Below are positions 1 through 64,000 of a DNA stretch of 64,000 bases, piece by piece (position 1 is the stretch's first letter; each line of letters starts with the position of its first letter). The DNA comes from Pediococcus acidilactici DSM 20284 (GTDB lineage Bacteria; Bacillota; Bacilli; Lactobacillales; Lactobacillaceae): NCBI RefSeq assembly GCF_000146325.1, contig NZ_GL397067.1, positions 65,747-129,746 on the forward strand, read 5' to 3'. A program made the position numbers and the translations under genes. The notes beneath the pieces were generated by a model. It saw nothing but the letters and a program-made list of their open reading frames with translations. It searched no databases and was not told the DNA's origin.

Positions 1-816
1 TCTGATGAAGAAAAAAAGCATGGAGTAATTACAGCTTCAGCTGGGAACCATGCGCAAGGGGTTGCTTTAACTGGTAAACTTTCTGGAATTGACACCACGG
101 TTGTAATGCCGGACGAAGCTCCTCAAATGAAGCGTGATGCTACGCGGGGTTACGGTGCTGAAGTTGATATTCACGGAGCAACTTTCGATGATGCTCACGA
201 CTGGATGCATGAAAGAGCTGAAAAAGAAGGAAAGACGATTGTTGATCCATTTAACGATTCCCTCGTTTGTGCTGGACAAGGAACCATCGGACTAGAAATC
301 CTCGAAGACTTGGTTGATGTAGAAACCATCATTGTACCAGTTGGTGGTGGGGGGTTGATTTCCGGAATTGCCACAGCAGTTAAGTCAATCAACCCTTCCA
401 TTCACGTAGTTGGGGTTCAATCCGAAAACGTTCACGGAATGAAGGCTTCAGTAGATGCTGGTAAGATTGTAAAGCATCACGATGACTTTACGCTTGCTGA
501 CGGCACTGATGTAGCTGTTCCTGGGGACATCACTTACGGAATTGTTTCTAAGTTAGTTGACGAAATTGTTCTAGTTAGTGAAGAAGAAATTTCTAAAGCA
601 ATGAAGGACTTGATGCAACGCACCAAGATTGTTGCAGAAGGTGCTGGCGCATTACCAACTGCTGCACTTGAGGCAGGCAAGATTGATAAGAAATGGATCG
701 AAGGTAAGAAAGTCGTTGCCCTAGTATCCGGTGGTAACGTTGACCTTCAACGGGTTTCACAAATTATTGATCACTTCTTCTCCCCAGTTGATACACACAA
801 AGTTGGGATTGGATAG
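1..816 (+). CDS. Threonine ammonia-lyase (threonine deaminase), 5' end cut by the window
   Basis: PLP enzyme that deaminates threonine (or serine) to 2-oxobutyrate (or pyruvate) and ammonia. The reading frame is open from base 1, giving 271 visible residues. SAGNHAQG (visible residues 13-20) is the substrate/PLP loop of fold-type II deaminases, GGGG near residue 115 is the PLP-phosphate loop, and the C-terminal SGGN gives the serine that contacts the pyridine nitrogen. The N-terminal part with the PLP lysine lies outside the window. The protein ends without an ACT-like regulatory domain, which suits the short catabolic (TdcB-like) form more than a long biosynthetic IlvA, but I cannot choose firmly. 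A terminator follows directly, then an amino-acid permease gene. Confidence 0.9.
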   Translation, partial: SDEEKKHGVITASAGNHAQGVALTGKLSGIDTTVVMPDEAPQMKRDATRGYGAEVDIHGATFDDAHDWMHERAEKEGKTIVDPFNDSLVCAGQGTIGLEILEDLVDVETIIVPVGGGGLISGIATAVKSINPSIHVVGVQSENVHGMKASVDAGKIVKHHDDFTLADGTDVAVPGDITYGIVSKLVDEIVLVSEEEISKAMKDLMQRTKIVAEGAGALPTAALEAGKIDKKWIEGKKVVALVSGGNVDLQRVSQIIDHFFSPVDTHKVGIG

Positions 817-850
817 AATGATTAGGCAAGCAATTGCAGATTGAAAATCT

Positions 851-885
851 AAGGGATGCTGCATGAATTGCAGCGTCCCTTTTTT
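851..885 (+). terminator. Intrinsic terminator after threonine deaminase
   Basis: An 11-bp stem (GGGATGCTGCA with TGCAGCGTCCC, one G-T pair) closes a 5-base loop and is followed by six T residues. Confidence 0.9.
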
Positions 886-923
886 AAAATAATTAAAATT
901 GGAACAATGAGGAGTGATTATCA

Positions 924-2267
924 ATGAATGATAATAGTACATCTCTAAAAAAGACAATTGGTTTTTTCCCGGCGTTAGCAACGGTTATGGGAACGGTTAT
1001 TGGTACCGGCGTATTCTTTAAGGCAGCCGCGGTAACCGAATATACTGGGACGGTTTCAATGGCCCTTTTCGCGTGGCTGTTGGGTGGACTAATTAGTATT
1101 TGCGCTGGGTTGACTGGTGCTGAGCTAGCCGCGATGTTCCCTGAAACTGGGGGCCTAACTCGTTATATTGAGCATACTTATGGTCACTTTTGGGGATTTT
1201 TAGCAGGGTGGGCGCAAGCAATTATTTATTTCCCTGCTAATGTAGCGGCCATTGCGATTGCGTTTGGAACCCAATTCACTAACTTATTTAATCTTTCGCA
1301 AACATGGATAGTTCCTGTAGCAATCATTACTGCACTTTCATTATTGTTAGTTAACTGCATTAGTGCAAAATTTGGTGGTTGGGTAACATCGGTAGCTTTA
1401 GTGGTTAAGCTGATCCCGTTAGCCGTAATTGTTTTGTTAGGATTTTTCCACAGTAGTTCGGTTAACTTCTCACTATTCCCAGTTGTGGCGGGCCCACATC
1501 GCGCATTTTGGACAGCTTTAGGGAATGGATTATTAGCGACCATGTTTGCTTATGACGGATGGATTCACGTTGGTAACATTGCCGGTGAAATGAAAAATCC
1601 GCGTAAGGATCTACCTAAAGCGATTGCACTTGGAATCGGACTGATTATGGTGGTTTACCTGTTAGTTAATGCCGTATTCCTCTACATTGCTCCAGTTAAT
1701 CACGTTGCTGGAAATTTGAACATTGCTTCTGACGTTGCAAAGGTTATTTTTGGCGGTATCGGAGGTAAATTTGTTACAATCGGTATCTTGATTTCAGTGT
1801 ATGGCGGACTCAATGGATACACCATGACAGGGATGAGGATTCCTTACGTAATGGGTAAAGAACACAAACTACCATTCGGAGATGTTTTTGCTAAATTAAA
1901 TGAAGCGGGAGTGCCTTGGGCAGCTGGAGTTATCCAATACTTGATTGCTTGCTTAATGATGCTTTCTGGTCAATTTGATGCAATTACCAATATGCTAATT
2001 TTCGTAATTTGGTTCTTCTACTGCATGGCTTTTGTGGCGGTATTTGTTTTGAGAAAACGGACACCAAATGCAAATCGACCGTATAAGGTCCCACTTTATC
2101 CAGTAATTCCGGCAATTGCTCTTGTAGGAGGAGTTTTCATTTTGGTTAACACGCTCTTCACACAATTTACTACGACAGCGATTGGGATTGTAGCTACCGC
2201 AGTAGGGGTTATTTTCTACTATTATTTAAAAAATAAGTATCCAGAAAATTTTAAGAGTGAAAAATAA
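924..2267 (+). CDS. APC-family amino-acid permease
   Basis: A 447-residue membrane protein with about 12 hydrophobic segments. The first helix carries GTVIGTGVFF, the broken-helix substrate motif of APC transporters, and the overall pattern resembles the LAT/SteT serine-threonine exchanger branch. A good ribosome site (GAGGAG at 909-914) precedes the ATG. The gene sits just downstream of threonine deaminase but is separated from it by a terminator. Uptake or exchange of a small neutral amino acid such as serine or threonine is an inference from family and neighbour; the substrate is not shown by the sequence. Confidence 0.85.
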   Translation: MNDNSTSLKKTIGFFPALATVMGTVIGTGVFFKAAAVTEYTGTVSMALFAWLLGGLISICAGLTGAELAAMFPETGGLTRYIEHTYGHFWGFLAGWAQAIIYFPANVAAIAIAFGTQFTNLFNLSQTWIVPVAIITALSLLLVNCISAKFGGWVTSVALVVKLIPLAVIVLLGFFHSSSVNFSLFPVVAGPHRAFWTALGNGLLATMFAYDGWIHVGNIAGEMKNPRKDLPKAIALGIGLIMVVYLLVNAVFLYIAPVNHVAGNLNIASDVAKVIFGGIGGKFVTIGILISVYGGLNGYTMTGMRIPYVMGKEHKLPFGDVFAKLNEAGVPWAAGVIQYLIACLMMLSGQFDAITNMLIFVIWFFYCMAFVAVFVLRKRTPNANRPYKVPLYPVIPAIALVGGVFILVNTLFTQFTTTAIGIVATAVGVIFYYYLKNKYPENFKSEK

Positions 2268-2282
2268 TTTTGTGTTTGAAAT

Positions 2283-2324
2283 GGCAGAAAACTATCCCAG
2301 TCAGGGAGGCTTTCTGCCTTTTTT
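2283..2324 (+). terminator. Intrinsic terminator after APC permease
   Basis: GGCAGAAA (2283-2290) pairs with TTTCTGCC (2311-2318), followed by a run of six T. Confidence 0.8.
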
Positions 2325-2367
2325 AGTAGACAATGGTTAGGCAGTAGCGCTACTTGATAAGAATAGG

Positions 2368-2381
2368 TGGAAGCGCTATTA
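2368..2381 (+). promoter_or_regulatory. cre-like CcpA box upstream of the peptide operon
   Basis: TGGAAGCGCTATTA matches 12 of 14 positions of the cre consensus TGWAANCGNTNWCA. It lies about 70 bases before the OPT transporter gene, so carbon control of that operon is possible but weakly supported. Confidence 0.4.
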
Positions 2382-2449
2382 TTAAACATATGATAATTGA
2401 TTCACAAAAGTTAGGTATTAGTGATTGTTAAAGAAAGGGATTGAATTGG

Positions 2450-4384
2450 ATGGCACAAAATGTTTCTAAGAAAGATTATGGTGGTAATGGTAGGAGCAAG
2501 TACGTTCCTTACGTTACTAAAAAGGGGCATGGTGGAAGTATTGCTATTTTGATTATGGGAATTATTTTAGCCGTAATCTTTGGAGCGTCAACAGCATACT
2601 CGGGGATGAAAGCTGGACTAACGGTAGCAGCTGGAATTCCTGGATCAATCATTGGATCGGGGTTGGTAAGTCTTTTTGCTAAGAAAAAGGGCATCCTAGG
2701 TAAAAATATTTTGCAAGGAATGTCTAGTGGTGGAGAAGCAATTGCAAGTGGGATGATTTACGTCCTTCCAGCAATTGTCTTGATTGGCGGACACGTTAAT
2801 TTTTTCACTGGGGTAATGGTTGGTGCTTTGGCAGTAATGTTTGCCATTGGGAGCGCATCATTAGTTCAAAATTATCTGATTGTTGAGGAACATGGGCGCC
2901 TCGCTTACCCAGAATCCATGGCGATTACCGAAGCGTTAGTCGCTTCGGAAAGCGGTGGAGATTCATTAAAATTCCTAGGGGTAGGTTTTGGAATCGGGGG
3001 CTTAATTACTTTATTTACTTCTCAAGTTTTTGGTTGGGTAAATAGCATGATCACTTTCACCGGGAACTCGTTTTATCGATGGAAGATGTCGACAGAAGTT
3101 AATCCTATGCTAGCTGGAATTGGTTTCGTGGTTGGCCTAGAAGTGGCAATGACCATGTTTGCGGGGTCAATCTTATCAAATTTTGCAGTAGTGCCTTTAG
3201 TTAGTTACTTTGCACAAATGGCTGGAAGCGGAGCACATGTCTGGAATAATGCCGCGCTGAGCATCTCCCAAATGAGTGTTGATGATGTTGCAGGCTCGTA
3301 TGTTAAGTATATTGGTGCAGGAATGATGCTTTGTGGTGGAATTATCGGTGCAGTTAAGTTAATCCCGGTAATTTGGACTTCGATTAAAAAAGTACTTAAT
3401 GCGCGAAATAGCACTACTGAAGATAAAAATGCGTTCGGGTTAATTGCCTTGTTAGCTTCAGTAATTGCCATTTTTATCGCTGGTTTTATTATTTCAGGGT
3501 CGGTTGTCGTTGCCTTGCTTGGCGGGATTTTAACGTTAGTTTTATCGTTGCTGTTTGTAATTGTTTCTGCACGACTAGCCGGGACGATTGGCTGTTCTAA
3601 CGAACCAGTGTCAGGGATGACTATTGCATCGCTAGTAATCATGACTTTGGCCTTCGTATTGATGGGATGGACTACCAAAAATTACACAGAAATTTTGCTG
3701 TTGTTTGGGGTATTCATTGTAACTACGGTTTCAGTCGGTGGTGGATATATGCAAACCCAAAAAGTTAACTACATGATTGGCGGCTCAAACAAGGAAATGA
3801 TGAAGTACTACATGATTGCTGGCTTTGTGGGGGTGCTCACCGTAATTGGAACTACGGTACTTTTGGAACCGCAATTGCGGATTACGGGTTCTAACCCGCC
3901 ATTTGGATTGCCGCAAGCTAACTTAATTGCAACTTTAACGTCTGGCATCATGTCTGGAGATTTACCATGGATTATGATCATTGTCGGGATTGTGATGGCC
4001 TTAGTTTTCTGGATGCTAGACCTACCAATTATGACGGTTGCGTTAGGTTTTTACTTACCAATTTCAACTACTTCAATTATTTTAGTAGGGGCATTATTAA
4101 AACTTTTGATCAATAAGACTACTAAAGACAAAGAGTTACGTGACAAACGGGTACAAAGCGGCGTCAGTCTTTCTTCTGGACTAATTGCCGGTGGTTCAAT
4201 CATCGGCCTTGTTGGAATTATTTTCCACGTTACCGGATTGTTGGGTAATAGTGCACCAAGTGGCTTTTTAGCAAGCAACGCAATGGGATTAATACTACTA
4301 GCAGCTATGGCAGGAGCAATTATAATTCCGTTGTATATGATTAAAAAATCTGAAAACCAAGGGAAGGCTGAAGAACGTGAGTAA
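2450..4384 (+). CDS. OPT-family oligopeptide transporter
   Basis: Polytopic membrane protein of 644 residues with 14 or more hydrophobic segments, of the size and pattern of bacterial OPT transporters, which import short peptides (or metal chelates in other branches). I use the ATG at 2450 because AAAGGG (2434-2439) is 10 bases upstream; an in-frame TTG at 2441 sits almost on the ribosome site. It is the first gene of a three-gene operon with a PqqD-like protein (8-base overlap) and a C69 dipeptidase. That context favours peptide uptake followed by cytoplasmic hydrolysis. Confidence 0.88.
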   Translation: MAQNVSKKDYGGNGRSKYVPYVTKKGHGGSIAILIMGIILAVIFGASTAYSGMKAGLTVAAGIPGSIIGSGLVSLFAKKKGILGKNILQGMSSGGEAIASGMIYVLPAIVLIGGHVNFFTGVMVGALAVMFAIGSASLVQNYLIVEEHGRLAYPESMAITEALVASESGGDSLKFLGVGFGIGGLITLFTSQVFGWVNSMITFTGNSFYRWKMSTEVNPMLAGIGFVVGLEVAMTMFAGSILSNFAVVPLVSYFAQMAGSGAHVWNNAALSISQMSVDDVAGSYVKYIGAGMMLCGGIIGAVKLIPVIWTSIKKVLNARNSTTEDKNAFGLIALLASVIAIFIAGFIISGSVVVALLGGILTLVLSLLFVIVSARLAGTIGCSNEPVSGMTIASLVIMTLAFVLMGWTTKNYTEILLLFGVFIVTTVSVGGGYMQTQKVNYMIGGSNKEMMKYYMIAGFVGVLTVIGTTVLLEPQLRITGSNPPFGLPQANLIATLTSGIMSGDLPWIMIIVGIVMALVFWMLDLPIMTVALGFYLPISTTSIILVGALLKLLINKTTKDKELRDKRVQSGVSLSSGLIAGGSIIGLVGIIFHVTGLLGNSAPSGFLASNAMGLILLAAMAGAIIIPLYMIKKSENQGKAEERE

Positions 4385-4730
4385 GTCACCTAAATTGACG
4401 GATGCTGATCTAAAAGAATTAGTTTTTAAGAAGAATCCGCGGGTTAATTATAAAGTTGAAGGCGAACAAGTGACCATTATTCGTGCTCAAAACCATTGGA
4501 TTCAACAATTTTTACGAAAATTACATTTTAAAATTCCAGAGTTTACTTACCTAGATTTAGATGAATACGGCAGTTTTGTATTTCAACAAATTGATGGGCA
4601 ACGCAGCGCGTATGAGATTGGTCAGAATTTAGGCGAACGCTTCGAGGAAGCTAATGACTATTTGTATAGTCGATTATTATTGTATTTGAAGCAACTAGAG
4701 GTTAACGAACAGATTATCGAACGAGTTTAA
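4377..4730 (+). CDS. PqqD-like small protein in peptide-transport operon
   Basis: A 117-residue soluble protein. Its C-terminal half (IDGQRSAYEIGQNLGERF followed by a leucine-rich helical tail) follows the PqqD pattern, a winged-helix fold that in known systems binds a precursor peptide and hands it to a radical-SAM enzyme. No radical-SAM gene is visible in the window. The GTG start at 4377 overlaps the transporter stop by 8 bases and has GGGAAGG just upstream, so translation is probably coupled. The N-terminal 60 residues are basic and not recognised. A role in holding imported peptides or in assisting the transporter or dipeptidase is only a guess. Confidence 0.65.
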   Translation: MSKSPKLTDADLKELVFKKNPRVNYKVEGEQVTIIRAQNHWIQQFLRKLHFKIPEFTYLDLDEYGSFVFQQIDGQRSAYEIGQNLGERFEEANDYLYSRLLLYLKQLEVNEQIIERV

Positions 4731-4754
4731 AGAAATTTAAGAGGAGGATTTATC

Positions 4755-6182
4755 ATGACGGATAGAATTGAAATGTCAGCATGTACTTCAGTAATGGTTG
4801 GAAAGCAGGCTTCGCTTGATGGCGCAACCTACATTTCCAGAAACGAAGATCGTCTAGTGGCTATTCATCCAAAACGCTTCTTGGTTCAACCAGCCGTCTC
4901 CGGCCGACAAGAAATTTATAAATCACCATATAACGGATTAACTGTACCGTTGCCTGAAAGTGGCTATCGGTATACTTCAACACCTAACGCAGACGAAAGT
5001 GAAGGGCCTAATGAAGAAGACGGTTTTAACGAAAAAAACGTTGGTGAAAGCGCTACGGAAAGTGTTTACGCTAACAAACGAGTTTTAGCTTACGATCCCT
5101 TCGTCAAAAATGGGTTAGCAGAAGATTCCATGACTACGTTAGTACTTCCGTTTATTGATTCTGCTCGAGATGGAGTTCGTTATCTAGGCGAATTGGTGAA
5201 AAAATATGGTTCAGCAGAGGGTAACGGAGTTCAATTTAATGATGCTGACGAAGTGTGGTACATGGAAATTGTTACGGGTCATCAATGGGTTGCCGTTCGG
5301 ATTCCGGACGATTGCTATGCCGTGGCTGCTAACCAAATCGCGATTGAAGATATTGACTTTAATGATCCCGACAATTACATGTGGGCGGATGGCATTCAAG
5401 AATTTGTCGAAAAGCATGGTTTGAATCCTGACGAAGATCGCTGGAATTTCCGGCACATCTTTGGAACGGATACGGAAAAGGATCATCATTACAATACTCC
5501 TCGGGTTTGGTATGCTCAACGTTACTTAAACCCGGAGATTGAACAAGATCCTGAATCACCAGATCTACCGTTTATTCGGAAAGCTAGTCGAAAGATTTCG
5601 GTTGAAGATATTCAATATATTCTGAAGTCGCACTATAACGAAACTAAGTACGACCCATTAGGAAGTGGTAGCGAACACGATCGGAAGACGTACCGGGCAA
5701 TTTCCTTATCTCGAACAGCCAATTCACATATTTTGCAAATGCGGAATAGTCATGAAAATGAAGCGGCTGGAGTTCAGTGGATTGGCTTTGGCGTACCAAG
5801 TTTTTGCCCACACGTACCATTCTTTACCAACGCTAATGATACTGACGTTTCCTACCGGGAATTACCGGAAGAGATGTCATTAGATAGTGCATACTGGTTG
5901 TATGAAACTTTAGCAATGGTAGTGGAATCTCACTACGCTGAATTTATTCAGGACGATTTGGATTACCAAAAAGAGTTGTCACAATGGGCACGGACCAAGA
6001 TTGAAGAAGTTGACCAAGTGGCTAAGAAGATGTCGGGAAAAGAATTGACAAAATATCTTACTGAACAAAACCACCTTATTGCGCAACATTATAATAAAGA
6101 AACCAAGAAACTTTTAGCTAAGTTAACCAAGCAGGGTGCGGAATTATCGAAGCTAACCTTTAAGATGGATCCAAATTTGTGA
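4755..6182 (+). CDS. C69-family dipeptidase (PepD type)
   Basis: A 475-residue Ntn-type peptidase that cleaves dipeptides in the cytoplasm. Cys10 (MSACTSVMVG) matches the catalytic N-terminal cysteine exposed after propeptide removal in family C69, and the ISRNED block near residues 28-33 is the conserved second element. Length agrees with lactobacillar PepD enzymes. It has a GAGGAGG ribosome site (4741-4747) and follows the PqqD-like gene by 24 bases, completing a peptide import and hydrolysis operon that ends at the strong terminator at 6271. Confidence 0.88.
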   Translation: MTDRIEMSACTSVMVGKQASLDGATYISRNEDRLVAIHPKRFLVQPAVSGRQEIYKSPYNGLTVPLPESGYRYTSTPNADESEGPNEEDGFNEKNVGESATESVYANKRVLAYDPFVKNGLAEDSMTTLVLPFIDSARDGVRYLGELVKKYGSAEGNGVQFNDADEVWYMEIVTGHQWVAVRIPDDCYAVAANQIAIEDIDFNDPDNYMWADGIQEFVEKHGLNPDEDRWNFRHIFGTDTEKDHHYNTPRVWYAQRYLNPEIEQDPESPDLPFIRKASRKISVEDIQYILKSHYNETKYDPLGSGSEHDRKTYRAISLSRTANSHILQMRNSHENEAAGVQWIGFGVPSFCPHVPFFTNANDTDVSYRELPEEMSLDSAYWLYETLAMVVESHYAEFIQDDLDYQKELSQWARTKIEEVDQVAKKMSGKELTKYLTEQNHLIAQHYNKETKKLLAKLTKQGAELSKLTFKMDPNL

Positions 6183-6270
6183 TTCAAAAGATAGGCTTGG
6201 TGTTATGTAGTCGTCTAAAAGTGTTAAGGGGCGGTTGAATAAAACTTTCAACTAATTTTTCTTAATAATT

Positions 6271-6314
6271 AAAGTGGCCGTTAGGATTTTGGGTAATCCT
6301 GACGGCCACTTTTT
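6271..6314 (+). terminator. Intrinsic terminator between convergent genes
   Basis: A stem of about 18 bp (6271-6288 with 6297-6314, one G-T pair) closes an 8-base loop and ends in five T. It lies between the dipeptidase and the convergent AraC gene and may serve both strands. Confidence 0.92.
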
Positions 6315-6319
6315 GTTAA

Positions 6320-7315
6320 TCAATATAAATCATCGCGATTCTTAATCAATTCATTTTTATAGTTAATGGGGGTAGTGTTTACATATTTTTTAAACAATCG
6401 GTTTAGGGAAGAAGGATTTTTATAACCAATTCGCAAGGAAATTTGGTCAAGCGATAGGTTAGTTTGAAATAAAAGTTCTTGGGCTGCATATAGACGGCGT
6501 TGTTCAATTAATTCTTTAAATGTTTGCCCAGTCGCTGCTTTGATCTTATTACTGAGATAATTCATGTTGTATCCAAAATGCTTACTTGTATATTGCAAAT
6601 TAGTGGTTGAATAATACTGTTCGATGTACTTTAAAATTGCCAATAATTCAGCATTATTGTCTGCCGCAAAATTTAGATGGTGATGGCTAACTAATGGTGG
6701 TAATTGCGTAATCAAGGTTGAAAAGAGCAATTTTAGCACTTGGTTATTATTTTTATGGGCGGATTCAAAGGCTACGAACAATAAGTCCATAATCAGACTA
6801 CGCGACAATGATTGTGCAGGTAAATCGAAAATCATGAAATTATGGTTGGTAGTTTTTAAGTTACAATTTTGCAGAAAGTCCGTTACAGCGTTGGATTGTC
6901 CAGAAAGTAAGTCCAATATTTTAGTGATAGTTAGAGAGTTTTTTAACAAAATGTTAATGATGACGTCATTTTCCCCAGTATAGCCAATTTTTTGAACAGT
7001 ATTCTTATCCATTAAAAGTAGTTGACCTTCTGTAAACTCAAATTGCTCGTTATTTAGCGATTGAATACAACTACCTGAATACATGTAGTTAAGTTCGATG
7101 AAATCATGAGTATGCGCGGGAACGTAAGAAAAACGATTTCCTTTAACAATGGTTAAATCGCCATGTTTAAAAAAATTGTATTTTGGCATTTTAGGGATGG
7201 GGCTTTCCTTAAAATTGAGCTTCATATAATTGTAATTAGCGTGATTTTTTCGCTGAGTGTTCTCTACATAATTTAGACTACGTATTTTTTTATCCAAGGT
7301 AATAAAATCCATCAT
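6320..7315 (-). CDS. AraC-family regulator with N-terminal cupin domain
   Basis: A 331-residue regulator. Residues about 50-140 form a cupin-like sugar-sensing barrel (PAHTHDFIELNYM), and about 230-325 hold the double helix-turn-helix of the AraC/XylS family. The ATG has AAGGAG six bases upstream. It diverges from the MFS/alpha-L-rhamnosidase operon and very probably controls it in response to a rhamnoside or rhamnose. It is clearly paralogous to the regulator at 14753-15760: both share the cupin motif PAH(T/S)H..(I/F)E(L/M)NYM. Confidence 0.85.
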   Translation of the reverse strand: MMDFITLDKKIRSLNYVENTQRKNHANYNYMKLNFKESPIPKMPKYNFFKHGDLTIVKGNRFSYVPAHTHDFIELNYMYSGSCIQSLNNEQFEFTEGQLLLMDKNTVQKIGYTGENDVIINILLKNSLTITKILDLLSGQSNAVTDFLQNCNLKTTNHNFMIFDLPAQSLSRSLIMDLLFVAFESAHKNNNQVLKLLFSTLITQLPPLVSHHHLNFAADNNAELLAILKYIEQYYSTTNLQYTSKHFGYNMNYLSNKIKAATGQTFKELIEQRRLYAAQELLFQTNLSLDQISLRIGYKNPSSLNRLFKKYVNTTPINYKNELIKNRDDLY

Positions 7316-7349
7316 TAGTTGCTCCTTTTTAATGATCCCACCTGTAGTT

Positions 7350-7404
7350 TTGCAAGGATTCGGGTGAACTGGAGATATTGTAGCACTTATTTTAAGCGCT
7401 TACA
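7350..7404 (+). promoter_or_regulatory. Candidate promoter and strong cre box for rhamnoside operon
   Basis: TTTAAGCGCTTACA at 7391-7404 fits the cre consensus at 13 of 14 positions. A weak promoter, TTGCAA (7350-7355) with GATATT (7374-7379) at 18-bp spacing, lies just upstream, which would place the cre downstream of the start point as a roadblock. The cre is well supported; the promoter is less so. Confidence 0.6.
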
Positions 7405-7431
7405 ATGAGGATAGTTAAGGAGGAGAGATTT

Positions 7432-8736
7432 ATGCAAAATCAAAGTGATAATTTAGTGAAAAAATACCGTCCTCTAGCTATTGCAGCTGGAATCGGATCA
7501 ATTTTAGGTTCGGGGATCATTGTTGGATTATCAGCAACAATTACGGTGTGGCAACAGGGGTTAGCATTATCTAACACCCAAGTTGGGGTGATTTCAGGAG
7601 CATTAACTTTTGCAATTGCAATGGGCTCGTTAGTTGCCGGATGGTTAACCAAAAATTGGGGATTAACCCGTTCATTTAACTGGTTAAATTTAGGCTATGC
7701 GGTAGGTGCACTAATTTGTGTGTTAGCTAACAGCTATGGCTTTTTATTAACAGGAGTGATTATTGCAGGATTAGCTTCTGGAGCTGATTTACCAGTTAGC
7801 TTAACGATTATTTCACATGATGTTCCTGATGACAAAGCAACGGCTCGGTTAGTGTCCTTTACCCAAGTTTTTTGGCAAATTGGGGTGTTTTTCTCTTATG
7901 GTTGTGCCTTTGTAGTTTCTAAAATGACTGGGGCAACTGGGGCACGAATTGTTTTTACGATTTTAGCAGTATGCGCTGCCATCACTTTTATTTGGCGCAC
8001 TTTTTCTGGTCGCTTTAAAGAATTTCATCGTGAAGCCAATCAACGGATTGACCAAATGCAGTCCCCAAGAACTTCTGAATCTGGCTCGTTATTTAAAATT
8101 TTGCGCCAAAATCACCAATATGGGTTATTCTTTATTTGGATTATGATTTTTTATTGTTGCTGGAATTTGTTAGCGAATACATTTGGACAATTTCAAACTT
8201 TTACTTTGGTACAAGCACACGCGAGCCAAAGTTTTGCTACAGGAGCAGGATTAGTATTAAATGTAGTGGCTTTAATTGCATCAATTTCATTTGCCTCAGT
8301 AGCAGGTAGCCGGTACCGTAACAAATTTTTTGTGGTAGGTTCAGTTATCGAGCTACTAGCCATGCTAGGCTTAGCATTAAGCAGCCATGCATTGTGGCCA
8401 ATTGTTATTGCCATTGGTTTTTATAACCTAGGTAATAACATTGCTGGCGAAGCTATGTATAAGGTTTGGACCCAAGAGTCATTCCCAATTGATAGCCGGG
8501 CTTCAGTTCAAGGATTTATTAGTGGCTTTTCCCGTTTCTTATGTGGGATTTTTGCATTTATTACCCCTACTTTAGTTTTACCAAGCCACATCCGAATGAC
8601 TATGTTTGGGTTCGCTGGAATTGTTGCCGTATGTCTAATTGCGGGATTGGTAATGATTCGATTACAAAAAAGTACCAGATTAACGTTGAGGAGTGAGTGG
8701 CGATGGCATTTACATTTCAAATTAATGATGATGTAG
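7432..8736 (+). CDS. MFS sugar transporter next to alpha-L-rhamnosidase
   Basis: A 434-residue membrane protein with 12 predicted helices. The start at 7432 is preferred over 7405 because AAGGAGGAGAG lies directly in front. It heads a two-gene operon with the GH78 enzyme; its tail overlaps the rhamnosidase start by 34 bases. Context suggests import of a rhamnose-containing glycoside such as rutinose or an aromatic rhamnoside for hydrolysis inside the cell. The family alone does not fix the substrate. Confidence 0.82.
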   Translation: MQNQSDNLVKKYRPLAIAAGIGSILGSGIIVGLSATITVWQQGLALSNTQVGVISGALTFAIAMGSLVAGWLTKNWGLTRSFNWLNLGYAVGALICVLANSYGFLLTGVIIAGLASGADLPVSLTIISHDVPDDKATARLVSFTQVFWQIGVFFSYGCAFVVSKMTGATGARIVFTILAVCAAITFIWRTFSGRFKEFHREANQRIDQMQSPRTSESGSLFKILRQNHQYGLFFIWIMIFYCCWNLLANTFGQFQTFTLVQAHASQSFATGAGLVLNVVALIASISFASVAGSRYRNKFFVVGSVIELLAMLGLALSSHALWPIVIAIGFYNLGNNIAGEAMYKVWTQESFPIDSRASVQGFISGFSRFLCGIFAFITPTLVLPSHIRMTMFGFAGIVAVCLIAGLVMIRLQKSTRLTLRSEWRWHLHFKLMMM

Positions 8737-10280
8737 AATTTAATCATGACAAACAGTTACTAAAAAAAGCAGATGACAACATTCCGGAATTGGCAAAACG
8801 AGTAGTAACTCCGGTGCAGGTAGTTGAAACGGTGATCGATAAAAATTTACTAGATAATGTTGGAACAAAAAAAGTAGCTGATGCTACACAACTTAGTCAA
8901 ATGAAATTTGGCCGGGATGACCGGTTGATTTTAGATTTTGGCAATCATTACGTTGGGCACTTTACAATTCGAATTAAATCAGTCGGATCACCAATGGATG
9001 CGCCCTTAACGCTTAAATTGAAATTTGCCGAGCTGCCTACTGAGTTAAACCAAGATAGTCAAGATTATCAAGGTTGGTTAAGCCGTTCATGGATGCAAGA
9101 AGAAACTGTTCATTTGGACGAATTGCCTGCCAACTTGTACTTACCAAGGCGTTACAGTTTTCGTTATGTTGAAATTAAAGTGGTGGATACTTCTCCTAAG
9201 TGGCAAGTTAGTTTCTTTGAACCAGCCTTAATTGCAGAAAGTGCGGCACAAGGAGCGCCAACCCCATTTCATACTGATGATAAACTTTTACAAAAAATTG
9301 ATCAGGTGGGGCTGAAGACGCTTGCGGACTGTATGCAAGACGTTTTTGAAGACGGACCTAAACGAGATCGACGGCTTTGGATCGGGGACTTACGCTTACA
9401 AGCTTTAGCGGATTATCAAACCTATGACAACCAAACCTTAATTAAGAGATGTTTATATTTATTTGGTGCATTGGCAGCCAAAGATGGGCGAATTCCTGCC
9501 AACGTATTTGTTAAGCCAACTTATACGCCAGATGACACATTCTTGCTCGACTACAGTTTGTTTTTTGTTAGTATCTTAGATGATTATTTTCAACACACGG
9601 ATGATTACACAGTACTTGAAGACTTATATCCAGTGGCGAAAAAGCAAATTGATTACGTTATGAAAAATATGGTTCAGAGTAATGGCAAAATTGTCTTTGA
9701 TGAGGATTATCCAGTTTTTGTGGATTGGTCTAATGAATTTAATAAGGATACGGCTGGAGTTGCCATTATAATATACGCTTTGAAACAGTTTATCCATTTA
9801 TCACGGCTTCAAAGATTGGACACGATTGATTACTACCAAAAAGAATTGGCCCAAATTACAAATTATGCCAAGCAAAACCTCTATAACGAAGAAAGAGGAT
9901 TATTTATTTCTGGTCCTGATCATGAAATTAACATTGCTAGTCAAGTTTGGATGGTTTTAGCTCAAGTAATGACTCCGGAAGAAAATCACCAATTAATGAG
10001 CAACGCAGTTAAAAAACTATTCCCAATTAAAGGGATTGCAACTCCGTATATGTATCATCACGTAACCCAAGCACTTTTTGAAGCAGGATTGACGGATGCG
10101 GGAATTCAACTATTGAAAGATTACTGGGGGAAGATGATTGAATTAGGTGCCGACACGTTTTGGGAAGCATTTGATCCCAATGATCCAAGTTACTCCCCAT
10201 ATGGTAGTGCAATGGTTAATAGCTATTGCCATGCTTGGAGTTGTACACCAGTGTACTTAATGAGAAAGTATTTAAGTTAG
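8703..10280 (+). CDS. GH78 alpha-L-rhamnosidase
   Basis: A 525-residue intracellular glycosidase that releases terminal L-rhamnose. The block EDGPKRDRRLWIGD near residues 215-228 is the GH78 catalytic signature in the (alpha/alpha)6 barrel, and TFWE near residues 480-483 matches the second conserved acidic site. There is no signal peptide. It is short compared with multi-domain GH78 enzymes but near the size of the compact Lactobacillus forms. ATG 8703 is chosen because GAGGAG (8688-8693) is 9 bases away; GTG 8697 is too close. The released rhamnose would feed the rha genes at 17-21 kb. Confidence 0.88.
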   Translation: MAFTFQINDDVEFNHDKQLLKKADDNIPELAKRVVTPVQVVETVIDKNLLDNVGTKKVADATQLSQMKFGRDDRLILDFGNHYVGHFTIRIKSVGSPMDAPLTLKLKFAELPTELNQDSQDYQGWLSRSWMQEETVHLDELPANLYLPRRYSFRYVEIKVVDTSPKWQVSFFEPALIAESAAQGAPTPFHTDDKLLQKIDQVGLKTLADCMQDVFEDGPKRDRRLWIGDLRLQALADYQTYDNQTLIKRCLYLFGALAAKDGRIPANVFVKPTYTPDDTFLLDYSLFFVSILDDYFQHTDDYTVLEDLYPVAKKQIDYVMKNMVQSNGKIVFDEDYPVFVDWSNEFNKDTAGVAIIIYALKQFIHLSRLQRLDTIDYYQKELAQITNYAKQNLYNEERGLFISGPDHEINIASQVWMVLAQVMTPEENHQLMSNAVKKLFPIKGIATPYMYHHVTQALFEAGLTDAGIQLLKDYWGKMIELGADTFWEAFDPNDPSYSPYGSAMVNSYCHAWSCTPVYLMRKYLS

Positions 10281-10360
10281 ATGACTAAAATGAGAATACA
10301 AAAAGCGTTTAGAACCCTTAACAATGATGTGTTGCTCCCCCAAAAAAGTTTAACTTAAAA

Positions 10361-10402
10361 AGGCGAAGTTTAGAATTCGAATTGAATTCAGCTTCGTCTT
10401 TT
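10361..10402 (+). terminator. Intrinsic terminator after rhamnosidase
   Basis: AGGCGAAG (10361-10368) and GAATTC pair with GAATTC and GCTTCGTC (10391-10398) around a short loop, followed by four T. It sits between convergent genes. Confidence 0.75.
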
Positions 10403-10417
10403 CGTTTAATTAATATA

Positions 10418-11587
10418 TTATTTTGCGTCATATGCAGCTTGGAATAACGCGACGATTTGTTCTTTAGTAGCTTTCCGTGGGTTGGAGAAAGCATTGCCGT
10501 CTTTCAACGCATTTTCGGCCATCAGTTCGAAATCTTTAGGATCGGCGCCAAGATCCTTGATGCTCCGCGGGATGCCTACGTCGTCGTTAAGTTGTTGCAT
10601 GGCATCAATTGCTTTATCAGCAGCTTCCCGAACGGAAAGCCCGTCGATATTTTCACCCATCGCAACCGCTAAATCGGCAAACCGTTCTGGGCAAGCAATG
10701 ATGTTAAAGCGTTCCACGATTGGAAGCAATACAGCACAGCAGACCCCATGAGGAGCGTCGTATTGTCCGCCGAGCTGGTGTGCCATGGCGTGCACGTAAC
10801 CAAGGTCAGCGTTATTAAAAGCCATTCCACCGAGCATTTCAGCTTCAACCATCTTTGTCCGCGCTTCGAGATTTTCTCCATTAGCAACTGCTTCACGTAA
10901 ACTTTCTTCAACTAAGCGAATTGCTTGGAGGCATTGACCATCCGTAATATCATTATGGTTAGTCGAAACGTAGGGTTCGATCGCCTGTACAAAGGTGTCC
11001 AACCCGGTAGCGGCGGTCAATTTTGGTGGTACGCCAAGCATTAATTTTGGATCGTTAAACGAAACTAAAGGAACGTTGCGCCAGGAAACTACGACAAATT
11101 TTAAATGGGTTTCTTCGTTGGTGATTACACAATGCCGAGTTAATTCAGAAGCCGTTCCCGCGGTAGTATTTACGGCAATTAGTGGTGGGAGCGGATTATC
11201 TAAAGTTTCGATACCCGCTAGCTTGGTGATGTCATCACCGTTCGTTAAAATTATGCCAGTTCCTTTGCCAGTATCGTGAGCAGAACCGCCACCAACGGTA
11301 ATGATTCCATCACAATGGTTGTCTAAGTAAACCTGTTTAGCTTCCTTAATGTTTCTTACTTTAGGATTGGGCTCAACGCCGTCGTAAATCGCAAAATCTA
11401 CTTGAGCCTCCTTAAGTGAGCTGATGGTTTGCTCTACAGGACCGTTCTCCATTTTTTCTAAGAATCGATCGGTTACTAATAAGGGCTTTTTCATATTCAC
11501 CATTTTTGCACGTTCACCGATTTTATTAATTACGCCTGCGCCAAAAAAGTTTACGCTTGGCATCAAAAAATCAAAGTTTTCTTTCAT
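10418..11587 (-). CDS. Iron-type (group III) alcohol dehydrogenase, lactaldehyde/diol reductase candidate
   Basis: A 389-residue NAD(P)-linked dehydrogenase of the iron-activated family, with the nucleotide motif GGGSAHD at residues 99-105. Metal ligands expected by comparison with FucO are Asp197, a His four residues later, His266 and His280. Asp197, His266 and His280 are present, but position 201 is Gln (TGLDTFVQAIE), so one canonical ligand is missing. RhaD produces L-lactaldehyde, so reduction to 1,2-propanediol is a reasonable role by context. An AGGAGG site precedes the ATG and a cre-like box lies 61 bases upstream. Confidence 0.85.
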   Translation of the reverse strand: MKENFDFLMPSVNFFGAGVINKIGERAKMVNMKKPLLVTDRFLEKMENGPVEQTISSLKEAQVDFAIYDGVEPNPKVRNIKEAKQVYLDNHCDGIITVGGGSAHDTGKGTGIILTNGDDITKLAGIETLDNPLPPLIAVNTTAGTASELTRHCVITNEETHLKFVVVSWRNVPLVSFNDPKLMLGVPPKLTAATGLDTFVQAIEPYVSTNHNDITDGQCLQAIRLVEESLREAVANGENLEARTKMVEAEMLGGMAFNNADLGYVHAMAHQLGGQYDAPHGVCCAVLLPIVERFNIIACPERFADLAVAMGENIDGLSVREAADKAIDAMQQLNDDVGIPRSIKDLGADPKDFELMAENALKDGNAFSNPRKATKEQIVALFQAAYDAK

Positions 11588-11647
11588 TACGAGGACCTCC
11601 TCAGGTACGCTTTAGTAACTTTGTACACTTTAATGTTACCACTCTAA

Positions 11648-11661
11648 TGAAAGCGCTTCAA
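11648..11661 (-). promoter_or_regulatory. cre-like box upstream of iron-type ADH
   Basis: The core GAAAGCGCTTC is palindromic and matches the cre consensus at 12 of 14 positions. It lies 61 bases before the dehydrogenase start on the minus strand. Confidence 0.5.
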
Positions 11662-11931
11662 TCGGGAGGGGACAAAAAATTATAGGATAAACTAATTAGA
11701 TCTAGTAGACAAATTTTACCGTATTTAAGTTTTGTAAGGGATTGTTGATTCGTTATTTTAAATAGTTATGCTCTAGAAAGAATCGGTTAATTAATCAATT
11801 ATCTTGCTAATCAAACCGCAATCGGGTAATATAAAAAGGTTTAGCACCCCAACTGGATACCAATAACAAAGTTAAGAAGGGGATTAAATCAGTACTTAAA
11901 GCGATTGTTAATGGTAACGATTTTGTTGAAG
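11662..11931. other. AT-rich intergenic stretch without a gene
   Basis: No credible open frame or RNA gene is seen. It must hold the promoter of the recombinase gene. The only local structure I see is a short stem, GTTA/TAAC, near 11907-11918. Confidence 0.4.
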
Positions 11932-11961
11932 TGCTTTTTTATGGTACACCCTAAAAGGTCA
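11932..11961 (+). repeat. Left recombinase-type dyad (30 bp, central dinucleotide AC)
   Basis: Two 14-bp arms flank AC at 11946-11947, and 10 of 14 arm positions are symmetric. The reverse complement of the dyad at 12683-12712 matches this site at 24 of 30 positions, including nine central bases GGTACACCC. It ends 20 bases before the recombinase start codon. The form, with arms around a 2-base centre, is that of a serine-recombinase crossover site; an operator is the alternative. Confidence 0.6.
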
Positions 11962-11981
11962 AAACATAAGGAGGAAGAAAA

Positions 11982-12578
11982 GTGAAATACGGGTATGCAA
12001 GAGTGAGCTCAAAAGATCAAAACCTTGCACGACAATTAGCTAGGTTAAAAGAAGTTGGGGTTAATCGAATATACAAAGAAAAGATTTCAGGAGCAATTAA
12101 TGAACGCCCCGAATTTGCTAAAGTTCTTGATGTTTTAAAACCTGGCGACGAGCTATATGTATTAGAGATGGAACGGCTAGGAAGAAATAATAAGTTTTTA
12201 ACTCATATTTTTATGGAAGTTTATTTACGGGAAGCTAAACTGATTATCCTTGATTTACCAACCTTTGACGACATTGATGATGAAAATATGCGAAACTTTC
12301 TACAAAACATTTTTATCGAGACCAAGAAGTTTCAAGCAGAATCAGAACGGCAACGAATTCGAAATCGTCAACGACAAGGAATTGAATTAGCAAAAAAACG
12401 CGGGGTATACAAAGGACGGCCCGTTTTATATGGCCCAGACGTTAAAAATCCTAACCGGCGTAAGATTTATTTTGATATTCGCGACGATCTAGCAGCAGGG
12501 AAAAGTATTATGGCAATTAAAAGAAAATTAGGAGTTAGTCGCACCCTAATTTATCGAATCAAATCCGAAATGTCATAA
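11982..12578 (+). CDS. Serine recombinase of the resolvase/invertase family
   Basis: A 198-residue small serine recombinase that cuts and rejoins DNA at paired dyad sites. The N-terminal YARVSSKDQN block carries the nucleophile (Ser9), MERLGRN holds the conserved arginine, a long helix follows near residues 105-135, and the C-terminal 40 residues form a Hin-like helix-turn-helix (GVSRTLIYRIK). Length and domain order are normal. The GTG start at 11982 has AGGAGG just upstream. The gene is flanked by inverted 30-bp dyads with matching central dinucleotides, so it may invert its own segment or bind there to control itself. Confidence 0.88.
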   Translation: MKYGYARVSSKDQNLARQLARLKEVGVNRIYKEKISGAINERPEFAKVLDVLKPGDELYVLEMERLGRNNKFLTHIFMEVYLREAKLIILDLPTFDDIDDENMRNFLQNIFIETKKFQAESERQRIRNRQRQGIELAKKRGVYKGRPVLYGPDVKNPNRRKIYFDIRDDLAAGKSIMAIKRKLGVSRTLIYRIKSEMS

Positions 12579-12612
12579 ACTAATCCCCGTCTAGGATTTA
12601 CTTTACGTAAGT

Positions 12613-12642
12613 AGTGGCATTTTGGTGTACAATAAATTGAAA
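12613..12642 (+). repeat. Degenerate third dyad-like site
   Basis: A GT centre at 12627-12628 with arms matching the 12683-12712 dyad at 18 of 28 positions. The two centres are 70 bases apart. It could be an accessory recombinase subsite; the match is weak. Confidence 0.3.
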
Positions 12643-12682
12643 AGTTGGTTACGAATTAATGATTATATACGTTAATAATTGT

Positions 12683-12712
12683 TGTCTTTTTTGGGTGTAC
12701 CCTAAAAAGACA
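12683..12712 (+). repeat. Right recombinase-type dyad (30 bp, central dinucleotide GT)
   Basis: The left arm TGTCTTTTTTGGGT and right arm ACCCTAAAAAGACA are mirror images at 13 of 14 positions around GT at 12697-12698. Read on the minus strand the centre is AC, the same as the left site, so the pair is in inverted orientation. It lies 45 bases before the next start codon. Confidence 0.7.
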
Positions 12713-12756
12713 CTTTCAAACAGAAAATAAGATACCAAAATTGGGGGAGGATTACG

Positions 12757-13395
12757 ATGAGAATCCGTATCGATATCACTGGAAAACGTTTTGGAAAACT
12801 TGTAGCTCAGTATCCAGTTAGATCACCTAAGACTGGTAAATTGCAGTGGCATTGCCAGTGTGATTGTGGAAGGGTGACTAATGTTGATCTGCAACATTTA
12901 AAAACCGGCAATACCAAAAGCTGTGGGTATTGTACAAAAGTTCGCTACGATTTAACAGGAAAACGCTTTGGACGACTAGTGGTGACGGGACGGACCAACC
13001 GTAAAAGTACTTCAGGCAATTATTATTGGGCTTGTCAATGTGATTGTGGCCGAAAAGTGGATGCAGAAAGTTATTTGCTCCGCCATGGCAAGGTTAGGAG
13101 TTGCGGATGCTTACGAAAGGAGAAATCCGCCGAACGTTTAAAAAATAACCGAAAGATATCTGCTCAAATGGGAGCTAAGGACGCTTTTCGGGATCCAAAT
13201 GGCAATCCAATTCAATCGGTAATTGCTAGTTCACGTAATCAATCAGGAGTGGTAGGGGTTTCCTTTAACTCTTCTGGGAACAAGTGGATTGCCCGCATGA
13301 TGGTCAATGGTAAAATGGTTTTAAACGAGTCTTACGATGAATTCAATGATGCTGTGGCGGCACGGCGAAAAGCTGAATTGAAATATTTAAAGTGA
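12757..13395 (+). CDS. Protein with two cysteine-rich zinc-ribbon repeats and a C-terminal AP2-like domain
   Basis: A 212-residue protein of unknown function. Two tandem repeats (about residues 5-59 and 65-118) each begin TGKRFG(K/R)LV and carry CQCDCG, then a second Cys pair (Cys33/35/37 with 56/59; Cys93/95/97 with 116/118), consistent with zinc binding. Residues about 163-210 resemble the AP2 DNA-binding domain found in phage and HNH homing proteins (GVSF..SGNKWIARMMVNGK). No HNH nuclease motif is seen. The sequence suggests a DNA-binding protein of mobile origin, paired here with the recombinase. A GGGGGAGG ribosome site precedes the ATG. Confidence 0.65.
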   Translation: MRIRIDITGKRFGKLVAQYPVRSPKTGKLQWHCQCDCGRVTNVDLQHLKTGNTKSCGYCTKVRYDLTGKRFGRLVVTGRTNRKSTSGNYYWACQCDCGRKVDAESYLLRHGKVRSCGCLRKEKSAERLKNNRKISAQMGAKDAFRDPNGNPIQSVIASSRNQSGVVGVSFNSSGNKWIARMMVNGKMVLNESYDEFNDAVAARRKAELKYLK

Positions 13396-13417
13396 ATTAA
13401 AAATTTTTTATAGCGTA

Positions 13418-13454
13418 AAAAGGAGTTTTCAGCCTAAAACTGAGAACTCCTTTT
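13418..13454 (+). terminator. Bidirectional intrinsic terminator
   Basis: A 15-bp stem (13418-13432 with 13440-13454, one G-T pair) flanked by A and T runs lies between convergent genes, so it can act on both strands. Confidence 0.9.
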
Positions 13455-13479
13455 CGATTGTCTTTAATTTTATAGTAGC

Positions 13480-14601
13480 TTATTTTCCCGGAACGTAGTC
13501 AGGATCAATAATCAAGACTGGTTTAATAACTTCTCCGGAACGGGATGCTTCATTAGCTTCCTTGATATCTTCAAACTTAAAGAATTTCTCGGTTTTATCA
13601 AAGTCAAACATACCAGCTTTGTAAAATTCAATTAAACGAGGAATGTCAATTTGTGGGATTGAGTCCCCCATGTTGACCCCCACAATCTTCTTATCATCTA
13701 CACAAAGGTCGTTCCAAGTGTCTAGGTCAATATGATTTGGCGTAACGGCAATGGTTGCGGTGGTTCCGCCTTGGGTGAGCACTTGGATAGATTGTTCCAT
13801 CACTTGGGTGATTCCAGTGGTGTCGACGGACCAGTTCACCCCGCGGCCATTCGTGAGTTTCTTAACTTCTTCAACCACGTCCACGTTACGGCTATTAATC
13901 ACGTCGGTAGCGCCTAATTCTTTAGCTAATTCTAGCCGAGAATCCACAATATCAATTCCGATTACCTTAGTGCACCCAGAAATTTTACCAGCCATCATGG
14001 CAGCCAGTCCAACCGCCCCGGTACCAAAAACAGCAATCGTATCACCAGGCCGCGGTTTGAGAGTATTAAGCACGGTTCCTGAACCAGTAACGTATCCGCA
14101 ACCAAGCGGGCCTAATTTACGAAGGTCGAGTTCGTCATCGACTTTAACTGCGTTCCGTTCCCGGACCACGGTGGTGGTGGTAAAGGAGCTTTGATCAAAC
14201 ATGTCCGCAACGTGTTCACCACTTTCAGTGAAATGATCGGAGCCATCGGGACGTACACCAGAAAGATTATTGGCAGCATAATTACGGCATTGGGTAGGGA
14301 TGCCTTTCAAACAGTTATCACAATTACCACAAGCGTAGAAACTTAAAACTACGTGATCGCCGGGTTTAAATTGGGTAACTTCTGGACCAACTTTTTCAAC
14401 GATTCCGGCACCTTCATGGCCAAGAATAATTGGATAATCAATTACTGCGTCGCCAACTCGCAAAGCTTCGTCGGAATGACAAATCCCGCTAGCAACCATG
14501 TGCACTTGGATATCATCCGCGCCCATGGGGGCTAACTCAATATCGTCTTTGATGATAAAATCTGCGTTTTGTTTTTCAACAACTGCTGCTTTAATTTTCA
14601 T
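13480..14601 (-). CDS. Zinc-dependent alcohol dehydrogenase, class III / aryl-alcohol type
   Basis: A 373-residue medium-chain dehydrogenase. The catalytic zinc site is given by Cys41 (GICHSD), His62-Glu63 (GHEG) and the later LGCGYVTG cysteine. The structural zinc site is Cys91, 94, 97 and 105, and GTGAVGL is the NAD(H)-binding loop. It resembles aryl- or benzyl-alcohol dehydrogenases. It sits between the rhamnoside and rhamnose operons on the opposite strand, so it could reduce lactaldehyde or an aromatic aldehyde freed from a rhamnoside; that role is inference. A cre-like box lies 55 bases upstream. Confidence 0.85.
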   Translation of the reverse strand: MKIKAAVVEKQNADFIIKDDIELAPMGADDIQVHMVASGICHSDEALRVGDAVIDYPIILGHEGAGIVEKVGPEVTQFKPGDHVVLSFYACGNCDNCLKGIPTQCRNYAANNLSGVRPDGSDHFTESGEHVADMFDQSSFTTTTVVRERNAVKVDDELDLRKLGPLGCGYVTGSGTVLNTLKPRPGDTIAVFGTGAVGLAAMMAGKISGCTKVIGIDIVDSRLELAKELGATDVINSRNVDVVEEVKKLTNGRGVNWSVDTTGITQVMEQSIQVLTQGGTTATIAVTPNHIDLDTWNDLCVDDKKIVGVNMGDSIPQIDIPRLIEFYKAGMFDFDKTEKFFKFEDIKEANEASRSGEVIKPVLIIDPDYVPGK

Positions 14602-14655
14602 ATTAACAAATCTCCTTTGTGCTTTTATATTTTAACAGGTTCATTATTTCACAAA

Positions 14656-14669
14656 AGAAAGCGTTTGCA
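14656..14669 (-). promoter_or_regulatory. cre-like box upstream of zinc-type ADH
   Basis: AGAAAGCGTTTGCA matches 12 of 14 cre positions and lies 55 bases before the dehydrogenase start codon. Confidence 0.5.
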
Positions 14670-14752
14670 AAGAGAAAATTTGGTGAATTTGTTTCAGAAA
14701 AAGTTGAAAAATAATGCACTAGATGAAGAAATTTTTTCAAAAAATTTTTAAA

Positions 14753-15760
14753 TTAACGGTCGTCTCCTGGCTTCCCGTGGTAAAACTCTTCGTATTTTTT
14801 ATAAAAGAAGGTCTTATTAGTGATACCAATTTGATGCATGATTTCGGTAATGGGAAGGTTAGTTGAAGAAATTAAGTTACGTGCTTGGATCAAACGTTGC
14901 TGTGTGACTGCTTGAGTGAACGTTTTTCCAGTAACTTCTTTAAACAGGTTTCCAAGATAATTTTTACTATATTTATATTTACGTGCTAGATCATCAAGAC
15001 GAATTGTTTGGTAGTTTTCGGCAATTTGTTTAAGGATTTTAGTGACCAAAATTTGTTGTTTAGTGGGATGTTGGCCGATATCGAGGGGATAGTGGCGGAC
15101 GAGAAGTACAAATAAAATTTGTAGATAGGATTTAATGATTGAGTTAGAAAAATCTCGTTTTAAATAATATTCTTCGATAATTTTATCCAAAACGTTAGGA
15201 ATTTCGTGGCCGGATTTATGTTTAAATAATAAAAAATTTTTCGTGCCAGTTGCATCGTCAATGGCTCGATCAATTAAAAAATCGTGCAAAATACTATTAC
15301 TGCGACGAATGTCATTTAATAAATTAATGCTAATAACTTGTCGTTTAAAAAGAATATTAACCAAGATATCGTGATCACCTAGGGCAGCGATTTGGTGCTT
15401 TGCGCCAATATCTAAAAGCAATAAATCACCGGTCTGTAGTTCAATTCGCTGATCATTAACTATTTCAGTAGCATGCCCTTGAAGCATGTAATTCATTTCG
15501 AAAAAAGTATGACTGTGTGCGGGGTAGGGAGCATAACGATTGTGGCGGCTAATGTAAACATCTCGATTCTTAAATAAATTGTTATTTAGAATTTGAATTT
15601 TGTCGTCGCTTAATTCGCCAGTTTGAAGAACGTAAGATGGCATGTCTTCAACAAAAGATCGCTTAATCTTCTGTTTTTCCTCAACTATATTAGTTTGTGA
15701 CAGCATGTGCAAGGCTCTAGGATTAATCTGAATACCTCCTGTAAATATGATACTTTTCAT
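14753..15760 (-). CDS. AraC-family regulator of the rhamnose operon (RhaS/RhaR-like role)
   Basis: A 335-residue regulator with an N-terminal cupin (PAHSHTFFEMNYM) and a C-terminal AraC double helix-turn-helix. It diverges from the MFS-rhaBMAD operon and is the obvious candidate activator. The start is uncertain: ATG 15760 has no ribosome site and falls about 7 bases after the predicted transcription start, while a good AGGAGG (15740-15735) lies inside the frame, seven bases before an ATT codon at 15727. Later TTG (15712) and ATG (15706) codons are too far from it. I keep 15760 pending data. Confidence 0.82.
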   Translation of the reverse strand: MKSIIFTGGIQINPRALHMLSQTNIVEEKQKIKRSFVEDMPSYVLQTGELSDDKIQILNNNLFKNRDVYISRHNRYAPYPAHSHTFFEMNYMLQGHATEIVNDQRIELQTGDLLLLDIGAKHQIAALGDHDILVNILFKRQVISINLLNDIRRSNSILHDFLIDRAIDDATGTKNFLLFKHKSGHEIPNVLDKIIEEYYLKRDFSNSIIKSYLQILFVLLVRHYPLDIGQHPTKQQILVTKILKQIAENYQTIRLDDLARKYKYSKNYLGNLFKEVTGKTFTQAVTQQRLIQARNLISSTNLPITEIMHQIGITNKTFFYKKYEEFYHGKPGDDR

Positions 15761-15773
15761 GAAGAACTAGGAT

Positions 15774-15825
15774 ATTTTATCACCCGTTGTAAACGATTAC
15801 AATTCAGGATGTAAGCAAATATAAA
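15774..15825. promoter_or_regulatory. Divergent promoters sharing one -35 hexamer, with a perfect cre
   Basis: On the plus strand TTACAA (15797-15802), a 17-bp spacer and TATAAA (15820-15825) fit a promoter. On the minus strand the same hexamer reads TTGTAA, with a 17-bp spacer to TAAAAT (15779-15774). TGTAAACGATTACA at 15788-15801 matches the cre consensus at all 14 positions and overlaps this shared element, so CcpA would block both directions. Confidence 0.7.
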
Positions 15826-15845
15826 TGATTTGAGGGGGTATTGAA

Positions 15846-17111
15846 ATGAGTGAAGAACAAGGATCGGTGAAATCGACCATTGCCGTATCAATCACGAATT
15901 TTTTAGATTCAGGCTCAATTGTCGCTGGAGCCAGTGGATTGACATTTTGGACAAAGGAACTAGGCCTTTCTAGTTTTCAAGTGGGACTTTTAGGAGCGTT
16001 AAGTGCCAACGCGTTTGGTTCAGCAATTGGAGCGTTGATAGGTGGGCATCTATCAGATAAGTTTGGTCGAAAAGTAATTTACACTTACGACATGTTAGTT
16101 TACATGCTAGGAACTGCCATTATTGCTTTTTCAATTAATTTTCCAATGCTTCTGACCGGCTTTTTAATTACGGGAATTGCTGTGGGAGCTGGGGTGCCTG
16201 CATCCTGGACTTATATTTCAGAAACATCGGGTTCAACTGATCGGGCAAAGAATATTGGGATTTCTCAATTTGCTTGGTCAATGGGACCGGCAATCATTTT
16301 TATCGCGGGGACTATTTTAGCACCCATTGGTTTGCTGGGAAATCGGCTTTTATTCGTTTTCTTAACGATTGTGGCATTTATTGCCTGGCGCTTGCAAAGC
16401 AAATTGGAAGAGTCTCAAGTTTTTGAAGAGCAAAAGCAGGCCGAAAAGGATAGTGGGATCACTTCCCATCCGTATAAAGATCTATTTTCCAACATGGTTA
16501 ACATCAAATCACTGCTCTTTTTGATTGGCGTTTACATGTTCTGGAATTTAGTTGCTGGAGCAATGGGATTCTTCATGCCGTATGTTTATGAAACGGTTGG
16601 GGGATTAACCAACATGCAAGCCAACTTGTTGCAAGCGGTACTTTGGATTTTAACTGCTTTAGGTACCTATGTCGGATTTGCTAAATTTGGTGATCGAGCA
16701 AACCACCGAATTTTCTACTTTGTTGGGGCGGCAATGGCAGCAGCGTCATGGATTGTATTAACTTATGCGGGGATGAATTGGACTAGCTTATGGCTTTTTG
16801 TAATTCTTTGGGGCGTGTCTGCTGGAATCGGTGCACAAGCTTGGTATGCATTATGGGCTACTGAACTATTTCCAACTCGCTACCGGGCTGGTTCGCAAGG
16901 TGTAATGTTTTTCGTTGTGCGAGGATCCGCTGGAATATGGTCAATTATTTTTCCAACTATTTTAACTAGCATGGGCTTTAAGGCTGCCGGAACTTTCATG
17001 ATTGCACTATTGATTGTTTCCTTAGTGATTGGGACGGTTTGGACACCGCATACTCGAGGAAAATCTCTAGAGCAAATTAGTAAGGAACGTTACGGTAATG
17101 ACCAAGATTAG
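15846..17111 (+). CDS. MFS transporter, candidate L-rhamnose importer
   Basis: A 421-residue, 12-helix MFS protein with sugar-porter style motifs (GGHLSDKFGRK after helix 2, ELFPTRYRAGSQG in the second half). It is the first gene of the rhamnose operon and its last bases lie 25 bp before the rhaB start. A rhamnose uptake role follows from position, since no other rhamnose carrier such as RhaT is seen. GAGGGGG precedes the ATG. Confidence 0.82.
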   Translation: MSEEQGSVKSTIAVSITNFLDSGSIVAGASGLTFWTKELGLSSFQVGLLGALSANAFGSAIGALIGGHLSDKFGRKVIYTYDMLVYMLGTAIIAFSINFPMLLTGFLITGIAVGAGVPASWTYISETSGSTDRAKNIGISQFAWSMGPAIIFIAGTILAPIGLLGNRLLFVFLTIVAFIAWRLQSKLEESQVFEEQKQAEKDSGITSHPYKDLFSNMVNIKSLLFLIGVYMFWNLVAGAMGFFMPYVYETVGGLTNMQANLLQAVLWILTALGTYVGFAKFGDRANHRIFYFVGAAMAAASWIVLTYAGMNWTSLWLFVILWGVSAGIGAQAWYALWATELFPTRYRAGSQGVMFFVVRGSAGIWSIIFPTILTSMGFKAAGTFMIALLIVSLVIGTVWTPHTRGKSLEQISKERYGNDQD

Positions 17112-17136
17112 TTTGAAAAGAAGGTTGGTGGAAAAG

Positions 17137-18594
17137 ATGAAAACATACGTTGCCGTTGACATCGGCGCATCTAGCGGACGCCTGATGCTAGCTCAACCCA
17201 CCGCGGATGGGCGGCTCACTTTAGAAGAGGTCCATCGATTTACTAACGGTTTCAAACTTAAAGATGGACATGACCGTTGGGATATTGACCATTTGATTCA
17301 CGAGATTCTCGTGGGGTTAACCAAGGTCAAGGCGCGGGGGATTAACGCCATTGAATTAGGCATTGACACTTGGGCAGTTGACTACGTTTTAGTAGGTTTT
17401 GACGGCCAGAAGTTAGAAGATCCAATCAGTTACCGGGATCGGCGAACTTCCCAGGCGATTACCGAATTAACCAGTGAATTGCCGAAGGAATATATTTATG
17501 AAAAAACTGGGATTCAGTTTCAAGACTTTAACACCCTGTACCAGCTTTACAAGACTGATCGAGCATTACTAGCTAAAACGGACAAAATCATGATGATTCC
17601 CGACTACATTGGCTATGTACTAACTGGGAATGCAGTTACTGAAATTACTAATGCATCCACCACGCAGATGTTAAATTTACGGGTCGGCTTGTTTGATAAA
17701 GACTTGTTGGCCAAAGTTAACGTCTCTCCAGACCAATTCCCTCGGTTAGTTGAATCAGGAACGGTTTTGGGCAACTTAGGCCATAAATGGCATCGCCAAT
17801 TCGATTTGCCAGAAACTGAAGTGATCACGGTAGCGACCCACGATACGGCTTCAGCAGTAGTGGGAACTCCGGGCCAGGGTGACCGCTGGGCATTCCTAAG
17901 TTCGGGGACTTGGTCACTGCTGGGCACCGAGCTGAACGTTCCGGAAAATGGTTTGGCTGCTTTCCATGAAAACTATACAAACGAATGGGGAGCTTACGGG
18001 ACTTACCGTTTCTTAAAGAACATCATGGGGTTGTGGATTGCACAATGTGTTCGTCACGAATTAGCAGATGAGGTTAGTTTTGGAGAACTTGCTAAACAAG
18101 CGGAAGCAGTCCGCCCGTTCCAACAGTTCATCGACATTAATGATCCCCGGTTTGTTAATCCGGCAAACATGACGGCTGAACTACAAAATTACTGTCGGGA
18201 AACTCAACAACCGGTTCCAGAAACGCCGGGCGAACTTTTCCAAGCAATATACAGTAATTTATCGTTATATTACGCAAATGAGCTTCAAAAATTAGATCAA
18301 ATTTTAAACTACCACATCGAACGACTTAACATTGTTGGTGGGGGCAGCAACGTCGCCTTGATGAATCAACTTACCAGTACGCTAGCCAATGTGGAAGTTA
18401 TTGCAGGACCTAGCGAAGCCACCGCAATTGGTAACGTCTTAGTACAGATGATTGCAACTGACGCCGTGGAAAATATCAATGCGGGACGCCAATTAATTGG
18501 CAAGTCGTTCAAATTAAAGCATTATTATCCGGAAACTGGTAAATACGGCGACATTTTACAACGATACCAACAATTTATTGCAGGCCAAGTTTAG
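17137..18594 (+). CDS. rhaB: L-rhamnulokinase
   Basis: A FGGY-family kinase of 485 residues that phosphorylates L-rhamnulose to rhamnulose 1-phosphate. DIGASSGRLML near residues 7-17 is the N-terminal ATP/sugar motif typical of RhaB, and GGGSN near residue 404 is the second FGGY phosphate element. I prefer ATG 17137 over an earlier in-frame ATG at 17098 because it gives the usual MKTYVAVDIG start and has GGTGG upstream. It lies between the transporter and rhaM in one operon. Confidence 0.92.
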   Translation: MKTYVAVDIGASSGRLMLAQPTADGRLTLEEVHRFTNGFKLKDGHDRWDIDHLIHEILVGLTKVKARGINAIELGIDTWAVDYVLVGFDGQKLEDPISYRDRRTSQAITELTSELPKEYIYEKTGIQFQDFNTLYQLYKTDRALLAKTDKIMMIPDYIGYVLTGNAVTEITNASTTQMLNLRVGLFDKDLLAKVNVSPDQFPRLVESGTVLGNLGHKWHRQFDLPETEVITVATHDTASAVVGTPGQGDRWAFLSSGTWSLLGTELNVPENGLAAFHENYTNEWGAYGTYRFLKNIMGLWIAQCVRHELADEVSFGELAKQAEAVRPFQQFIDINDPRFVNPANMTAELQNYCRETQQPVPETPGELFQAIYSNLSLYYANELQKLDQILNYHIERLNIVGGGSNVALMNQLTSTLANVEVIAGPSEATAIGNVLVQMIATDAVENINAGRQLIGKSFKLKHYYPETGKYGDILQRYQQFIAGQV

Positions 18595-18609
18595 AAAGGA
18601 GTGGTATCA

Positions 18610-18924
18610 ATGATCCGAATTGGACAAGTGATGTATTTACACAAAGATGCATATGCCGAATATGAAAAAAGGCATGCCGAGCTCTGGCCAGAGATGAAGG
18701 CAGCCCTCAAGGAACACGGCGCCCATAATTATTCGATTTATTTAAACGAAAAAACGGGACAGACGTTTGCCTACTTAGAAGTTCCAGACGTGGCCAAGTA
18801 CAACGAAATCGCTCAGACGGCAATCTGTAAGAAATGGTGGGCTTACATGAAACCATTGATGGAAATTAATCCAGATAATAGCCCAGTGACCACTGATTTA
18901 AAAGAGGTCTTTCATTTAGATTAA
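18610..18924 (+). CDS. rhaM: L-rhamnose mutarotase
   Basis: A 104-residue enzyme that interconverts alpha and beta anomers of L-rhamnose, supplying the form used by the isomerase. Start 18610 gives exactly the family length and follows AAAGGAG by 8 bases; GTG 18601 overlaps the ribosome site. The dimeric ferredoxin-like fold pattern, with HAELWPEM and KKWWAYM, is typical of RhaM. Spacing to rhaB is 15 bases. Confidence 0.93.
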
Positions 18925-18947
18925 GTAATTTTTAGGAGGAAAATAAA

Positions 18948-20219
18948 ATGACTAAAGCAAGTGAAGTTGAGAACGCGTACAAAGTGGCTCAAGCGCGTTA
19001 CGCCGAAATTGGGGTTGATACCGAAGCCATGTTGGCTAAATTGGCGAAGATTAAATTGTCGGTGCACTGTTGGCAAGGTGATGATATTCATGGCTTTGTG
19101 AATCCCGAACAAGAATTGACGGGGGGCATTGGGGTTTCTGGCGATTATCCCGGCATGGCCCGGACCCCGGATCAACTAACAGGTGATTTATCGGAGGCGT
19201 TAAGCCTAATTCCCGGAAGTCATAAGGTGGCATTGCATACCTTATACGCGGTTACTAATCAAAAAAAGGACTTTGACGAAATTGGCCCAGAAGACTTCAA
19301 GTACTGGGTTGATTGGGCTAAGGAAGCGGGCGTAGGCCTAGACATGAACCCGACCTTTTTCTCACATCCAATGGTTAAACATAACTTTACCTTAGCCAGC
19401 CCCGAAAAAGATGTCCGGGACTTCTGGATTAAGGTTGGCCAACAATCCCGGGCAATTGCCAATTACTTTGGGGAAGAATTGGGTCAACAATCCGTCAACA
19501 ACTTCTGGATTCCCGATGGTTTCAAGGATAATCCGATTGACAAGCTTAATCCGCGTCTCCGGCTAGTCGAATCGCTGGATAAGATTTTTGCTAAATCGTA
19601 TGACGAAAAAAATACCATTGAAGCAGTCGAAGGAAAACTCTTTGGCACGGGAATTGAATCTTACACGGTCGGCTCCCACCTCTTTTACAATAACTACGCC
19701 ATTAGTCGTGGTAAATTATGGACCATTGATGCGGGACACTGGCATCCAACCGAAGATGTCTCGGATAAATTCTCAGCCTTCCTGCCATTTGGGAAAGGGT
19801 TGATGCTGCACGTTTCGCGTCCGGTACGTTGGGACAGTGATCACGTGGTGATTTTTGACGATGCTTTGATCCGGATTATGCGTTCGTTGGTTCGTGATCA
19901 AGAACTAGACCGGACCAACATTGGCTTAGACTTCTTTGACGCTACCATTAACCGGGTGGCTGCTTGGGTAATTGGAGCTCGGGCAACTCAGAAGGCATTA
20001 TTACAAGCGCTTTTAACCCCAATTGATGACTTGAAGGAAGCCGAATTAAATTACGACTTTACGAAACGTTTGGCAGTTACGGAAGAATTAAAATCTTACC
20101 CATTTGGGGCAGTTTGGGACGAATTTTGTTTACGCAACGACGTACCGGTTGGCACCGATTGGCTCGCAAATATCCGAGAATATGAACAAAAAGTTCAATT
20201 CCCGCGGGATCAAAAATAA
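18948..20219 (+). CDS. rhaA: L-rhamnose isomerase
   Basis: A 423-residue metal-dependent isomerase converting L-rhamnose to L-rhamnulose. The sequence fits RhaA along its full length, with HCWQGDDIHGF near residue 34, DAGHWHPTEDVSDK in the metal-binding core and HVSRPVRWDSDHVV further on. AGGAGG lies 9 bases before the ATG. Third enzyme of the rhaBMAD operon. Confidence 0.95.
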   Translation: MTKASEVENAYKVAQARYAEIGVDTEAMLAKLAKIKLSVHCWQGDDIHGFVNPEQELTGGIGVSGDYPGMARTPDQLTGDLSEALSLIPGSHKVALHTLYAVTNQKKDFDEIGPEDFKYWVDWAKEAGVGLDMNPTFFSHPMVKHNFTLASPEKDVRDFWIKVGQQSRAIANYFGEELGQQSVNNFWIPDGFKDNPIDKLNPRLRLVESLDKIFAKSYDEKNTIEAVEGKLFGTGIESYTVGSHLFYNNYAISRGKLWTIDAGHWHPTEDVSDKFSAFLPFGKGLMLHVSRPVRWDSDHVVIFDDALIRIMRSLVRDQELDRTNIGLDFFDATINRVAAWVIGARATQKALLQALLTPIDDLKEAELNYDFTKRLAVTEELKSYPFGAVWDEFCLRNDVPVGTDWLANIREYEQKVQFPRDQK

Positions 20220-20243
20220 GATTGATAGAAGAGGCGGAAAACG

Positions 20244-21062
20244 ATGAAATTTATTGACTCACAATACGTGAAAGAAATGAAACAAACCACGATGAATTTA
20301 TACCAACACGGTTGGGACGAACGCAACGGCGGTAACGTCAGCTTGCGACTAACGACTGAAGAAGTGCGCGCATTTAGCGACGTTACTGAAACCCTCCGGA
20401 CTGTCGCCATTGATTTTGACGCAAGTGAACTGGCTGGAAAATATTATCTAGTTACCGGTACGGGACGCTACTTTAAAAATATTACCGAGTATCCTGAACG
20501 AGACATGGGCTTGATCCAAATTAATCCGGATGGACAAAGCGTGGCGATTAAATGGGGCTTTAACGACGGTGGCCAACCAACCAGCGAATTTCCGGCCCAC
20601 TTAATGAGTCACCTTGCGCGGTTAAAACAAGATCCCGAACAACGCGTAATTATGCATTGCCATCCGACTAACTTAATTGCGATGACCTTTACTTTGCCAT
20701 TGTCAGAAAAATTATTGAGTCGGACTTTGTGGCAGATGCATCCCGAATCAATCGTGGTTTTCCCAGAAGGTGTTGGGGTAATTCCATATATGTGCCCAGG
20801 AACTACCGCAATTGGAGAAGCTACTGCAACAAAAATGGCGGACCACCATGTAGTAGTTTGGCCGCATCACGGAGTATTTGCGGCCGGGGACTCTTTGGAT
20901 GAGACGTATGGACTAGTGGAAACGGTTGAAAAATCAGCCCTCGTATATACGGCGATTCAAGCACAAGGTGGCCAAATGTTTCAAAAGATTACCGACCAAG
21001 ATTTTCGGGATTTAGCACAAAGGTTTGGATTGAGTTTGCGCGAGGAATATCTGGAAGATTAG
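20244..21062 (+). CDS. rhaD: Rhamnulose-1-phosphate aldolase
   Basis: A class II aldolase of 272 residues that splits L-rhamnulose 1-phosphate into dihydroxyacetone phosphate and L-lactaldehyde. HCHPTN and [10 protein letters not shown] provide the zinc-binding histidines of the AraD/FucA/RhaD fold, and a GNVS-type loop near residue 30 binds phosphate. GAGGCGG precedes the ATG. It is the last gene of the operon and is followed by a strong terminator. Confidence 0.94.
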
Positions 21063-21077
21063 GTTAAAAATTTTTCT

Positions 21078-21111
21078 AAGGAATTGAGTTAAAAGACTCA
21101 ATTCCTTTTTT
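21078..21111 (+). terminator. Intrinsic terminator of the rhamnose operon
   Basis: AAGGAATTGAGT pairs perfectly with ACTCAATTCCTT over a 6-base loop, followed by T residues. Confidence 0.94.
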
Positions 21112-21214
21112 GCTTTTAGACAATCTTTTATGTAGTAGAAAGTTGGTGTTAGTCACTTTTTGTTGAAATTATTTTCACAAATTGCAAGAATTTCGAAATA
21201 AATACCCATATATA

Positions 21215-21250
21215 TGAAAACAATTGCAAAAACAATGGAAGCGTTTTACA
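21215..21250 (+). promoter_or_regulatory. Two adjacent cre-like boxes before the fructose-family PTS
   Basis: TGAAAACAATTGCA (21215-21228) matches 12 of 14 cre positions. TGGAAGCGTTTTACA (21236-21250) is a cre with one extra T in the right half. They lie 20-60 bases upstream of the PTS start. Confidence 0.5.
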
Positions 21251-21271
21251 GTTGTGATGGAGGTGGAAATA

Positions 21272-22783
21272 ATGCAAAAAAGTAATAAGGGCCCAATGAA
21301 AATTGTGGCGGTAACGGCTTGTGCAGCTGGAATTGCGCATACATATATGGCTGCGGAATCAATTGAGAAAGCAGCTAAAGCTCGCGGAGACCAAGTTAAG
21401 GTAGAAACAGACGGGGCAATGGGGGCTGAAAACGTACTAACCGAAGCGGATATACAAGCTGCGGACTTAGTAATCGTGGCAGCCGACATTAAGATTGACC
21501 CAATTCGGTTCACCGGTAAACGATTATACGTAACCGATTCGAACGAGGCGATTGATGATGGAGCGGCTTTGATTGAAAACGCAATTGCCAAAGCAGAAGT
21601 TTTTGGGAAGAAAGGTACTAAGGTCGGTAAAATCAAAATTGGTAACGACCATAAGAAGAATGGTTTCTTTACCCACGTAATGACCGGGATCTCGTACATG
21701 ATTCCGATGGTAATCTCAGCGGGATTAATTTTAACGATTGCGAACTTGTACGCATTTCAACGAGATAGTGCGGGACGGATTGTTAAATGGGGATTTGATA
21801 ACCATACTCAAATGGGGTTATTGATGTCAAATTTGTTCCAGGTAGGACAAGTTGGCTTTAAATTAATGATTCCATTGTTTGCTGGTTTTGTGGCAATGTC
21901 GATTGCTGATAAGCCTGCCATGGCACCGGCAATGATTGGAGCATATATTGCAAACGACGCGGAACTGTTGCACGCAAAAGCGGGCGGTGGATTTATTGCG
22001 GCTTTATTAGTGGCATTTATTGTTGGTTACTTTGTTAAAGCACTTAAAAAAATTAAATGGCCAAAAATAATTCAACCGATTGTACCCATTATGATTATTC
22101 CGGTGATTGCGACGCTGTTTATCTCGTTAGTGGTATTTTACTTGATTGGTAGTCCGATTGCTGCGGGAATGGACGGTTTGTACTCCTGGCTAAATTGGAT
22201 TAATGCGCACTCAACAAGTGCACCAATTATTTTAGGCGCAATAATTGGTGCGATGATGGGCTTTGACTTAGGTGGACCAGTAAACAAGACGGCCTTAATT
22301 TTTGGCACGGCAGTGTTTACGGATACAATGGCTAAATACGGACCTACACATGCCAACTTTGTTCCTCAGACAGCTGCCCAAGCTGCAATTTCAGTAGCAC
22401 CACTCGGAGTTTGGCTAGCTTCCGTAATTTGGAAGAAGAAGTTTTCTAAAGACGAAAAGGCGGCTGCCGGTGCAGCTCTAGGAATGGGCTTAGTGGGAGT
22501 TACCGAAGGAGCGATTCCATTTGTAGCTGCGGATCCAATTCGAATGATTATTGCTAACGTATGTGGATCAGCCGTTGCGGGTGGGTTAGTTTCCCTAACC
22601 GGATGCAAGTTCTATGGGGGAATTGGTTCGCCACTGGGAACCTTTATTGGTTACATTGAACAACCAGTTCCGTTCATCACTTGGATTCTCTGTGTATGTG
22701 TGGGAATTGCGGTCACCGCTGTCATTATCGGATTTACGAGAAGCGATGCCGTTATTGAAGCGGCTAAAGCGGTAGAAGATTAA
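21272..22783 (+). CDS. PTS EIIBC, fructose/mannosylglycerate family
   Basis: A 503-residue PTS permease. Residues 1-110 form a fructose-type EIIB with phosphocysteine Cys17 (VTACAAGIAHTYMAAE); residues about 130-490 form the EIIC channel, with GFDLGGPVNK. ATG 21272 is chosen for its GGAGGTGG site; an earlier ATG at 21224 has none. The gene is followed by a separate EIIA and a GH38 alpha-mannosidase, as in E. coli mngA/mngB, where the PTS brings in 2-O-mannosylglycerate. The substrate is therefore probably an alpha-mannoside rather than fructose, by inference. Confidence 0.87.
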   Translation: MQKSNKGPMKIVAVTACAAGIAHTYMAAESIEKAAKARGDQVKVETDGAMGAENVLTEADIQAADLVIVAADIKIDPIRFTGKRLYVTDSNEAIDDGAALIENAIAKAEVFGKKGTKVGKIKIGNDHKKNGFFTHVMTGISYMIPMVISAGLILTIANLYAFQRDSAGRIVKWGFDNHTQMGLLMSNLFQVGQVGFKLMIPLFAGFVAMSIADKPAMAPAMIGAYIANDAELLHAKAGGGFIAALLVAFIVGYFVKALKKIKWPKIIQPIVPIMIIPVIATLFISLVVFYLIGSPIAAGMDGLYSWLNWINAHSTSAPIILGAIIGAMMGFDLGGPVNKTALIFGTAVFTDTMAKYGPTHANFVPQTAAQAAISVAPLGVWLASVIWKKKFSKDEKAAAGAALGMGLVGVTEGAIPFVAADPIRMIIANVCGSAVAGGLVSLTGCKFYGGIGSPLGTFIGYIEQPVPFITWILCVCVGIAVTAVIIGFTRSDAVIEAAKAVED

Positions 22784-22807
22784 AAGTGAAAGGAAATTGA
22801 CATTTAT

Positions 22808-23254
22808 ATGGATGCAAATGTTTTTTCTAAAGCAAATATTTTGTTTGATCATGACAGCCAAACTCAAGAAGAGGCTTTTCATGCCATTGCGGAACACGTT
22901 AATAAACTGGGATATGCAGATTCTGTAGACAGTTTTTTTACGGGATTAATGAATCGAGAAAAAGAGACTACTACGGGTTTTAAAAACGGAATTGCCATTC
23001 CTCATAGTAATGACGCAAGTGTAAAACGTCCCGGACTGTTCGTAATTAAGTTTGATCACCAAATTGAATGGAACGCACTTGATAAAAAGCCAGTTCAAGT
23101 AGCGATTGCGCTATCAATTCCTCAAGAAGGATCTAAGGAACATTTACGGCTTTTAAGTAAAATTGCTAGAAAGCTGATGGACGAAGATTTTACTAAAATA
23201 ATTTTAGAAAATGATGACCCAGACATTTTAGCTCAAGCAATTAATGAAATATAG
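22808..23254 (+). CDS. PTS EIIA, fructose/mannitol type
   Basis: A 148-residue phosphocarrier that receives phosphate from HPr and passes it to EIIB. His66 in NGIAIPHSND is the phosphorylation site of the EIIA-Fru/Mtl fold. It follows EIIBC by 24 bases in the same operon; a modest AAAGGAAA site lies upstream. A terminator between this gene and the mannosidase may reduce read-through. Confidence 0.88.
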   Translation: MDANVFSKANILFDHDSQTQEEAFHAIAEHVNKLGYADSVDSFFTGLMNREKETTTGFKNGIAIPHSNDASVKRPGLFVIKFDHQIEWNALDKKPVQVAIALSIPQEGSKEHLRLLSKIARKLMDEDFTKIILENDDPDILAQAINEI

Positions 23255-23272
23255 TTCCATAACCAAAAAGTG

Positions 23273-23304
23273 GAGGCTGGGAAACATCTTTCAGCCTCTT
23301 TTTT
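23273..23304 (+). terminator. Intergenic terminator or attenuator before alpha-mannosidase
   Basis: GAGGCTG (23273-23279) pairs with CAGCCTC (23292-23298) and is followed by six T. It sits inside an otherwise continuous operon, so partial termination could set a higher PTS than hydrolase level. Confidence 0.75.
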
Positions 23305-23338
23305 ATTAAAAATATTAGGTTTAGGAGAAAGAGTAGTA

Positions 23339-25954
23339 ATGAAAAAAATACACGTAATTCATCATACCCACTGGGATTTTGAATGGTACTTTACGAGAGA
23401 TGAAGCATTGATTCAATTTGTTTATCACATGGACGAAGTTTTCGCAGCTTTACAAGCGCAAAAAGTCGATTACTACCTATTGGATGGGCAAATGAGTATT
23501 CTAGATGATTATTTAGATGCTTATCCAGAAAAAAGTAAGGAAATTAAAAAATGGGTTAATGCAGGTCGACTATTTATTGGGCCATGGTATACCCAAACGG
23601 ATGAACTAATTATCACCGGCGAATCAATTGTTCGTAACTTAAGTTTAGGAATGAAAATGGCGCAACGGTTAGGAGGAGCGCAACCAATTGGATATTTGCC
23701 GGACTCCTTTGGGCAAGGTGCGGATATGCCTAAAATTTATAACGGAATGAACATTAAAAACGCCGTTTTTTGGCGGGGGCTGCCGAAAGAAAAGACTGCT
23801 AACCGTGAATTTATTTGGAAGTCAGAAGACGGCTCACAAGTTAGCGTTGCTAACATCAAGAACGGATACTTTGTTGGGGTCGGTTTAATTGAAGATGACG
23901 ACGCCAAAAACATGATGACTACGGTAGTTCAAGGCGCTAGTGTCGACGACGTCCCATTGCCGGTGGGGGGCGATCAACGGTATGTTGATTTTAATTTAAA
24001 AGAACGAATTAGCTTCTATAATCAACAACTTGACGATGCAAAGTTAGTTGAAAGTAATTATGTTAAATATTTTCAGGATCTAAAGCAGCATCAGAATGAA
24101 TTGGATCAGGTTACGGGAGAATTTATTGATCCTTCCGTGTCGAAAATTCACCGCTCAATCTATTCGTCTAGGTACGACCAAAAATATCTTAATGATAAAG
24201 TAGAAAGACGAATGATCTACCAAGTAGAACCTTTGATGGCAATGGCTGAACGTGCAGGTATCCCTTATAAAAAAGCTTTGCTAGATAAAATTTGGAAATT
24301 AATCGTGCGCAACCATGCTCACGATAGCGCTGGTGGATGTAATAGCGATAAAACAAATCGGATGATTTTGGCACGGTTGGTAGAGGCGGATCAATTATCT
24401 TATTCGGTTGTTGATTACCTTACTCGTAAAATTACTGAGTCAGACGTGAACTATGGAGAAAATACGATTACTTTCTTTAATACGTTGCCATATCCAATAA
24501 CTAAACGAGTTAAGTTCCAATTATCACTAAAGAACCCTGCCTTTAAGCTAATGAAGGACGATCAAAAGATAACGGTAGACGTTGAAAAAGTCACCAAAGA
24601 ATATCATGGGCAAATTAAGCGGGATACTAGTGCGTACCGAGATGATGATTTCTACTACAAAATTGACTGCAGCGCGCGAATAAATCTTCCGGCACTACAG
24701 TGGCAATCTTTTGATGTTGTCGCTAGTGAAGCCGTACCCGCATTATTAGAAAATACAACGGACAAATCGATTAGTGATAACCATTTTAAAATTGAATGGG
24801 TTGATGGAAAGCTAAACTTGACTAATTTAAATGATCAAACTTTGGTTGAAGACTTTATGTATATTGAAGACGGAGGAGACGAAGGGGATACTTATGATTA
24901 CTCGCCGGCTTACAAAAACCAAGTTTATCGTTTAGATTTTAAAGACGCTGCGGTCACTACCCGTAAAGGACGGGTAACTAGCCAATTAATTTTACAAGGA
25001 ACCTGGGCAGTTCCGGTTGACTTAGCAGCACGGGCAGAAAACTTGCGAAATCAACAAATCAACTACCAGTTAGAGCTCGAGTTAGACGGAAGTGGTCGGA
25101 TTAATCATGAATTACAAATTCATAACGAGGCCAAGGACCATCGCATGCGAGTGATTAATCGCACTAACATTTATGCTAAGGCCTCTTACGCGGACACTGG
25201 TTTTGGCTATATTGAAAGGCCAGTAGTGGATCCCCACTTAAAGGATTGGCAAGCAATTGGCTATCACGAAGAACCTACGGCCATTTTTCCGATGATCCAC
25301 TACGTTAACGTACACGATGATGAACGTAGTGTCAGCTTCTTAACAAAGGGGATCAAAGAATATCAGATTACGGGCGCTCAAAATGATCGAGTAGCTTTAA
25401 CATTGTTTAGATCAGTAGGTTACTTGGGGCGTCCAGATTTGCTCCGACGTCCGGGAGTAGCGTCTGGAAATCAATTTACCTATATTCCTACACCAGATAG
25501 CCAGCTACAAAAGGAAATGCATTTTAAATGGGCAACTTACATTAGCAAACAGTTTGATCCAGCTGAGATAAGTAAAGAGTTTATGGAGTATGCGGTGACT
25601 AATCCGAACTATCAAGCCCAAGATTTAAATCAGTTTACTAACACTTTGAAGTACTTTGTGATGCACCCGTTAAAAAATACGATTAAAGCACAACCATTTT
25701 TTGAATTGGTTGACCGGCGAATCACCTTTAGTAGCTTAACAAAAAGCATTGACGGAACGGCAGATTTAATTCGAGTAGTTAATTTAAACAAGCAAAAAGT
25801 TCAAATTGATCAACTCATTAACCTCGATAAGCAGTATTATATAAATGAAACCGATTTCTCGGGGCGGATTAGAAAAGATTTAGGCTATGCGGCAAGCATT
25901 GAAAAAATTAGCTTCCAACCGGGAGAGGTGAAGACCTTTAAAATAGCGAGATGA
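23339..25954 (+). CDS. GH38 alpha-mannosidase (first copy)
   Basis: An 871-residue cytoplasmic zinc-dependent alpha-mannosidase. HTHWD at residues 9-13 gives metal ligands His and Asp, and YLPDSFGQ near 119-126 contains the expected nucleophile Asp122. Large C-terminal beta domains follow and no signal peptide is present. ATG 23339 is chosen for TAGGAGAAAGAG just upstream. Its PTS neighbours suggest that, like MngB, it acts on a phosphorylated mannoside. A second GH38 of nearly the same length lies at 39565-42198; both share the block EDGGDEGDTYDYSPAYK. Confidence 0.9.
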   Translation: MKKIHVIHHTHWDFEWYFTRDEALIQFVYHMDEVFAALQAQKVDYYLLDGQMSILDDYLDAYPEKSKEIKKWVNAGRLFIGPWYTQTDELIITGESIVRNLSLGMKMAQRLGGAQPIGYLPDSFGQGADMPKIYNGMNIKNAVFWRGLPKEKTANREFIWKSEDGSQVSVANIKNGYFVGVGLIEDDDAKNMMTTVVQGASVDDVPLPVGGDQRYVDFNLKERISFYNQQLDDAKLVESNYVKYFQDLKQHQNELDQVTGEFIDPSVSKIHRSIYSSRYDQKYLNDKVERRMIYQVEPLMAMAERAGIPYKKALLDKIWKLIVRNHAHDSAGGCNSDKTNRMILARLVEADQLSYSVVDYLTRKITESDVNYGENTITFFNTLPYPITKRVKFQLSLKNPAFKLMKDDQKITVDVEKVTKEYHGQIKRDTSAYRDDDFYYKIDCSARINLPALQWQSFDVVASEAVPALLENTTDKSISDNHFKIEWVDGKLNLTNLNDQTLVEDFMYIEDGGDEGDTYDYSPAYKNQVYRLDFKDAAVTTRKGRVTSQLILQGTWAVPVDLAARAENLRNQQINYQLELELDGSGRINHELQIHNEAKDHRMRVINRTNIYAKASYADTGFGYIERPVVDPHLKDWQAIGYHEEPTAIFPMIHYVNVHDDERSVSFLTKGIKEYQITGAQNDRVALTLFRSVGYLGRPDLLRRPGVASGNQFTYIPTPDSQLQKEMHFKWATYISKQFDPAEISKEFMEYAVTNPNYQAQDLNQFTNTLKYFVMHPLKNTIKAQPFFELVDRRITFSSLTKSIDGTADLIRVVNLNKQKVQIDQLINLDKQYYINETDFSGRIRKDLGYAASIEKISFQPGEVKTFKIAR

Positions 25955-25958
25955 GTAT

Positions 25959-26774
25959 ATGAGTGAATCAATGAGTAATTTAATATTGATGATTGAATCA
26001 AAGCGGGAACAATTTACGGACGTGGATCAAATAATTGCCAACTACTTTGTCGCTCACCAAGAAGTGCGCGACATTAATGGATTAGCCAAAAAATTAGCGG
26101 TATCACCGTCTTCAATTACTAGGTTCAGCCACAAAATTGGGTTAAGTAATTACAAGGAGCTAGTGTTTTTGTATAAAGAATACCTAGGCTCGCTAAACCG
26201 TAAAGTTTCGCGAATTTCAAGTGACGTAGTGGACAGTTATCGGGCCATTGCCCAACGGACGAGCGATCGTTACGATGAACAAACCGTGCAACTTTTCTGT
26301 GAAAGAATTTTTAAAAATCGCATTATTTTCTTTTGGGGGTTAGGATTTAACTCCTTTGTCGGGCTAGATTTTGAGTTTCGGTTTGCCCGATTTGGTAAGA
26401 TAGTCCAACATTTTAGTGATCAGCAGTCGATATCCTTAAACGCAAATTTTTTAAAAAAAGGCGATACTCTGCTAATCTCTTCAATTAGCGCAAAGGACAA
26501 ATCCATACTTAAGTCAATTGAAACAGCTAAAGCTCGTGGCGCACATATCTTATTGATTACTGCTAATCATGAATCGGCTTACCTACCATACTGCGATGGA
26601 GTAATGTATACTGCAAGTTTTTCTCCAGAAGAGTCGTTAGGAAATATTTCTCCGCAGGTTCCAGCGCTAATTGATCTGGATATTATTTATTCAAAGTACA
26701 TTGATTTACACCAACATGATTTATCTCAGTGGGCTAAATCTGAAAATATATTGAAAAATTGGAGGAAGAGTTAA
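25959..26774 (+). CDS. RpiR/MurR-family regulator with SIS domain
   Basis: A 271-residue transcription factor. Residues 1-75 form the RpiR helix-turn-helix (AVSPSSITRFSHKIGLSNYKEL) and about 105-240 the SIS domain that binds phosphosugars. Placed inside the mannosidase/PTS operon, four bases after the mannosidase stop, it most likely senses a phosphorylated intermediate of this pathway. The ribosome site is weak, so translation may depend on coupling to the gene before it. Confidence 0.86.
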   Translation: MSESMSNLILMIESKREQFTDVDQIIANYFVAHQEVRDINGLAKKLAVSPSSITRFSHKIGLSNYKELVFLYKEYLGSLNRKVSRISSDVVDSYRAIAQRTSDRYDEQTVQLFCERIFKNRIIFFWGLGFNSFVGLDFEFRFARFGKIVQHFSDQQSISLNANFLKKGDTLLISSISAKDKSILKSIETAKARGAHILLITANHESAYLPYCDGVMYTASFSPEESLGNISPQVPALIDLDIIYSKYIDLHQHDLSQWAKSENILKNWRKS

Positions 26775-28159
26775 TGCAATTTCCTGAAAACTTTCTTTGG
26801 GGAGCGGCGGCGTCAGCTCCGCAAACGGAAGGACACAGCCTAGAAGATGGTAAGTCGGCCACTACCTGGGACAAGTGGTTTGCAATGAATCCTGAAAAAT
26901 TCAACGAAGGACAAGGACCAGAAAATACGTCAAACGTATATGAAGAGTATCCTAACGATGTTCAAATTATGGAAGATTTACATTTAAATTCGTACCGGAC
27001 ATCAATTGCCTGGGCCCGGTTGCTTCCTGACGGGAAAACTTTAAACGTTGCGGCGGTTAAATTCTATCGGCAGTATTTCCAAGAGTTAATTAATCACGGA
27101 GTTCACCCGATTATTAACCTTTTCCACTTTGACATGCCCTGGTGGCTAATGGAAAAAGGAGGTTGGGAAACGCGGGAGGCAGTTGACGCGTTTTACTTTT
27201 ATGCGAAAACAGCTTTTGAGCAATTTGGGGATTTAATTACGGATTGGGTAACGTTCAACGAGCCGATTGTGCATATCGAAATGGGTTACTTGTACGGTTT
27301 CCATTATCCGGCGGTGGTGGACTTCAAAAAAGCTATTCAGGTAGGGTATCATACGTTGATGGCTCACGTCATGGCAGTTAAGGCGTTTCGGGAAACGAAC
27401 ATTTCTGGTGGAAAAATTGGAATTATTTTGAACGTTACACCGGCTTACGCGCGAAGCGGTGATAAAGCAGACCAAATAGCTAAGGAAACTGCGGATTTAC
27501 TATTGAGTCGCAGCTTTCTTGATCCAGCAGTCTTAGGAGAAGTTCCGTCAGAGTTAATTGACCTGGTTAAAAAACATCAAATGCTACCGGAAACTAAAGA
27601 ATCAGACAGAAAACTAATTGCCGAATATACCGTTGATTTCATCGGAATTAATTATTATCAGCCGCTCCGAGTCAAAGCACCCGAGGAACCAAACTTTCCG
27701 GCTCAAAATACGGACGATTTATTTACTAATTACGAATGGCCGGAGCGCCGAATTAATCCATACCGGGGCTGGGAAATTTACCCAGAAGCATTATATGATG
27801 TGGCCATGATGATGAAAGAGCGTTACCACAACATTCCTTGGTACGTAAGCGAAAATGGTATGGGAGTTGCTGATGAGCGCCGGTATGCCGATGCAAACGG
27901 GAAAATTGATGACCAATACCGCATTGACTTTATTAAAGAACATTTAACCCAGTTACATAGAGCCATTACGGAGGGAAGTAATTGTTTTGGATACCATTTG
28001 TGGACTTTCGTAGATTGTTGGTCCTGGTTGAATGGGTACCGAAATCGTTATGGTTTAGTGAGTGTCGATTTAGATAATCATTATCAACGGACTATTAAAA
28101 AGAGTGGCTACTGGTACCGTAATTTAATTAAGCAAAATGGCTTTTCAGTGGAGGATTAA
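26774..28159 (+). CDS. GH1 glycosidase, probable 6-phospho-beta-glucosidase
   Basis: A 461-residue GH1 enzyme with acid/base Glu163 (TFNEP) and nucleophile Glu360 (SENG). In the active-site loop, Ser replaces the Glu that binds O4/O6 of free sugars (CWSWLNGYRNRYG), the change typical of 6-phospho-glycosidases, though the usual Lys at the +7 position is Asn. The ATG at 26774 shares a base with the preceding stop (TAATG), and GGAGGAAG supplies the ribosome site. An in-frame start 15 bases earlier is less likely. Confidence 0.83.
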   Translation: MQFPENFLWGAAASAPQTEGHSLEDGKSATTWDKWFAMNPEKFNEGQGPENTSNVYEEYPNDVQIMEDLHLNSYRTSIAWARLLPDGKTLNVAAVKFYRQYFQELINHGVHPIINLFHFDMPWWLMEKGGWETREAVDAFYFYAKTAFEQFGDLITDWVTFNEPIVHIEMGYLYGFHYPAVVDFKKAIQVGYHTLMAHVMAVKAFRETNISGGKIGIILNVTPAYARSGDKADQIAKETADLLLSRSFLDPAVLGEVPSELIDLVKKHQMLPETKESDRKLIAEYTVDFIGINYYQPLRVKAPEEPNFPAQNTDDLFTNYEWPERRINPYRGWEIYPEALYDVAMMMKERYHNIPWYVSENGMGVADERRYADANGKIDDQYRIDFIKEHLTQLHRAITEGSNCFGYHLWTFVDCWSWLNGYRNRYGLVSVDLDNHYQRTIKKSGYWYRNLIKQNGFSVED

Positions 28160-28162
28160 TTA

Positions 28163-29041
28163 ATGAAGAATTTAATTACAATTGATGTAGGGGGCACGTC
28201 AATTAAGTACGGATTATGGCATGAAGAAGACCAGCGCCTTAGTGATCAAGGACAAGTTGCTACCCCCGCCAAGCTTACTGATTTTTACCAAGTTTTACAA
28301 ACAATTAGTGCAAAATTTACTAACGTTGCTGGCGTAGGGATGAGTATTCCAGGGGCGGTTGACCAAAATACCGGAGTGATTGGCGGGATTAGTGCCTTGC
28401 CATACATTCATAATTTTCCCATTCAAAAAGTACTCGAAGTAAAATTAGGACTACCAGTGGCGATGGAAAACGATGCTAACTGCGCTGCTTTAGCAGAAGT
28501 TGCGCTGGGTGCCGCTAAGGACATGCAAAATGTTTTATTCGTGGTAATTGGTACCGGGGTTGGTGGAGCAGTCGTAGTTGATCGCAAAATCGTGCATGGT
28601 CACCAACTTTATGGTGGTGAATTTGGAATGATGCTAGGACTAGATAACCAGCAGTTAAGCACGGTAGGCACGGCAGTTAAAGTTGCGGAACGATACAATG
28701 CACAAAAAGGCACGCAATGGACTGGACAACAGGTTTTTGAATTGGCAACTAAGGGCGATCAATCAGCCATTACGGAAGTGCAAAAGATGTATGCTAACTT
28801 AGCGCACGTTATTTATAATATCCAGTTTAGTACCGACCCCGAAGCCATAATTATTGGGGGAGGTATCTCTGCTAACCGAGAATTTATTAACGGCTTGAAC
28901 CAAACGTTAAGCGATTTAGTGGGACAATTGAACGATAATTCAATTACTTCACAGGAGATTCCAATTACTCCACAAGTAATTGCCGCTCAAATGCACAATG
29001 ATGCTAATTTGGTAGGGGCGGCTTACAATTTTTATCATTAA
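28163..29041 (+). CDS. ROK-family sugar kinase
   Basis: A 292-residue kinase with the ATP loop DVGGTSIKYG at residues 8-17 and the GTGVGGAVVV phosphate loop near residue 130. The catalytic Asp is in ENDANCAA. The ROK zinc signature CxCGxxGCxE is absent (HQLYGGEFGMMLGL in that region), as in some beta-glucoside kinases such as BglK. It is the last gene of the operon, three bases after GH1. Phosphorylation of mannose, glucose or a disaccharide are all possible. Confidence 0.82.
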   Translation: MKNLITIDVGGTSIKYGLWHEEDQRLSDQGQVATPAKLTDFYQVLQTISAKFTNVAGVGMSIPGAVDQNTGVIGGISALPYIHNFPIQKVLEVKLGLPVAMENDANCAALAEVALGAAKDMQNVLFVVIGTGVGGAVVVDRKIVHGHQLYGGEFGMMLGLDNQQLSTVGTAVKVAERYNAQKGTQWTGQQVFELATKGDQSAITEVQKMYANLAHVIYNIQFSTDPEAIIIGGGISANREFINGLNQTLSDLVGQLNDNSITSQEIPITPQVIAAQMHNDANLVGAAYNFYH

Positions 29042-29063
29042 ATATAGATGAATAGTCATAATA

Positions 29064-29104
29064 AACAGCTACTGACATACTAAGATGTTGGTGGCTGTTT
29101 TTTA
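29064..29104 (+). terminator. Intrinsic terminator after ROK kinase
   Basis: A 15-base stem with G-T pairs (29064-29078 with 29085-29099) is followed by a T run. It lies between convergent genes. Confidence 0.8.
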
Positions 29105-29113
29105 TTATATTAA

Positions 29114-29866
29114 CTAAATAATGTGATTTTTCCGAAATTCACTTGGTGAGCAGTTTAAGTAGCGACTAAAAACCCGACTTAAATAGAATGAATCATTAAA
29201 ACCAGTTGTATCGGCTATTTCTGTTAGCGAGAGGTCGGTAGTAATTAATAGGGATTGAACCTTTTTAAGTTTGATTTTGGTATAAAAACTAATTGGAGAC
29301 TCACCAGTTACTTTTTTAAAAGTTTTAGAAAAGTAGGCAGCATTAAGTCCAACTTGGGAAGCAATTTTGCTAATGGAAAGTGTTAAATCCTGGTGCATTA
29401 GATTAATTGCAGCAGTAATTGTCTGATTGCGATGACGAATATTTTTCGGGGCTGGTTGAAAATAAGTCATAATTTTAGTGATCATAAAATCATTAACAAT
29501 GTGATTACGAACTATTTGAGCACGGGGATGAAAACTAAAGTTCGTTTTCTTTAGCATGCTACAGTTTTCAGTAAAGCGGCTAGTAGAGTAGTGGTGATTT
29601 CCAATCATAGAATGGGGAATGTCAGTATCAGAAGTCAAACGGACGAAGTGAAAAGTCATGGTTAGTAGCATTTTACGCTGAAAGTTAGTATATGGCGGAA
29701 CGACTAAAACATCATTTGCTTTAGCAACCCCCTCATGATTATTGAAGTGGTACCAACAAGCTCCTTTTTCAATGATGTACATGACGTATTGTGAATCTAC
29801 GTCAGCACTAAGTTGAAAACGGGGCTTATTTTGCCAATATGCATATCCAGCAGTTTCAACAGACAT
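29114..29866 (-). CDS. AraC-family regulator of the FAD-oxidoreductase module
   Basis: A 250-residue regulator whose N-terminal half is a divergent cupin-like ligand domain and whose C-terminal 100 residues are the AraC helix-turn-helix pair (ISKIASQVGLNAAYFSKTFKK... TTGFNDSFYLSRVF). Start 29866 is chosen because AAGGAGG lies 8 bases before it; the longer frame from 29905 has no ribosome site. It diverges from the FAD oxidoreductase/MFS pair and probably activates it. Confidence 0.83.
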   Translation of the reverse strand: MSVETAGYAYWQNKPRFQLSADVDSQYVMYIIEKGACWYHFNNHEGVAKANDVLVVPPYTNFQRKMLLTMTFHFVRLTSDTDIPHSMIGNHHYSTSRFTENCSMLKKTNFSFHPRAQIVRNHIVNDFMITKIMTYFQPAPKNIRHRNQTITAAINLMHQDLTLSISKIASQVGLNAAYFSKTFKKVTGESPISFYTKIKLKKVQSLLITTDLSLTEIADTTGFNDSFYLSRVFSRYLNCSPSEFRKNHII

Positions 29867-29896
29867 CGGAAAATCCTCCTTTATATTTTGACAAAA

Positions 29897-29925
29897 ATAA
29901 TACATGTTTAACTAAAAAAAGTAAA
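29897..29925 (-). promoter_or_regulatory. Candidate promoter of the AraC regulator
   Basis: Read on the minus strand: TTTACT (29925-29920), a 17-bp spacer and TATTAT (29902-29897), which starts transcription about 30 bases before the ribosome site. Confidence 0.5.
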
Positions 29926-29972
29926 TTGTGCAAATGGTCACAACTGGGTATCTTAAGACCAAGGAGGCGAAT

Positions 29973-32209
29973 ATGATGTTAGAAGAAAATGTAACCGCTG
30001 ACACAACGGTGATTGGTGGCGGATTAGCAGGTGTTTGTGCTGCAATCGCCGCAGCACGCTTGAATCATAAAGTAACGTTAGTACAAAATCGAGGAGTCTT
30101 GGGGGGGAATTCAAGCAGCGAAATTCGTGTATGGGTGGCAGGCGCAACTAAGCATGGAGTTAATCGATATGCAAGAGAGACGGGAATTATGGGGGAATTA
30201 TTTGTAGAAAATCAGTACCGTAATCCAGAGGGAAACCCATACTTATGGGATGCATTATTAATGGAAAAGGTAAAAGAGGAAAGTAACATCCGCTTATTTT
30301 TGAATACCGAAATAATGACGGTGAAAATGCAGGACCATCAAAAGATCGAATCAATTTCAGGTTTTATGTCAGGTTCAGAAAGACTAATTACTTTCAAGAG
30401 CTCCCACTTTATTGATTGCAGTGGAGATGGCATCGTAGCTTTTTTAGCGGGAGCAAAATTTCGGCTTGGACGAGAAAGTCGGGTAGAATTTAACGAAAGC
30501 TTAGCACCGCTTCACGAAGATAAAACGACCCTAGGTAGCACACTATTTTTCTATACTAAGGATCTTGGTCGTCCAGTAAAGTACGTTAAACCAAGCTTTG
30601 CAAGAGACATTACTAAGACTTCAATTATTAAAAATCGAATTATTAAAAAAGAAGATAATGGTTGTGCTTATTGGTGGATTGAATGGGGCGGTGAGTTAGA
30701 CGTTCTTCATGATAACGAAAAAATTAGAGACGAATTGCAAGCTATCGTATACGGAATTTGGGATTATATTAAAAATTCCGGGAACTATGATGCTGATAAC
30801 TTAACTTTGGAATGGATTGGTTCAGTACCTGGGAAAAGAGAATATCGTAGGTTTGAAGGAGATTATACACTAAAGCAAACTGATATTGAAGAACAAGTGT
30901 TGTTTAAAGATCGGATTGGCTTTGGAGGATGGTCAATTGACTTACATCCAGCTTCTGGCGTTTACAACGACTCTGTTGGCGCACAACATTCCGTTCCTGA
31001 TGGGATCTATCATATTCCATATCGCATACTGTATTCAAAAAATATTAACAATTTATTTTTAGCTGGAAGAGATGTTTCAACTTCTCACGTAGCTTTTGGA
31101 ACGGTTCGCGTAATGGCAACCTGCGCAGTAATGGGGCAGGCAGCAGGGACTGCAGCCGCCATTGCAGTTAAACATAACGCTAATCCTCGCGATGTTTATT
31201 TGCACTATTTAAAGGAATATCAGCAAACTTTATTGAGAGAAGACGGTGCGATATTAGGGATTAAAAATCAAGATGAACACGACCTAGCCCGGCAGGCTGA
31301 CATTACGTCCACTAGCACATTAACTGAAATTAACACTTACGTGGCGAATGCTGAACCATATCGATTAACTAAAGCAGCGGCTTTTACCATTCCCGTAGAT
31401 CCTCAAGTTAACCAATTGGATATTTTTTTATCAACCGAAAAGGCGACTTCTTTAATAGTTAAGTGGTACAGTACCGGGAATCCACAAAATTATATTCCGG
31501 ATACTTTAATTGGCAAACAAAAATAAAAATCGATAAAGGGTTTAACGGATGGCAAGAAGTAAAAGTTAATTACAAACCTAGTCATGCACAAAACTTATTT
31601 GTGGTAATTGAAAAAAACGAAGACTGTATTTTATATCTAGGTAATCAAGAGTTTGCCGGAGTTTTGAGCTATGTAAATAATCCTATTGCCGAATTGAACC
31701 AGCCGGAGCTGCATGATTATTCTCGAAAGAGTCCACTATTGTATTGGACAAATCAATTAATTAACCGGCGGAACTTTGTTTTTCGAGTAAAACAAACTAA
31801 CGCATTTCAACCAACGAAAATTATTAATGGGTATGTTCGACCTTATGGTGGACCCAATATGTGGGTTACTAATTTTAACGGTCAACCAGAAGCCATCGAA
31901 CTAAGTTGGAAAGGACTCCAGAATATGAAACAGATTAACCTGACATTTAACGATGACGTTAACGAAGATATTATTAATCTACACCACCATCGTACGTATT
32001 TTGATGAGGTCCCCGAACTAGTAAAGGCGTTTAACCTATACTACTGGAAAAACGGTAGTTGGAAACGGTGGTGGTCGGTAGATCAAAATCGTCAACGGCA
32101 TTTGGTGAAAGAATTTGAGCAACCTATTCAGACTAATAAATTGAAATTAGAGTTACTCCAAACCAATGGTAGTCAACAGTTTTCTTTATTTGAAGTTCGA
32201 GTATATTAG
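29973..32209 (+). pseudogene. FAD-dependent oxidoreductase split by a -1 frameshift
   Basis: The first frame (29973-31526, 517 residues) starts with VIGGGLAGVCAAIAAA, a Rossmann FAD site at residues 13-26, and resembles the large FAD-oxidoreductase family (PF12831-like). It stops at TAA 31524-31526 directly after the run CAAAAAT. The -1 frame continues without a stop from there to 32209 with 228 more residues ending in a beta-sandwich-like domain (KLKLELLQTNGSQQFSLFEVRVY). One extra A at 31519-31523 would give a single 745-residue protein. It may be a true mutation, a sequencing error, or slippage at AAA-TAA. A good AAGGAGG site and a nine-base gap to the next gene show otherwise intact operon structure. 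Confidence 0.75.
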
Positions 32210-32218
32210 GAGGTTCGT

Positions 32219-33514
32219 ATGGCACCTTTAGAAAAGTCTAAAAGATTATCAACAAATATGCGCTACGTAATTTTAGCTTTTGTTTTTATTAATATAGTGA
32301 TTAATTACATGGATCGTACAAATGTTTCGATTGCGATGCCGGAATTATCTAAAGAGATAGGACTATCAACTGTCCAGCAAGGCCTTATCTTTTCGGCATT
32401 TGGTTGGATTTATGCTGCAATGCAAATTCCAGGAGGGATTTTACTGGATAAGTTTGGTTCCCGAATAATGTATTTCATTAGTTTATTTGGTTGGTCATTG
32501 GTCACGGTATTTCAAGCATTCATTAGTGGATTTGGGCAATTAATGGGATTACGACTAGGAGTAGGATTTTTTGAAGCACCGGTAATGCCAGCTAATAACC
32601 GGGCGATTTCTTATTGGTTTCCCGAAGACGAACGGGGTACGGCAATCGGAATTTATTCGTCTGCCCAATTCTTAGGATTAGCGTTTTCAACTCCAATTTT
32701 ATACGGAATTCATAATTCAATTGGTTGGCGAGGGCTATTCGTCGTAACTGGAGTAGTTGGAATCATCTGGTCAATTATTTGGTATATATTTTATTCTGAC
32801 CCAGATAAAAGCCGATTTGTCGGCCAAGACGAATTAAAATATATAAAAGCTGGAGGCGCAATTACTGACGATGATTTGAAGAATGTTGATAAGCACAAAG
32901 TTAAACTTAATTCGCAAAACATCAAACAGCTATTTTCACGAAGATTGATTGGAATTTATATTGGGCAATTTGCAATTTCGGGGACGTTTTGGTTTTTCCT
33001 AACATGGTTTCCAACCTATTTAACAAAAGCAAAGCACGTTAATTTTTTGCAGTCCGGTTTTTTGTCTTCAATTCCATATTTAGCAGCTTTTTGTGGGGTA
33101 ATATTGGCAGGGTTTATTTCTGATCAGTTAATTAAAAAAGGACGTTCAGCTAGTTTAGCCCGTAAAGCTCCCGTAATTACGGGGCTATTGTTAACGCTTT
33201 TAATTTTAGGGGCAAACTTTGTTTCTAATCCAGCTTTGATTATCTTATTTATGTCGATTGCTTTTTTTGGAAACGGCTTGGCGACCATTACTTGGGTATT
33301 CGTTACTGCGTTAGCTCCTAAACACTTAATTGGATTGGCAGGTGGAATATTTAACGGATGTGGGGCTTTATCTTCAATAGTGATCCCAGTTGTAATTGGT
33401 ATTCTAGTTTCTAATGGTAATTTTTCTTCAGCCTTGGTATTCATAGCAGCAATTGCTTTGCTGGGCGCGCTTTCTTACATTTTTGTCGTCGGTAAAATCG
33501 AGTTAAAAGATTAA
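32219..33514 (+). CDS. MFS transporter, anion:cation symporter (sugar-acid) type
   Basis: A 431-residue, 12-helix carrier. The start INYMDRTNVSIAMPELSKEIGLS and the helix-2/3 loop GGILLDKFGSR follow the ACS branch (ExuT, GudP, DgoT), which moves hexuronates, aldarates and aldonates with protons. It follows the FAD oxidoreductase by nine bases with AGGAGG in the gap. Together with the AraC gene it forms a three-gene module; uptake of an acidic or oxidised sugar is the likely role. Confidence 0.84.
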   Translation: MAPLEKSKRLSTNMRYVILAFVFINIVINYMDRTNVSIAMPELSKEIGLSTVQQGLIFSAFGWIYAAMQIPGGILLDKFGSRIMYFISLFGWSLVTVFQAFISGFGQLMGLRLGVGFFEAPVMPANNRAISYWFPEDERGTAIGIYSSAQFLGLAFSTPILYGIHNSIGWRGLFVVTGVVGIIWSIIWYIFYSDPDKSRFVGQDELKYIKAGGAITDDDLKNVDKHKVKLNSQNIKQLFSRRLIGIYIGQFAISGTFWFFLTWFPTYLTKAKHVNFLQSGFLSSIPYLAAFCGVILAGFISDQLIKKGRSASLARKAPVITGLLLTLLILGANFVSNPALIILFMSIAFFGNGLATITWVFVTALAPKHLIGLAGGIFNGCGALSSIVIPVVIGILVSNGNFSSALVFIAAIALLGALSYIFVVGKIELKD

Positions 33515-33534
33515 TTATTTAGCATATTAGACTT

Positions 33535-33576
33535 AAAAAGCAGGATCTGATGTTTATAACATTGGTCTGCTTTTTT
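33535..33576 (+). terminator. Intrinsic terminator after ACS-type MFS gene
   Basis: AAAAAGCAG pairs with CTGCTTTTTT, with a further ATGTT/AACAT stem inside, giving an imperfect hairpin with a T run. Confidence 0.75.
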
Positions 33577-33899
33577 GTTGTCTATATTGCATTATTTTAT
33601 GAGTATTAATTATTAAAAGCAGTAATCCAATATGTATTCAATATGCTTTTTTTTGTTACTAATGAGAAATTTATATCTTTGTTACAATAATAATTTGACT
33701 ATCAGTGGAAAAATAACTGTTGCACTTGTAATAATGGAGGGAATTTTATAGTATCTTTTAATTTTCAAACTACAGAATAACGGTATGATAGACTTATATA
33801 CGTTTTTATTTCAAATAAAAAATATAACGCCTGTATTTACATATAACAAGACAAGGCCTTAAAAACAAAAAATAACGATATATCGGCATAAAGCACCTA
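33577..33899. other. AT-rich intergenic stretch without a gene
   Basis: No convincing open frame. A second weak hairpin with a long T run lies at 33615-33654. ATATAACAAG at 33841-33850 repeats exactly one arm of the operator at 33947-33966, so it could be an extra half-site. A short palindrome, CGATATATCG, lies at 33876-33885. Confidence 0.45.
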
Positions 33900-33936
33900 T
33901 GAAAGCGTTGACATAAACTCGACGACAGACTATAGT
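33900..33936 (+). promoter_or_regulatory. Strong promoter with perfect cre over its -35 box
   Basis: TTGACA (33908-33913), a 17-bp spacer and TATAGT (33931-33936) form a near-consensus promoter. TGAAAGCGTTGACA (33900-33913) matches the cre consensus at all 14 positions and covers the -35 element, predicting direct CcpA repression of the mannose-family PTS operon. Confidence 0.85.
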
Positions 33937-33946
33937 GTGGGTATGG

Positions 33947-33966
33947 TTGTTATATCGATATAACAA
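33947..33966 (+). promoter_or_regulatory. 20-bp perfect palindromic operator
   Basis: TTGTTATATCGATATAACAA is fully self-complementary. It begins about four bases after the expected transcription start and 14 bases before the GntR start codon, the expected place for autorepression by that HutC-type regulator. Confidence 0.8.
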
Positions 33967-33979
33967 GTTGGTGAAAGAT

Positions 33980-35200
33980 ATGAAAAAACAACCATTCTGG
34001 CAATATAAACAAATTAGTGAAGAATTGATACAGCAAATTGAAAGCGGAGAATTTGCAATCAAATCTAAACTTCCGTCAGAAAAAGAACTGTGTAATCAGT
34101 ATGACGTCAGCAGAATTACAGTTCGTAAAGCTTTAGCAGAGTTGGAAGAAAAGGGATATATAACAAGGCGCCAAGGCCAAGGTAGCTTTGTAAAAAAACG
34201 TGATGCGTATGCGGATTCGGAAGTAAGCTTTATTGACAATAACAGTGAGGATCTCAGAAGATTAGGGCATTCTGTTTACATCGAGTTGCACGAATTTTCT
34301 ATTCTAGCAGATGGAGAAGAACCAAATATTAGAAAACTGATGAAAGCAAAGAATAGCGATTACTTATATCGTATTAATCAAGTTTATATATCTGATAGAA
34401 AACCGATTATTCAGCGGGAAACATTTATAATATTTGAAGATTTTCCTATGATTACTTCGGCAGAACTTGAAAATGCTGAAATTATTCCATTACTTACTCG
34501 TAAATTTATTTTGAATCCTAATTTATTGCACCATGAAATTGATACAGAAGTTGAAAGTATCCCTCCTAGGTTGCATGGAATACCAAGTGCAGCTCCTAGA
34601 GAATCTTATGTTAAAGCAATAACTACGTACGAGAATGAGGATAATCGCATTACTTATATGAGTACGGCCATTTCACCAGCATCATCTCATGTATTTTTTG
34701 TGCGACATAAGGAGGAACATACTATGACAGAACCACATATTTTACTTACAAGAATAGATAATCGCTTAGTACATGGACAAGTCGGAGTTACCTGGACTAA
34801 AACTTTAGGTGCTAATTTAATACTAGTTGCGAATGACGAAGTTGCAACAGACGATTTGCAACAAAAATTAATGAAGAGTACTGCGGATTCATCAGGAGCT
34901 CAAATTAGGTTTTTTAGTTTACAAAAAACTATTAACGTGATTCAAAAAGCAGCAGATCGACAAAAAATTTTTATTGTTGTAAAAACTCCAGAAGACGCAT
35001 TAACGCTAATTGACGGGGGAGTGCCCATTAAAGAACTGAATGTAGGAAATATGCATTTTGCGCCTGGTAAAGAGGAGATTACTAAAAAGGTTTATGTAGA
35101 CCAAAATGATAAAAATACTCTTACAGAGATAGTCCAAAAGGGCGTTAATGTATATATACAAGATGTTCCAGGAGATCATAAGACGAAAATTAATTTTTAA
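33980..35200 (+). CDS. GntR/UTRA regulator fused in frame to a mannose-family PTS EIIB
   Basis: One open frame of 406 residues. Residues about 8-78 are a GntR winged helix (LPSEKELCNQYDVSRITVRKAL), about 95-240 a UTRA effector domain, and 249-406 a complete sorbose/mannose-type EIIB with phospho-histidine His265 (RLVHGQV). The junction residues translate a ribosome site (AAGGAGG 34709-34715) placed 8 bases before an in-frame ATG at 34724, so free EIIB is probably also made. If the T run at 34694-34699 had one more T, the regulator would stop at TAA 34708-34710, directly before GGAGG. The fusion may therefore be a one-base deletion or an error. Confidence 0.8.
   Translation: MKKQPFWQYKQISEELIQQIESGEFAIKSKLPSEKELCNQYDVSRITVRKALAELEEKGYITRRQGQGSFVKKRDAYADSEVSFIDNNSEDLRRLGHSVYIELHEFSILADGEEPNIRKLMKAKNSDYLYRINQVYISDRKPIIQRETFIIFEDFPMITSAELENAEIIPLLTRKFILNPNLLHHEIDTEVESIPPRLHGIPSAAPRESYVKAITTYENEDNRITYMSTAISPASSHVFFVRHKEEHTMTEPHILLTRIDNRLVHGQVGVTWTKTLGANLILVANDEVATDDLQQKLMKSTADSSGAQIRFFSLQKTINVIQKAADRQKIFIVVKTPEDALTLIDGGVPIKELNVGNMHFAPGKEEITKKVYVDQNDKNTLTEIVQKGVNVYIQDVPGDHKTKINF
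34724..35200 (+). CDS. PTS EIIB, mannose/sorbose family (internal start within the fusion)
   Basis: From the internal ATG the product is 158 residues, the full normal length for this EIIB family, with phospho-His17 in RIDNRLVHGQV. AAGGAGG eight bases before the ATG is a better ribosome site than that of the upstream regulator. It is followed by EIIC, EIID and EIIA, so it is the phosphotransfer subunit of a complete four-part permease whether or not it is also made as a fusion. Confidence 0.85.
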   Translation: MTEPHILLTRIDNRLVHGQVGVTWTKTLGANLILVANDEVATDDLQQKLMKSTADSSGAQIRFFSLQKTINVIQKAADRQKIFIVVKTPEDALTLIDGGVPIKELNVGNMHFAPGKEEITKKVYVDQNDKNTLTEIVQKGVNVYIQDVPGDHKTKINF

Positions 35201-35226
35201 GATTGCTCAATTAGGAGGGCTATGCG

Positions 35227-36027
35227 ATGTCAATTACTCTAACTCAGGGTCTTATGTTATCCATATTTGCAGTTATAGCAGGTCTTGATTCGTGGCTAGA
35301 GGTTTTATATATCTTTAGGCCAATCATAAGTTGTACAGTAGCTGGTTTTATACTTGGAGTACCAACTTTAGGAATAATAGCTGGGGGGCTTACAGAGCTT
35401 ACTTTTGCGGGGTTAACTCCGGCTGGAGGGACGCAACCGCCTAATCCAGCAGTTTGTGGAATTATGACGGTAGTTATTGCATATACCGCAGAAGTTGCTC
35501 CTGCTACTGCGGTAGGGCTGTCTTTGCCTTTTGCAATGCTTATGCAATATATTTTATTAATGTGTTATTCGTTATTTTCGGTTTTTATGCCGGTAATGGA
35601 TAAGGCAGCTGCGAATGCAGATACAAAAAAGTTTGGTTCTATTCCGTATCTTATTATGACAATTGTGGGAATTTTATTTTTTGTAGTAATCTTTTTGTCA
35701 GCTTATGCAGCTCAGGGCCCAATGCAAGCATTAGTGAAAGCCATGCCACTATGGTTAATCCATGGTTTTGAATTATCTGGAAGCGCTTTACCGGCTGTGG
35801 GATTTGCGATGTTGTTAAAAGTACTTTTAAGGGTGGAGTACCTACCATTCTTATTGCTAGGTTTTGTTGTAGCAAGCTTCATTAACTTTTCTAATGTTTT
35901 ACCTGCTGCTGTTGTAGGAGTTATTTTTGCAATGATTGAATTCTTTAGAGACAAGAAAAATAAAAAGTTGCAACAACAAATCGATGCTATAAAAGCAGCT
36001 GATGGAGGTGAAGAAGATGGAATCTAG
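35227..36027 (+). CDS. PTS EIIC, mannose/sorbose family
   Basis: A 266-residue membrane component that forms the sugar channel together with EIID. The N-terminal motif GLDSWLEVLYIFRPIISCTVAGFILGVPTLGI and the GGTQPPNP loop are typical of the AgaW/SorA-like EIIC family. TTAGGAGGG lies before the ATG, and its end overlaps the EIID start by 11 bases. Family branch hints at amino-sugar or hexose substrates, but none can be assigned. Confidence 0.88.
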   Translation: MSITLTQGLMLSIFAVIAGLDSWLEVLYIFRPIISCTVAGFILGVPTLGIIAGGLTELTFAGLTPAGGTQPPNPAVCGIMTVVIAYTAEVAPATAVGLSLPFAMLMQYILLMCYSLFSVFMPVMDKAAANADTKKFGSIPYLIMTIVGILFFVVIFLSAYAAQGPMQALVKAMPLWLIHGFELSGSALPAVGFAMLLKVLLRVEYLPFLLLGFVVASFINFSNVLPAAVVGVIFAMIEFFRDKKNKKLQQQIDAIKAADGGEEDGI

Positions 36028-36814
36028 AGGAAATCATGGCAATATTCAAAAAGTAACCAATAAAGACATAACTAAACTTGCTATTCGCTCGTCGTTGCTT
36101 CAAGCAGCCTTTTCTTATGAACGAATGCAAGCTGGGGGATGGGCTTGGGCACAAGTACCAATATGGAAGAAAATATTTGGTAATGATAAAAAGGGCTTAG
36201 CCGATGCAATGGCCGATAACATGGAATTCATTAATACTTCACCGCCGCTAGTTTCAATTTTAATGGGACTTTTAACGAGTTTAGAAGAAAAAAGAGTTGA
36301 TCGACAAACGATTCGCGGGTTAAAAAACGGATTGTTTGGACCAATGGCAGGTATAGGTGATGCAATATATTGGTTTACTTTAATGCCGATTGTTGGTGGA
36401 ATAGCAGCTTCATTTGCATCCAAGGGAAATATCTTAGGACCCATTCTGTTTTTCATTGTGTATTTAGCGATATTTTTATGCCGAATTCCATTTGCGCATT
36501 TAGGATATAACCTTGGTGTTAAGGCTATTGACGTTATTCAAGATAATTCTGAAATTATCGCTCGAGTTGCGACGATTATGGGTTTAACTGTAATTGGAGC
36601 ATTAATTAGCTCGTATGTTTCGCTATCACTTAGTGTAAAAATTGGAACAGTATCATTGCAAAAAGACTTTCTAGATAAAATATTTCCTAATATCTTACCT
36701 TTAGGATTTACGTTCTTTCTTTATTGGTTACTAAAAAAGAAAGTATCTCCCATCGTACTTATTGCAGTAGTATTTGTACTTTGTATTTTGTGTTCATTTT
36801 TTAATATTATGTAA
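36017..36814 (+). CDS. PTS EIID, mannose/sorbose family
   Basis: A 265-residue partner of EIIC. The opening (RSSLLQAAFSYERMQAGGWAWAQVPIWKK) and GLFGPMAGIGDAIYW are conserved in EIID proteins. ATG 36017 follows GGAGGTGAAG; an in-frame GTG 15 bases earlier overlaps the ribosome site. C-terminal hydrophobic helices are consistent with membrane anchoring. Confidence 0.88.
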   Translation: MESRGNHGNIQKVTNKDITKLAIRSSLLQAAFSYERMQAGGWAWAQVPIWKKIFGNDKKGLADAMADNMEFINTSPPLVSILMGLLTSLEEKRVDRQTIRGLKNGLFGPMAGIGDAIYWFTLMPIVGGIAASFASKGNILGPILFFIVYLAIFLCRIPFAHLGYNLGVKAIDVIQDNSEIIARVATIMGLTVIGALISSYVSLSLSVKIGTVSLQKDFLDKIFPNILPLGFTFFLYWLLKKKVSPIVLIAVVFVLCILCSFFNIM

Positions 36815-36828
36815 GTGAGGCGGTACGA

Positions 36829-37248
36829 GTGATTAAAACAATTATTACTGGACACGGAAACTTTGCTACTGGTTTGAAAAGCGCTCTTGAGCTTCTTTCT
36901 GGAGAACATAAAGAAATAATGGCAATCGATTTTACAGAAACAATGAGTGAAAAAGATTTGGCTGTTGAACTAGAAAACGTATCTAAGGGAAATGTAGCAA
37001 TATTGTATTTTACGGATTTTGCTGGAGGTACCCCATTTAAGGAAGCAGCGAAAATTTCGGTTCTTAACAAAAAAATTGAAGTTGTTTCGGGATGCAACCT
37101 TAACGCTTTACTAGAATCAATTTTTAAAGAATACGATAGTGTAAAAGCATACGCTCAAGATCTTGTTAAAATCACTAAGGATACGGCAAAGTTAGCAGAC
37201 TTTAGTGAGCCGATTTCAACTAAAAATTTTGCGGAAGACGGTATTTAA
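36829..37248 (+). CDS. PTS EIIA, mannose family
   Basis: A 139-residue cytoplasmic phosphocarrier. His9 in TGHGNFATGL is the phosphorylation site and TDFAGGTPFKEA is the conserved helix cap of the EIIA-Man fold. The GTG start has GAGGCGG upstream. Last gene of the EIIB-C-D-A operon, followed by a strong terminator. Confidence 0.88.
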   Translation: MIKTIITGHGNFATGLKSALELLSGEHKEIMAIDFTETMSEKDLAVELENVSKGNVAILYFTDFAGGTPFKEAAKISVLNKKIEVVSGCNLNALLESIFKEYDSVKAYAQDLVKITKDTAKLADFSEPISTKNFAEDGI

Positions 37249-37265
37249 AATAAATTAGTAAACTT

Positions 37266-37306
37266 AAAAAGCAGGACTCCACCTTAAACATGGAGACCTG
37301 CTTTTT
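37266..37306 (+). terminator. Intrinsic terminator after mannose-family PTS
   Basis: A 16-bp stem with one mismatch (37266-37281 with 37291-37306) flanked by A and T runs. It probably acts on both strands between convergent genes. Confidence 0.9.
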
Positions 37307-37316
37307 AGTATAAAAA

Positions 37317-38030
37317 TTATTTATTTAAATGGACATCCAAAACAAACTGACTTTGATCACCAATAAATTTAGAAATTGAATATTCAAAAGCCCGGCCACG
37401 TTGGTCATAGGCGGTTTGTTTGATTACAAAAAGAGGGCTAGCAGCTTTAACGCCAAGAATACTAGCAGCTTCTTCATCAGCAGCTTCAGCATAGACAATT
37501 CTTTGAGCATCCGTTAACTGTAATTTTGCTTTGCTGCCTAAGTAGTCATAAATGGATCCTTGAATGATTTTTTCGTCTAATGGAGCGATGCTGACTGGCA
37601 TGAGGGTGTGCTCAAAGCTGTATTTTTCTCCATTAATTAATCGAAGACGCTTAATTTCATAAACAGGTTCATTACCCTTTATTTGTAAATTTTTTTGTTC
37701 CTCTTTAGATGGCAAACGGGCATCAAAATACAAAATTTTACTAGTTATTTTTTGGTCACGATGAGAATAGGTTACACCTACGGGTAAGTCAAGGGGCAAC
37801 AATTCACCGGACTGATTGTTCATCCTTTGGCGGACAAAGGTGCCGGATCCTTGCTTGCTAAATACTAATCCTTCTTCCTCTAGCAAATGAATAGATTTTT
37901 TTAAGGTAATACGAGAAATGTCATATTTATTAGCTAACTCATCTTGGGTAGGCAAAGCATGGCCAGCACGATAGTGATTAGTTAAGATGTCTCGTTTAAT
38001 GTCTGAGTAGACCTCACGATATCTGAACAT
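37317..38030 (-). CDS. GntR-family regulator with UTRA domain
   Basis: A 237-residue HutC-type regulator: winged helix at residues 5-72 (LPTQDELANKYDISRITLKKSI) and UTRA effector domain at about 90-232. Start 38030 (MFRYREV) is used because AAGGGG lies 9 bases upstream; the longer frame from 38096 adds a non-conserved leader. It diverges from the cellobiose-type EIIC / mannosidase operon, and three TGTAT/ATACA dyads between them look like its operators. Confidence 0.84.
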   Translation of the reverse strand: MFRYREVYSDIKRDILTNHYRAGHALPTQDELANKYDISRITLKKSIHLLEEEGLVFSKQGSGTFVRQRMNNQSGELLPLDLPVGVTYSHRDQKITSKILYFDARLPSKEEQKNLQIKGNEPVYEIKRLRLINGEKYSFEHTLMPVSIAPLDEKIIQGSIYDYLGSKAKLQLTDAQRIVYAEAADEEAASILGVKAASPLFVIKQTAYDQRGRAFEYSISKFIGDQSQFVLDVHLNK

Positions 38031-38055
38031 AAAGATAAACCCCTTATTTAAGATT

Positions 38056-38121
38056 TGTATATACATATTAACGCTAAAAATATTATTTGTATACATTTTT
38101 GTTTGAAAATTGTATTTACAA
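38056..38121. promoter_or_regulatory. Three GntR-type operator dyads
   Basis: TGTATATACA (38056-38065) and TGTATACA (38088-38095) are perfect palindromes, and TTGTATTTACAA (38110-38121) has perfect 5-bp arms. Their shared TGTA...TACA form and place between divergent genes suggest binding of the GntR protein encoded next door. Confidence 0.65.
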
Positions 38122-38140
38122 ATTTATAAATTGACTTTAA

Positions 38141-38168
38141 TATAATAGGTGAAATGAAAGCGCTTGAT
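38141..38168 (+). promoter_or_regulatory. -10 element and cre-like box of the EIIC/mannosidase operon
   Basis: TATAAT (38141-38146) is a consensus -10; no good -35 is seen. TGAAAGCGCTTGAT (38155-38168) keeps the palindromic core AAAGCGCTT but matches only 11 of 14 cre positions. Confidence 0.45.
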
Positions 38169-38198
38169 TTCGAAAAACAATACAAGGAGAAAACTGTT

Positions 38199-39536
38199 AT
38201 GAAATTCAAACTTGAGTCAATTCAAGAACCATTACTGAAAGTTTCTTCATGGGTAGAGCGGAATACCATCTTACAAGCAATTAAAAATTCGTTTGTTCGA
38301 ACAATTCCGTTTACCGTTGTCGGATCATTTTCAAACTTAATTAAAATGCAGATTGACGCGTTAATCAAAGCTAAGCACCTAGATAACGTTATTTTGACCA
38401 ATATAAGCAATCTTTTCGGGTACCTAGGTACGGCAATCTTAGGGATTGTCGCTTTAATTGTGGTATTTTCATCGGCTTATTCCTATGCGGTGGAATTAAA
38501 ACGGGATTCGCGTAATGACAACTTAAATCCAATTATTGCTACTTTACTAGCACTAGCAGCATATTTTGTTATGGTACCCAATAACGTTAATTTTTTAGAT
38601 ACTAAGGCAAAGGTGATCGAGGGCTTTTCAACATCATTCTTTAGTTACGAAGGGATGTTTACGGGGCTAATTGTCGGTATGATTTCGGTAGCTTTATTCG
38701 CAAAGTTTGCTCGGAGCAAGTTCACCATTAAAATGCCTGGCAACGTTCCTCAAAACGTTTTTGACTCCTTTCTTTCATTAATTCCTATTTCAGAAGTTTT
38801 ATTAGTATTTGGCGCCTTAAGGATTGTAATTCAGTCTTTAGGTTACGTTTCTTTAGTCCAAATGATCTCCGAAGTTTTGATTAAGCCATTATTAACCGTC
38901 GGAACCGGATTACCAGCAATTATTATCGTAATTTTATTGGAACAAATCTTATGGTTCTTAGGTTTGCATGGTTTCAATATTGTATGGGGTGTGGTTTCAG
39001 CGTTTTGGTTGCCACTTTTCTTACAAAACGTCGCTGAATTTGCTAAAACTCAAAGTTTTGCAGGCATCTCCATTGCACCAAATACAATGACTAACGTTTA
39101 CGCAATGATAGGTGGATCAGGGGCGACCTTTGGTTTAATTATTGCGATGTTAATTTTCACTCGTAAAGGTGAAAAAGAACGGGAAGTTGCAAAATTAGCC
39201 TTAATCCCTGGCTGCTTTGGAATTAACGAACCGGTTATTTTTGGTTTGCCGATTGTCTTGAACCCGTTGATGTTCATTCCGTGGATTCTAGTTCCAATTA
39301 TTAATGCAGTAATTGCGTACGTAGTTACGGCAATTGGCTGGGTAGTACCTTTAGTAGTGTTAAATTCAGGAAACGAACCAATTTTTATTAGTACTTGGGT
39401 CCTAGGTGCCTTTCATTTCAGTCCCGTAGTATTAACGTTTGTGCTAGTCGTTTTGGACGTGTTCTTGTACGCGCCATTTGTAATTATTAACCAACGACAT
39501 GAACGTGCGGTGGCTGATCAAGAATTAGCAGTTTAA
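38199..39536 (+). CDS. PTS EIIC, cellobiose/lactose family, without its EIIA and EIIB
   Basis: A 445-residue membrane permease with about ten helices. FGINEPVIFGLPIVLNP and FLGLHGFNIVWG are typical of the CelB/LicC EIIC family. ATG 38199 has AAGGAG upstream; an earlier frame start at 38154 lies in the cre-like box. No EIIA or EIIB of the lactose/cellobiose family occurs in the window, so it must borrow them or act alone. It is followed by GH38 and GH125 mannosidases, so the cargo may be a mannose-containing oligosaccharide. Confidence 0.86.
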   Translation: MKFKLESIQEPLLKVSSWVERNTILQAIKNSFVRTIPFTVVGSFSNLIKMQIDALIKAKHLDNVILTNISNLFGYLGTAILGIVALIVVFSSAYSYAVELKRDSRNDNLNPIIATLLALAAYFVMVPNNVNFLDTKAKVIEGFSTSFFSYEGMFTGLIVGMISVALFAKFARSKFTIKMPGNVPQNVFDSFLSLIPISEVLLVFGALRIVIQSLGYVSLVQMISEVLIKPLLTVGTGLPAIIIVILLEQILWFLGLHGFNIVWGVVSAFWLPLFLQNVAEFAKTQSFAGISIAPNTMTNVYAMIGGSGATFGLIIAMLIFTRKGEKEREVAKLALIPGCFGINEPVIFGLPIVLNPLMFIPWILVPIINAVIAYVVTAIGWVVPLVVLNSGNEPIFISTWVLGAFHFSPVVLTFVLVVLDVFLYAPFVIINQRHERAVADQELAV

Positions 39537-39564
39537 GTAGGTAAGTAGAGAAGGAGTGTTGGTT

Positions 39565-42198
39565 TTGAAAAAAGTTTACGCAGTTGCACATACGCATTGG
39601 GATTTTGAATGGTACTTTTCACGTCAGGAGGCTCGGGTACAATTTATCTTTCACATGGACGATGTTTTCAAGGCGTTAGCTGAAAATAAGCTGGAGTATT
39701 ACATGCTAGATGGACAGATGGCCATTGTAGATGATTATTTAAAAACCTGTCCTGAAAAAAGAGCTACGCTTGAAAAGTACGTAAAAGCTGGACGATTGTT
39801 TGTGGGGCCGTGGTACACCCAAATTGATGAAATGGTAACTTTGGGTGAGTCGGCGGTTAGAAACTTACGGTTAGGCTTGAAGGCTAGTAGAAAATTAGGT
39901 AAATCTACTAAGGTAGGATACCTCCCGGATTCATTTGGTCAGAGTAAAGATATGCCGAAAATATATAATGGTTTTGGCATTAAAGATGCCGTGTTTTGGC
40001 GGGGACTTCCAGCGGACCAAAAAGTTAGATATTTTTACTGGACGAGTGAAGATGGTTCAAAAGTGCTGACGGCTAATATCAAAAATGGGTACTATGCGGG
40101 CGTAGACTTAGTTGAAAAAGATAACTTTAAGGAGTTAATGCAAAACATTTCTACAGATACCAACGTAGAAGATTTGGTCTTACCAATTGGGGGCGACCAA
40201 CGAGCGGTAGATTTTAATTTGAAGAAACGCTTAAAGTTGGCCAATCGAGAATTAGCTGGAGAATATGAAATCATTGAAAGCAACTATCCGGAATACTTTA
40301 ATGCCTTGGAACAAAATGGGGTGCTTCCTGAGCTTAGTGGTGAGTTTATTGATCCTTCAGTTTCAAAAATTCATCGAGGAATTTATTCCTCTCGTTATGA
40401 TCTCAAACAAATTTATGATGAGCTAGAGCAATTGATGATTTACCAGGTAGAACCACTTTCAGCAATTTCCCGCCAACAGGGTATGGAAGTTAAGCAAGGA
40501 TTAATTGATGAGGTTTGGCAAATAATTGCTAAAGGACAAGCGCATGATAGTTCGGGAGGAAGCAATAGTGATAAAACTAACCGAGATATTTATAATCGTG
40601 CGGTAGAAGCCCAACAACTTGCGCGTTCTTTAAAAGACTATTTGTTACGAAAATTAAGTGTTTCAGTGAAGAATGGGGACGACTTATTCTTATGGAACCC
40701 GTTGCCAATGTCAGTAGACGAAGTCCGGGAGTTAGAGGTCAGCACTACGACCCCGTCTTTTGAAATTATATCTCAAGATGGCAAAATAGGTTTTGATCTA
40801 ATTGAACAAAAGCAGTGCAACGCTGCTACATTACGGCGAAATCCAGCGGAGATGGATAACGAATATTATTACGTGAGTCGAATAGCTATGAGAGTGCAGA
40901 TTAAGGCTACCGACTGGACTAGTTTTAGAATTAAAGAAGGCACCGCCGGTAAGGAAATTTTAGCTGCTTCGGTTACTAATGAAATTCAAAATGAAAAATA
41001 CCAGATAGAATTTGAAAATGGGCAGTTAAACATAACTGATAAACTAAATCATTGTACCTATACAAATGCATTAAGCTTTGAAGACGGCGGCGACGAAGGA
41101 GATACGTACGATTATTCGCCTGCATACAAAGATTGGATTATCAACTTAGGATTTGCGAATGCAACAATTACTACCAAAGCAGGAAAGCAAACGCAAATAA
41201 TGCTTTTGGAAGGCACGTGGCACGTTCCTTATGATTTGCAAGAACGAGCCGCAAAAAAAAGTAACGGAGCTATTACTTACCGAATAAAGTTGCAGCTAGA
41301 TCAAGGTGGTGATTTGATAAAGTTTAAGATGAATGTTAATAACCAAGTACTTGATCACCGACTTCGTTTGGTGATGAACACGGGGGTAAAAGCCCAAAAT
41401 ACTTTTGCGGACACCCAATTTGGCGTTGCTCAACGTCCAGTAATTGACCCTAAAATGGATAATTGGCAAGCAATTGGATATCGGGAAGAACCTACGGCAT
41501 TAAGACCGATGCTTCACTTTGCCAATGTTCATGATAGAGAAAAAAGTTTTTCGTTCATTACTGCTGGTATGCGAGAATTCCAAGCAATTGGTGACCAATT
41601 CGATAAATTAGCAGTTACGCTTTTTCGTGGTGTAGGTTTCTTAGGCCGACCAGACTTAAAACGGCGCCCTGGAGATGCTTCTGGTTTAGTGATGAAATCA
41701 GTAGCCACCCCCGATAGCCAGTTAATGGGCGAGCAAAGTTTCCAAGGTGCAATTGTAATTACTCACGATTGGGATCCACGACAATTGCAATGTATGCATC
41801 TGCAAGTATCGCAATCTGGTTTGTATTACCAGCGCCAAGTAATTAACCGATTTACTACTCCATTGCAATACTTTGCGGTTAATGAACTTGCTAATGAGGT
41901 TAAACATCGGCCAATCGTCAAGATTAACAATTTAAAAGTTACCTTAAGCAGTTTTCAAACGTCGGTAGATCAGACAGGATATGAATTACGATTATATAAT
42001 CCTACGCAACAAACCGTGGCTAACCCAGGAAATCTGCAATTTACGCAGAACGTTAACGTATCTTTAATGGACCTAAAAGGTGAGGTCCAACAAACAGTAG
42101 CAAACGCGGTGAAAAACTATTCGTTACCGAAGTTTAAACCAGGGGAAATTCGGACTATTGGACTGTTTCCTATCGGAGAAATAATTGGTGGTGATTGA
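39565..42198 (+). CDS. GH38 alpha-mannosidase (second copy)
   Basis: An 877-residue zinc-dependent alpha-mannosidase with HTHWD at residues 9-13 and YLPDSFGQ near 119-126. TTG 39565 is the likely start: AAGGAG ends 8 bases before it and it aligns with the start of the first GH38 copy, while GTG 39556 overlaps the ribosome site. It shares many blocks with the copy at 23339 but lies in a different operon, next to a GH125 exo-mannosidase; the pair could trim high-mannose oligosaccharides or yeast mannan fragments. Confidence 0.89.
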   Translation: MKKVYAVAHTHWDFEWYFSRQEARVQFIFHMDDVFKALAENKLEYYMLDGQMAIVDDYLKTCPEKRATLEKYVKAGRLFVGPWYTQIDEMVTLGESAVRNLRLGLKASRKLGKSTKVGYLPDSFGQSKDMPKIYNGFGIKDAVFWRGLPADQKVRYFYWTSEDGSKVLTANIKNGYYAGVDLVEKDNFKELMQNISTDTNVEDLVLPIGGDQRAVDFNLKKRLKLANRELAGEYEIIESNYPEYFNALEQNGVLPELSGEFIDPSVSKIHRGIYSSRYDLKQIYDELEQLMIYQVEPLSAISRQQGMEVKQGLIDEVWQIIAKGQAHDSSGGSNSDKTNRDIYNRAVEAQQLARSLKDYLLRKLSVSVKNGDDLFLWNPLPMSVDEVRELEVSTTTPSFEIISQDGKIGFDLIEQKQCNAATLRRNPAEMDNEYYYVSRIAMRVQIKATDWTSFRIKEGTAGKEILAASVTNEIQNEKYQIEFENGQLNITDKLNHCTYTNALSFEDGGDEGDTYDYSPAYKDWIINLGFANATITTKAGKQTQIMLLEGTWHVPYDLQERAAKKSNGAITYRIKLQLDQGGDLIKFKMNVNNQVLDHRLRLVMNTGVKAQNTFADTQFGVAQRPVIDPKMDNWQAIGYREEPTALRPMLHFANVHDREKSFSFITAGMREFQAIGDQFDKLAVTLFRGVGFLGRPDLKRRPGDASGLVMKSVATPDSQLMGEQSFQGAIVITHDWDPRQLQCMHLQVSQSGLYYQRQVINRFTTPLQYFAVNELANEVKHRPIVKINNLKVTLSSFQTSVDQTGYELRLYNPTQQTVANPGNLQFTQNVNVSLMDLKGEVQQTVANAVKNYSLPKFKPGEIRTIGLFPIGEIIGGD

Positions 42199-42203
42199 GA
42201 ATA

Positions 42204-43508
42204 ATGGAAGAGCACATGTTCATTGATCAAACAAAATTAATTAAACAAGTTAGAAATTACGCTGAAAAAATTAGTTTAACCAACGCTAAAACTACGGCAA
42301 TGTTTAAAAATGCGATTATTGACACAATTTCTAACACTGTCGAAGTGCAAGACGACCGCGTTTTTATTGCGACGGGTGATATTCCGGCAATGTGGTTAAG
42401 GGATTCCACTTTTCAAGTATTACCTTATTTAAGTATTAGTGAAGACATCCCGGATTTAAAGGGCTTAATTCACGGCGTGATTAATCAACAACTAGATTAT
42501 GTGAATCACGATCCTTACGCGAATGCGTTTAACAAAACCGCTTCGGGAGCACATTTTAATCCTGATTATTCTAATGTCAGAATTTCTGATTTGGTTTGGG
42601 AACGTAAATTTGAAATTGATTCCCTATGTGCGCCACTACTACTAGCAGTTCGATTATATGAAGATACGGGATATGCGCAACATTTTACAGACTATTTTTG
42701 GCAAACCGTAGATTTGATTGTCGATACCTTTATTAAAGAGCAGCACCATGAACATTCTGAGTATTTCTTTGAAAGAGACGTTGGTCCAGCCTCGGACACG
42801 TTAAGCAATGCAGGTAGAGGGACTAGAATTGGTTATACGGGGATGGTCTGGTCCGGTTTTCGACCAAGTGATGACGCATGTAAATACGGGTATTTCGTGC
42901 CAGGAAACATGATGATTGTGACGGTAATTGAACACCTGTTAAAAATCATGAAGGAGCAACGAATAGATGATGCAGCTTTATCGACTAAAATGAATCGCTT
43001 AGCTAACGAAGTTAGAAGCGGTATTGAACGTTACGGAGTTGTCGAACTATCGGACGGGGTTCGGATGTTTGCTTATGAAGTTGACGGATTGGGTAACTAT
43101 AATTTAATGGATGATGCCAACGTTCCTAGTTTGCTAGCAATCCCCTTTATTGGTTATACAGATGAACGGGATGCTGTGTACGTTAATACGCGAAAGTTTA
43201 TTTTATCTTCTAATAATCCCTATTATTATCAAGGGACGATTTTGTCGGGAATTGGTAGTCCGCATACACCCCAAAATTACGTATGGCCAATCGCATTAGC
43301 AATGGAGGGGTTAACGACTAGTGATTTAAACTTGATTACCGCTAAGCTGAACGTGATTAGTCAAACAGATGCGAATACCAACCAGTGCCACGAAGGAATC
43401 GACGTAAACAATCCTGATAAATACACTCGGGAATGGTTTTCATGGGCAAACATGACTTTTTGTCAGTTGGCGTTCCACTACTTGAAGGTGAAAGGAGAGC
43501 TGGTTTAG
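42204..43508 (+). CDS. GH125 exo-alpha-1,6-mannosidase
   Basis: A 434-residue metal-independent exo-alpha-mannosidase of the (alpha/alpha)6 fold. GDIPAMWLRDS at residues 58-68 and SPHTPQNYVWP further on are hallmark blocks of the family (formerly DUF1237), whose characterised members remove alpha-1,6-linked mannose. The start at 42204 follows the GH38 stop by five bases; an in-frame TTG at 42195 overlaps that stop. No signal peptide, so it works on imported substrate. Confidence 0.9.
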   Translation: MEEHMFIDQTKLIKQVRNYAEKISLTNAKTTAMFKNAIIDTISNTVEVQDDRVFIATGDIPAMWLRDSTFQVLPYLSISEDIPDLKGLIHGVINQQLDYVNHDPYANAFNKTASGAHFNPDYSNVRISDLVWERKFEIDSLCAPLLLAVRLYEDTGYAQHFTDYFWQTVDLIVDTFIKEQHHEHSEYFFERDVGPASDTLSNAGRGTRIGYTGMVWSGFRPSDDACKYGYFVPGNMMIVTVIEHLLKIMKEQRIDDAALSTKMNRLANEVRSGIERYGVVELSDGVRMFAYEVDGLGNYNLMDDANVPSLLAIPFIGYTDERDAVYVNTRKFILSSNNPYYYQGTILSGIGSPHTPQNYVWPIALAMEGLTTSDLNLITAKLNVISQTDANTNQCHEGIDVNNPDKYTREWFSWANMTFCQLAFHYLKVKGELV

Positions 43509-43556
43509 TTAGGGTGTATTAAAAATATAAATCACTAAAATAATATGTATTTTTAT

Positions 43557-43587
43557 AAAAGCTGGAATTCATTTCCAGCTTTTTTTT
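43557..43587 (+). terminator. Intrinsic terminator after GH125
   Basis: GCTGGAA pairs with TTCCAGC over a 5-base loop, extended by A/T pairs, then eight T. Confidence 0.92.
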
Positions 43588-43648
43588 GCGCAAAAAATTA
43601 TTAATTAGAGTGCAAAAGTTGCAGATTAACGACTGCTAGAGCTTGCCT

Positions 43649-43662
43649 TGTTAGCGTTTTCA
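43649..43662 (+). promoter_or_regulatory. cre box upstream of ascorbate-type PTS operon
   Basis: TGTTAGCGTTTTCA matches the cre consensus at 13 of 14 positions. It lies 47 bases before the EIIA start codon. Confidence 0.65.
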
Positions 43663-43708
43663 TAAAAAGTAAAATGAAGTCATAGCATAAGGAAGGGAGG
43701 AAACACTA

Positions 43709-44161
43709 GTGTTAAATGAATTGTTGACCAAAGATACGATTCAGTACCGAGATATTGACCACCTTAATTGGCAAGAGGCGATTAAGGTTGCAGCAATGCC
43801 ACTAATTAAGAACGGAAGTATTTTACCTCGGTACGTTGAATCTATGATTAAGATTTCTTTGAAAGAAGGACCGTACTTTAACATTGGACCGGAAGTCGTC
43901 TTGGCTCATGCTAGACCGACTGATGGTTCTAATGGGATTGCATTGGCACTCTTAAAAACTAAAAAGGACGTTTGTTTAATTAATGATCAACATCCTGCAA
44001 AGTTATGGTTTGTTTTAGCTGCAAATGATAACCAAAGCCATTTGATGGTAATTAAGGAGTTGATGCAATTATTAACAGATAAAAAGCGGGTTGATTTATT
44101 ACTCAACGCTGAAAATAAACAAAGTATTGAAAAAATTATTGTCGAAGGAGTAGGAAAATGA
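43709..44161 (+). CDS. PTS EIIA, ascorbate (UlaC) type
   Basis: A 150-residue EIIA with phospho-His67 in VVLAHARPTDG, the UlaC/SgaA pattern. The GTG start has GGAAGGGAGG upstream and the stop overlaps the EIIB start (ATGA). The C-terminal EIIA domain of the regulator at 48634-50736 is clearly related to it, sharing LNWQ.AI, ..GPY.NIG and KQHP/DQHP blocks. Confidence 0.85.
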   Translation: MLNELLTKDTIQYRDIDHLNWQEAIKVAAMPLIKNGSILPRYVESMIKISLKEGPYFNIGPEVVLAHARPTDGSNGIALALLKTKKDVCLINDQHPAKLWFVLAANDNQSHLMVIKELMQLLTDKKRVDLLLNAENKQSIEKIIVEGVGK

Positions 44162-44454
44162 AGATTTTAGCAGTTTGTCAAAGCGGATTAGGAAGTAGCT
44201 TTATGGTGCAAATGAATATCCAACAGATATTAAGCGACGAGAAGGTAGATAAAGAAATTCAAGTTGATCATGCAGATGTGGGAAGTGTGACTGCAGACGC
44301 AGCTGATTACTTTTTTGTCGAAACTACTTTGAAAAGTGCGCTAGGTAGTCTTCCAGGAGATAAGATTATTCTTTTAAATAGCCTGATTAATCAAGATGAA
44401 ATTAGGGAAAAGGTTAATGAAATACTAGATAAAAATAATATCCAACATGGTTAA
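44158..44454 (+). CDS. PTS EIIB, ascorbate (UlaB) type
   Basis: A 98-residue phosphocarrier with phospho-Cys7 in the P-loop CQSGLGSS. Length and motif match UlaB/SgaB. The start overlaps the EIIA stop by four bases, so translation is coupled. Confidence 0.88.
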   Translation: MKILAVCQSGLGSSFMVQMNIQQILSDEKVDKEIQVDHADVGSVTADAADYFFVETTLKSALGSLPGDKIILLNSLINQDEIREKVNEILDKNNIQHG

Positions 44455-44478
44455 TACAAAATAAAGAAGGTGGCATTA

Positions 44479-45837
44479 ATGAAAGCGATTCTAAATCTAT
44501 TTGTAGCGATTGCAACGCAACCAGCAATTTTAGTCGCATTAATTGCGATGACAGGACTATTGCTACAAAAGAAAAAAGCAACTGAAGTAGTTCAAGGAAC
44601 TATCAAAACTTTTGCTGGGTTTTTGGTCTTAATTGGTGGTTCAGGGATCTTAAGTAATTCGTTGGCGCCGTTTGCAAGTATGTTTCAATCGGCACTTCAC
44701 GTACAAGGGGTGGTGCCAAGTAATGAAGCAGTTGTAGCGATTGCGTTAGTTAAGTATGGATCAACAACGGCGCTCATTATGTTAGTAGGAATGATTATAA
44801 ATATTCTCTTAGCACGGTTCACCCGGTTTAAGTACATTTTTTTAACTGGACAAGCAATGCTTTATGTTTCTTGTTTAACTGCGGTAATTTTAATTTCAGC
44901 TAATTTAGGAAATGGTTGGCAAACGGTTATCTTAGGTGGCATTTTTGAAGGGACTTTATTAACGATTACCCCAGCACTTTGCCAACCCTTTATGAGAAAA
45001 ATCACCGGTGGTGACACAGTTGCAATGGGGCACACCGGGAATATTGGATACGCAACTGCAGGATTGGTCGGAAAAATTTTTGGCAATAAAGAAAAGAGTA
45101 CAGAAGACTTAAATATTCCTAAAGGACTAAGTTTTTTAAGAGATTCAACAGTTTCAATTACTTTATTGATGGGGATTGTGTACATTGCTTTAGCTATTGT
45201 AGCAGGTCCGCACTTTGTAGAAACTAAGCTAAGTGGCGGGACTAATTACATTATTTATGCATTAGTGCAAGCGGGAACTTTTGCAGCTGGATTTGTAGTG
45301 GTATTACAAGGTGTTCGGATGATTTTAGCTGAAATTGTTCCAGCCTTTCAAGGGATTGCCAAAAGCTTAGTGCCCAATTCTAAACCCGCACTAGATGTTC
45401 CAATCATTTTTCCTTACGCGCCAAATGCTGTATTAATTGGCTTTTTTGTAAGCTTTATTGTAGGTACCTTAAGCATGTTTGTGATGATTGCCATGAAAAC
45501 TACGGTAATTATTCCAGGAGTGGTTGGCCATTTCTTTTGTGGAGCAGCAGCAGCAATTTACGGTAATTCAGAAGGTGGACGGCGAGGTGCAATTTTAGGT
45601 GCTACTGTAAACGGTTTAATTATTAGTTGGTTACCGTTATTGATTTTACCAGTACTGGGCTCTTTAAAATTGGCGGCATCTACTTTTGCAGACACAGATT
45701 ATTTAGTACCCGGAATTCTATTAGGAAAACTAGGTAACTTAGGAACGATGGCAGTAGTTACTGGAATTATTTTATTTTTCTTAATAGTACTAGTAACCAG
45801 CGTAATTTTAAATCAGCGAGATAAGACATCAGATTAA
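44479..45837 (+). CDS. PTS EIIC, ascorbate (UlaA/SgaT) type
   Basis: A 452-residue permease with ten or more helices. ALCQPFMRKITGGDTVAMGHTGN is a family landmark of UlaA. ATG 44479 has GAAGGTGG upstream; a GTG nine bases earlier overlaps it. No ulaD, ulaE, ulaF or ulaG genes follow; instead transketolase and transaldolase do, so the cargo may be a pentitol, pentose or other sugar rather than ascorbate. Confidence 0.87.
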   Translation: MKAILNLFVAIATQPAILVALIAMTGLLLQKKKATEVVQGTIKTFAGFLVLIGGSGILSNSLAPFASMFQSALHVQGVVPSNEAVVAIALVKYGSTTALIMLVGMIINILLARFTRFKYIFLTGQAMLYVSCLTAVILISANLGNGWQTVILGGIFEGTLLTITPALCQPFMRKITGGDTVAMGHTGNIGYATAGLVGKIFGNKEKSTEDLNIPKGLSFLRDSTVSITLLMGIVYIALAIVAGPHFVETKLSGGTNYIIYALVQAGTFAAGFVVVLQGVRMILAEIVPAFQGIAKSLVPNSKPALDVPIIFPYAPNAVLIGFFVSFIVGTLSMFVMIAMKTTVIIPGVVGHFFCGAAAAIYGNSEGGRRGAILGATVNGLIISWLPLLILPVLGSLKLAASTFADTDYLVPGILLGKLGNLGTMAVVTGIILFFLIVLVTSVILNQRDKTSD

Positions 45838-45860
45838 AGGAATGTTGGGGGAAGAAGAAA

Positions 45861-47837
45861 GTGTTTACTAAAAAAGATATTGACGCGGTTAACGCAATTC
45901 GTTTTCTAAGCGCAGACATGATTGAAAAGGCGCAAAGCGGACACCCAGGTTTGCCGATTGACGCGGCGCCCATGGCTTACACATTATGGGAGAAGTTCTT
46001 ACAATTTAACCCACAAGATCCGAAATGGATTAATCGAGATCGCTTTGTTCTAAGCGCGGGCCATGGATCGGCAATGCTTTATAGTTTATTACATTTGAAT
46101 GGCTTTGATTTACCGCTAACTGAATTGAAAAAGTTCCGAAAGCTTGGCTCTAGAACTCCAGGACATCCAGAATATGGGATGACGGCCGGTGTAGATGCAA
46201 CCACCGGCCCGTTAGGGCAAGGCTTAGGGATGGCAGTTGGGATGGCAATGGCAGAACGCCACTTAGCAGCGTTGGTTAATCGCCCAGGTTACCCAGTTTT
46301 CAACCACTTCACGTACGCTTTAGTTGGTGATGGGGATCTAATGGAAGGGGTCAGTCAGGAAGCTATTAACATTGCAGGCCAAAAACAGCTCAATAAATTA
46401 ATTGTTTTGTACGATTCTAATGACGTTTCGCTTGATGGACCTTTGAGTTTAAGTACTAACGAAAACGTCGCGCAGCGTTTTAAAGCTGCTAACTGGAATT
46501 ACCAAAAAGTTACCGACGGCAATGATCTGGCTGGGCTGCAACAAGCGTTACAGCAAGCCCAAACTAGCGACCGACCAACCTTGATTGAAGTTAAAACGAT
46601 AATCGGATATGGTACCCCGGAAAGCGGGACGAATAAGGTACATGGAAATGCCTTAGGAAAGGCTAATTTGGCAGCGATGCGCCAATTTTATCATTGGCAA
46701 GCGGCGCCGTTTGAGATTGCCCCAGAAATTTACCAACATTATCAAGAACAGGTAGCTAAAAAGCAAACGGCCTACCAAGCCTGGCAAACGATGTTCCAAG
46801 AATATCAAACAGAGTTTCCAGAAGTTTACCGCCAATTTCAAGATGCGCGCTTAGATACGACCAAGCTTAATTTAGATGACCCGGCATGGCAGGAGCCCAT
46901 GGCAACTCGAACGAGTAATTCTAAAATCATGCAACAGGTTGCCGACCAGAATGTGCAATTATGGGGCGGCTCAGCAGATTTGTATTCTTCAAATAATACT
47001 CACCTTGATGATTCGAAGGCGTTTGATGCGTTACACCCTGAACAACGCAATGTTTATTTCGGGGTGCGCGAATTTGGCATGGCAACTGCGGTTAACGGGA
47101 TTAACTTACATGGCAACACCCGGGCGTTTGGGAGCACGTTCTTTGTCTTTAGTGATTATCTCAAAGCGGCGATTCGCTTAGCGGCAATCCAGCAGATTCC
47201 AGCAGTATACATTTTCACGCACGACTCGATTGCGGTCGGCGAAGACGGACCAACTCATGAGCCGATTGAACAGCTAGCCGGATTACGATCCATTCCTAAT
47301 GTGACGGTGATTCGCCCAGCCGATGCGCACGAAGTACTGGGCGCTTGGCAAAAGATTGGCCAAATTACTGATCAGCCAACGGTATTAGTGTTGACCCGCC
47401 AAAAAGTGCCGTTATTAGCGCAAACGCAGACTGATAAAGTGGCCTTCGGCGGCTACACACTCTCGCCAGCTGCCACTGCCAATCCGGACGGAATCTTGGT
47501 TGCAACGGGTTCGGAAGTCGCCTTAGCCCTACAGGCGCAACAAAAACTCGCCCAAGAAAAATTGAACGTGGCAGTAGTTTCCATGCCGAGCGTCGAGCTT
47601 TTCCAAGCTCAAAGTTCGGATTATCAAGCTCAAGTTCTTCCACCAAACGTGAAGGTAAAGATAGGACTTGAAATGGGCAGTCGCAATGGTTTAGCCACAG
47701 TGGCGAGCGCGGTAATCGGAATTGATCACTTTGGGGCAAGCGGGAACGGCACGGAAGTAGTTCAACAAGCAGGCTTCACGGTAGATAACATTGCGGAACA
47801 ATTTAAAGCAAAATTAGCAGAGGCGGAAGTGAAATGA
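45861..47837 (+). CDS. tkt: Transketolase
   Basis: A 658-residue thiamine-diphosphate enzyme that moves two-carbon units between ketose and aldose phosphates. GDGDLMEGVSQEA begins the ThDP/Mg motif, SGHPGLPIDAAPMAYTLW is the N-terminal signature, and HDSIAVGEDGPTHEP lies in the pyrimidine-binding domain. The GTG start has GGGGGAAGAAG upstream. It is the fourth gene of the ascorbate-type PTS operon and overlaps transaldolase by four bases. Confidence 0.93.
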   Translation: MFTKKDIDAVNAIRFLSADMIEKAQSGHPGLPIDAAPMAYTLWEKFLQFNPQDPKWINRDRFVLSAGHGSAMLYSLLHLNGFDLPLTELKKFRKLGSRTPGHPEYGMTAGVDATTGPLGQGLGMAVGMAMAERHLAALVNRPGYPVFNHFTYALVGDGDLMEGVSQEAINIAGQKQLNKLIVLYDSNDVSLDGPLSLSTNENVAQRFKAANWNYQKVTDGNDLAGLQQALQQAQTSDRPTLIEVKTIIGYGTPESGTNKVHGNALGKANLAAMRQFYHWQAAPFEIAPEIYQHYQEQVAKKQTAYQAWQTMFQEYQTEFPEVYRQFQDARLDTTKLNLDDPAWQEPMATRTSNSKIMQQVADQNVQLWGGSADLYSSNNTHLDDSKAFDALHPEQRNVYFGVREFGMATAVNGINLHGNTRAFGSTFFVFSDYLKAAIRLAAIQQIPAVYIFTHDSIAVGEDGPTHEPIEQLAGLRSIPNVTVIRPADAHEVLGAWQKIGQITDQPTVLVLTRQKVPLLAQTQTDKVAFGGYTLSPAATANPDGILVATGSEVALALQAQQKLAQEKLNVAVVSMPSVELFQAQSSDYQAQVLPPNVKVKIGLEMGSRNGLATVASAVIGIDHFGASGNGTEVVQQAGFTVDNIAEQFKAKLAEAEVK

Positions 47838-48553
47838 TGGATGCAAATGATTTAACTATTAAGATTTATGAAGACGGCGCGGAAATTGAGAAAATGCGAG
47901 CTGCTAGTCAACAGGCGTTCGTTAAGGGCTTTACTACGAACCCTTCGCTATTAAAACAAGCGGGAGTGACTGATTATTTAGCTTTTGCCCGCCAAGCAGT
48001 GGCAGAATTTCCAGAGCAGGAGTTTTCTTTTGAAGTTTTTAGTAACGAACCGCAAGAAATGTTGCGGGAAGCTCAAATCTTACATGATTTAGGCCCCCGA
48101 GTGTATGTAAAAGTACCGATTATCACTACGACCGGAGAATCAACGGCGGACGTGATTAAAGAGCTATCGGCAGCGCATATTAACTTAAACATTACGGCAA
48201 TCACCACGGTAGAACAGGTTGAAGTTGCCGAGCGTAATTTAGCACCAGGCACCCACAACTTAATTTCCATTTTTGTGGGACGGGTAGCTGACGCTGGGAT
48301 TGATCCGCATCATTTGATTGAAAGCAGTGTAGAAATTACGAAATCTCACCCAGAAGCATCCTTGTTATGGGCAAGTACGCGAGAAGTGTACAACGTCTTT
48401 GAAGCACAACAAATGGGGGTGGATATTATTACGGTACCACCGGCTTTAATTACGAAGTTAAGTAAAACGGGTAAAGCGGCTTTAGAAATTTCGGTGGATA
48501 CGGTTAAGGGGTTCCAACGGGATATTGAGGAATCGGGATTGTCAATTTTATAG
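47834..48553 (+). CDS. Transaldolase-family aldolase
   Basis: A 239-residue class I aldolase. GFTTNPSLLKQAG is the N-terminal signature of small transaldolases and fructose-6-phosphate aldolases, and the Lys in YVKVPI is the Schiff-base residue. The start codon overlaps the transketolase stop (ATGA). With transketolase it would convert pentose phosphates to hexose and triose phosphates. The small size leaves fructose-6-phosphate aldolase activity as an alternative. Confidence 0.87.
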   Translation: MMDANDLTIKIYEDGAEIEKMRAASQQAFVKGFTTNPSLLKQAGVTDYLAFARQAVAEFPEQEFSFEVFSNEPQEMLREAQILHDLGPRVYVKVPIITTTGESTADVIKELSAAHINLNITAITTVEQVEVAERNLAPGTHNLISIFVGRVADAGIDPHHLIESSVEITKSHPEASLLWASTREVYNVFEAQQMGVDIITVPPALITKLSKTGKAALEISVDTVKGFQRDIEESGLSIL

Positions 48554-48564
48554 CCAGATTTTTT

Positions 48565-48599
48565 CTCAGACATTGTATTAACTATTGTCTGAGATTTTG
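48565..48599 (+). terminator. Intrinsic terminator after transaldolase
   Basis: CTCAGACA pairs with TGTCTGAG (8 bp) and is followed by ATTTTGT. It lies directly before the regulator gene. Confidence 0.65.
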
Positions 48600-48633
48600 T
48601 GTATGTTAATTAGTGAATAGCATGGGTGAATAT

Positions 48634-50736
48634 ATGTTGGAATTAAATAATTCGGAAACTAAAGTATTAGAAGCACTTTTAAAAAACAATGTCTTGTATT
48701 CAATAAAAGATTTAGCAACCGAAACTAAATTATCAAATCGAGCAATATATTACAACGTTGCTAACCTTTCAAAAAAGCTGATGGTAAATAATATTGAACC
48801 GCCGCGCAATATTCGCGGAAGGGGATATTATTTGCCTGAGGAAAGTAAGCGCCTTTTAAAAAATAATTATTACAGTGATAAATTACTAATTCTAGACGCC
48901 CATTCTCGTCGAATTTTCTTGATTTTTTTAATGTTAACTGAGTCAAGTTTCAATACATTAGCTAAGATGGCGGAAATTTTAGAAGTTTCTAGGAATACTA
49001 TTGTACATGATCAAAAGATAATTACAGTTTTTTTGAAAAAGTACCATTTAACGGTGATTGGCAACCGAAAGGGTCATTTTATTTCAGGAAATGAAGTAGA
49101 TATTCGGTATTTTTTACAAAACAATAGCGTAAAGATTGCAACTGTTTTAGCAGAAGTAAGTAAGCAAAAGGGCGACTTTGACGAAATTCGTTCCATAATG
49201 AACTTAAGAAGTGTCATTGAAAGTTGGCTGGAAAGTATTGAACAGCGTAGTTTTTTAAATTTTACTGACGATGGGAAAAAACATCTAGAAAATTTTTATA
49301 TGCTAGTTTTAAATCGAATCTTACGAGGACACATATTACAATCAGGTGAGATGTTTACGTCTGGAATGGATTACCATCATTTACGAAAACAAAATGAATT
49401 TATGATGGCAAAAGAATTGCTAACAAAATTAGGATTGGACTTAAGAGCAAAGTATGAAGAAGAGATTTATTTTTTAGAAAGTATGTTATTAGGGACGCCT
49501 AAAAATGAGATTGGTTTTAGTGGAGAAAGCGATGTTAAAAATACGCTAAAGAAGGTTACTAAAGAGATAGTAGATAATTTTAAGAAGCTAAGCGGAATGA
49601 ATTCAAATAATGAAAGCCAATTACTAAACGATCTTTACACGCATTTGGTTTCAACTTTTTACCGTGTTAAATATAACCACCAATATCGAGATGGATTAGT
49701 TACACAGATAAAAGGTAAGTATTTTAACGTTTACACATATACCAAAATGTCTTTACAACCATTTGAAAAATTAAATGTTGGACATTTGAACGAAAATGAA
49801 ATTTCGTTGATTGCAATTTATTTTGGTTCACAGATGGTTAGGCAAGCTAAGCAAGGTACGGTCCTTTTAGTTTGTTCTGCGGGGTTGGGTACTTCGAGAC
49901 TGCTTAAAGAAGAAATACTTGCTCATTTTCCTGACGTTAATGTCATCGGTCCGATTACTAAAAGTGAATATAACAATATCCAAACTGATGATTATCCACT
50001 CATAATTACAACTACCCCTTTAAATAGTCAGCCAAGTAATAAAGTGATTCTACTTTCTCCAATTCTAACGCAGAGAGATTTGATTTTATTGCAAAAATTA
50101 TTTGTAGAGAGAGGGATTTTGCAAACTAACTCTAAGTTTAATGAAAACAAGTTTGCGGCACTGATGGATGTTATTAATGACACAGCAATTATTCGCGATC
50201 CAGTAAAATTAAGTGAGGGGATCAAAGAAATTTTAGCAACGGATACTGAGAAAAGACAAAAGATTATTAAAAATACTTACCCAAAACTAAGTGAACTAAT
50301 TACTAAAGACACTACTAGCTTTGTTGATGGTCAGGAATTAAATTGGCAAGCTGCTATTGAGTTAGCAGCTAAACCACTAAGTAAAAATAATCAAATAAGC
50401 CATACCTATGTTGAAGCCATGATTAATAATGTTATCCAAAATGGTCCCTATATTAACATTGGCAGAATGGTGGCATTTGCACATGCTAAAACTGAAGATG
50501 GGGTAAATAGCTTAGGAATGTCTCTCTTGCATCTAAAAGAACCGATTTCGTTAGTTGACAAACAACATCCAATTAAATTGGTTTTTGTTTTAGCAGCTGT
50601 TGACCAAGAATCACATGTTAATGCAATGGCTGAATTGGCAGCACTTCTGAGGGACGAGGAGAAACTAGATCGATTGCTTGACGCTAAAAATTTTGAGGAG
50701 ATTGCACAGATTATTCGTAGTGTGGAAAATTCTTAA
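48634..50736 (+). CDS. PRD-containing BglG/MtlR-family regulator with EIIB and EIIA domains
   Basis: A multi-domain, PTS-controlled transcription activator of about 700 residues. N-terminal helix-turn-helix (SIKDLATETKLSNRAIYYNV), two PRD modules between about 170 and 400, a Gat-type EIIB domain near 408-490 with phospho-Cys in VCSAGLGTSRLL, and a UlaC-like EIIA domain from about 554 to the end (FAHAKT His near residue 613). It follows the ascorbate-type PTS/transketolase/transaldolase operon and very probably activates it. The start is uncertain among GTG 48613, ATG 48622 and ATG 48634; the last is nearest GGGTGA. Confidence 0.85.
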   Translation: MLELNNSETKVLEALLKNNVLYSIKDLATETKLSNRAIYYNVANLSKKLMVNNIEPPRNIRGRGYYLPEESKRLLKNNYYSDKLLILDAHSRRIFLIFLMLTESSFNTLAKMAEILEVSRNTIVHDQKIITVFLKKYHLTVIGNRKGHFISGNEVDIRYFLQNNSVKIATVLAEVSKQKGDFDEIRSIMNLRSVIESWLESIEQRSFLNFTDDGKKHLENFYMLVLNRILRGHILQSGEMFTSGMDYHHLRKQNEFMMAKELLTKLGLDLRAKYEEEIYFLESMLLGTPKNEIGFSGESDVKNTLKKVTKEIVDNFKKLSGMNSNNESQLLNDLYTHLVSTFYRVKYNHQYRDGLVTQIKGKYFNVYTYTKMSLQPFEKLNVGHLNENEISLIAIYFGSQMVRQAKQGTVLLVCSAGLGTSRLLKEEILAHFPDVNVIGPITKSEYNNIQTDDYPLIITTTPLNSQPSNKVILLSPILTQRDLILLQKLFVERGILQTNSKFNENKFAALMDVINDTAIIRDPVKLSEGIKEILATDTEKRQKIIKNTYPKLSELITKDTTSFVDGQELNWQAAIELAAKPLSKNNQISHTYVEAMINNVIQNGPYINIGRMVAFAHAKTEDGVNSLGMSLLHLKEPISLVDKQHPIKLVFVLAAVDQESHVNAMAELAALLRDEEKLDRLLDAKNFEEIAQIIRSVENS

Positions 50737-50771
50737 AAGAATAGGATATGTTTAAGCTGTTTTAAATGTCC

Positions 50772-50811
50772 AAAGAAATCATTTCGTTTAACGACGAACT
50801 GGTTTCTTTTT
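50772..50811 (+). terminator. Intrinsic terminator after PRD regulator
   Basis: AAAGAAATCATTTCGT pairs with ACGAACTGGTTTCTTT (two mismatches or G-T pairs), ending in a T run. Confidence 0.75.
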
Positions 50812-50978
50812 GATTTCAAATAAAAATTAAATGAAGATTTACCTTCTTGAATGTCGCCAATTCCAATATTTAATGATAAAGTTTTACTTGAGTGTTACTG
50901 TGGTTATGTATTAATTAGAGTACATTAGTAAAGAAGATAATTTATATATAGTGAAATTGAGTAACTAAAAGGGGGTAG

Positions 50979-51977
<999 letters not shown>

Positions 51978-52000
51978 CTTTTCATGGAAAATATTTGTGG

Positions 52001-52054
52001 AAGTCGCATCGTTATTAGATAAGCTGATCTAGTAATTGTGGGACTTTTTATTTT
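52001..52054 (+). terminator. Intrinsic terminator after galR
   Basis: AAGTC and GTTATTAGAT pair with ATCTAGTAAT and GACTT around a 6-base loop, followed by a T-rich tail. Confidence 0.65.
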
Positions 52055-52090
52055 AACTAAAATATTTACTCAATCTATAGCACAATTTGG

Positions 52091-52115
52091 TATACTGAAC
52101 TTGAAAGCGGTTTAA
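52091..52115 (+). promoter_or_regulatory. -10 element and cre box of galM
   Basis: TATACT (52091-52096) is a good -10; its -35 is not clear. TGAAAGCGGTTTAA (52102-52115) matches the cre consensus at 13 of 14 positions and covers the expected transcription start. Confidence 0.65.
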
Positions 52116-52137
52116 TTAATTTGGAGGTGTCACGATA

Positions 52138-53166
52138 TTGGAAACTAAAAAAGAAGTATTTGATCAATTTGAGGGTCAAGATGTAATGCGCTATACGTTA
52201 ATCAACGACCAACAAACGCGAATTTCAGTTTTGAGCTATGGTGGAACATGGCAAGAATTTGTGGTTAATGAAAATGGTGTTGAGCGCCCATTAATTTGGG
52301 GATTGGATAGCATGGCGGATTATCAACGAGTTGGTTACTGCCTTTGCCAATCAGTTGGACGAGTTGCGGGACGCATTGGCGGGGCTAAATTTAAAATTGA
52401 TGGCCAAGAATATCAAGTTGATATGAATGAACAAACGCACTCGCTACATGGCGGTAATCATGGTTTTAATACGTTAAATTTTGCTGGAAAATTTAGTAAG
52501 AGTGCCGATAGTGTCAGCGTGATTTTGTCGAAGCACATTAAAGCAACTGACGATAACTATCCGGGAAACCTCGATGTAGAAATCAAGTTTACTTTAGATA
52601 ACCAAAATCAAGTTACGATCACCTTCACGGGGGATACGGACGCTGCCACCCTGTTTAATCCTACCAATCATGTTTACTGGAATACCACGGACGACCGGAA
52701 AAGCTTAGGTAAACAATGGTTACAAATTACGAGCGCAGCCCATCTTGAGTTTGACCAAGAAAAGGTGCCTACCGGTAAAAAAATTGCAGTTAAGGACACT
52801 GCTTATGACTTTAACCAGCCTAAGTCGGTTGAAAATGCTTTACAACAATTAAAAAACGAAAACGGCGGGATTGAATTTGATGATGCTTACGAAGTTAACC
52901 CGAGCGCGACCACTCCAATTGCAATGATTGGGGACACTGATGGTAAACGGCAAATTAAACTTTATTCCGACCGCAACGGTTTGGTTATTTACACGGCTAA
53001 CCCATTTGATCCCGATAAAGAAGCTGCTCATGAGTACAACGCTTTGGCGACTGAAGCACAAACTTTACCAGATGCAATTAACCATTCTGATTTTGGCGAC
53101 GTTATTTTACGTCCAAGTCAACCAATTACTAACACGATTCGTTACCAATATGAACGTTTGGGTTAA
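52138..53166 (+). CDS. galM: Aldose 1-epimerase (galactose mutarotase)
   Basis: A 342-residue mutarotase that converts beta-D-galactose, released by LacLM, to the alpha form used by GalK. VGRVAGRIGGAKFKIDG, the HSLHGGNHGFN His motif near residue 100 and the TNHVYWN His motif near residue 178 match the catalytic core. The start is TTG 52138, with GGAGGTG eight bases upstream. Monocistronic by the terminators on either side. Confidence 0.9.
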   Translation: METKKEVFDQFEGQDVMRYTLINDQQTRISVLSYGGTWQEFVVNENGVERPLIWGLDSMADYQRVGYCLCQSVGRVAGRIGGAKFKIDGQEYQVDMNEQTHSLHGGNHGFNTLNFAGKFSKSADSVSVILSKHIKATDDNYPGNLDVEIKFTLDNQNQVTITFTGDTDAATLFNPTNHVYWNTTDDRKSLGKQWLQITSAAHLEFDQEKVPTGKKIAVKDTAYDFNQPKSVENALQQLKNENGGIEFDDAYEVNPSATTPIAMIGDTDGKRQIKLYSDRNGLVIYTANPFDPDKEAAHEYNALATEAQTLPDAINHSDFGDVILRPSQPITNTIRYQYERLG

Positions 53167-53278
53167 GGCAGGGTCTAGTTGGTTACCCAGAAGTCTTAGT
53201 TACATTTAAATTTGAAATAATTATTGTTTTAGGAACGGATTATTTGATGCACTTTTGATCCGTTAAATTTGATAGGGG

Positions 53279-53323
53279 GCTGTTTAAGAATGGTTAAATT
53301 CTTAAACAGCTCGCTATTTTTTT
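53279..53323 (+). terminator. Intrinsic terminator in galM-lacS gap
   Basis: GCTGTTTAAGAAT pairs perfectly with ATTCTTAAACAGC over a 6-base loop, with seven T shortly after. A further hairpin without a T run (AACGGAT/ATCCGTT) lies at 53234-53264. Nothing else is recognised in the rest of this 420-base gap before the lacS promoter. Confidence 0.85.
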
Positions 53324-53520
53324 GCTAAATTTTTAGTAGTCAATCCCTAAAAAACTGTTTAAAAGCGCGAGGTAAAACTACGCAAAATATATTAAAAGTT
53401 TTGAAATTAAGACCCAAAGTGGTTGGAAAGGCTGTTTTATAAGGCTTGGTAATGGAGGGTGGAAAAATCATTTCAAGATTAATCTAATAAAATAATTAAG
53501 CAAATTTTACTAAAAATATA

Positions 53521-53549
53521 TTGACATCTCTTCTGGAAACGATTACATT
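53521..53549 (+). promoter_or_regulatory. lacS promoter with cre box over the -10
   Basis: TTGACA (53521-53526), a 17-bp spacer and TACATT (53544-53549). TGGAAACGATTACA (53534-53547) fits the cre consensus at 13 of 14 positions, so CcpA would block the promoter when glucose is present. Confidence 0.82.
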
Positions 53550-53586
53550 TAGTGCATAGATAATTAAAGGAGATTTGATAGAGATT

Positions 53587-55530
53587 ATGGATGCAGAAGT
53601 TAAACAAAGTAAGGGTCGTAAGATCACTTCACGACTAGCTTACTCATTTGGTGCATTTGGTCATGATGCATTTTATGCAACACTTTCGACATATTTTATT
53701 ATGTTTGTAACCTCCCATTTATTTGATAAAAGTAGTGGGGCACAAGGTACAAAGATGATCGCGTATATTACGATGATTATCGCGGTATTACGTTTCGTCG
53801 AACTGGCCATTGATCCGCTGATCGGAAATGCGATTGATAATACTAATTCACGCTGGGGACATTTTAAGCCGTGGATTGTGATCGGTGGGACAATCGGTTC
53901 GGTTGTTTTAGCGCTTTTATTTACCAGTTTAGGAGGATTGAACACTTCCAACCCAATTTTGTACTTGATCGTTTTTGCTATTTTATATATCACGATGGAT
54001 ATTTTTTATTCCTTCAAAGACGTTGGATTCTGGTCAATGATTCCTGCCATTTCATTTGATTCGGCAGAACGTGAAAAGACGGCAACCTATGCCCGGGTTG
54101 GTTCCAATATCGGACAAAACATCGTTGGTGTCGTCGTTATGCCAATCGTTTTAATGTTTTCAACGAAGGCTAACAGCGGCCAGGGTGATAATCGCGGCTG
54201 GATGGCCTTTGGGATTATCATCGCTGCGGTTGCCTTAATTTCAGCCTTTGCGGTAGCCATTGGAACTAAAGAAAACGATTCGGAATTACGTAAAAATACT
54301 GAAAAAACTACGTTCAAAGAAGTTTTCAAAGTGTTGGCCCGTAACGACCAGTTGATGTGGTTATCTTTAACTTACGGAATTTACACTGCCGGAATGGCAA
54401 TTACCAACTCACTTGAACTTTATTACTTTACTTACATTTTAGGCGACGCTTCGAAGTTTACGTTGCTTGGTTCGTTAAATGCCATTATTGGGGTCTTCGC
54501 CGTATTGGCCTTTCCTCCATTGGCGAAGAAATTTAGCCGTCGGAAGGTTTTCTTCTTAGCAATTTCAGTTATGGTGATTGCGTTGGCAATGTTTGCCTTT
54601 GCGGGTCAATCATTACCAATGATATTAACCGCTGCCGTGCTATTCTATATTCCACAACCACTGATTTTCTTGGTTGTTTTGATGGTACTCAGTGATTCTG
54701 TTGAATACGGACAATTGAAATTTGGTCACCGGGATGAATCGTTGACGTTATCCGTGCGGCCATTACTTGATAAATTAGGTGGAGCTATTTCAAATGGTGT
54801 CGTTGGTTTAACAGCTGTTTGGGCTGGAATGACTGCTGGCGCAACAGCTGGTGACGTTACTTCCCATGGACAAGCAATTTTTAAATTGATGATGCTTGGA
54901 GTTCCTGCAGTAATGATTTTAACTGGAGCATTCATCTTCTTTAAGAAAGTTAAGTTAGATGAAAAGATGCACGCCCAAATCGTTGATGAACTCGAAAAAA
55001 CTTGGTCAAAACATTTGGAAACGGATGAAACTCCTGCAGAAATCGAAACAAACTCTGAAGTAACCATTTACCATAGTCCCGTTGCTGGGAAACTGATCAG
55101 CTTAGATGAAGTTGCAGACAAGACCTTTGCCAGCGGTAGCATGGGGAAGGGATTTGCAATTCAACCAACGGATGGTCGGGTTTTGGCGCCGTTTGATGGC
55201 GAAGTGGTTGCAACCTTCCCAACTCGGCACGCCATTGGCCTTCGCTCTGATCAAGGGATTCTAACCTTAATTCATATCGGAATTGGTACCGTTAACATGC
55301 GAGGAACTGGTTTCGTTCAGTACGTTGAAGAAGGCGATCACGTTAAACAAGGCGAAGAGTTGATTGAATTCTGGCAACCGGCAATTAAAAAAGCTGGGCT
55401 TGACGATACCGTAATGGTAGTCATCACCAACAAAGAAATGCCTGAATTTGAGTATCTTAAAGACATGGGCAACCTTGTTCAAGATAATGAAAACGTTTTG
55501 AAGTTATCGAATACGGAATTACCGGATTAA
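53587..55530 (+). CDS. lacS: Lactose/galactose permease of the GPH family with C-terminal EIIA domain
   Basis: A 647-residue LacS-type carrier. Residues 1-460 form 12 helices of the glycoside-pentoside-hexuronide family (SRLAYSFGAFGHDAFYA at the start), and about 485-640 form an EIIA-Glc-like domain (SPVAGKLISL, LIHIGIGTVN with the phospho-His) through which HPr modulates transport. ATG 53587 is 14 bases after AAAGGAG, an unusually long gap; an in-frame TTG at 53575 is too close. It imports lactose, often in exchange for galactose, for LacLM. Confidence 0.92.
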   Translation: MDAEVKQSKGRKITSRLAYSFGAFGHDAFYATLSTYFIMFVTSHLFDKSSGAQGTKMIAYITMIIAVLRFVELAIDPLIGNAIDNTNSRWGHFKPWIVIGGTIGSVVLALLFTSLGGLNTSNPILYLIVFAILYITMDIFYSFKDVGFWSMIPAISFDSAEREKTATYARVGSNIGQNIVGVVVMPIVLMFSTKANSGQGDNRGWMAFGIIIAAVALISAFAVAIGTKENDSELRKNTEKTTFKEVFKVLARNDQLMWLSLTYGIYTAGMAITNSLELYYFTYILGDASKFTLLGSLNAIIGVFAVLAFPPLAKKFSRRKVFFLAISVMVIALAMFAFAGQSLPMILTAAVLFYIPQPLIFLVVLMVLSDSVEYGQLKFGHRDESLTLSVRPLLDKLGGAISNGVVGLTAVWAGMTAGATAGDVTSHGQAIFKLMMLGVPAVMILTGAFIFFKKVKLDEKMHAQIVDELEKTWSKHLETDETPAEIETNSEVTIYHSPVAGKLISLDEVADKTFASGSMGKGFAIQPTDGRVLAPFDGEVVATFPTRHAIGLRSDQGILTLIHIGIGTVNMRGTGFVQYVEEGDHVKQGEELIEFWQPAIKKAGLDDTVMVVITNKEMPEFEYLKDMGNLVQDNENVLKLSNTELPD

Positions 55531-55544
55531 ATTTTAGTTATAAG

Positions 55545-55576
55545 AAGAACTTCTCCATTTGAGGAAGTTCTTTTTT
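55545..55576 (+). terminator. Intrinsic terminator after lacS
   Basis: AAGAACTTC pairs with GAAGTTCTT, followed by a T run. Confidence 0.88.
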
Positions 55577-55621
55577 GTATGTCCCAAAGACGCTGTAAAA
55601 AATATTTCGATATATAGATTT

Positions 55622-55740
55622 GGTAGGGACCAAACGTGGGACAAAAGTCAATTTGTTCCGGTTAGCTGCAAAATAGCCATTATGCCAGTTTCGGGCATAA
55701 TGGCTATTTTTACTTTAACGTTCGCAAACTACCGACTTTT
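55622..55740 (+). repeat. Structured intergenic repeat, copy A
   Basis: About 119 bp with an outer inverted repeat, AAAAGTC (55643-55649) / GACTTTT (55734-55740), and a perfect 16-bp inner stem (55671-55686 with 55694-55709). TGTTCCG at 55654-55660 and GCAAACTACC at 55724-55733 are shared with copy B at 62695-62813. It lies between the convergent lacS and lacM genes and ends two bases before the lacM stop codon. Four inner base pairs differ between copies on both sides. Confidence 0.75.
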
Positions 55741-55742
55741 AT

Positions 55743-56702
55743 TTAGAAATGGATATTGAAATCGAAATCAATGTCTTGGTCAGCGGGAATGTGGTAACGT
55801 TGTTCGACATCCGCACCCCAACTGTCGATCCCACCGACACCGCGAACTGCGCCGTATATGGAGAGCACGGTGCGCCTTGGTAATGGAAGCTCTTCGATGT
55901 GCGTGGCATTTTCAAGTTCTGCGGCGGTATACGGTAAACAACTGAAGGCAAATGGCTTTTTGGTTTGGCTAAAAGTCAGGCTAAACGGTTGAGAATCGGG
56001 ATCTGCATTGTTTTGGGTGGTTGAGCGGGTCACGGTTAGTTGACTGGTTTGCATGTGCATCCCGCATTCTTGAGGCACCAGGTAGGGGGTGACTGGTAAT
56101 CCGGCAACGTGAAAATGTCCATGAGTTGCGCCTGCTAGCCGGTCGGGATAGGTTTCTCCCGAAAGCCCCGTATAATCAAAACTAGTGGCTGTCGTGGACA
56201 TAATAAAGCGTAGACCAAACGCGGGTAGTTCAGGCAAATCTGCCCGTCCGGTGAAATGAACCGCCACGTTAATATTACCGTCACTAGTAACGGTGTAAGT
56301 GATCGTTACCGAAGTACTTGGTACGGTCGGCGTAACCAAATGGTAGGCTAGGGCAACCTCATTTGCGTACTCCCGGTTAGTGTAACGATTATTAAACGGC
56401 GCGATGGGCAAGGGTTGTAGCGCCTGGCCATCAACCGCTAATTCAATTTTTTGACAAGTGGTGAACCGGTCGGCTGCGTACCATTGAGCTGCCTTAACGT
56501 CAAAACCATTTCCATGGTCGTTATCAGTAGTTGCCCGCCAGAATAGCGGAGTCGGGGTGCGATAGAGCCATTCTTTATTATCAACCACTAAAGACTCGAG
56601 GCCCCCGCGCTCGTAGCTAAAAAGATAGTGAAAATTGGGGCCGGCCACTCCTAAACTACCGTCACCATATATTACGTGTAATTGGCTATTTGTGTAATCC
56701 AT
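55743..56702 (-). CDS. lacM: Beta-galactosidase small subunit
   Basis: A 319-residue subunit corresponding to the C-terminal domain of one-chain GH2 beta-galactosidases; LacL and LacM together form the active enzyme. Sequence blocks [37 protein letters not shown] and the final [23 protein letters not shown] match LacM proteins. The start overlaps the lacL stop by 17 bases. Cotranscribed with lacL and transcribed toward lacS. Confidence 0.94.
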
Positions 56703-58566
56703 AATAGTATTTCACCTCCTGCATTGCTGGTTTGGGTGTTCGATCAGCAAACAATAATCCATCTCCCGAAAACTCATAGTCAGAATGGCGTTCATCGAAG
56801 TCACCGCCGTAACGAAGGACTTCTTGATTGGTTACCGGATCGTGAACCAAGAGGGCTTGGTCAATGAAATCCCAAATAAACCCGCCTTGGTACATTGGAT
56901 ACTGATCAATTAAGTCGTTATATGATTGCATGCCACCCAAAGAATTACCCATATCATGCATGTATTCACAGTTTAGGAAGGGTTTATCCGGGTTATTTTC
57001 TAGGTAACGCGCAATGTTAGCTGGGGTTTCGTACATCCGACTTTCCACGTCAGAAATGCGATCCCGAAATTCGGGCGCCCGGACCACCCCTTCGTAATGA
57101 ACTAGACGCGAAGAATCGTGTTCTTTATAGAAAGCTTGCATGGCTGCAATGTCTTCTCCCGCAAAGGATTCGTTACCGAGGGACCAGAAAATGATTGATG
57201 GATGATTTTTAAACCATTCGTAATTAGAACGGGCACGGTCAACCACGGCTGCTAACCAGTGGGGATTATCGCCGGGAACGTTATAAGAAGGCTCCACTGC
57301 GCCCATTTTTTGCCAGGAGCCGTGAGATTCCAAATTGTTTTCGGCCATCACGTAAAGCCCAGCTTTGTCGCAAAGGTGATACCAGGGAAGCTGGTCCGGG
57401 TAATGGCAGGTTCGGACAGCGTTGATGTTGTTATCCAGCATAATCTGAATATCCTTGCGCATGTCATCCACTGAAATGACTCGACCACTGTGAGCATTCC
57501 ATTCGTGACGGTTAACCCCGTTGAGAATTAGACGGTGGTTGTTAACGTAAATAACCTTGTCCTCGCGCAATTCCACTTTCCGAAAGCCGAATTGATAGGG
57601 AACCGCTTCTAAGAGTTGGTGCTGATCATCATAAACTTTAATCAGTAATTGATATAAAGTCGGTGAGGTTGGTGACCAGAGTTTTAAGTTGTTGAAGGCA
57701 ATCTTTTTAAATGAAACTTTACCAGTTCCCGTTTGGGTTTGCGTTGCTAGAAGCTGTTGATCTTGATCAGTCACGCTTAACTCTAAAGTAGCGTTAGTGC
57801 CAGAAACAGTAGCCTTAACCGTAAGAATGCCACTCTTAAAATCGGCGTTCACCTCGGGTTTAAGATCTAAATCAACAATGTGCGCATCGGGAAGGGCAAG
57901 TAAATTAACGTCCCGGAAAATCCCGGAAAAACGGTACATGTCTTGGTCTTCGATAAAGGAAGCGGTACTCCGTTTATAAACGCGCACGGCCAGGAGATTA
58001 TCACGATCCTGAACGTAAGGGGTTAGATCGAATTCAGAAGGGGTAAAACTGTCTTCAGCATACCCAATAAAATGCCCGTTTAACCAAACGTAGAGGGCTT
58101 CCTCGACCCCTTGAAATTGAATGATAACCCGGTGATTTTTAAAAGAATCGTCAAGGTCGAATTTTTTCAAGTATGAGCCAACACTGTTGTCGCTCGCGTC
58201 GCTAAATAAACCAGGTTCTAGTTGATCTTGATTAAGTGTGTACGGCGGGCGCCGATATATTTTACCTTCCCAGGGATACAAGGTATTAATATATTGGATC
58301 TGGCTGTAACCTGCTAATTCGATGTGTCCGGGGACTTGAATGGTATCAAAGTCGGCATCATCAAAATTAGGTGAATAGAACTGGAGCGGGCGTTCGGATG
58401 GCGTCGAAGCAAAATGGAACCGCCAAGTCCCGTTAAGGCTTTTCACAAAGCTACTGCCGCGATTAAGTTCAGCTAAATTGCGGTAGTAATGATGATCGCT
58501 GTGGGCGGGAAGTTGGTTCACCCGAAAAACCTCAGGATCATCAAGCCATTGGAGGTTTGCTTGCAT
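56686..58566 (-). CDS. lacL: Beta-galactosidase large subunit (GH2)
   Basis: A 626-residue catalytic subunit that hydrolyses lactose to glucose and galactose. It contains the GH2 acid/base Glu in [11 protein letters not shown] and the nucleophile Glu in [13 protein letters not shown], after sugar-binding and immunoglobulin-like domains in residues 1-330. AAAGGAG precedes the ATG. It diverges from galK, so the 280 bases between them control both operons. Confidence 0.95.
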
Positions 58567-58591
58567 AATAAAACTCCTTTCGTAATTAAAA

Positions 58592-58662
58592 ATAAAACGC
58601 TTACAACAAAATGATAGAACATAAAGTTAAGTTTGTATACATAGTTTTAGTTAAATTTTAAC
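58592..58662 (-). promoter_or_regulatory. lacLM control region: cre-like box and candidate operator
   Basis: The complement of 58592-58605 reads TGTAAGCGTTTTAT, 12 of 14 cre matches, 26 bases before lacL. GTTAAATTTTAAC (58650-58662) is a palindrome with a central T and is a candidate GalR operator. Confidence 0.5.
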
Positions 58663-58733
58663 CAAAAATAATAGTTTCTTGGGGTTCAAAAAATGACTTT
58701 ATCGGAAAAATTGGAGTTATTGGTTTTTTTGTG

Positions 58734-58747
58734 TAAAAACGCTACCA
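58734..58747 (+). promoter_or_regulatory. cre-like box of the gal operon
   Basis: TAAAAACGCTACCA matches 12 of 14 cre positions and lies upstream of the galK promoter. Confidence 0.4.
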
Positions 58748-58775
58748 TTTTCGTTTATAAAGGGTTAAGCGGGTG

Positions 58776-58804
58776 TTGACAAGTGACCTTTAAAGCTATA
58801 TATT
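58776..58804 (+). promoter_or_regulatory. galK promoter
   Basis: TTGACA (58776-58781), a 17-bp spacer and TATATT (58799-58804) form a near-consensus promoter, starting transcription about 35 bases before the galK ATG. Confidence 0.82.
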
Positions 58805-58845
58805 CAAGTTAATAAAATTTTAGTAAAACACGGAGGATACATATT

Positions 58846-60009
58846 ATGAACGCAACCGACTTAAAGAAAGAATTTTCCGAAATTTTTGACACTAAACCTG
58901 AAAGGGTTTTCTTCTCCCCGGGACGGATTAACTTAATTGGTGAACACACTGACTACAATGGTGGTCACGTATTCCCATGCGCAATCACAATCGGAACTTA
59001 TGGTGTTTACGCACCCCGGACGGATAGTACGGTCAGAATGTACTCGGCTAATATTCCGGATTCAGGAGTAGTTACGTTTGACGTGAATAACTTGGAATAT
59101 GACAAAGCAGCGGGTTGGACGAATTATCCAAAAGGGATGATGAACGAATTGGTTAAAACGGGAGCTAAGTTTGACCATGGATTTGACCTTTACGTACACG
59201 GCAACATGCCAGATGGTGCAGGTTTATCTTCCTCAGCTTCCATTGAATTATTGACCGGAGCAATTTTAAACACCGCTTTTAATTTAGGCGTTAGCCAATT
59301 AGACTTAGTCAAAATTGGCCAAAAGTGTGAAAATAACTACGTAGGGGTTAACTCTGGAATTATGGACCAATTCGCAGTTGGAATGGGTAAGCAAGAACAA
59401 GCGATTTTACTGGACACTAATACCTTAGATTATTCATACGCTCCAGTTAAGTTAGGCAATCACGTAATCGTAATTATGAATACGAACAAACGCCGTGAAC
59501 TTGCGGACTCTAAATACAACGAACGCCGTTCAGAATGTGAAGAAGCGTTGCGTCGTTTGCAAACTAAGCTAGACATCAACTCTTTAGGTGACTTAACAAA
59601 TGATGAATTTGACGAAGCAGCTTACTTAATTAACGATGAAACTTTAATTAAACGTGCTCGTCACGCCGTTTCTGAAAATCAAAGAACCATTCGGGCAGCT
59701 AAGGCGTTGGCAGACGACGATTTGAAGACGTTTGGTGACTTAGTTACGGCTTCCCATGTTTCACTCCACTTTGATTACGAAGTAACTGGTAAGGAACTAG
59801 ATACTTTGGCAGAAGCAGCCTGGAAACAACCCGGCGTACTTGGAGCTCGGATGACCGGTGCTGGTTTTGGTGGTTGCGGTATTGCAATCGTGGAAAAAGA
59901 CCAAGTAGAAGCTTTTAAGGAAAACGTGGGCAAAATTTATCGCGATAAAATCGGCTACGACGCTGACTTCTATATTGCAGAAGTTGCCGATGGACCTAAA
60001 GAACTTTAA
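58846..60009 (+). CDS. galK: Galactokinase
   Basis: A 387-residue GHMP kinase that makes galactose 1-phosphate. GRINLIGEHTDYNGG near residues 26-40 is the galactokinase signature, PDGAGLSSSAS near 122-132 is the ATP loop, and GARMTGAGFGGCGIA near 335-349 is the third GHMP motif. CGGAGG precedes the ATG. First gene of galKET. Confidence 0.96.
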   Translation: MNATDLKKEFSEIFDTKPERVFFSPGRINLIGEHTDYNGGHVFPCAITIGTYGVYAPRTDSTVRMYSANIPDSGVVTFDVNNLEYDKAAGWTNYPKGMMNELVKTGAKFDHGFDLYVHGNMPDGAGLSSSASIELLTGAILNTAFNLGVSQLDLVKIGQKCENNYVGVNSGIMDQFAVGMGKQEQAILLDTNTLDYSYAPVKLGNHVIVIMNTNKRRELADSKYNERRSECEEALRRLQTKLDINSLGDLTNDEFDEAAYLINDETLIKRARHAVSENQRTIRAAKALADDDLKTFGDLVTASHVSLHFDYEVTGKELDTLAEAAWKQPGVLGARMTGAGFGGCGIAIVEKDQVEAFKENVGKIYRDKIGYDADFYIAEVADGPKEL

Positions 60010-60064
60010 TACTAAAAGAATTTTAAGTGACGATTACGCATTGAGAGATTGAGGAGGAATTAGA

Positions 60065-61054
60065 ATGGCTGTCTTAGTTTTAGGTGGTGCTGGTTATATT
60101 GGCTCACATGCAGTTGATCAATTGATTACAAAGGGTTACGACGTGGCGGTGGTTGACAACCTTGTTACCGGACACCGCGCAGCAGTAAACGACCAGGCTC
60201 GTTTTTACGAAGGAGATATCCGAGATACTGAATTTATGGATTCAGTTTTTACTAAAGAAGATGTGGAAGGCGTGATTCACTTTGCGGCCTTTTCAGTTGT
60301 CCCGGAATCAATGAAAAATCCTTTGAAATACTTCGATAACAATACTGCTGGAATGGTGAAGCTTCTCGAAGTAATGGCTAAGCACGGGGTGAAACGGATT
60401 GTATTTTCATCTACTGCGGCAACCTATGGTGAACCTAAGCGGGTGCCGATCCAAGAATCGGATCCCCAAGTGCCTACCAATCCATATGGTGAAAGTAAGT
60501 TAGCGATGGAAAAAATTATGCATTGGTCAGACATTGCCGACGGAATTAAGTTTGTCGCGTTACGCTACTTCAACGTGGCGGGGGCTAAACCAGACGGTAG
60601 CATTGGCGAAGATCACCATCCCGAGACCCACATAGTACCAATTATTTTACAAGTGGCAGCTGGCGAACGCGACCAGTTACAAATCTTTGGGGGCGATTAC
60701 CCAACTGCTGACGGAACTAACGTGCGCGATTACGTTCACGTGGTTGACTTAGCAAATGCTCACATCTTGGCATTGGAATATCTCAAACAAGGTCATGATA
60801 GCGACGTATTTAACTTAGGATCGTCAACTGGTTTTTCAAATAAGCAGATGTTGGATGCCGCTCGTGAAGTAACCGGAAAAGAAATCCCTGCAGTTATGGC
60901 ACCTAGACGTGCAGGTGACCCCAGCACTTTAGTAGCCGCTAGCGAAAAGGCCCGGAAAGTGCTCGGTTGGCAACCGCAATATGATGACGTTAAGGAAATT
61001 ATTAAAACCGCTTGGAATTGGAAAGTAAGTCATCCCAAGGGTTACAATGATTGA
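60065..61054 (+). CDS. galE: UDP-glucose 4-epimerase
   Basis: A 329-residue short-chain dehydrogenase-type epimerase. GGAGYIGSH at residues 7-15 binds NAD, and NPYGESK holds the catalytic Tyr and Lys. GAGGAGG lies before the ATG. It regenerates UDP-glucose for GalT and overlaps the upstream in-frame extension of galT, though the real galT start is 15 bases after its stop. Confidence 0.95.
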
Positions 61055-61068
61055 GGAGGACAAGCATC

Positions 61069-62532
61069 ATGAATAGTTTAGAACAATTTGTCCAAGCCGT
61101 AATTGATTCAACATCGCAGTACACCAACTTGGACCATATTTATGTTTATAATCGTGTTTTAGGCTTGGTTGGCGAAGGTGAACCAGCTGAAGCCGTTGAT
61201 GGACAGTTGACGAGTTTGGTAGATGCGTTAGTTAAGACGGCTATCCAAAACGGTAAAATTGAGGATACTCAATCAGATAAGAGCATTTTAGCAGACCAAC
61301 TAATGGACTTGGTGACGCCGTTGCCTTCCGTTTTAAACCAGCTTTTTTGGGATAAATATCAGGTGAGTCCTAAAGCGGCTACGGATTATTTCTTTAAATT
61401 AAGTAAAGATAACGACTACATTAAAACCCGGGCAATCGCTAAAAACGTATCTTTTCCGGCTAAGACGGACTTTGGGCAACTTGAAATTACCATTAATCTC
61501 TCGAAACCGGAAAAGGATCCTAAGGCGATTGCCGCGGCCCGTAACCAACCGCAAAATGGCTACCCTTTGTGTCAACTATGCATGCAAAATGAGGGCTATT
61601 TAGGTAGGTTAGGTTACCCATCCCGCAGCAATCACCGGATTATTCGGATGACGGTAGGCGGCGAAACTTGGGGCTTCCAATACTCACCGTACGCGTACTT
61701 CAACGAACATTCGATTTTCTTAGATCAAGTTCACCGACCAATGGTGATTAACCGACAAACCTTTGCCAACTTATTGGAAATCGTTAAACAGTTACCACAT
61801 TATTTTGTGGGCAGTAATGCTGATTTGCCAATTGTTGGGGGATCAATGTTGTCACATGAACACTATCAAGGTGGCCGACATGTATTTCCAATGATGAAGG
61901 CGCCGGTTGCTAGAACCATTGAATTAGGGGTGAATGGCGTAGAAGCTGGAATCGTGAAGTGGCCAATGTCGACCATTCGCTTGACCAGCAAAGATCCGGT
62001 TGCGCTGACGGATGCGGCCGTTAAAATCCATAATACTTGGATGAATTATACCGATGAAAGTGTGGATGTCAGAGCGTATACCGATGGAACGCGTCATCAT
62101 ACAACTACTCCGATTGCCTATAAAGATGGGGAGAACTACGTGATGGACGTGGTATTGCGGGATAATCAGACTTCGGCAGCATTTCCAGACGGCATTTTCC
62201 ATCCGCACCAAGACGTACAACACATTAAAAAAGAAAATATTGGCTTGATTGAAGTAATGGGGAGGGCAATTTTACCAGCTCGGTTAAAGACGGAATTGGT
62301 AGAAGTGGAAAAGTACCTGTTAAATCAAGACAACCAAATGGCAGAAATGCATAAAACTTGGGCTGATCAATTAAAAGAAACTAAGTCGATTACGCCAGCA
62401 AACGTTACTGAAGTGGTCAATACGGCCGTTGGTAATGTTTTCGCGCGGGTTTTAGCTGATGCCGGCGTTTTCAAATGGGATGAAGCTGGTAAGGCAGCCT
62501 TTGCTCGTTTCATTTCCGCAGTTAAGCAATAG
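61069..62532 (+). CDS. galT: UDP-glucose--hexose-1-phosphate uridylyltransferase (class II GalT)
   Basis: A 487-residue enzyme of the Firmicutes-type GalT family, which exchanges UMP between UDP-glucose and galactose 1-phosphate. LCMQNEGYLGRLGYPSRSNHRII and SHEHYQGGRHVFPM are conserved blocks of this class. ATG 61069 has GAGGAGG 9 bases upstream; an earlier frame start at 61051 overlaps galE. Last gene of the gal operon. Confidence 0.94.
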   Translation: MNSLEQFVQAVIDSTSQYTNLDHIYVYNRVLGLVGEGEPAEAVDGQLTSLVDALVKTAIQNGKIEDTQSDKSILADQLMDLVTPLPSVLNQLFWDKYQVSPKAATDYFFKLSKDNDYIKTRAIAKNVSFPAKTDFGQLEITINLSKPEKDPKAIAAARNQPQNGYPLCQLCMQNEGYLGRLGYPSRSNHRIIRMTVGGETWGFQYSPYAYFNEHSIFLDQVHRPMVINRQTFANLLEIVKQLPHYFVGSNADLPIVGGSMLSHEHYQGGRHVFPMMKAPVARTIELGVNGVEAGIVKWPMSTIRLTSKDPVALTDAAVKIHNTWMNYTDESVDVRAYTDGTRHHTTTPIAYKDGENYVMDVVLRDNQTSAAFPDGIFHPHQDVQHIKKENIGLIEVMGRAILPARLKTELVEVEKYLLNQDNQMAEMHKTWADQLKETKSITPANVTEVVNTAVGNVFARVLADAGVFKWDEAGKAAFARFISAVKQ

Positions 62533-62694
62533 GACCGGAATAGGGACCGCTGAACACCTTGGTTTAAACATCCCCACGAATCTTTATACGCTTAGCGCGG
62601 TAAAGTCAATAAAATAAGAGGCTGGAAAAAATAAAGCAATATTTTCAAGGATAAAAAGATTCTTAACAAGCTGTTTTGGCGGCAAGTAGGGTCA

Positions 62695-62813
62695 AAGCAT
62701 GCGCCAAAATCCAGTCTGTTCCGTTTAACCAAAAAACGACCGTTACGCCAAATTCAGGCATAACGGTCGTTTTTGACTAGAGCAAACTACCCGACTTTTG
62801 GCGCACGCTACTT
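62695..62813 (+). repeat. Structured intergenic repeat, copy B
   Basis: About 119 bp with an outer inverted repeat, TGCGCCAAAA (62700-62709) / TTTTGGCGCA (62796-62805), and an inner 16-bp stem (62734-62749 with 62757-62772) with one mismatch. It shares TGTTCCG (62717-62723) and GCAAACTACC (62782-62791) with copy A. It lies between convergent galT and the XRE gene and could also end transcription. Nothing else is recognised between 62533 and 62694. Confidence 0.75.
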
Positions 62814-62829
62814 TTAGGCCGTGGTTAGA

Positions 62830-63168
62830 TTAATCCTTCCGCAAATAGGCCTTCGCAATGGCTTTTAAACCACGTCGCTTAAAATCGGTAACCGGCTCGC
62901 CGTTAAAGTAGCGAATGCCGTCGACGGCTTCTTCAATAGTCATACTTACGGGGTGGTTTTGAATTTGGGAATCTTCCGAGCGTCCCATTAAGTAATCAAG
63001 GGACACGTCAAGAGCTTCCGCAACCTGAAGTAACTTGTCAGCTCGGGGAGCTTGCGTTTTCCAACGGTAAATACTATTAACCCCAATTCCAGCGTGTTGC
63101 GCGGTGGTTTTAAGATTCCAATTTTTCTTTAGCTTTGCGGTTAATTTGATCCGGTCGACGAGGTCCAT
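62830..63168 (-). CDS. Small XRE-family regulator
   Basis: A 112-residue protein. Residues 1-62 form a Cro/CI-type helix-turn-helix (TTAQHAGIGVNSIYRWKTQ... ADKLLQVAEALDVSLDYLMG), followed by a short charged tail of unknown role. GGAGG lies before the ATG. Two palindromes containing GAATTCAGTA lie between it and the divergent permease gene and are probably its operators, so it may control both itself and that gene. Confidence 0.8.
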   Translation of the reverse strand: MDLVDRIKLTAKLKKNWNLKTTAQHAGIGVNSIYRWKTQAPRADKLLQVAEALDVSLDYLMGRSEDSQIQNHPVSMTIEEAVDGIRYFNGEPVTDFKRRGLKAIAKAYLRKD

Positions 63169-63187
63169 CGAATTCCTCCATTCTAAT

Positions 63188-63201
63188 TATCGAATTCAGT
63201 A
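63188..63201 (-). promoter_or_regulatory. Candidate XRE operator, near site
   Basis: TATCGAATTCAGTA matches the far palindrome at 63315-63328 at 12 of 14 positions. It lies 20 bases upstream of the XRE start codon, well placed for autoregulation. Confidence 0.6.
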
Positions 63202-63314
63202 CTTTTAGCGATAACAAATTTTGCTAAAAGTCTGCAGAATAAATAAAAAAATTTTTACGCGGGCTAAATCCCCAAACAACGGGCTTTTAGGGCGTTATTA
63301 TGCCAAAATTATTT

Positions 63315-63328
63315 TACTGAATTCAGTA
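63315..63328 (+). promoter_or_regulatory. Candidate XRE operator, far site
   Basis: TACTGAATTCAGTA is a perfect 14-bp palindrome in the gap between the XRE gene and the divergent APC permease. Confidence 0.7.
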
Positions 63329-63466
63329 CTTTTTTGTCAATTTGGTTATCTTAAGCGTTGTTAAAGCAAACAAAATTAAAATTTAATTAACTTTTTAATG
63401 GAAATCTATTTATTTTTACAGCGTTTTCTGGTGTAATAGGGTATAAATATTTAAGGAGGACAATTT

Positions 63467-64000
63467 ATGGAAACTACGGGTAACAACCGCAATTTTCGTT
63501 GGTACAACATTGCTTTGATTTCGTTTACGGCCGTTTGGGGCTTGAACAACGTGGTCAATAACTTTGCTAATCAAGGCCTCGTGGTCATCGTTTCTTGGAT
63601 ATTGATCATGGCGCTATATTTTATCCCTTATACTTTAATGGTTGGTCAGTTGGGAGCTACTTTCCAAGATGCGGAAGGTGGCGTTTCTTCTTGGATGAAG
63701 GAACTCTCCACTAGTCGGTGGGCTTATTTAGCAGCTTGGACATATTGGATTGTGCACGTGCCTTACTTAGCCCAAAAACCACAGGCGATCCTAATTGGGT
63801 TTAGTTGGCTTTTCCAGAGTAACGGGAACTTTGTTAACCAAACCCCGTCATACGTTGTTCAAGCACTAAGTTTAGTAATATTCTTAATCTTCTTATGGAT
63901 GGCTACTAAAGGTGTCACCACGCTTAATCGCGTGGGGAGTATTGCAGGGATTGGGATGTTTACCATGTCGATTCTCTTCATTATTTTAGGTTTAGCGGCG
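63467..64000 (+). CDS. APC-family amino-acid permease, 3' end cut by the window
   Basis: The frame is open from ATG 63467 (AAGGAGG at 63452-63458) to the last base, 178 residues. At least four hydrophobic segments are visible. FTAVWGLNNVVNNFANQG in helix 1 and the loop GATFQDAEGGVSSWM resemble the YjeM and glutamate/GABA antiporter branch of the APC superfamily. Substrate unknown; the missing C-terminal half cannot be judged. Confidence 0.82.
   Translation, partial: METTGNNRNFRWYNIALISFTAVWGLNNVVNNFANQGLVVIVSWILIMALYFIPYTLMVGQLGATFQDAEGGVSSWMKELSTSRWAYLAAWTYWIVHVPYLAQKPQAILIGFSWLFQSNGNFVNQTPSYVVQALSLVIFLIFLWMATKGVTTLNRVGSIAGIGMFTMSILFIILGLAA

Follow-up and report, generated by a model that had tools for sequence, protein, structure and literature searches.

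A probable inversion switch run by a Sin-like serine recombinase in Pediococcus acidilactici and related lactic acid bacteria

Do two short dyads on either side of a serine recombinase gene serve as crossover sites of a DNA segment that inverts, or do they have another role? We addressed this question for a locus of Pediococcus acidilactici DSM 20284 that lies in a 64,000-nucleotide stretch of contig NZ_GL397067.1 (the window, whose numbering is used for all coordinates without a prefix). On the basis of its sequence and of comparison with relatives, we consider it highly probable that region 11932-12712 is an invertible segment with its own recombinase, which a Sin-like enzyme would operate as an inversion switch. 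The locus contains the following features:

11932-11961: dyad 1, crossover-site-like, TGCTTTTTTATGGTACACCCTAAAAGGTCA, on the 5′ side of the recombinase gene, centre AC at 11946-11947
11982-12578, + strand: gene of a small, Sin-like serine recombinase, 198 aa, GTG start, Pfam Resolvase 1.1e-27
12596-12681, + strand: stretch between recombinase stop and dyad 2, aligns with genome G001 at a score of 62 that 0 of 500 shuffles reach
12683-12712: dyad 2, crossover-site-like, TGTCTTTTTTGGGTGTACCCTAAAAAGACA, on the 3′ side of the recombinase gene, centre GT at 12697-12698
12757-13395, + strand: zinc-ribbon/AP2-type gene, 212 aa, PHROG 374 (HNH endonuclease family) 5.9e-43
13418-13454, + strand: terminator-like hairpin 3′ of the AP2-type gene, one of 2 such sites in the region against 1.4 expected from shuffles

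Among solved structures, the recombinase is best matched by Sin/Tn552 bin3 (2r0q, 4.2e-40, residues 3-196), with two DNA-invertase chains far behind at 1.1e-13 and 3.2e-13. Its match contains no stop in the window genome (G000) or in G001, G009 and G010, the G010 copy ending at the contig end. An intact small serine recombinase gene adjoins both crossover-like sites, which is the arrangement of a serine-recombinase inversion switch. The product of the zinc-ribbon/AP2-type gene scores 0.06 against Pfam AP2, below the cut-off; we presume this gene, with its start in the fixed flank, to be the target of the switch.

Paired inverted dyads around the recombinase gene

Rechecking the sequence confirmed the dyads at 11932-11961 and 12683-12712 and reproduced the counts of the original prediction, 24 of 30 matching positions in inverted alignment and 22 of 30 in direct alignment. 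The nine identical central bases that it had described for the inverted alignment are GGTACACCC, with centres AC and GT. One correction concerns its 14-base arms, which pair at 13 of 14 positions in dyad 2 and at only 10 of 14 in dyad 1. Read outward from the centre, dyad 1 consists of an outer half ACCATAAAAAAG and an inner half ACCCTAAAAGGT, and it is conserved around recombinase orthologs. Serine recombinases cut with a 2-base stagger, so that sites with AC and GT centres can be joined in inverted alignment only.

The paired inverted dyads are beyond chance. In the flanks of the window recombinase, an inverted score of at least 24 was reached in 0 of 100 shuffles and one of at least 22 in 2 of 100. 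With ungapped scoring (+1/−2), the inverted match reached 16 against a shuffle maximum of 12 (n = 100), the best direct match being 9; the best inverted 30-mer between both flanks, in a slightly shifted frame, matched at 25 positions and the best direct one at 22. The 20-base motif TTTTAGGGTNNACCCTAAAA occurs with up to 2 mismatches at four places genome-wide, the two window dyads and two dyads of a second locus described below, and its reversed control at no place in the whole genome under the same limit.

We searched 301 genomes of the family and found a recombinase match at E≤1e-48 in 30 of them, at 37 places. The pair test comprised 30 loci, 29 of them testable, with significance set at p≤0.01 against 100 shuffles each; L005, with only 2 bases past the recombinase, was untestable, and L140 ends 201 bases past it. 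Significant inverted pairs bracket the recombinase in 10 of the 29 testable close orthologs. Nine of these pairs are of the GGTACACC/GGTGTACC core type, one site in G009 being two bases longer, and that of L159, the tenth, differs in sequence. A tree built from 44 recombinases places nine inverted-pair loci out of the ten in one clade with support 99/99; the 12 rows of this clade comprise these nine, two loci cut by contig ends and L016, which lacks a pair. Each of the nine complete pairs around a recombinase has AC at the 5′ side of the recombinase and GT at the 3′ side (ACAC at the 5′ side in G009), as required by flipping, which leaves the centres unchanged.

Beyond the close orthologs the pair is rare: a wider, mostly remote set with 78 testable loci yielded 2 (L013 and L015, which are members of the clade anyway), a second wider set 1 of 52 (the IMG/VR contig L183, same type) and a viral-contig set 1 of 51 (L303, unrelated sequence), after 2, 2 and 29 loci, respectively, had been left out because a contig end was too near or there was no match. 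The pair therefore marks one clade and not small serine recombinases generally. Further viral-contig scans returned the L183 contig again (as L317) together with remote relatives, and the other Pediococcus recombinases have an inverted pair in 0 of 7 cases. Two of the seven listed places outside the 30-locus test were seen otherwise: G157:C50 (L016) has no inverted pair, and G009:C4 (L012) gave, in the wider search, an inverted match of other sequence with a score of 14 that is not significant against shuffles. L154 has a direct match of 15, above its own inverted-shuffle maximum of 12. A search run without shuffle control also gave weak inverted pairs that differ in sequence; L039 had the best, with a score of 17, which is not significant in the shuffle-controlled search, whose span is narrower. 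At the DNA level, no copies of the module were found in plasmid records, the matches being confined to short stretches of the recombinase in three Enterococcus records.

The surroundings of further relatives vary. Sister-group recombinases without significant pairs (L169, L172, L173 and L174) have neighbours that we take to be WxL-type surface proteins. In the P. vaccinostercus genome G157, an AP2-type gene with a single upstream dyad TTTTAGGGTACGCCCTAAAA lies beside a surface-protein-like gene, with no recombinase among the ORFs (L178:3710-4403). AP2-type genes also adjoin 44%-identical recombinases in L115 (G008) and L116 (G005), where an in-frame TGA lies inside the matched stretch. In G130, an AP2-type gene is divergent from a recombinase bracketed by an inverted pair, and an ORF that looks transposase-like by eye lies between them (L162:3825-4310 and 4523-5845).

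Opposite orientations among relatives

Comparison of relatives for the reversed gene order, which the original prediction had named as a check, revealed it in Pediococcus, in genus g20 and in L183/P. vaccinostercus. Opposite orientations in three lineages, in two of which comparison of homologous flanks locates the breakpoint in the site, favour its proposal that the sites support inversion.

In Pediococcus, recombinase and AP2-type gene point the same way in G000 and G001, which have one common orientation, and are divergent in G009 (P. pentosaceus) and G010. The module of recombinase and AP2-type gene does not occupy the same chromosomal position in G000/G001 as in G009/G010, so that the AP2-type gene is the sole fixed reference for this flip. 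For the divergent pair, far sites were compared in G009, whose far site has the outer half TAAAAAAGCA in common with the window site; G010 was judged from gene order. The AP2-side site of G009 (L117:7112-7145) has a 4-base centre, ACAC, instead of 2 bases, and the G009 copy may therefore be locked.

The recombinase is present in 5 of 15 g20 genomes and in 1 of 8 g33 genomes. The segment in g20 is flanked on one side by the gene of a giant surface protein and on the other by a different gene. The surface protein of G223 has a KxYKxGKxW signal (3e-11) and a Muc_B2 match (1.3e-11, both Pfam), and ORFs at that place in G145, G122 and G238 have an N-terminus like that of the G223 adhesin. The recombinase 5′ end faces the adhesin in these four genomes. 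The fifth, G207, has the opposite orientation with half-sites exchanged at the core: its 5′ inner half adjoins the outer half (ACCCTAAAAA[GA]TTATGC) found at the 3′ border in the other four genomes. This flipped junction is found on two contigs that are 85% alike and have the same end sequence, and the adhesin-side junction falls outside the assembly.

Two further features were seen in g20. The second switch copy of G207 (L177:9751-10567) has a broken recombinase frame. A hairpin-like inverted repeat, possibly a terminator or attenuator, lies between the 5′ site and the recombinase start, close to the latter (L163, L164, L165, L166, L167 and L177); one example is GGACTGAGG...CTCAGTCC, followed by a T run in L177.

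The recombinase of the IMG/VR contig L183 is 97% identical to that of Paucilactobacillus vaccinostercus L015. Between the two, the segment aligns in the same sense at 92% identity (L183 2951-3818) and the near flank in the opposite sense at 84.6% (L183 2788-2979 to L015 4993-4787), with no overlap between the two alignments except in the site. The opposite sense was also found for two stretches of the far flank and for one on the adhesin side. In L183 the adhesin lies past the 3′ end of the recombinase; in L015 it is divergent from the 5′ end, the two adhesins being distant homologs (32% over 172 aa). The segment has a surface protein of the KxYKxGKxW type as its neighbour in the g20 and the L015/L183 lineages, according to a Pfam scan of two loci. 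The L183 sites match slightly better in direct (24) than in inverted alignment (23), and their centres AC and GT match only when inverted, so that inversion there is dictated by the centre only. From site to adhesin start, L015 and L183 have about 130-155 bases of fixed flank, which leaves room for a fixed promoter.

Proposed mechanism and a second dyad pair in the same genome

In the mechanism that we propose, the Sin-like recombinase would bind both dyads, and recombination between them would flip the roughly 750 bases between the centres, the recombinase gene included. The AP2-type gene has its ribosome-binding site about 30 bases and its start about 45 bases past dyad 2, outside the segment; a separate promoter would hardly fit in between, which argues for transcription from inside the segment, which would come either from recombinase read-through or from an outward promoter before dyad 2. 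The window orientation, with the recombinase pointing toward the AP2-type gene, would be the ON state, and the P. pentosaceus orientation, with the recombinase pointing away, the OFF state. We infer catalysis by the window recombinase, switching within a strain, the ON/OFF effect and the action in trans discussed below from these arrangements.

For an outward promoter, the conserved block past the recombinase stop contains TACAAT at 12628-12633, a possible −10 element toward the AP2-type gene. Judged from sequence, the TACAAT block is a candidate outward promoter element in Pediococcus; the best-scoring promoter pair of the stretch in G000 is TTGAAA-18-GATTAT and not the TACAAT block (p 0.485), and in the same stretch of G001 the best outward promoter has p 0.07. 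Of the 9 loci scored past the recombinase stop, all 9 have a better top promoter score in the outward than in the inward direction, and in none does the outward promoter reach significance against shuffles (p 0.07 to 0.485). In all 4 complete g20 loci, which are close relatives, TTGTAC-17-TATATT lies 134-138 bases from the core (p 0.10-0.24 singly), and G207 also has it, ahead of the contig end. A consensus promoter scan of the window region returned 5 promoters against 5.3 expected.

A second dyad pair of the same genome has these coordinates:

C1:42508-42527 and C1:42734-42753 (within C1:42502-42760; L093:6500-6760): second dyad pair, left of the window, 35 kb away

It forms a perfect 26-base inverted repeat, 206 bases apart, with the motif of the window dyads and centres AA and TT. 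No recombinase lies between its dyads, and a paralogous AP2 gene follows directly, whose 153-aa product is 49% identical over 148 aa to the window AP2-type protein. In G001, about 1.56 kb including the second dyad pair and the AP2 gene are replaced by 134 bases. The first dyad of this locus (dyad A) was also picked up as a terminator-like hairpin, on each strand, and the consensus promoter scan of the locus found no promoter against 5.1 expected. Shared sequence between the inside of the second locus and the 3′ part of the first was considered and rejected, since it amounts to only 12 bases (p 0.36). Nearby, an exact 15-base inverted repeat TGGTTTAATTACCTA occurs at L093:6297-6311 and 6677-6691, with one arm inside the second segment and the other outside, and the stretch before the locus (L093 ~6012-6248) belongs in part to a dispersed repeat that has 20 more matches in G001.

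The second segment is probably flipped in trans by the window recombinase. Its AA/TT centre matches itself when inverted but not AC/GT, which would keep the two loci from joining; because the centres differ, each locus could flip without recombining with the other. Extending this, we suggest, with slightly more doubt than conviction, that one Sin-like former resolvase runs two switches in one Pediococcus genome, that the centre dinucleotides act as addresses blocking cross-recombination, and that members of the site family have come to switch giant mucin-binding-type adhesins in other Lactobacillaceae.

Alternative explanations and relation to known systems

The original prediction regarded operators as the main alternative: recombinase or AP2 protein would repress itself and the next gene at the dyads without cutting. 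The position of dyad 1 directly before the recombinase start would fit this, as would several relatives with a lone upstream dyad and no downstream partner (e.g. GGGTATACCC in L010, L011, L017, L018 and L055). Operators alone, however, do not explain the flips, as they predict neither a second inverted dyad with a matching centre nor flipped segments with breakpoints in the sites, and we regard a purely regulatory role as improbable. An operator role of dyad 1 next to its role in inversion is compatible with all of this, and the dyad beside the recombinase start may have both. The flips could also be old one-off rearrangements that left the segment a fixed relic in the window strain, an explanation that has its mechanism in common with the inversion switch and overlaps with it. 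G000 and G001 have the same orientation, the window sites agree at 24 of 30 positions with 10 of 14 pairs in the arms of dyad 1, and the AP2-side site of G009 carries a 2-base insertion, all of which a relic would account for; against it stand the recombinase match without internal stop in G000, G001, G009 and G010 (G010 cut by the contig end), the identical nine-base core and the perfect 26-base repeat of the second locus in the same genome, and on balance we think a relic unlikely.

If the module were a mobile element ending at the dyads, orientation differences would stem from independent insertions, and a chromosomal position of the module that differs between G000/G001 and G009/G010 would be expected. 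This is very hard to reconcile with the homologous flanks in g20 and in P. vaccinostercus/L183, between which only the segment is reversed, and with the Pediococcus AP2 gene, which lies outside the dyads but travels with the module. The least probable explanation, a plasmid or transposon resolvase resolution system left in the chromosome, draws on Sin as the nearest solved relative and on at least 5000 plasmid records with homologs of <60% identity, but such a system needs direct repeats, whereas the window centres match only when inverted, and the half-site scan of 4 loci gave no convincing accessory subsites. The inversion switch run by the Sin-like recombinase is thus the reading we retain.

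Small serine recombinases of the Hin/Gin type operate the flagellar phase switch of Salmonella and the tail fibre switches of Mu and P1, acting on short dyad sites with a 2-base centre, with the recombinase encoded within or next to the segment and with a Fis-bound enhancer. The window locus likewise has a small serine recombinase and inversion sites; it differs in that its recombinase is nearest to Sin (4.2e-40) and its neighbours, in lactic acid bacteria, are surface proteins or AP2-type genes. Sin itself, which like beta recombinase belongs to the resolvases of Gram-positive plasmids, acts with accessory subsites, and the window recombinase resembles Sin over its whole length. Going by the title of a 1998 study by Canosa, beta recombinase reportedly inverts DNA between inversely oriented six sites. 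Unlike Sin systems, the window locus has one dyad per end, in inverted orientation, and the direct-repeat arrangement by which a Sin-type resolvase system deletes DNA is absent from the window sites. Sin-type accessory subsites were sought by a 200-base half-site scan of 4 loci, none convincing being found; the single extra match, in L015, compares with about 0.4-1.2 expected per region by chance.

Invertons, invertible promoters upstream of genes in gut bacteria, were reportedly described by Jiang in 2019, to judge from the title, and the present locus may resemble them in having a putative invertible promoter ahead of a gene. Two papers cite that work (PMC8987985, PMC9244547), and the former describes Hin/Gin-type inversion by a small serine recombinase as switching expression (PMC8987985). 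In L. plantarum, a study of msa-marR describes an invertible promoter region before an adhesin gene, with both orientations in cultures, and raises RecT as a possible recombinase (PMC8493755). This system occurs in the bacterial family of Pediococcus and lies beside an adhesin gene, as the segments of g20 and L015/L183 do, but its repeat, CTTTAGCATGCTTTTGTAAAAAATCGTGC, is unlike the window sites, and a link with the Lactiplantibacillus plantarum msa promoter inversion was rejected on that ground. Within 12 kb of the msa region of G258, we found no GGGTNNACCC site and, by eye, no resolvase-like ORF among those listed. A description of the present switch was not found in the open-licence literature, among the matches listed: the mechanism class, a serine-recombinase inversion switch, is known, and the enzyme subfamily, the site family, the neighbours and the two-locus arrangement were not found described there within the same scope.

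If the proposed switch operates as we suggest, several lactic acid bacteria would have in common a switch that is complete in itself and lies next to giant adhesins or AP2-type genes. A resolvase-type, Sin-like enzyme would then act as an invertase with one short dyad per end, and how such enzymes choose inversion over deletion would become testable in bacteria that are harmless. A genome with both centre types would then offer a natural case of orthogonal recombination sites.
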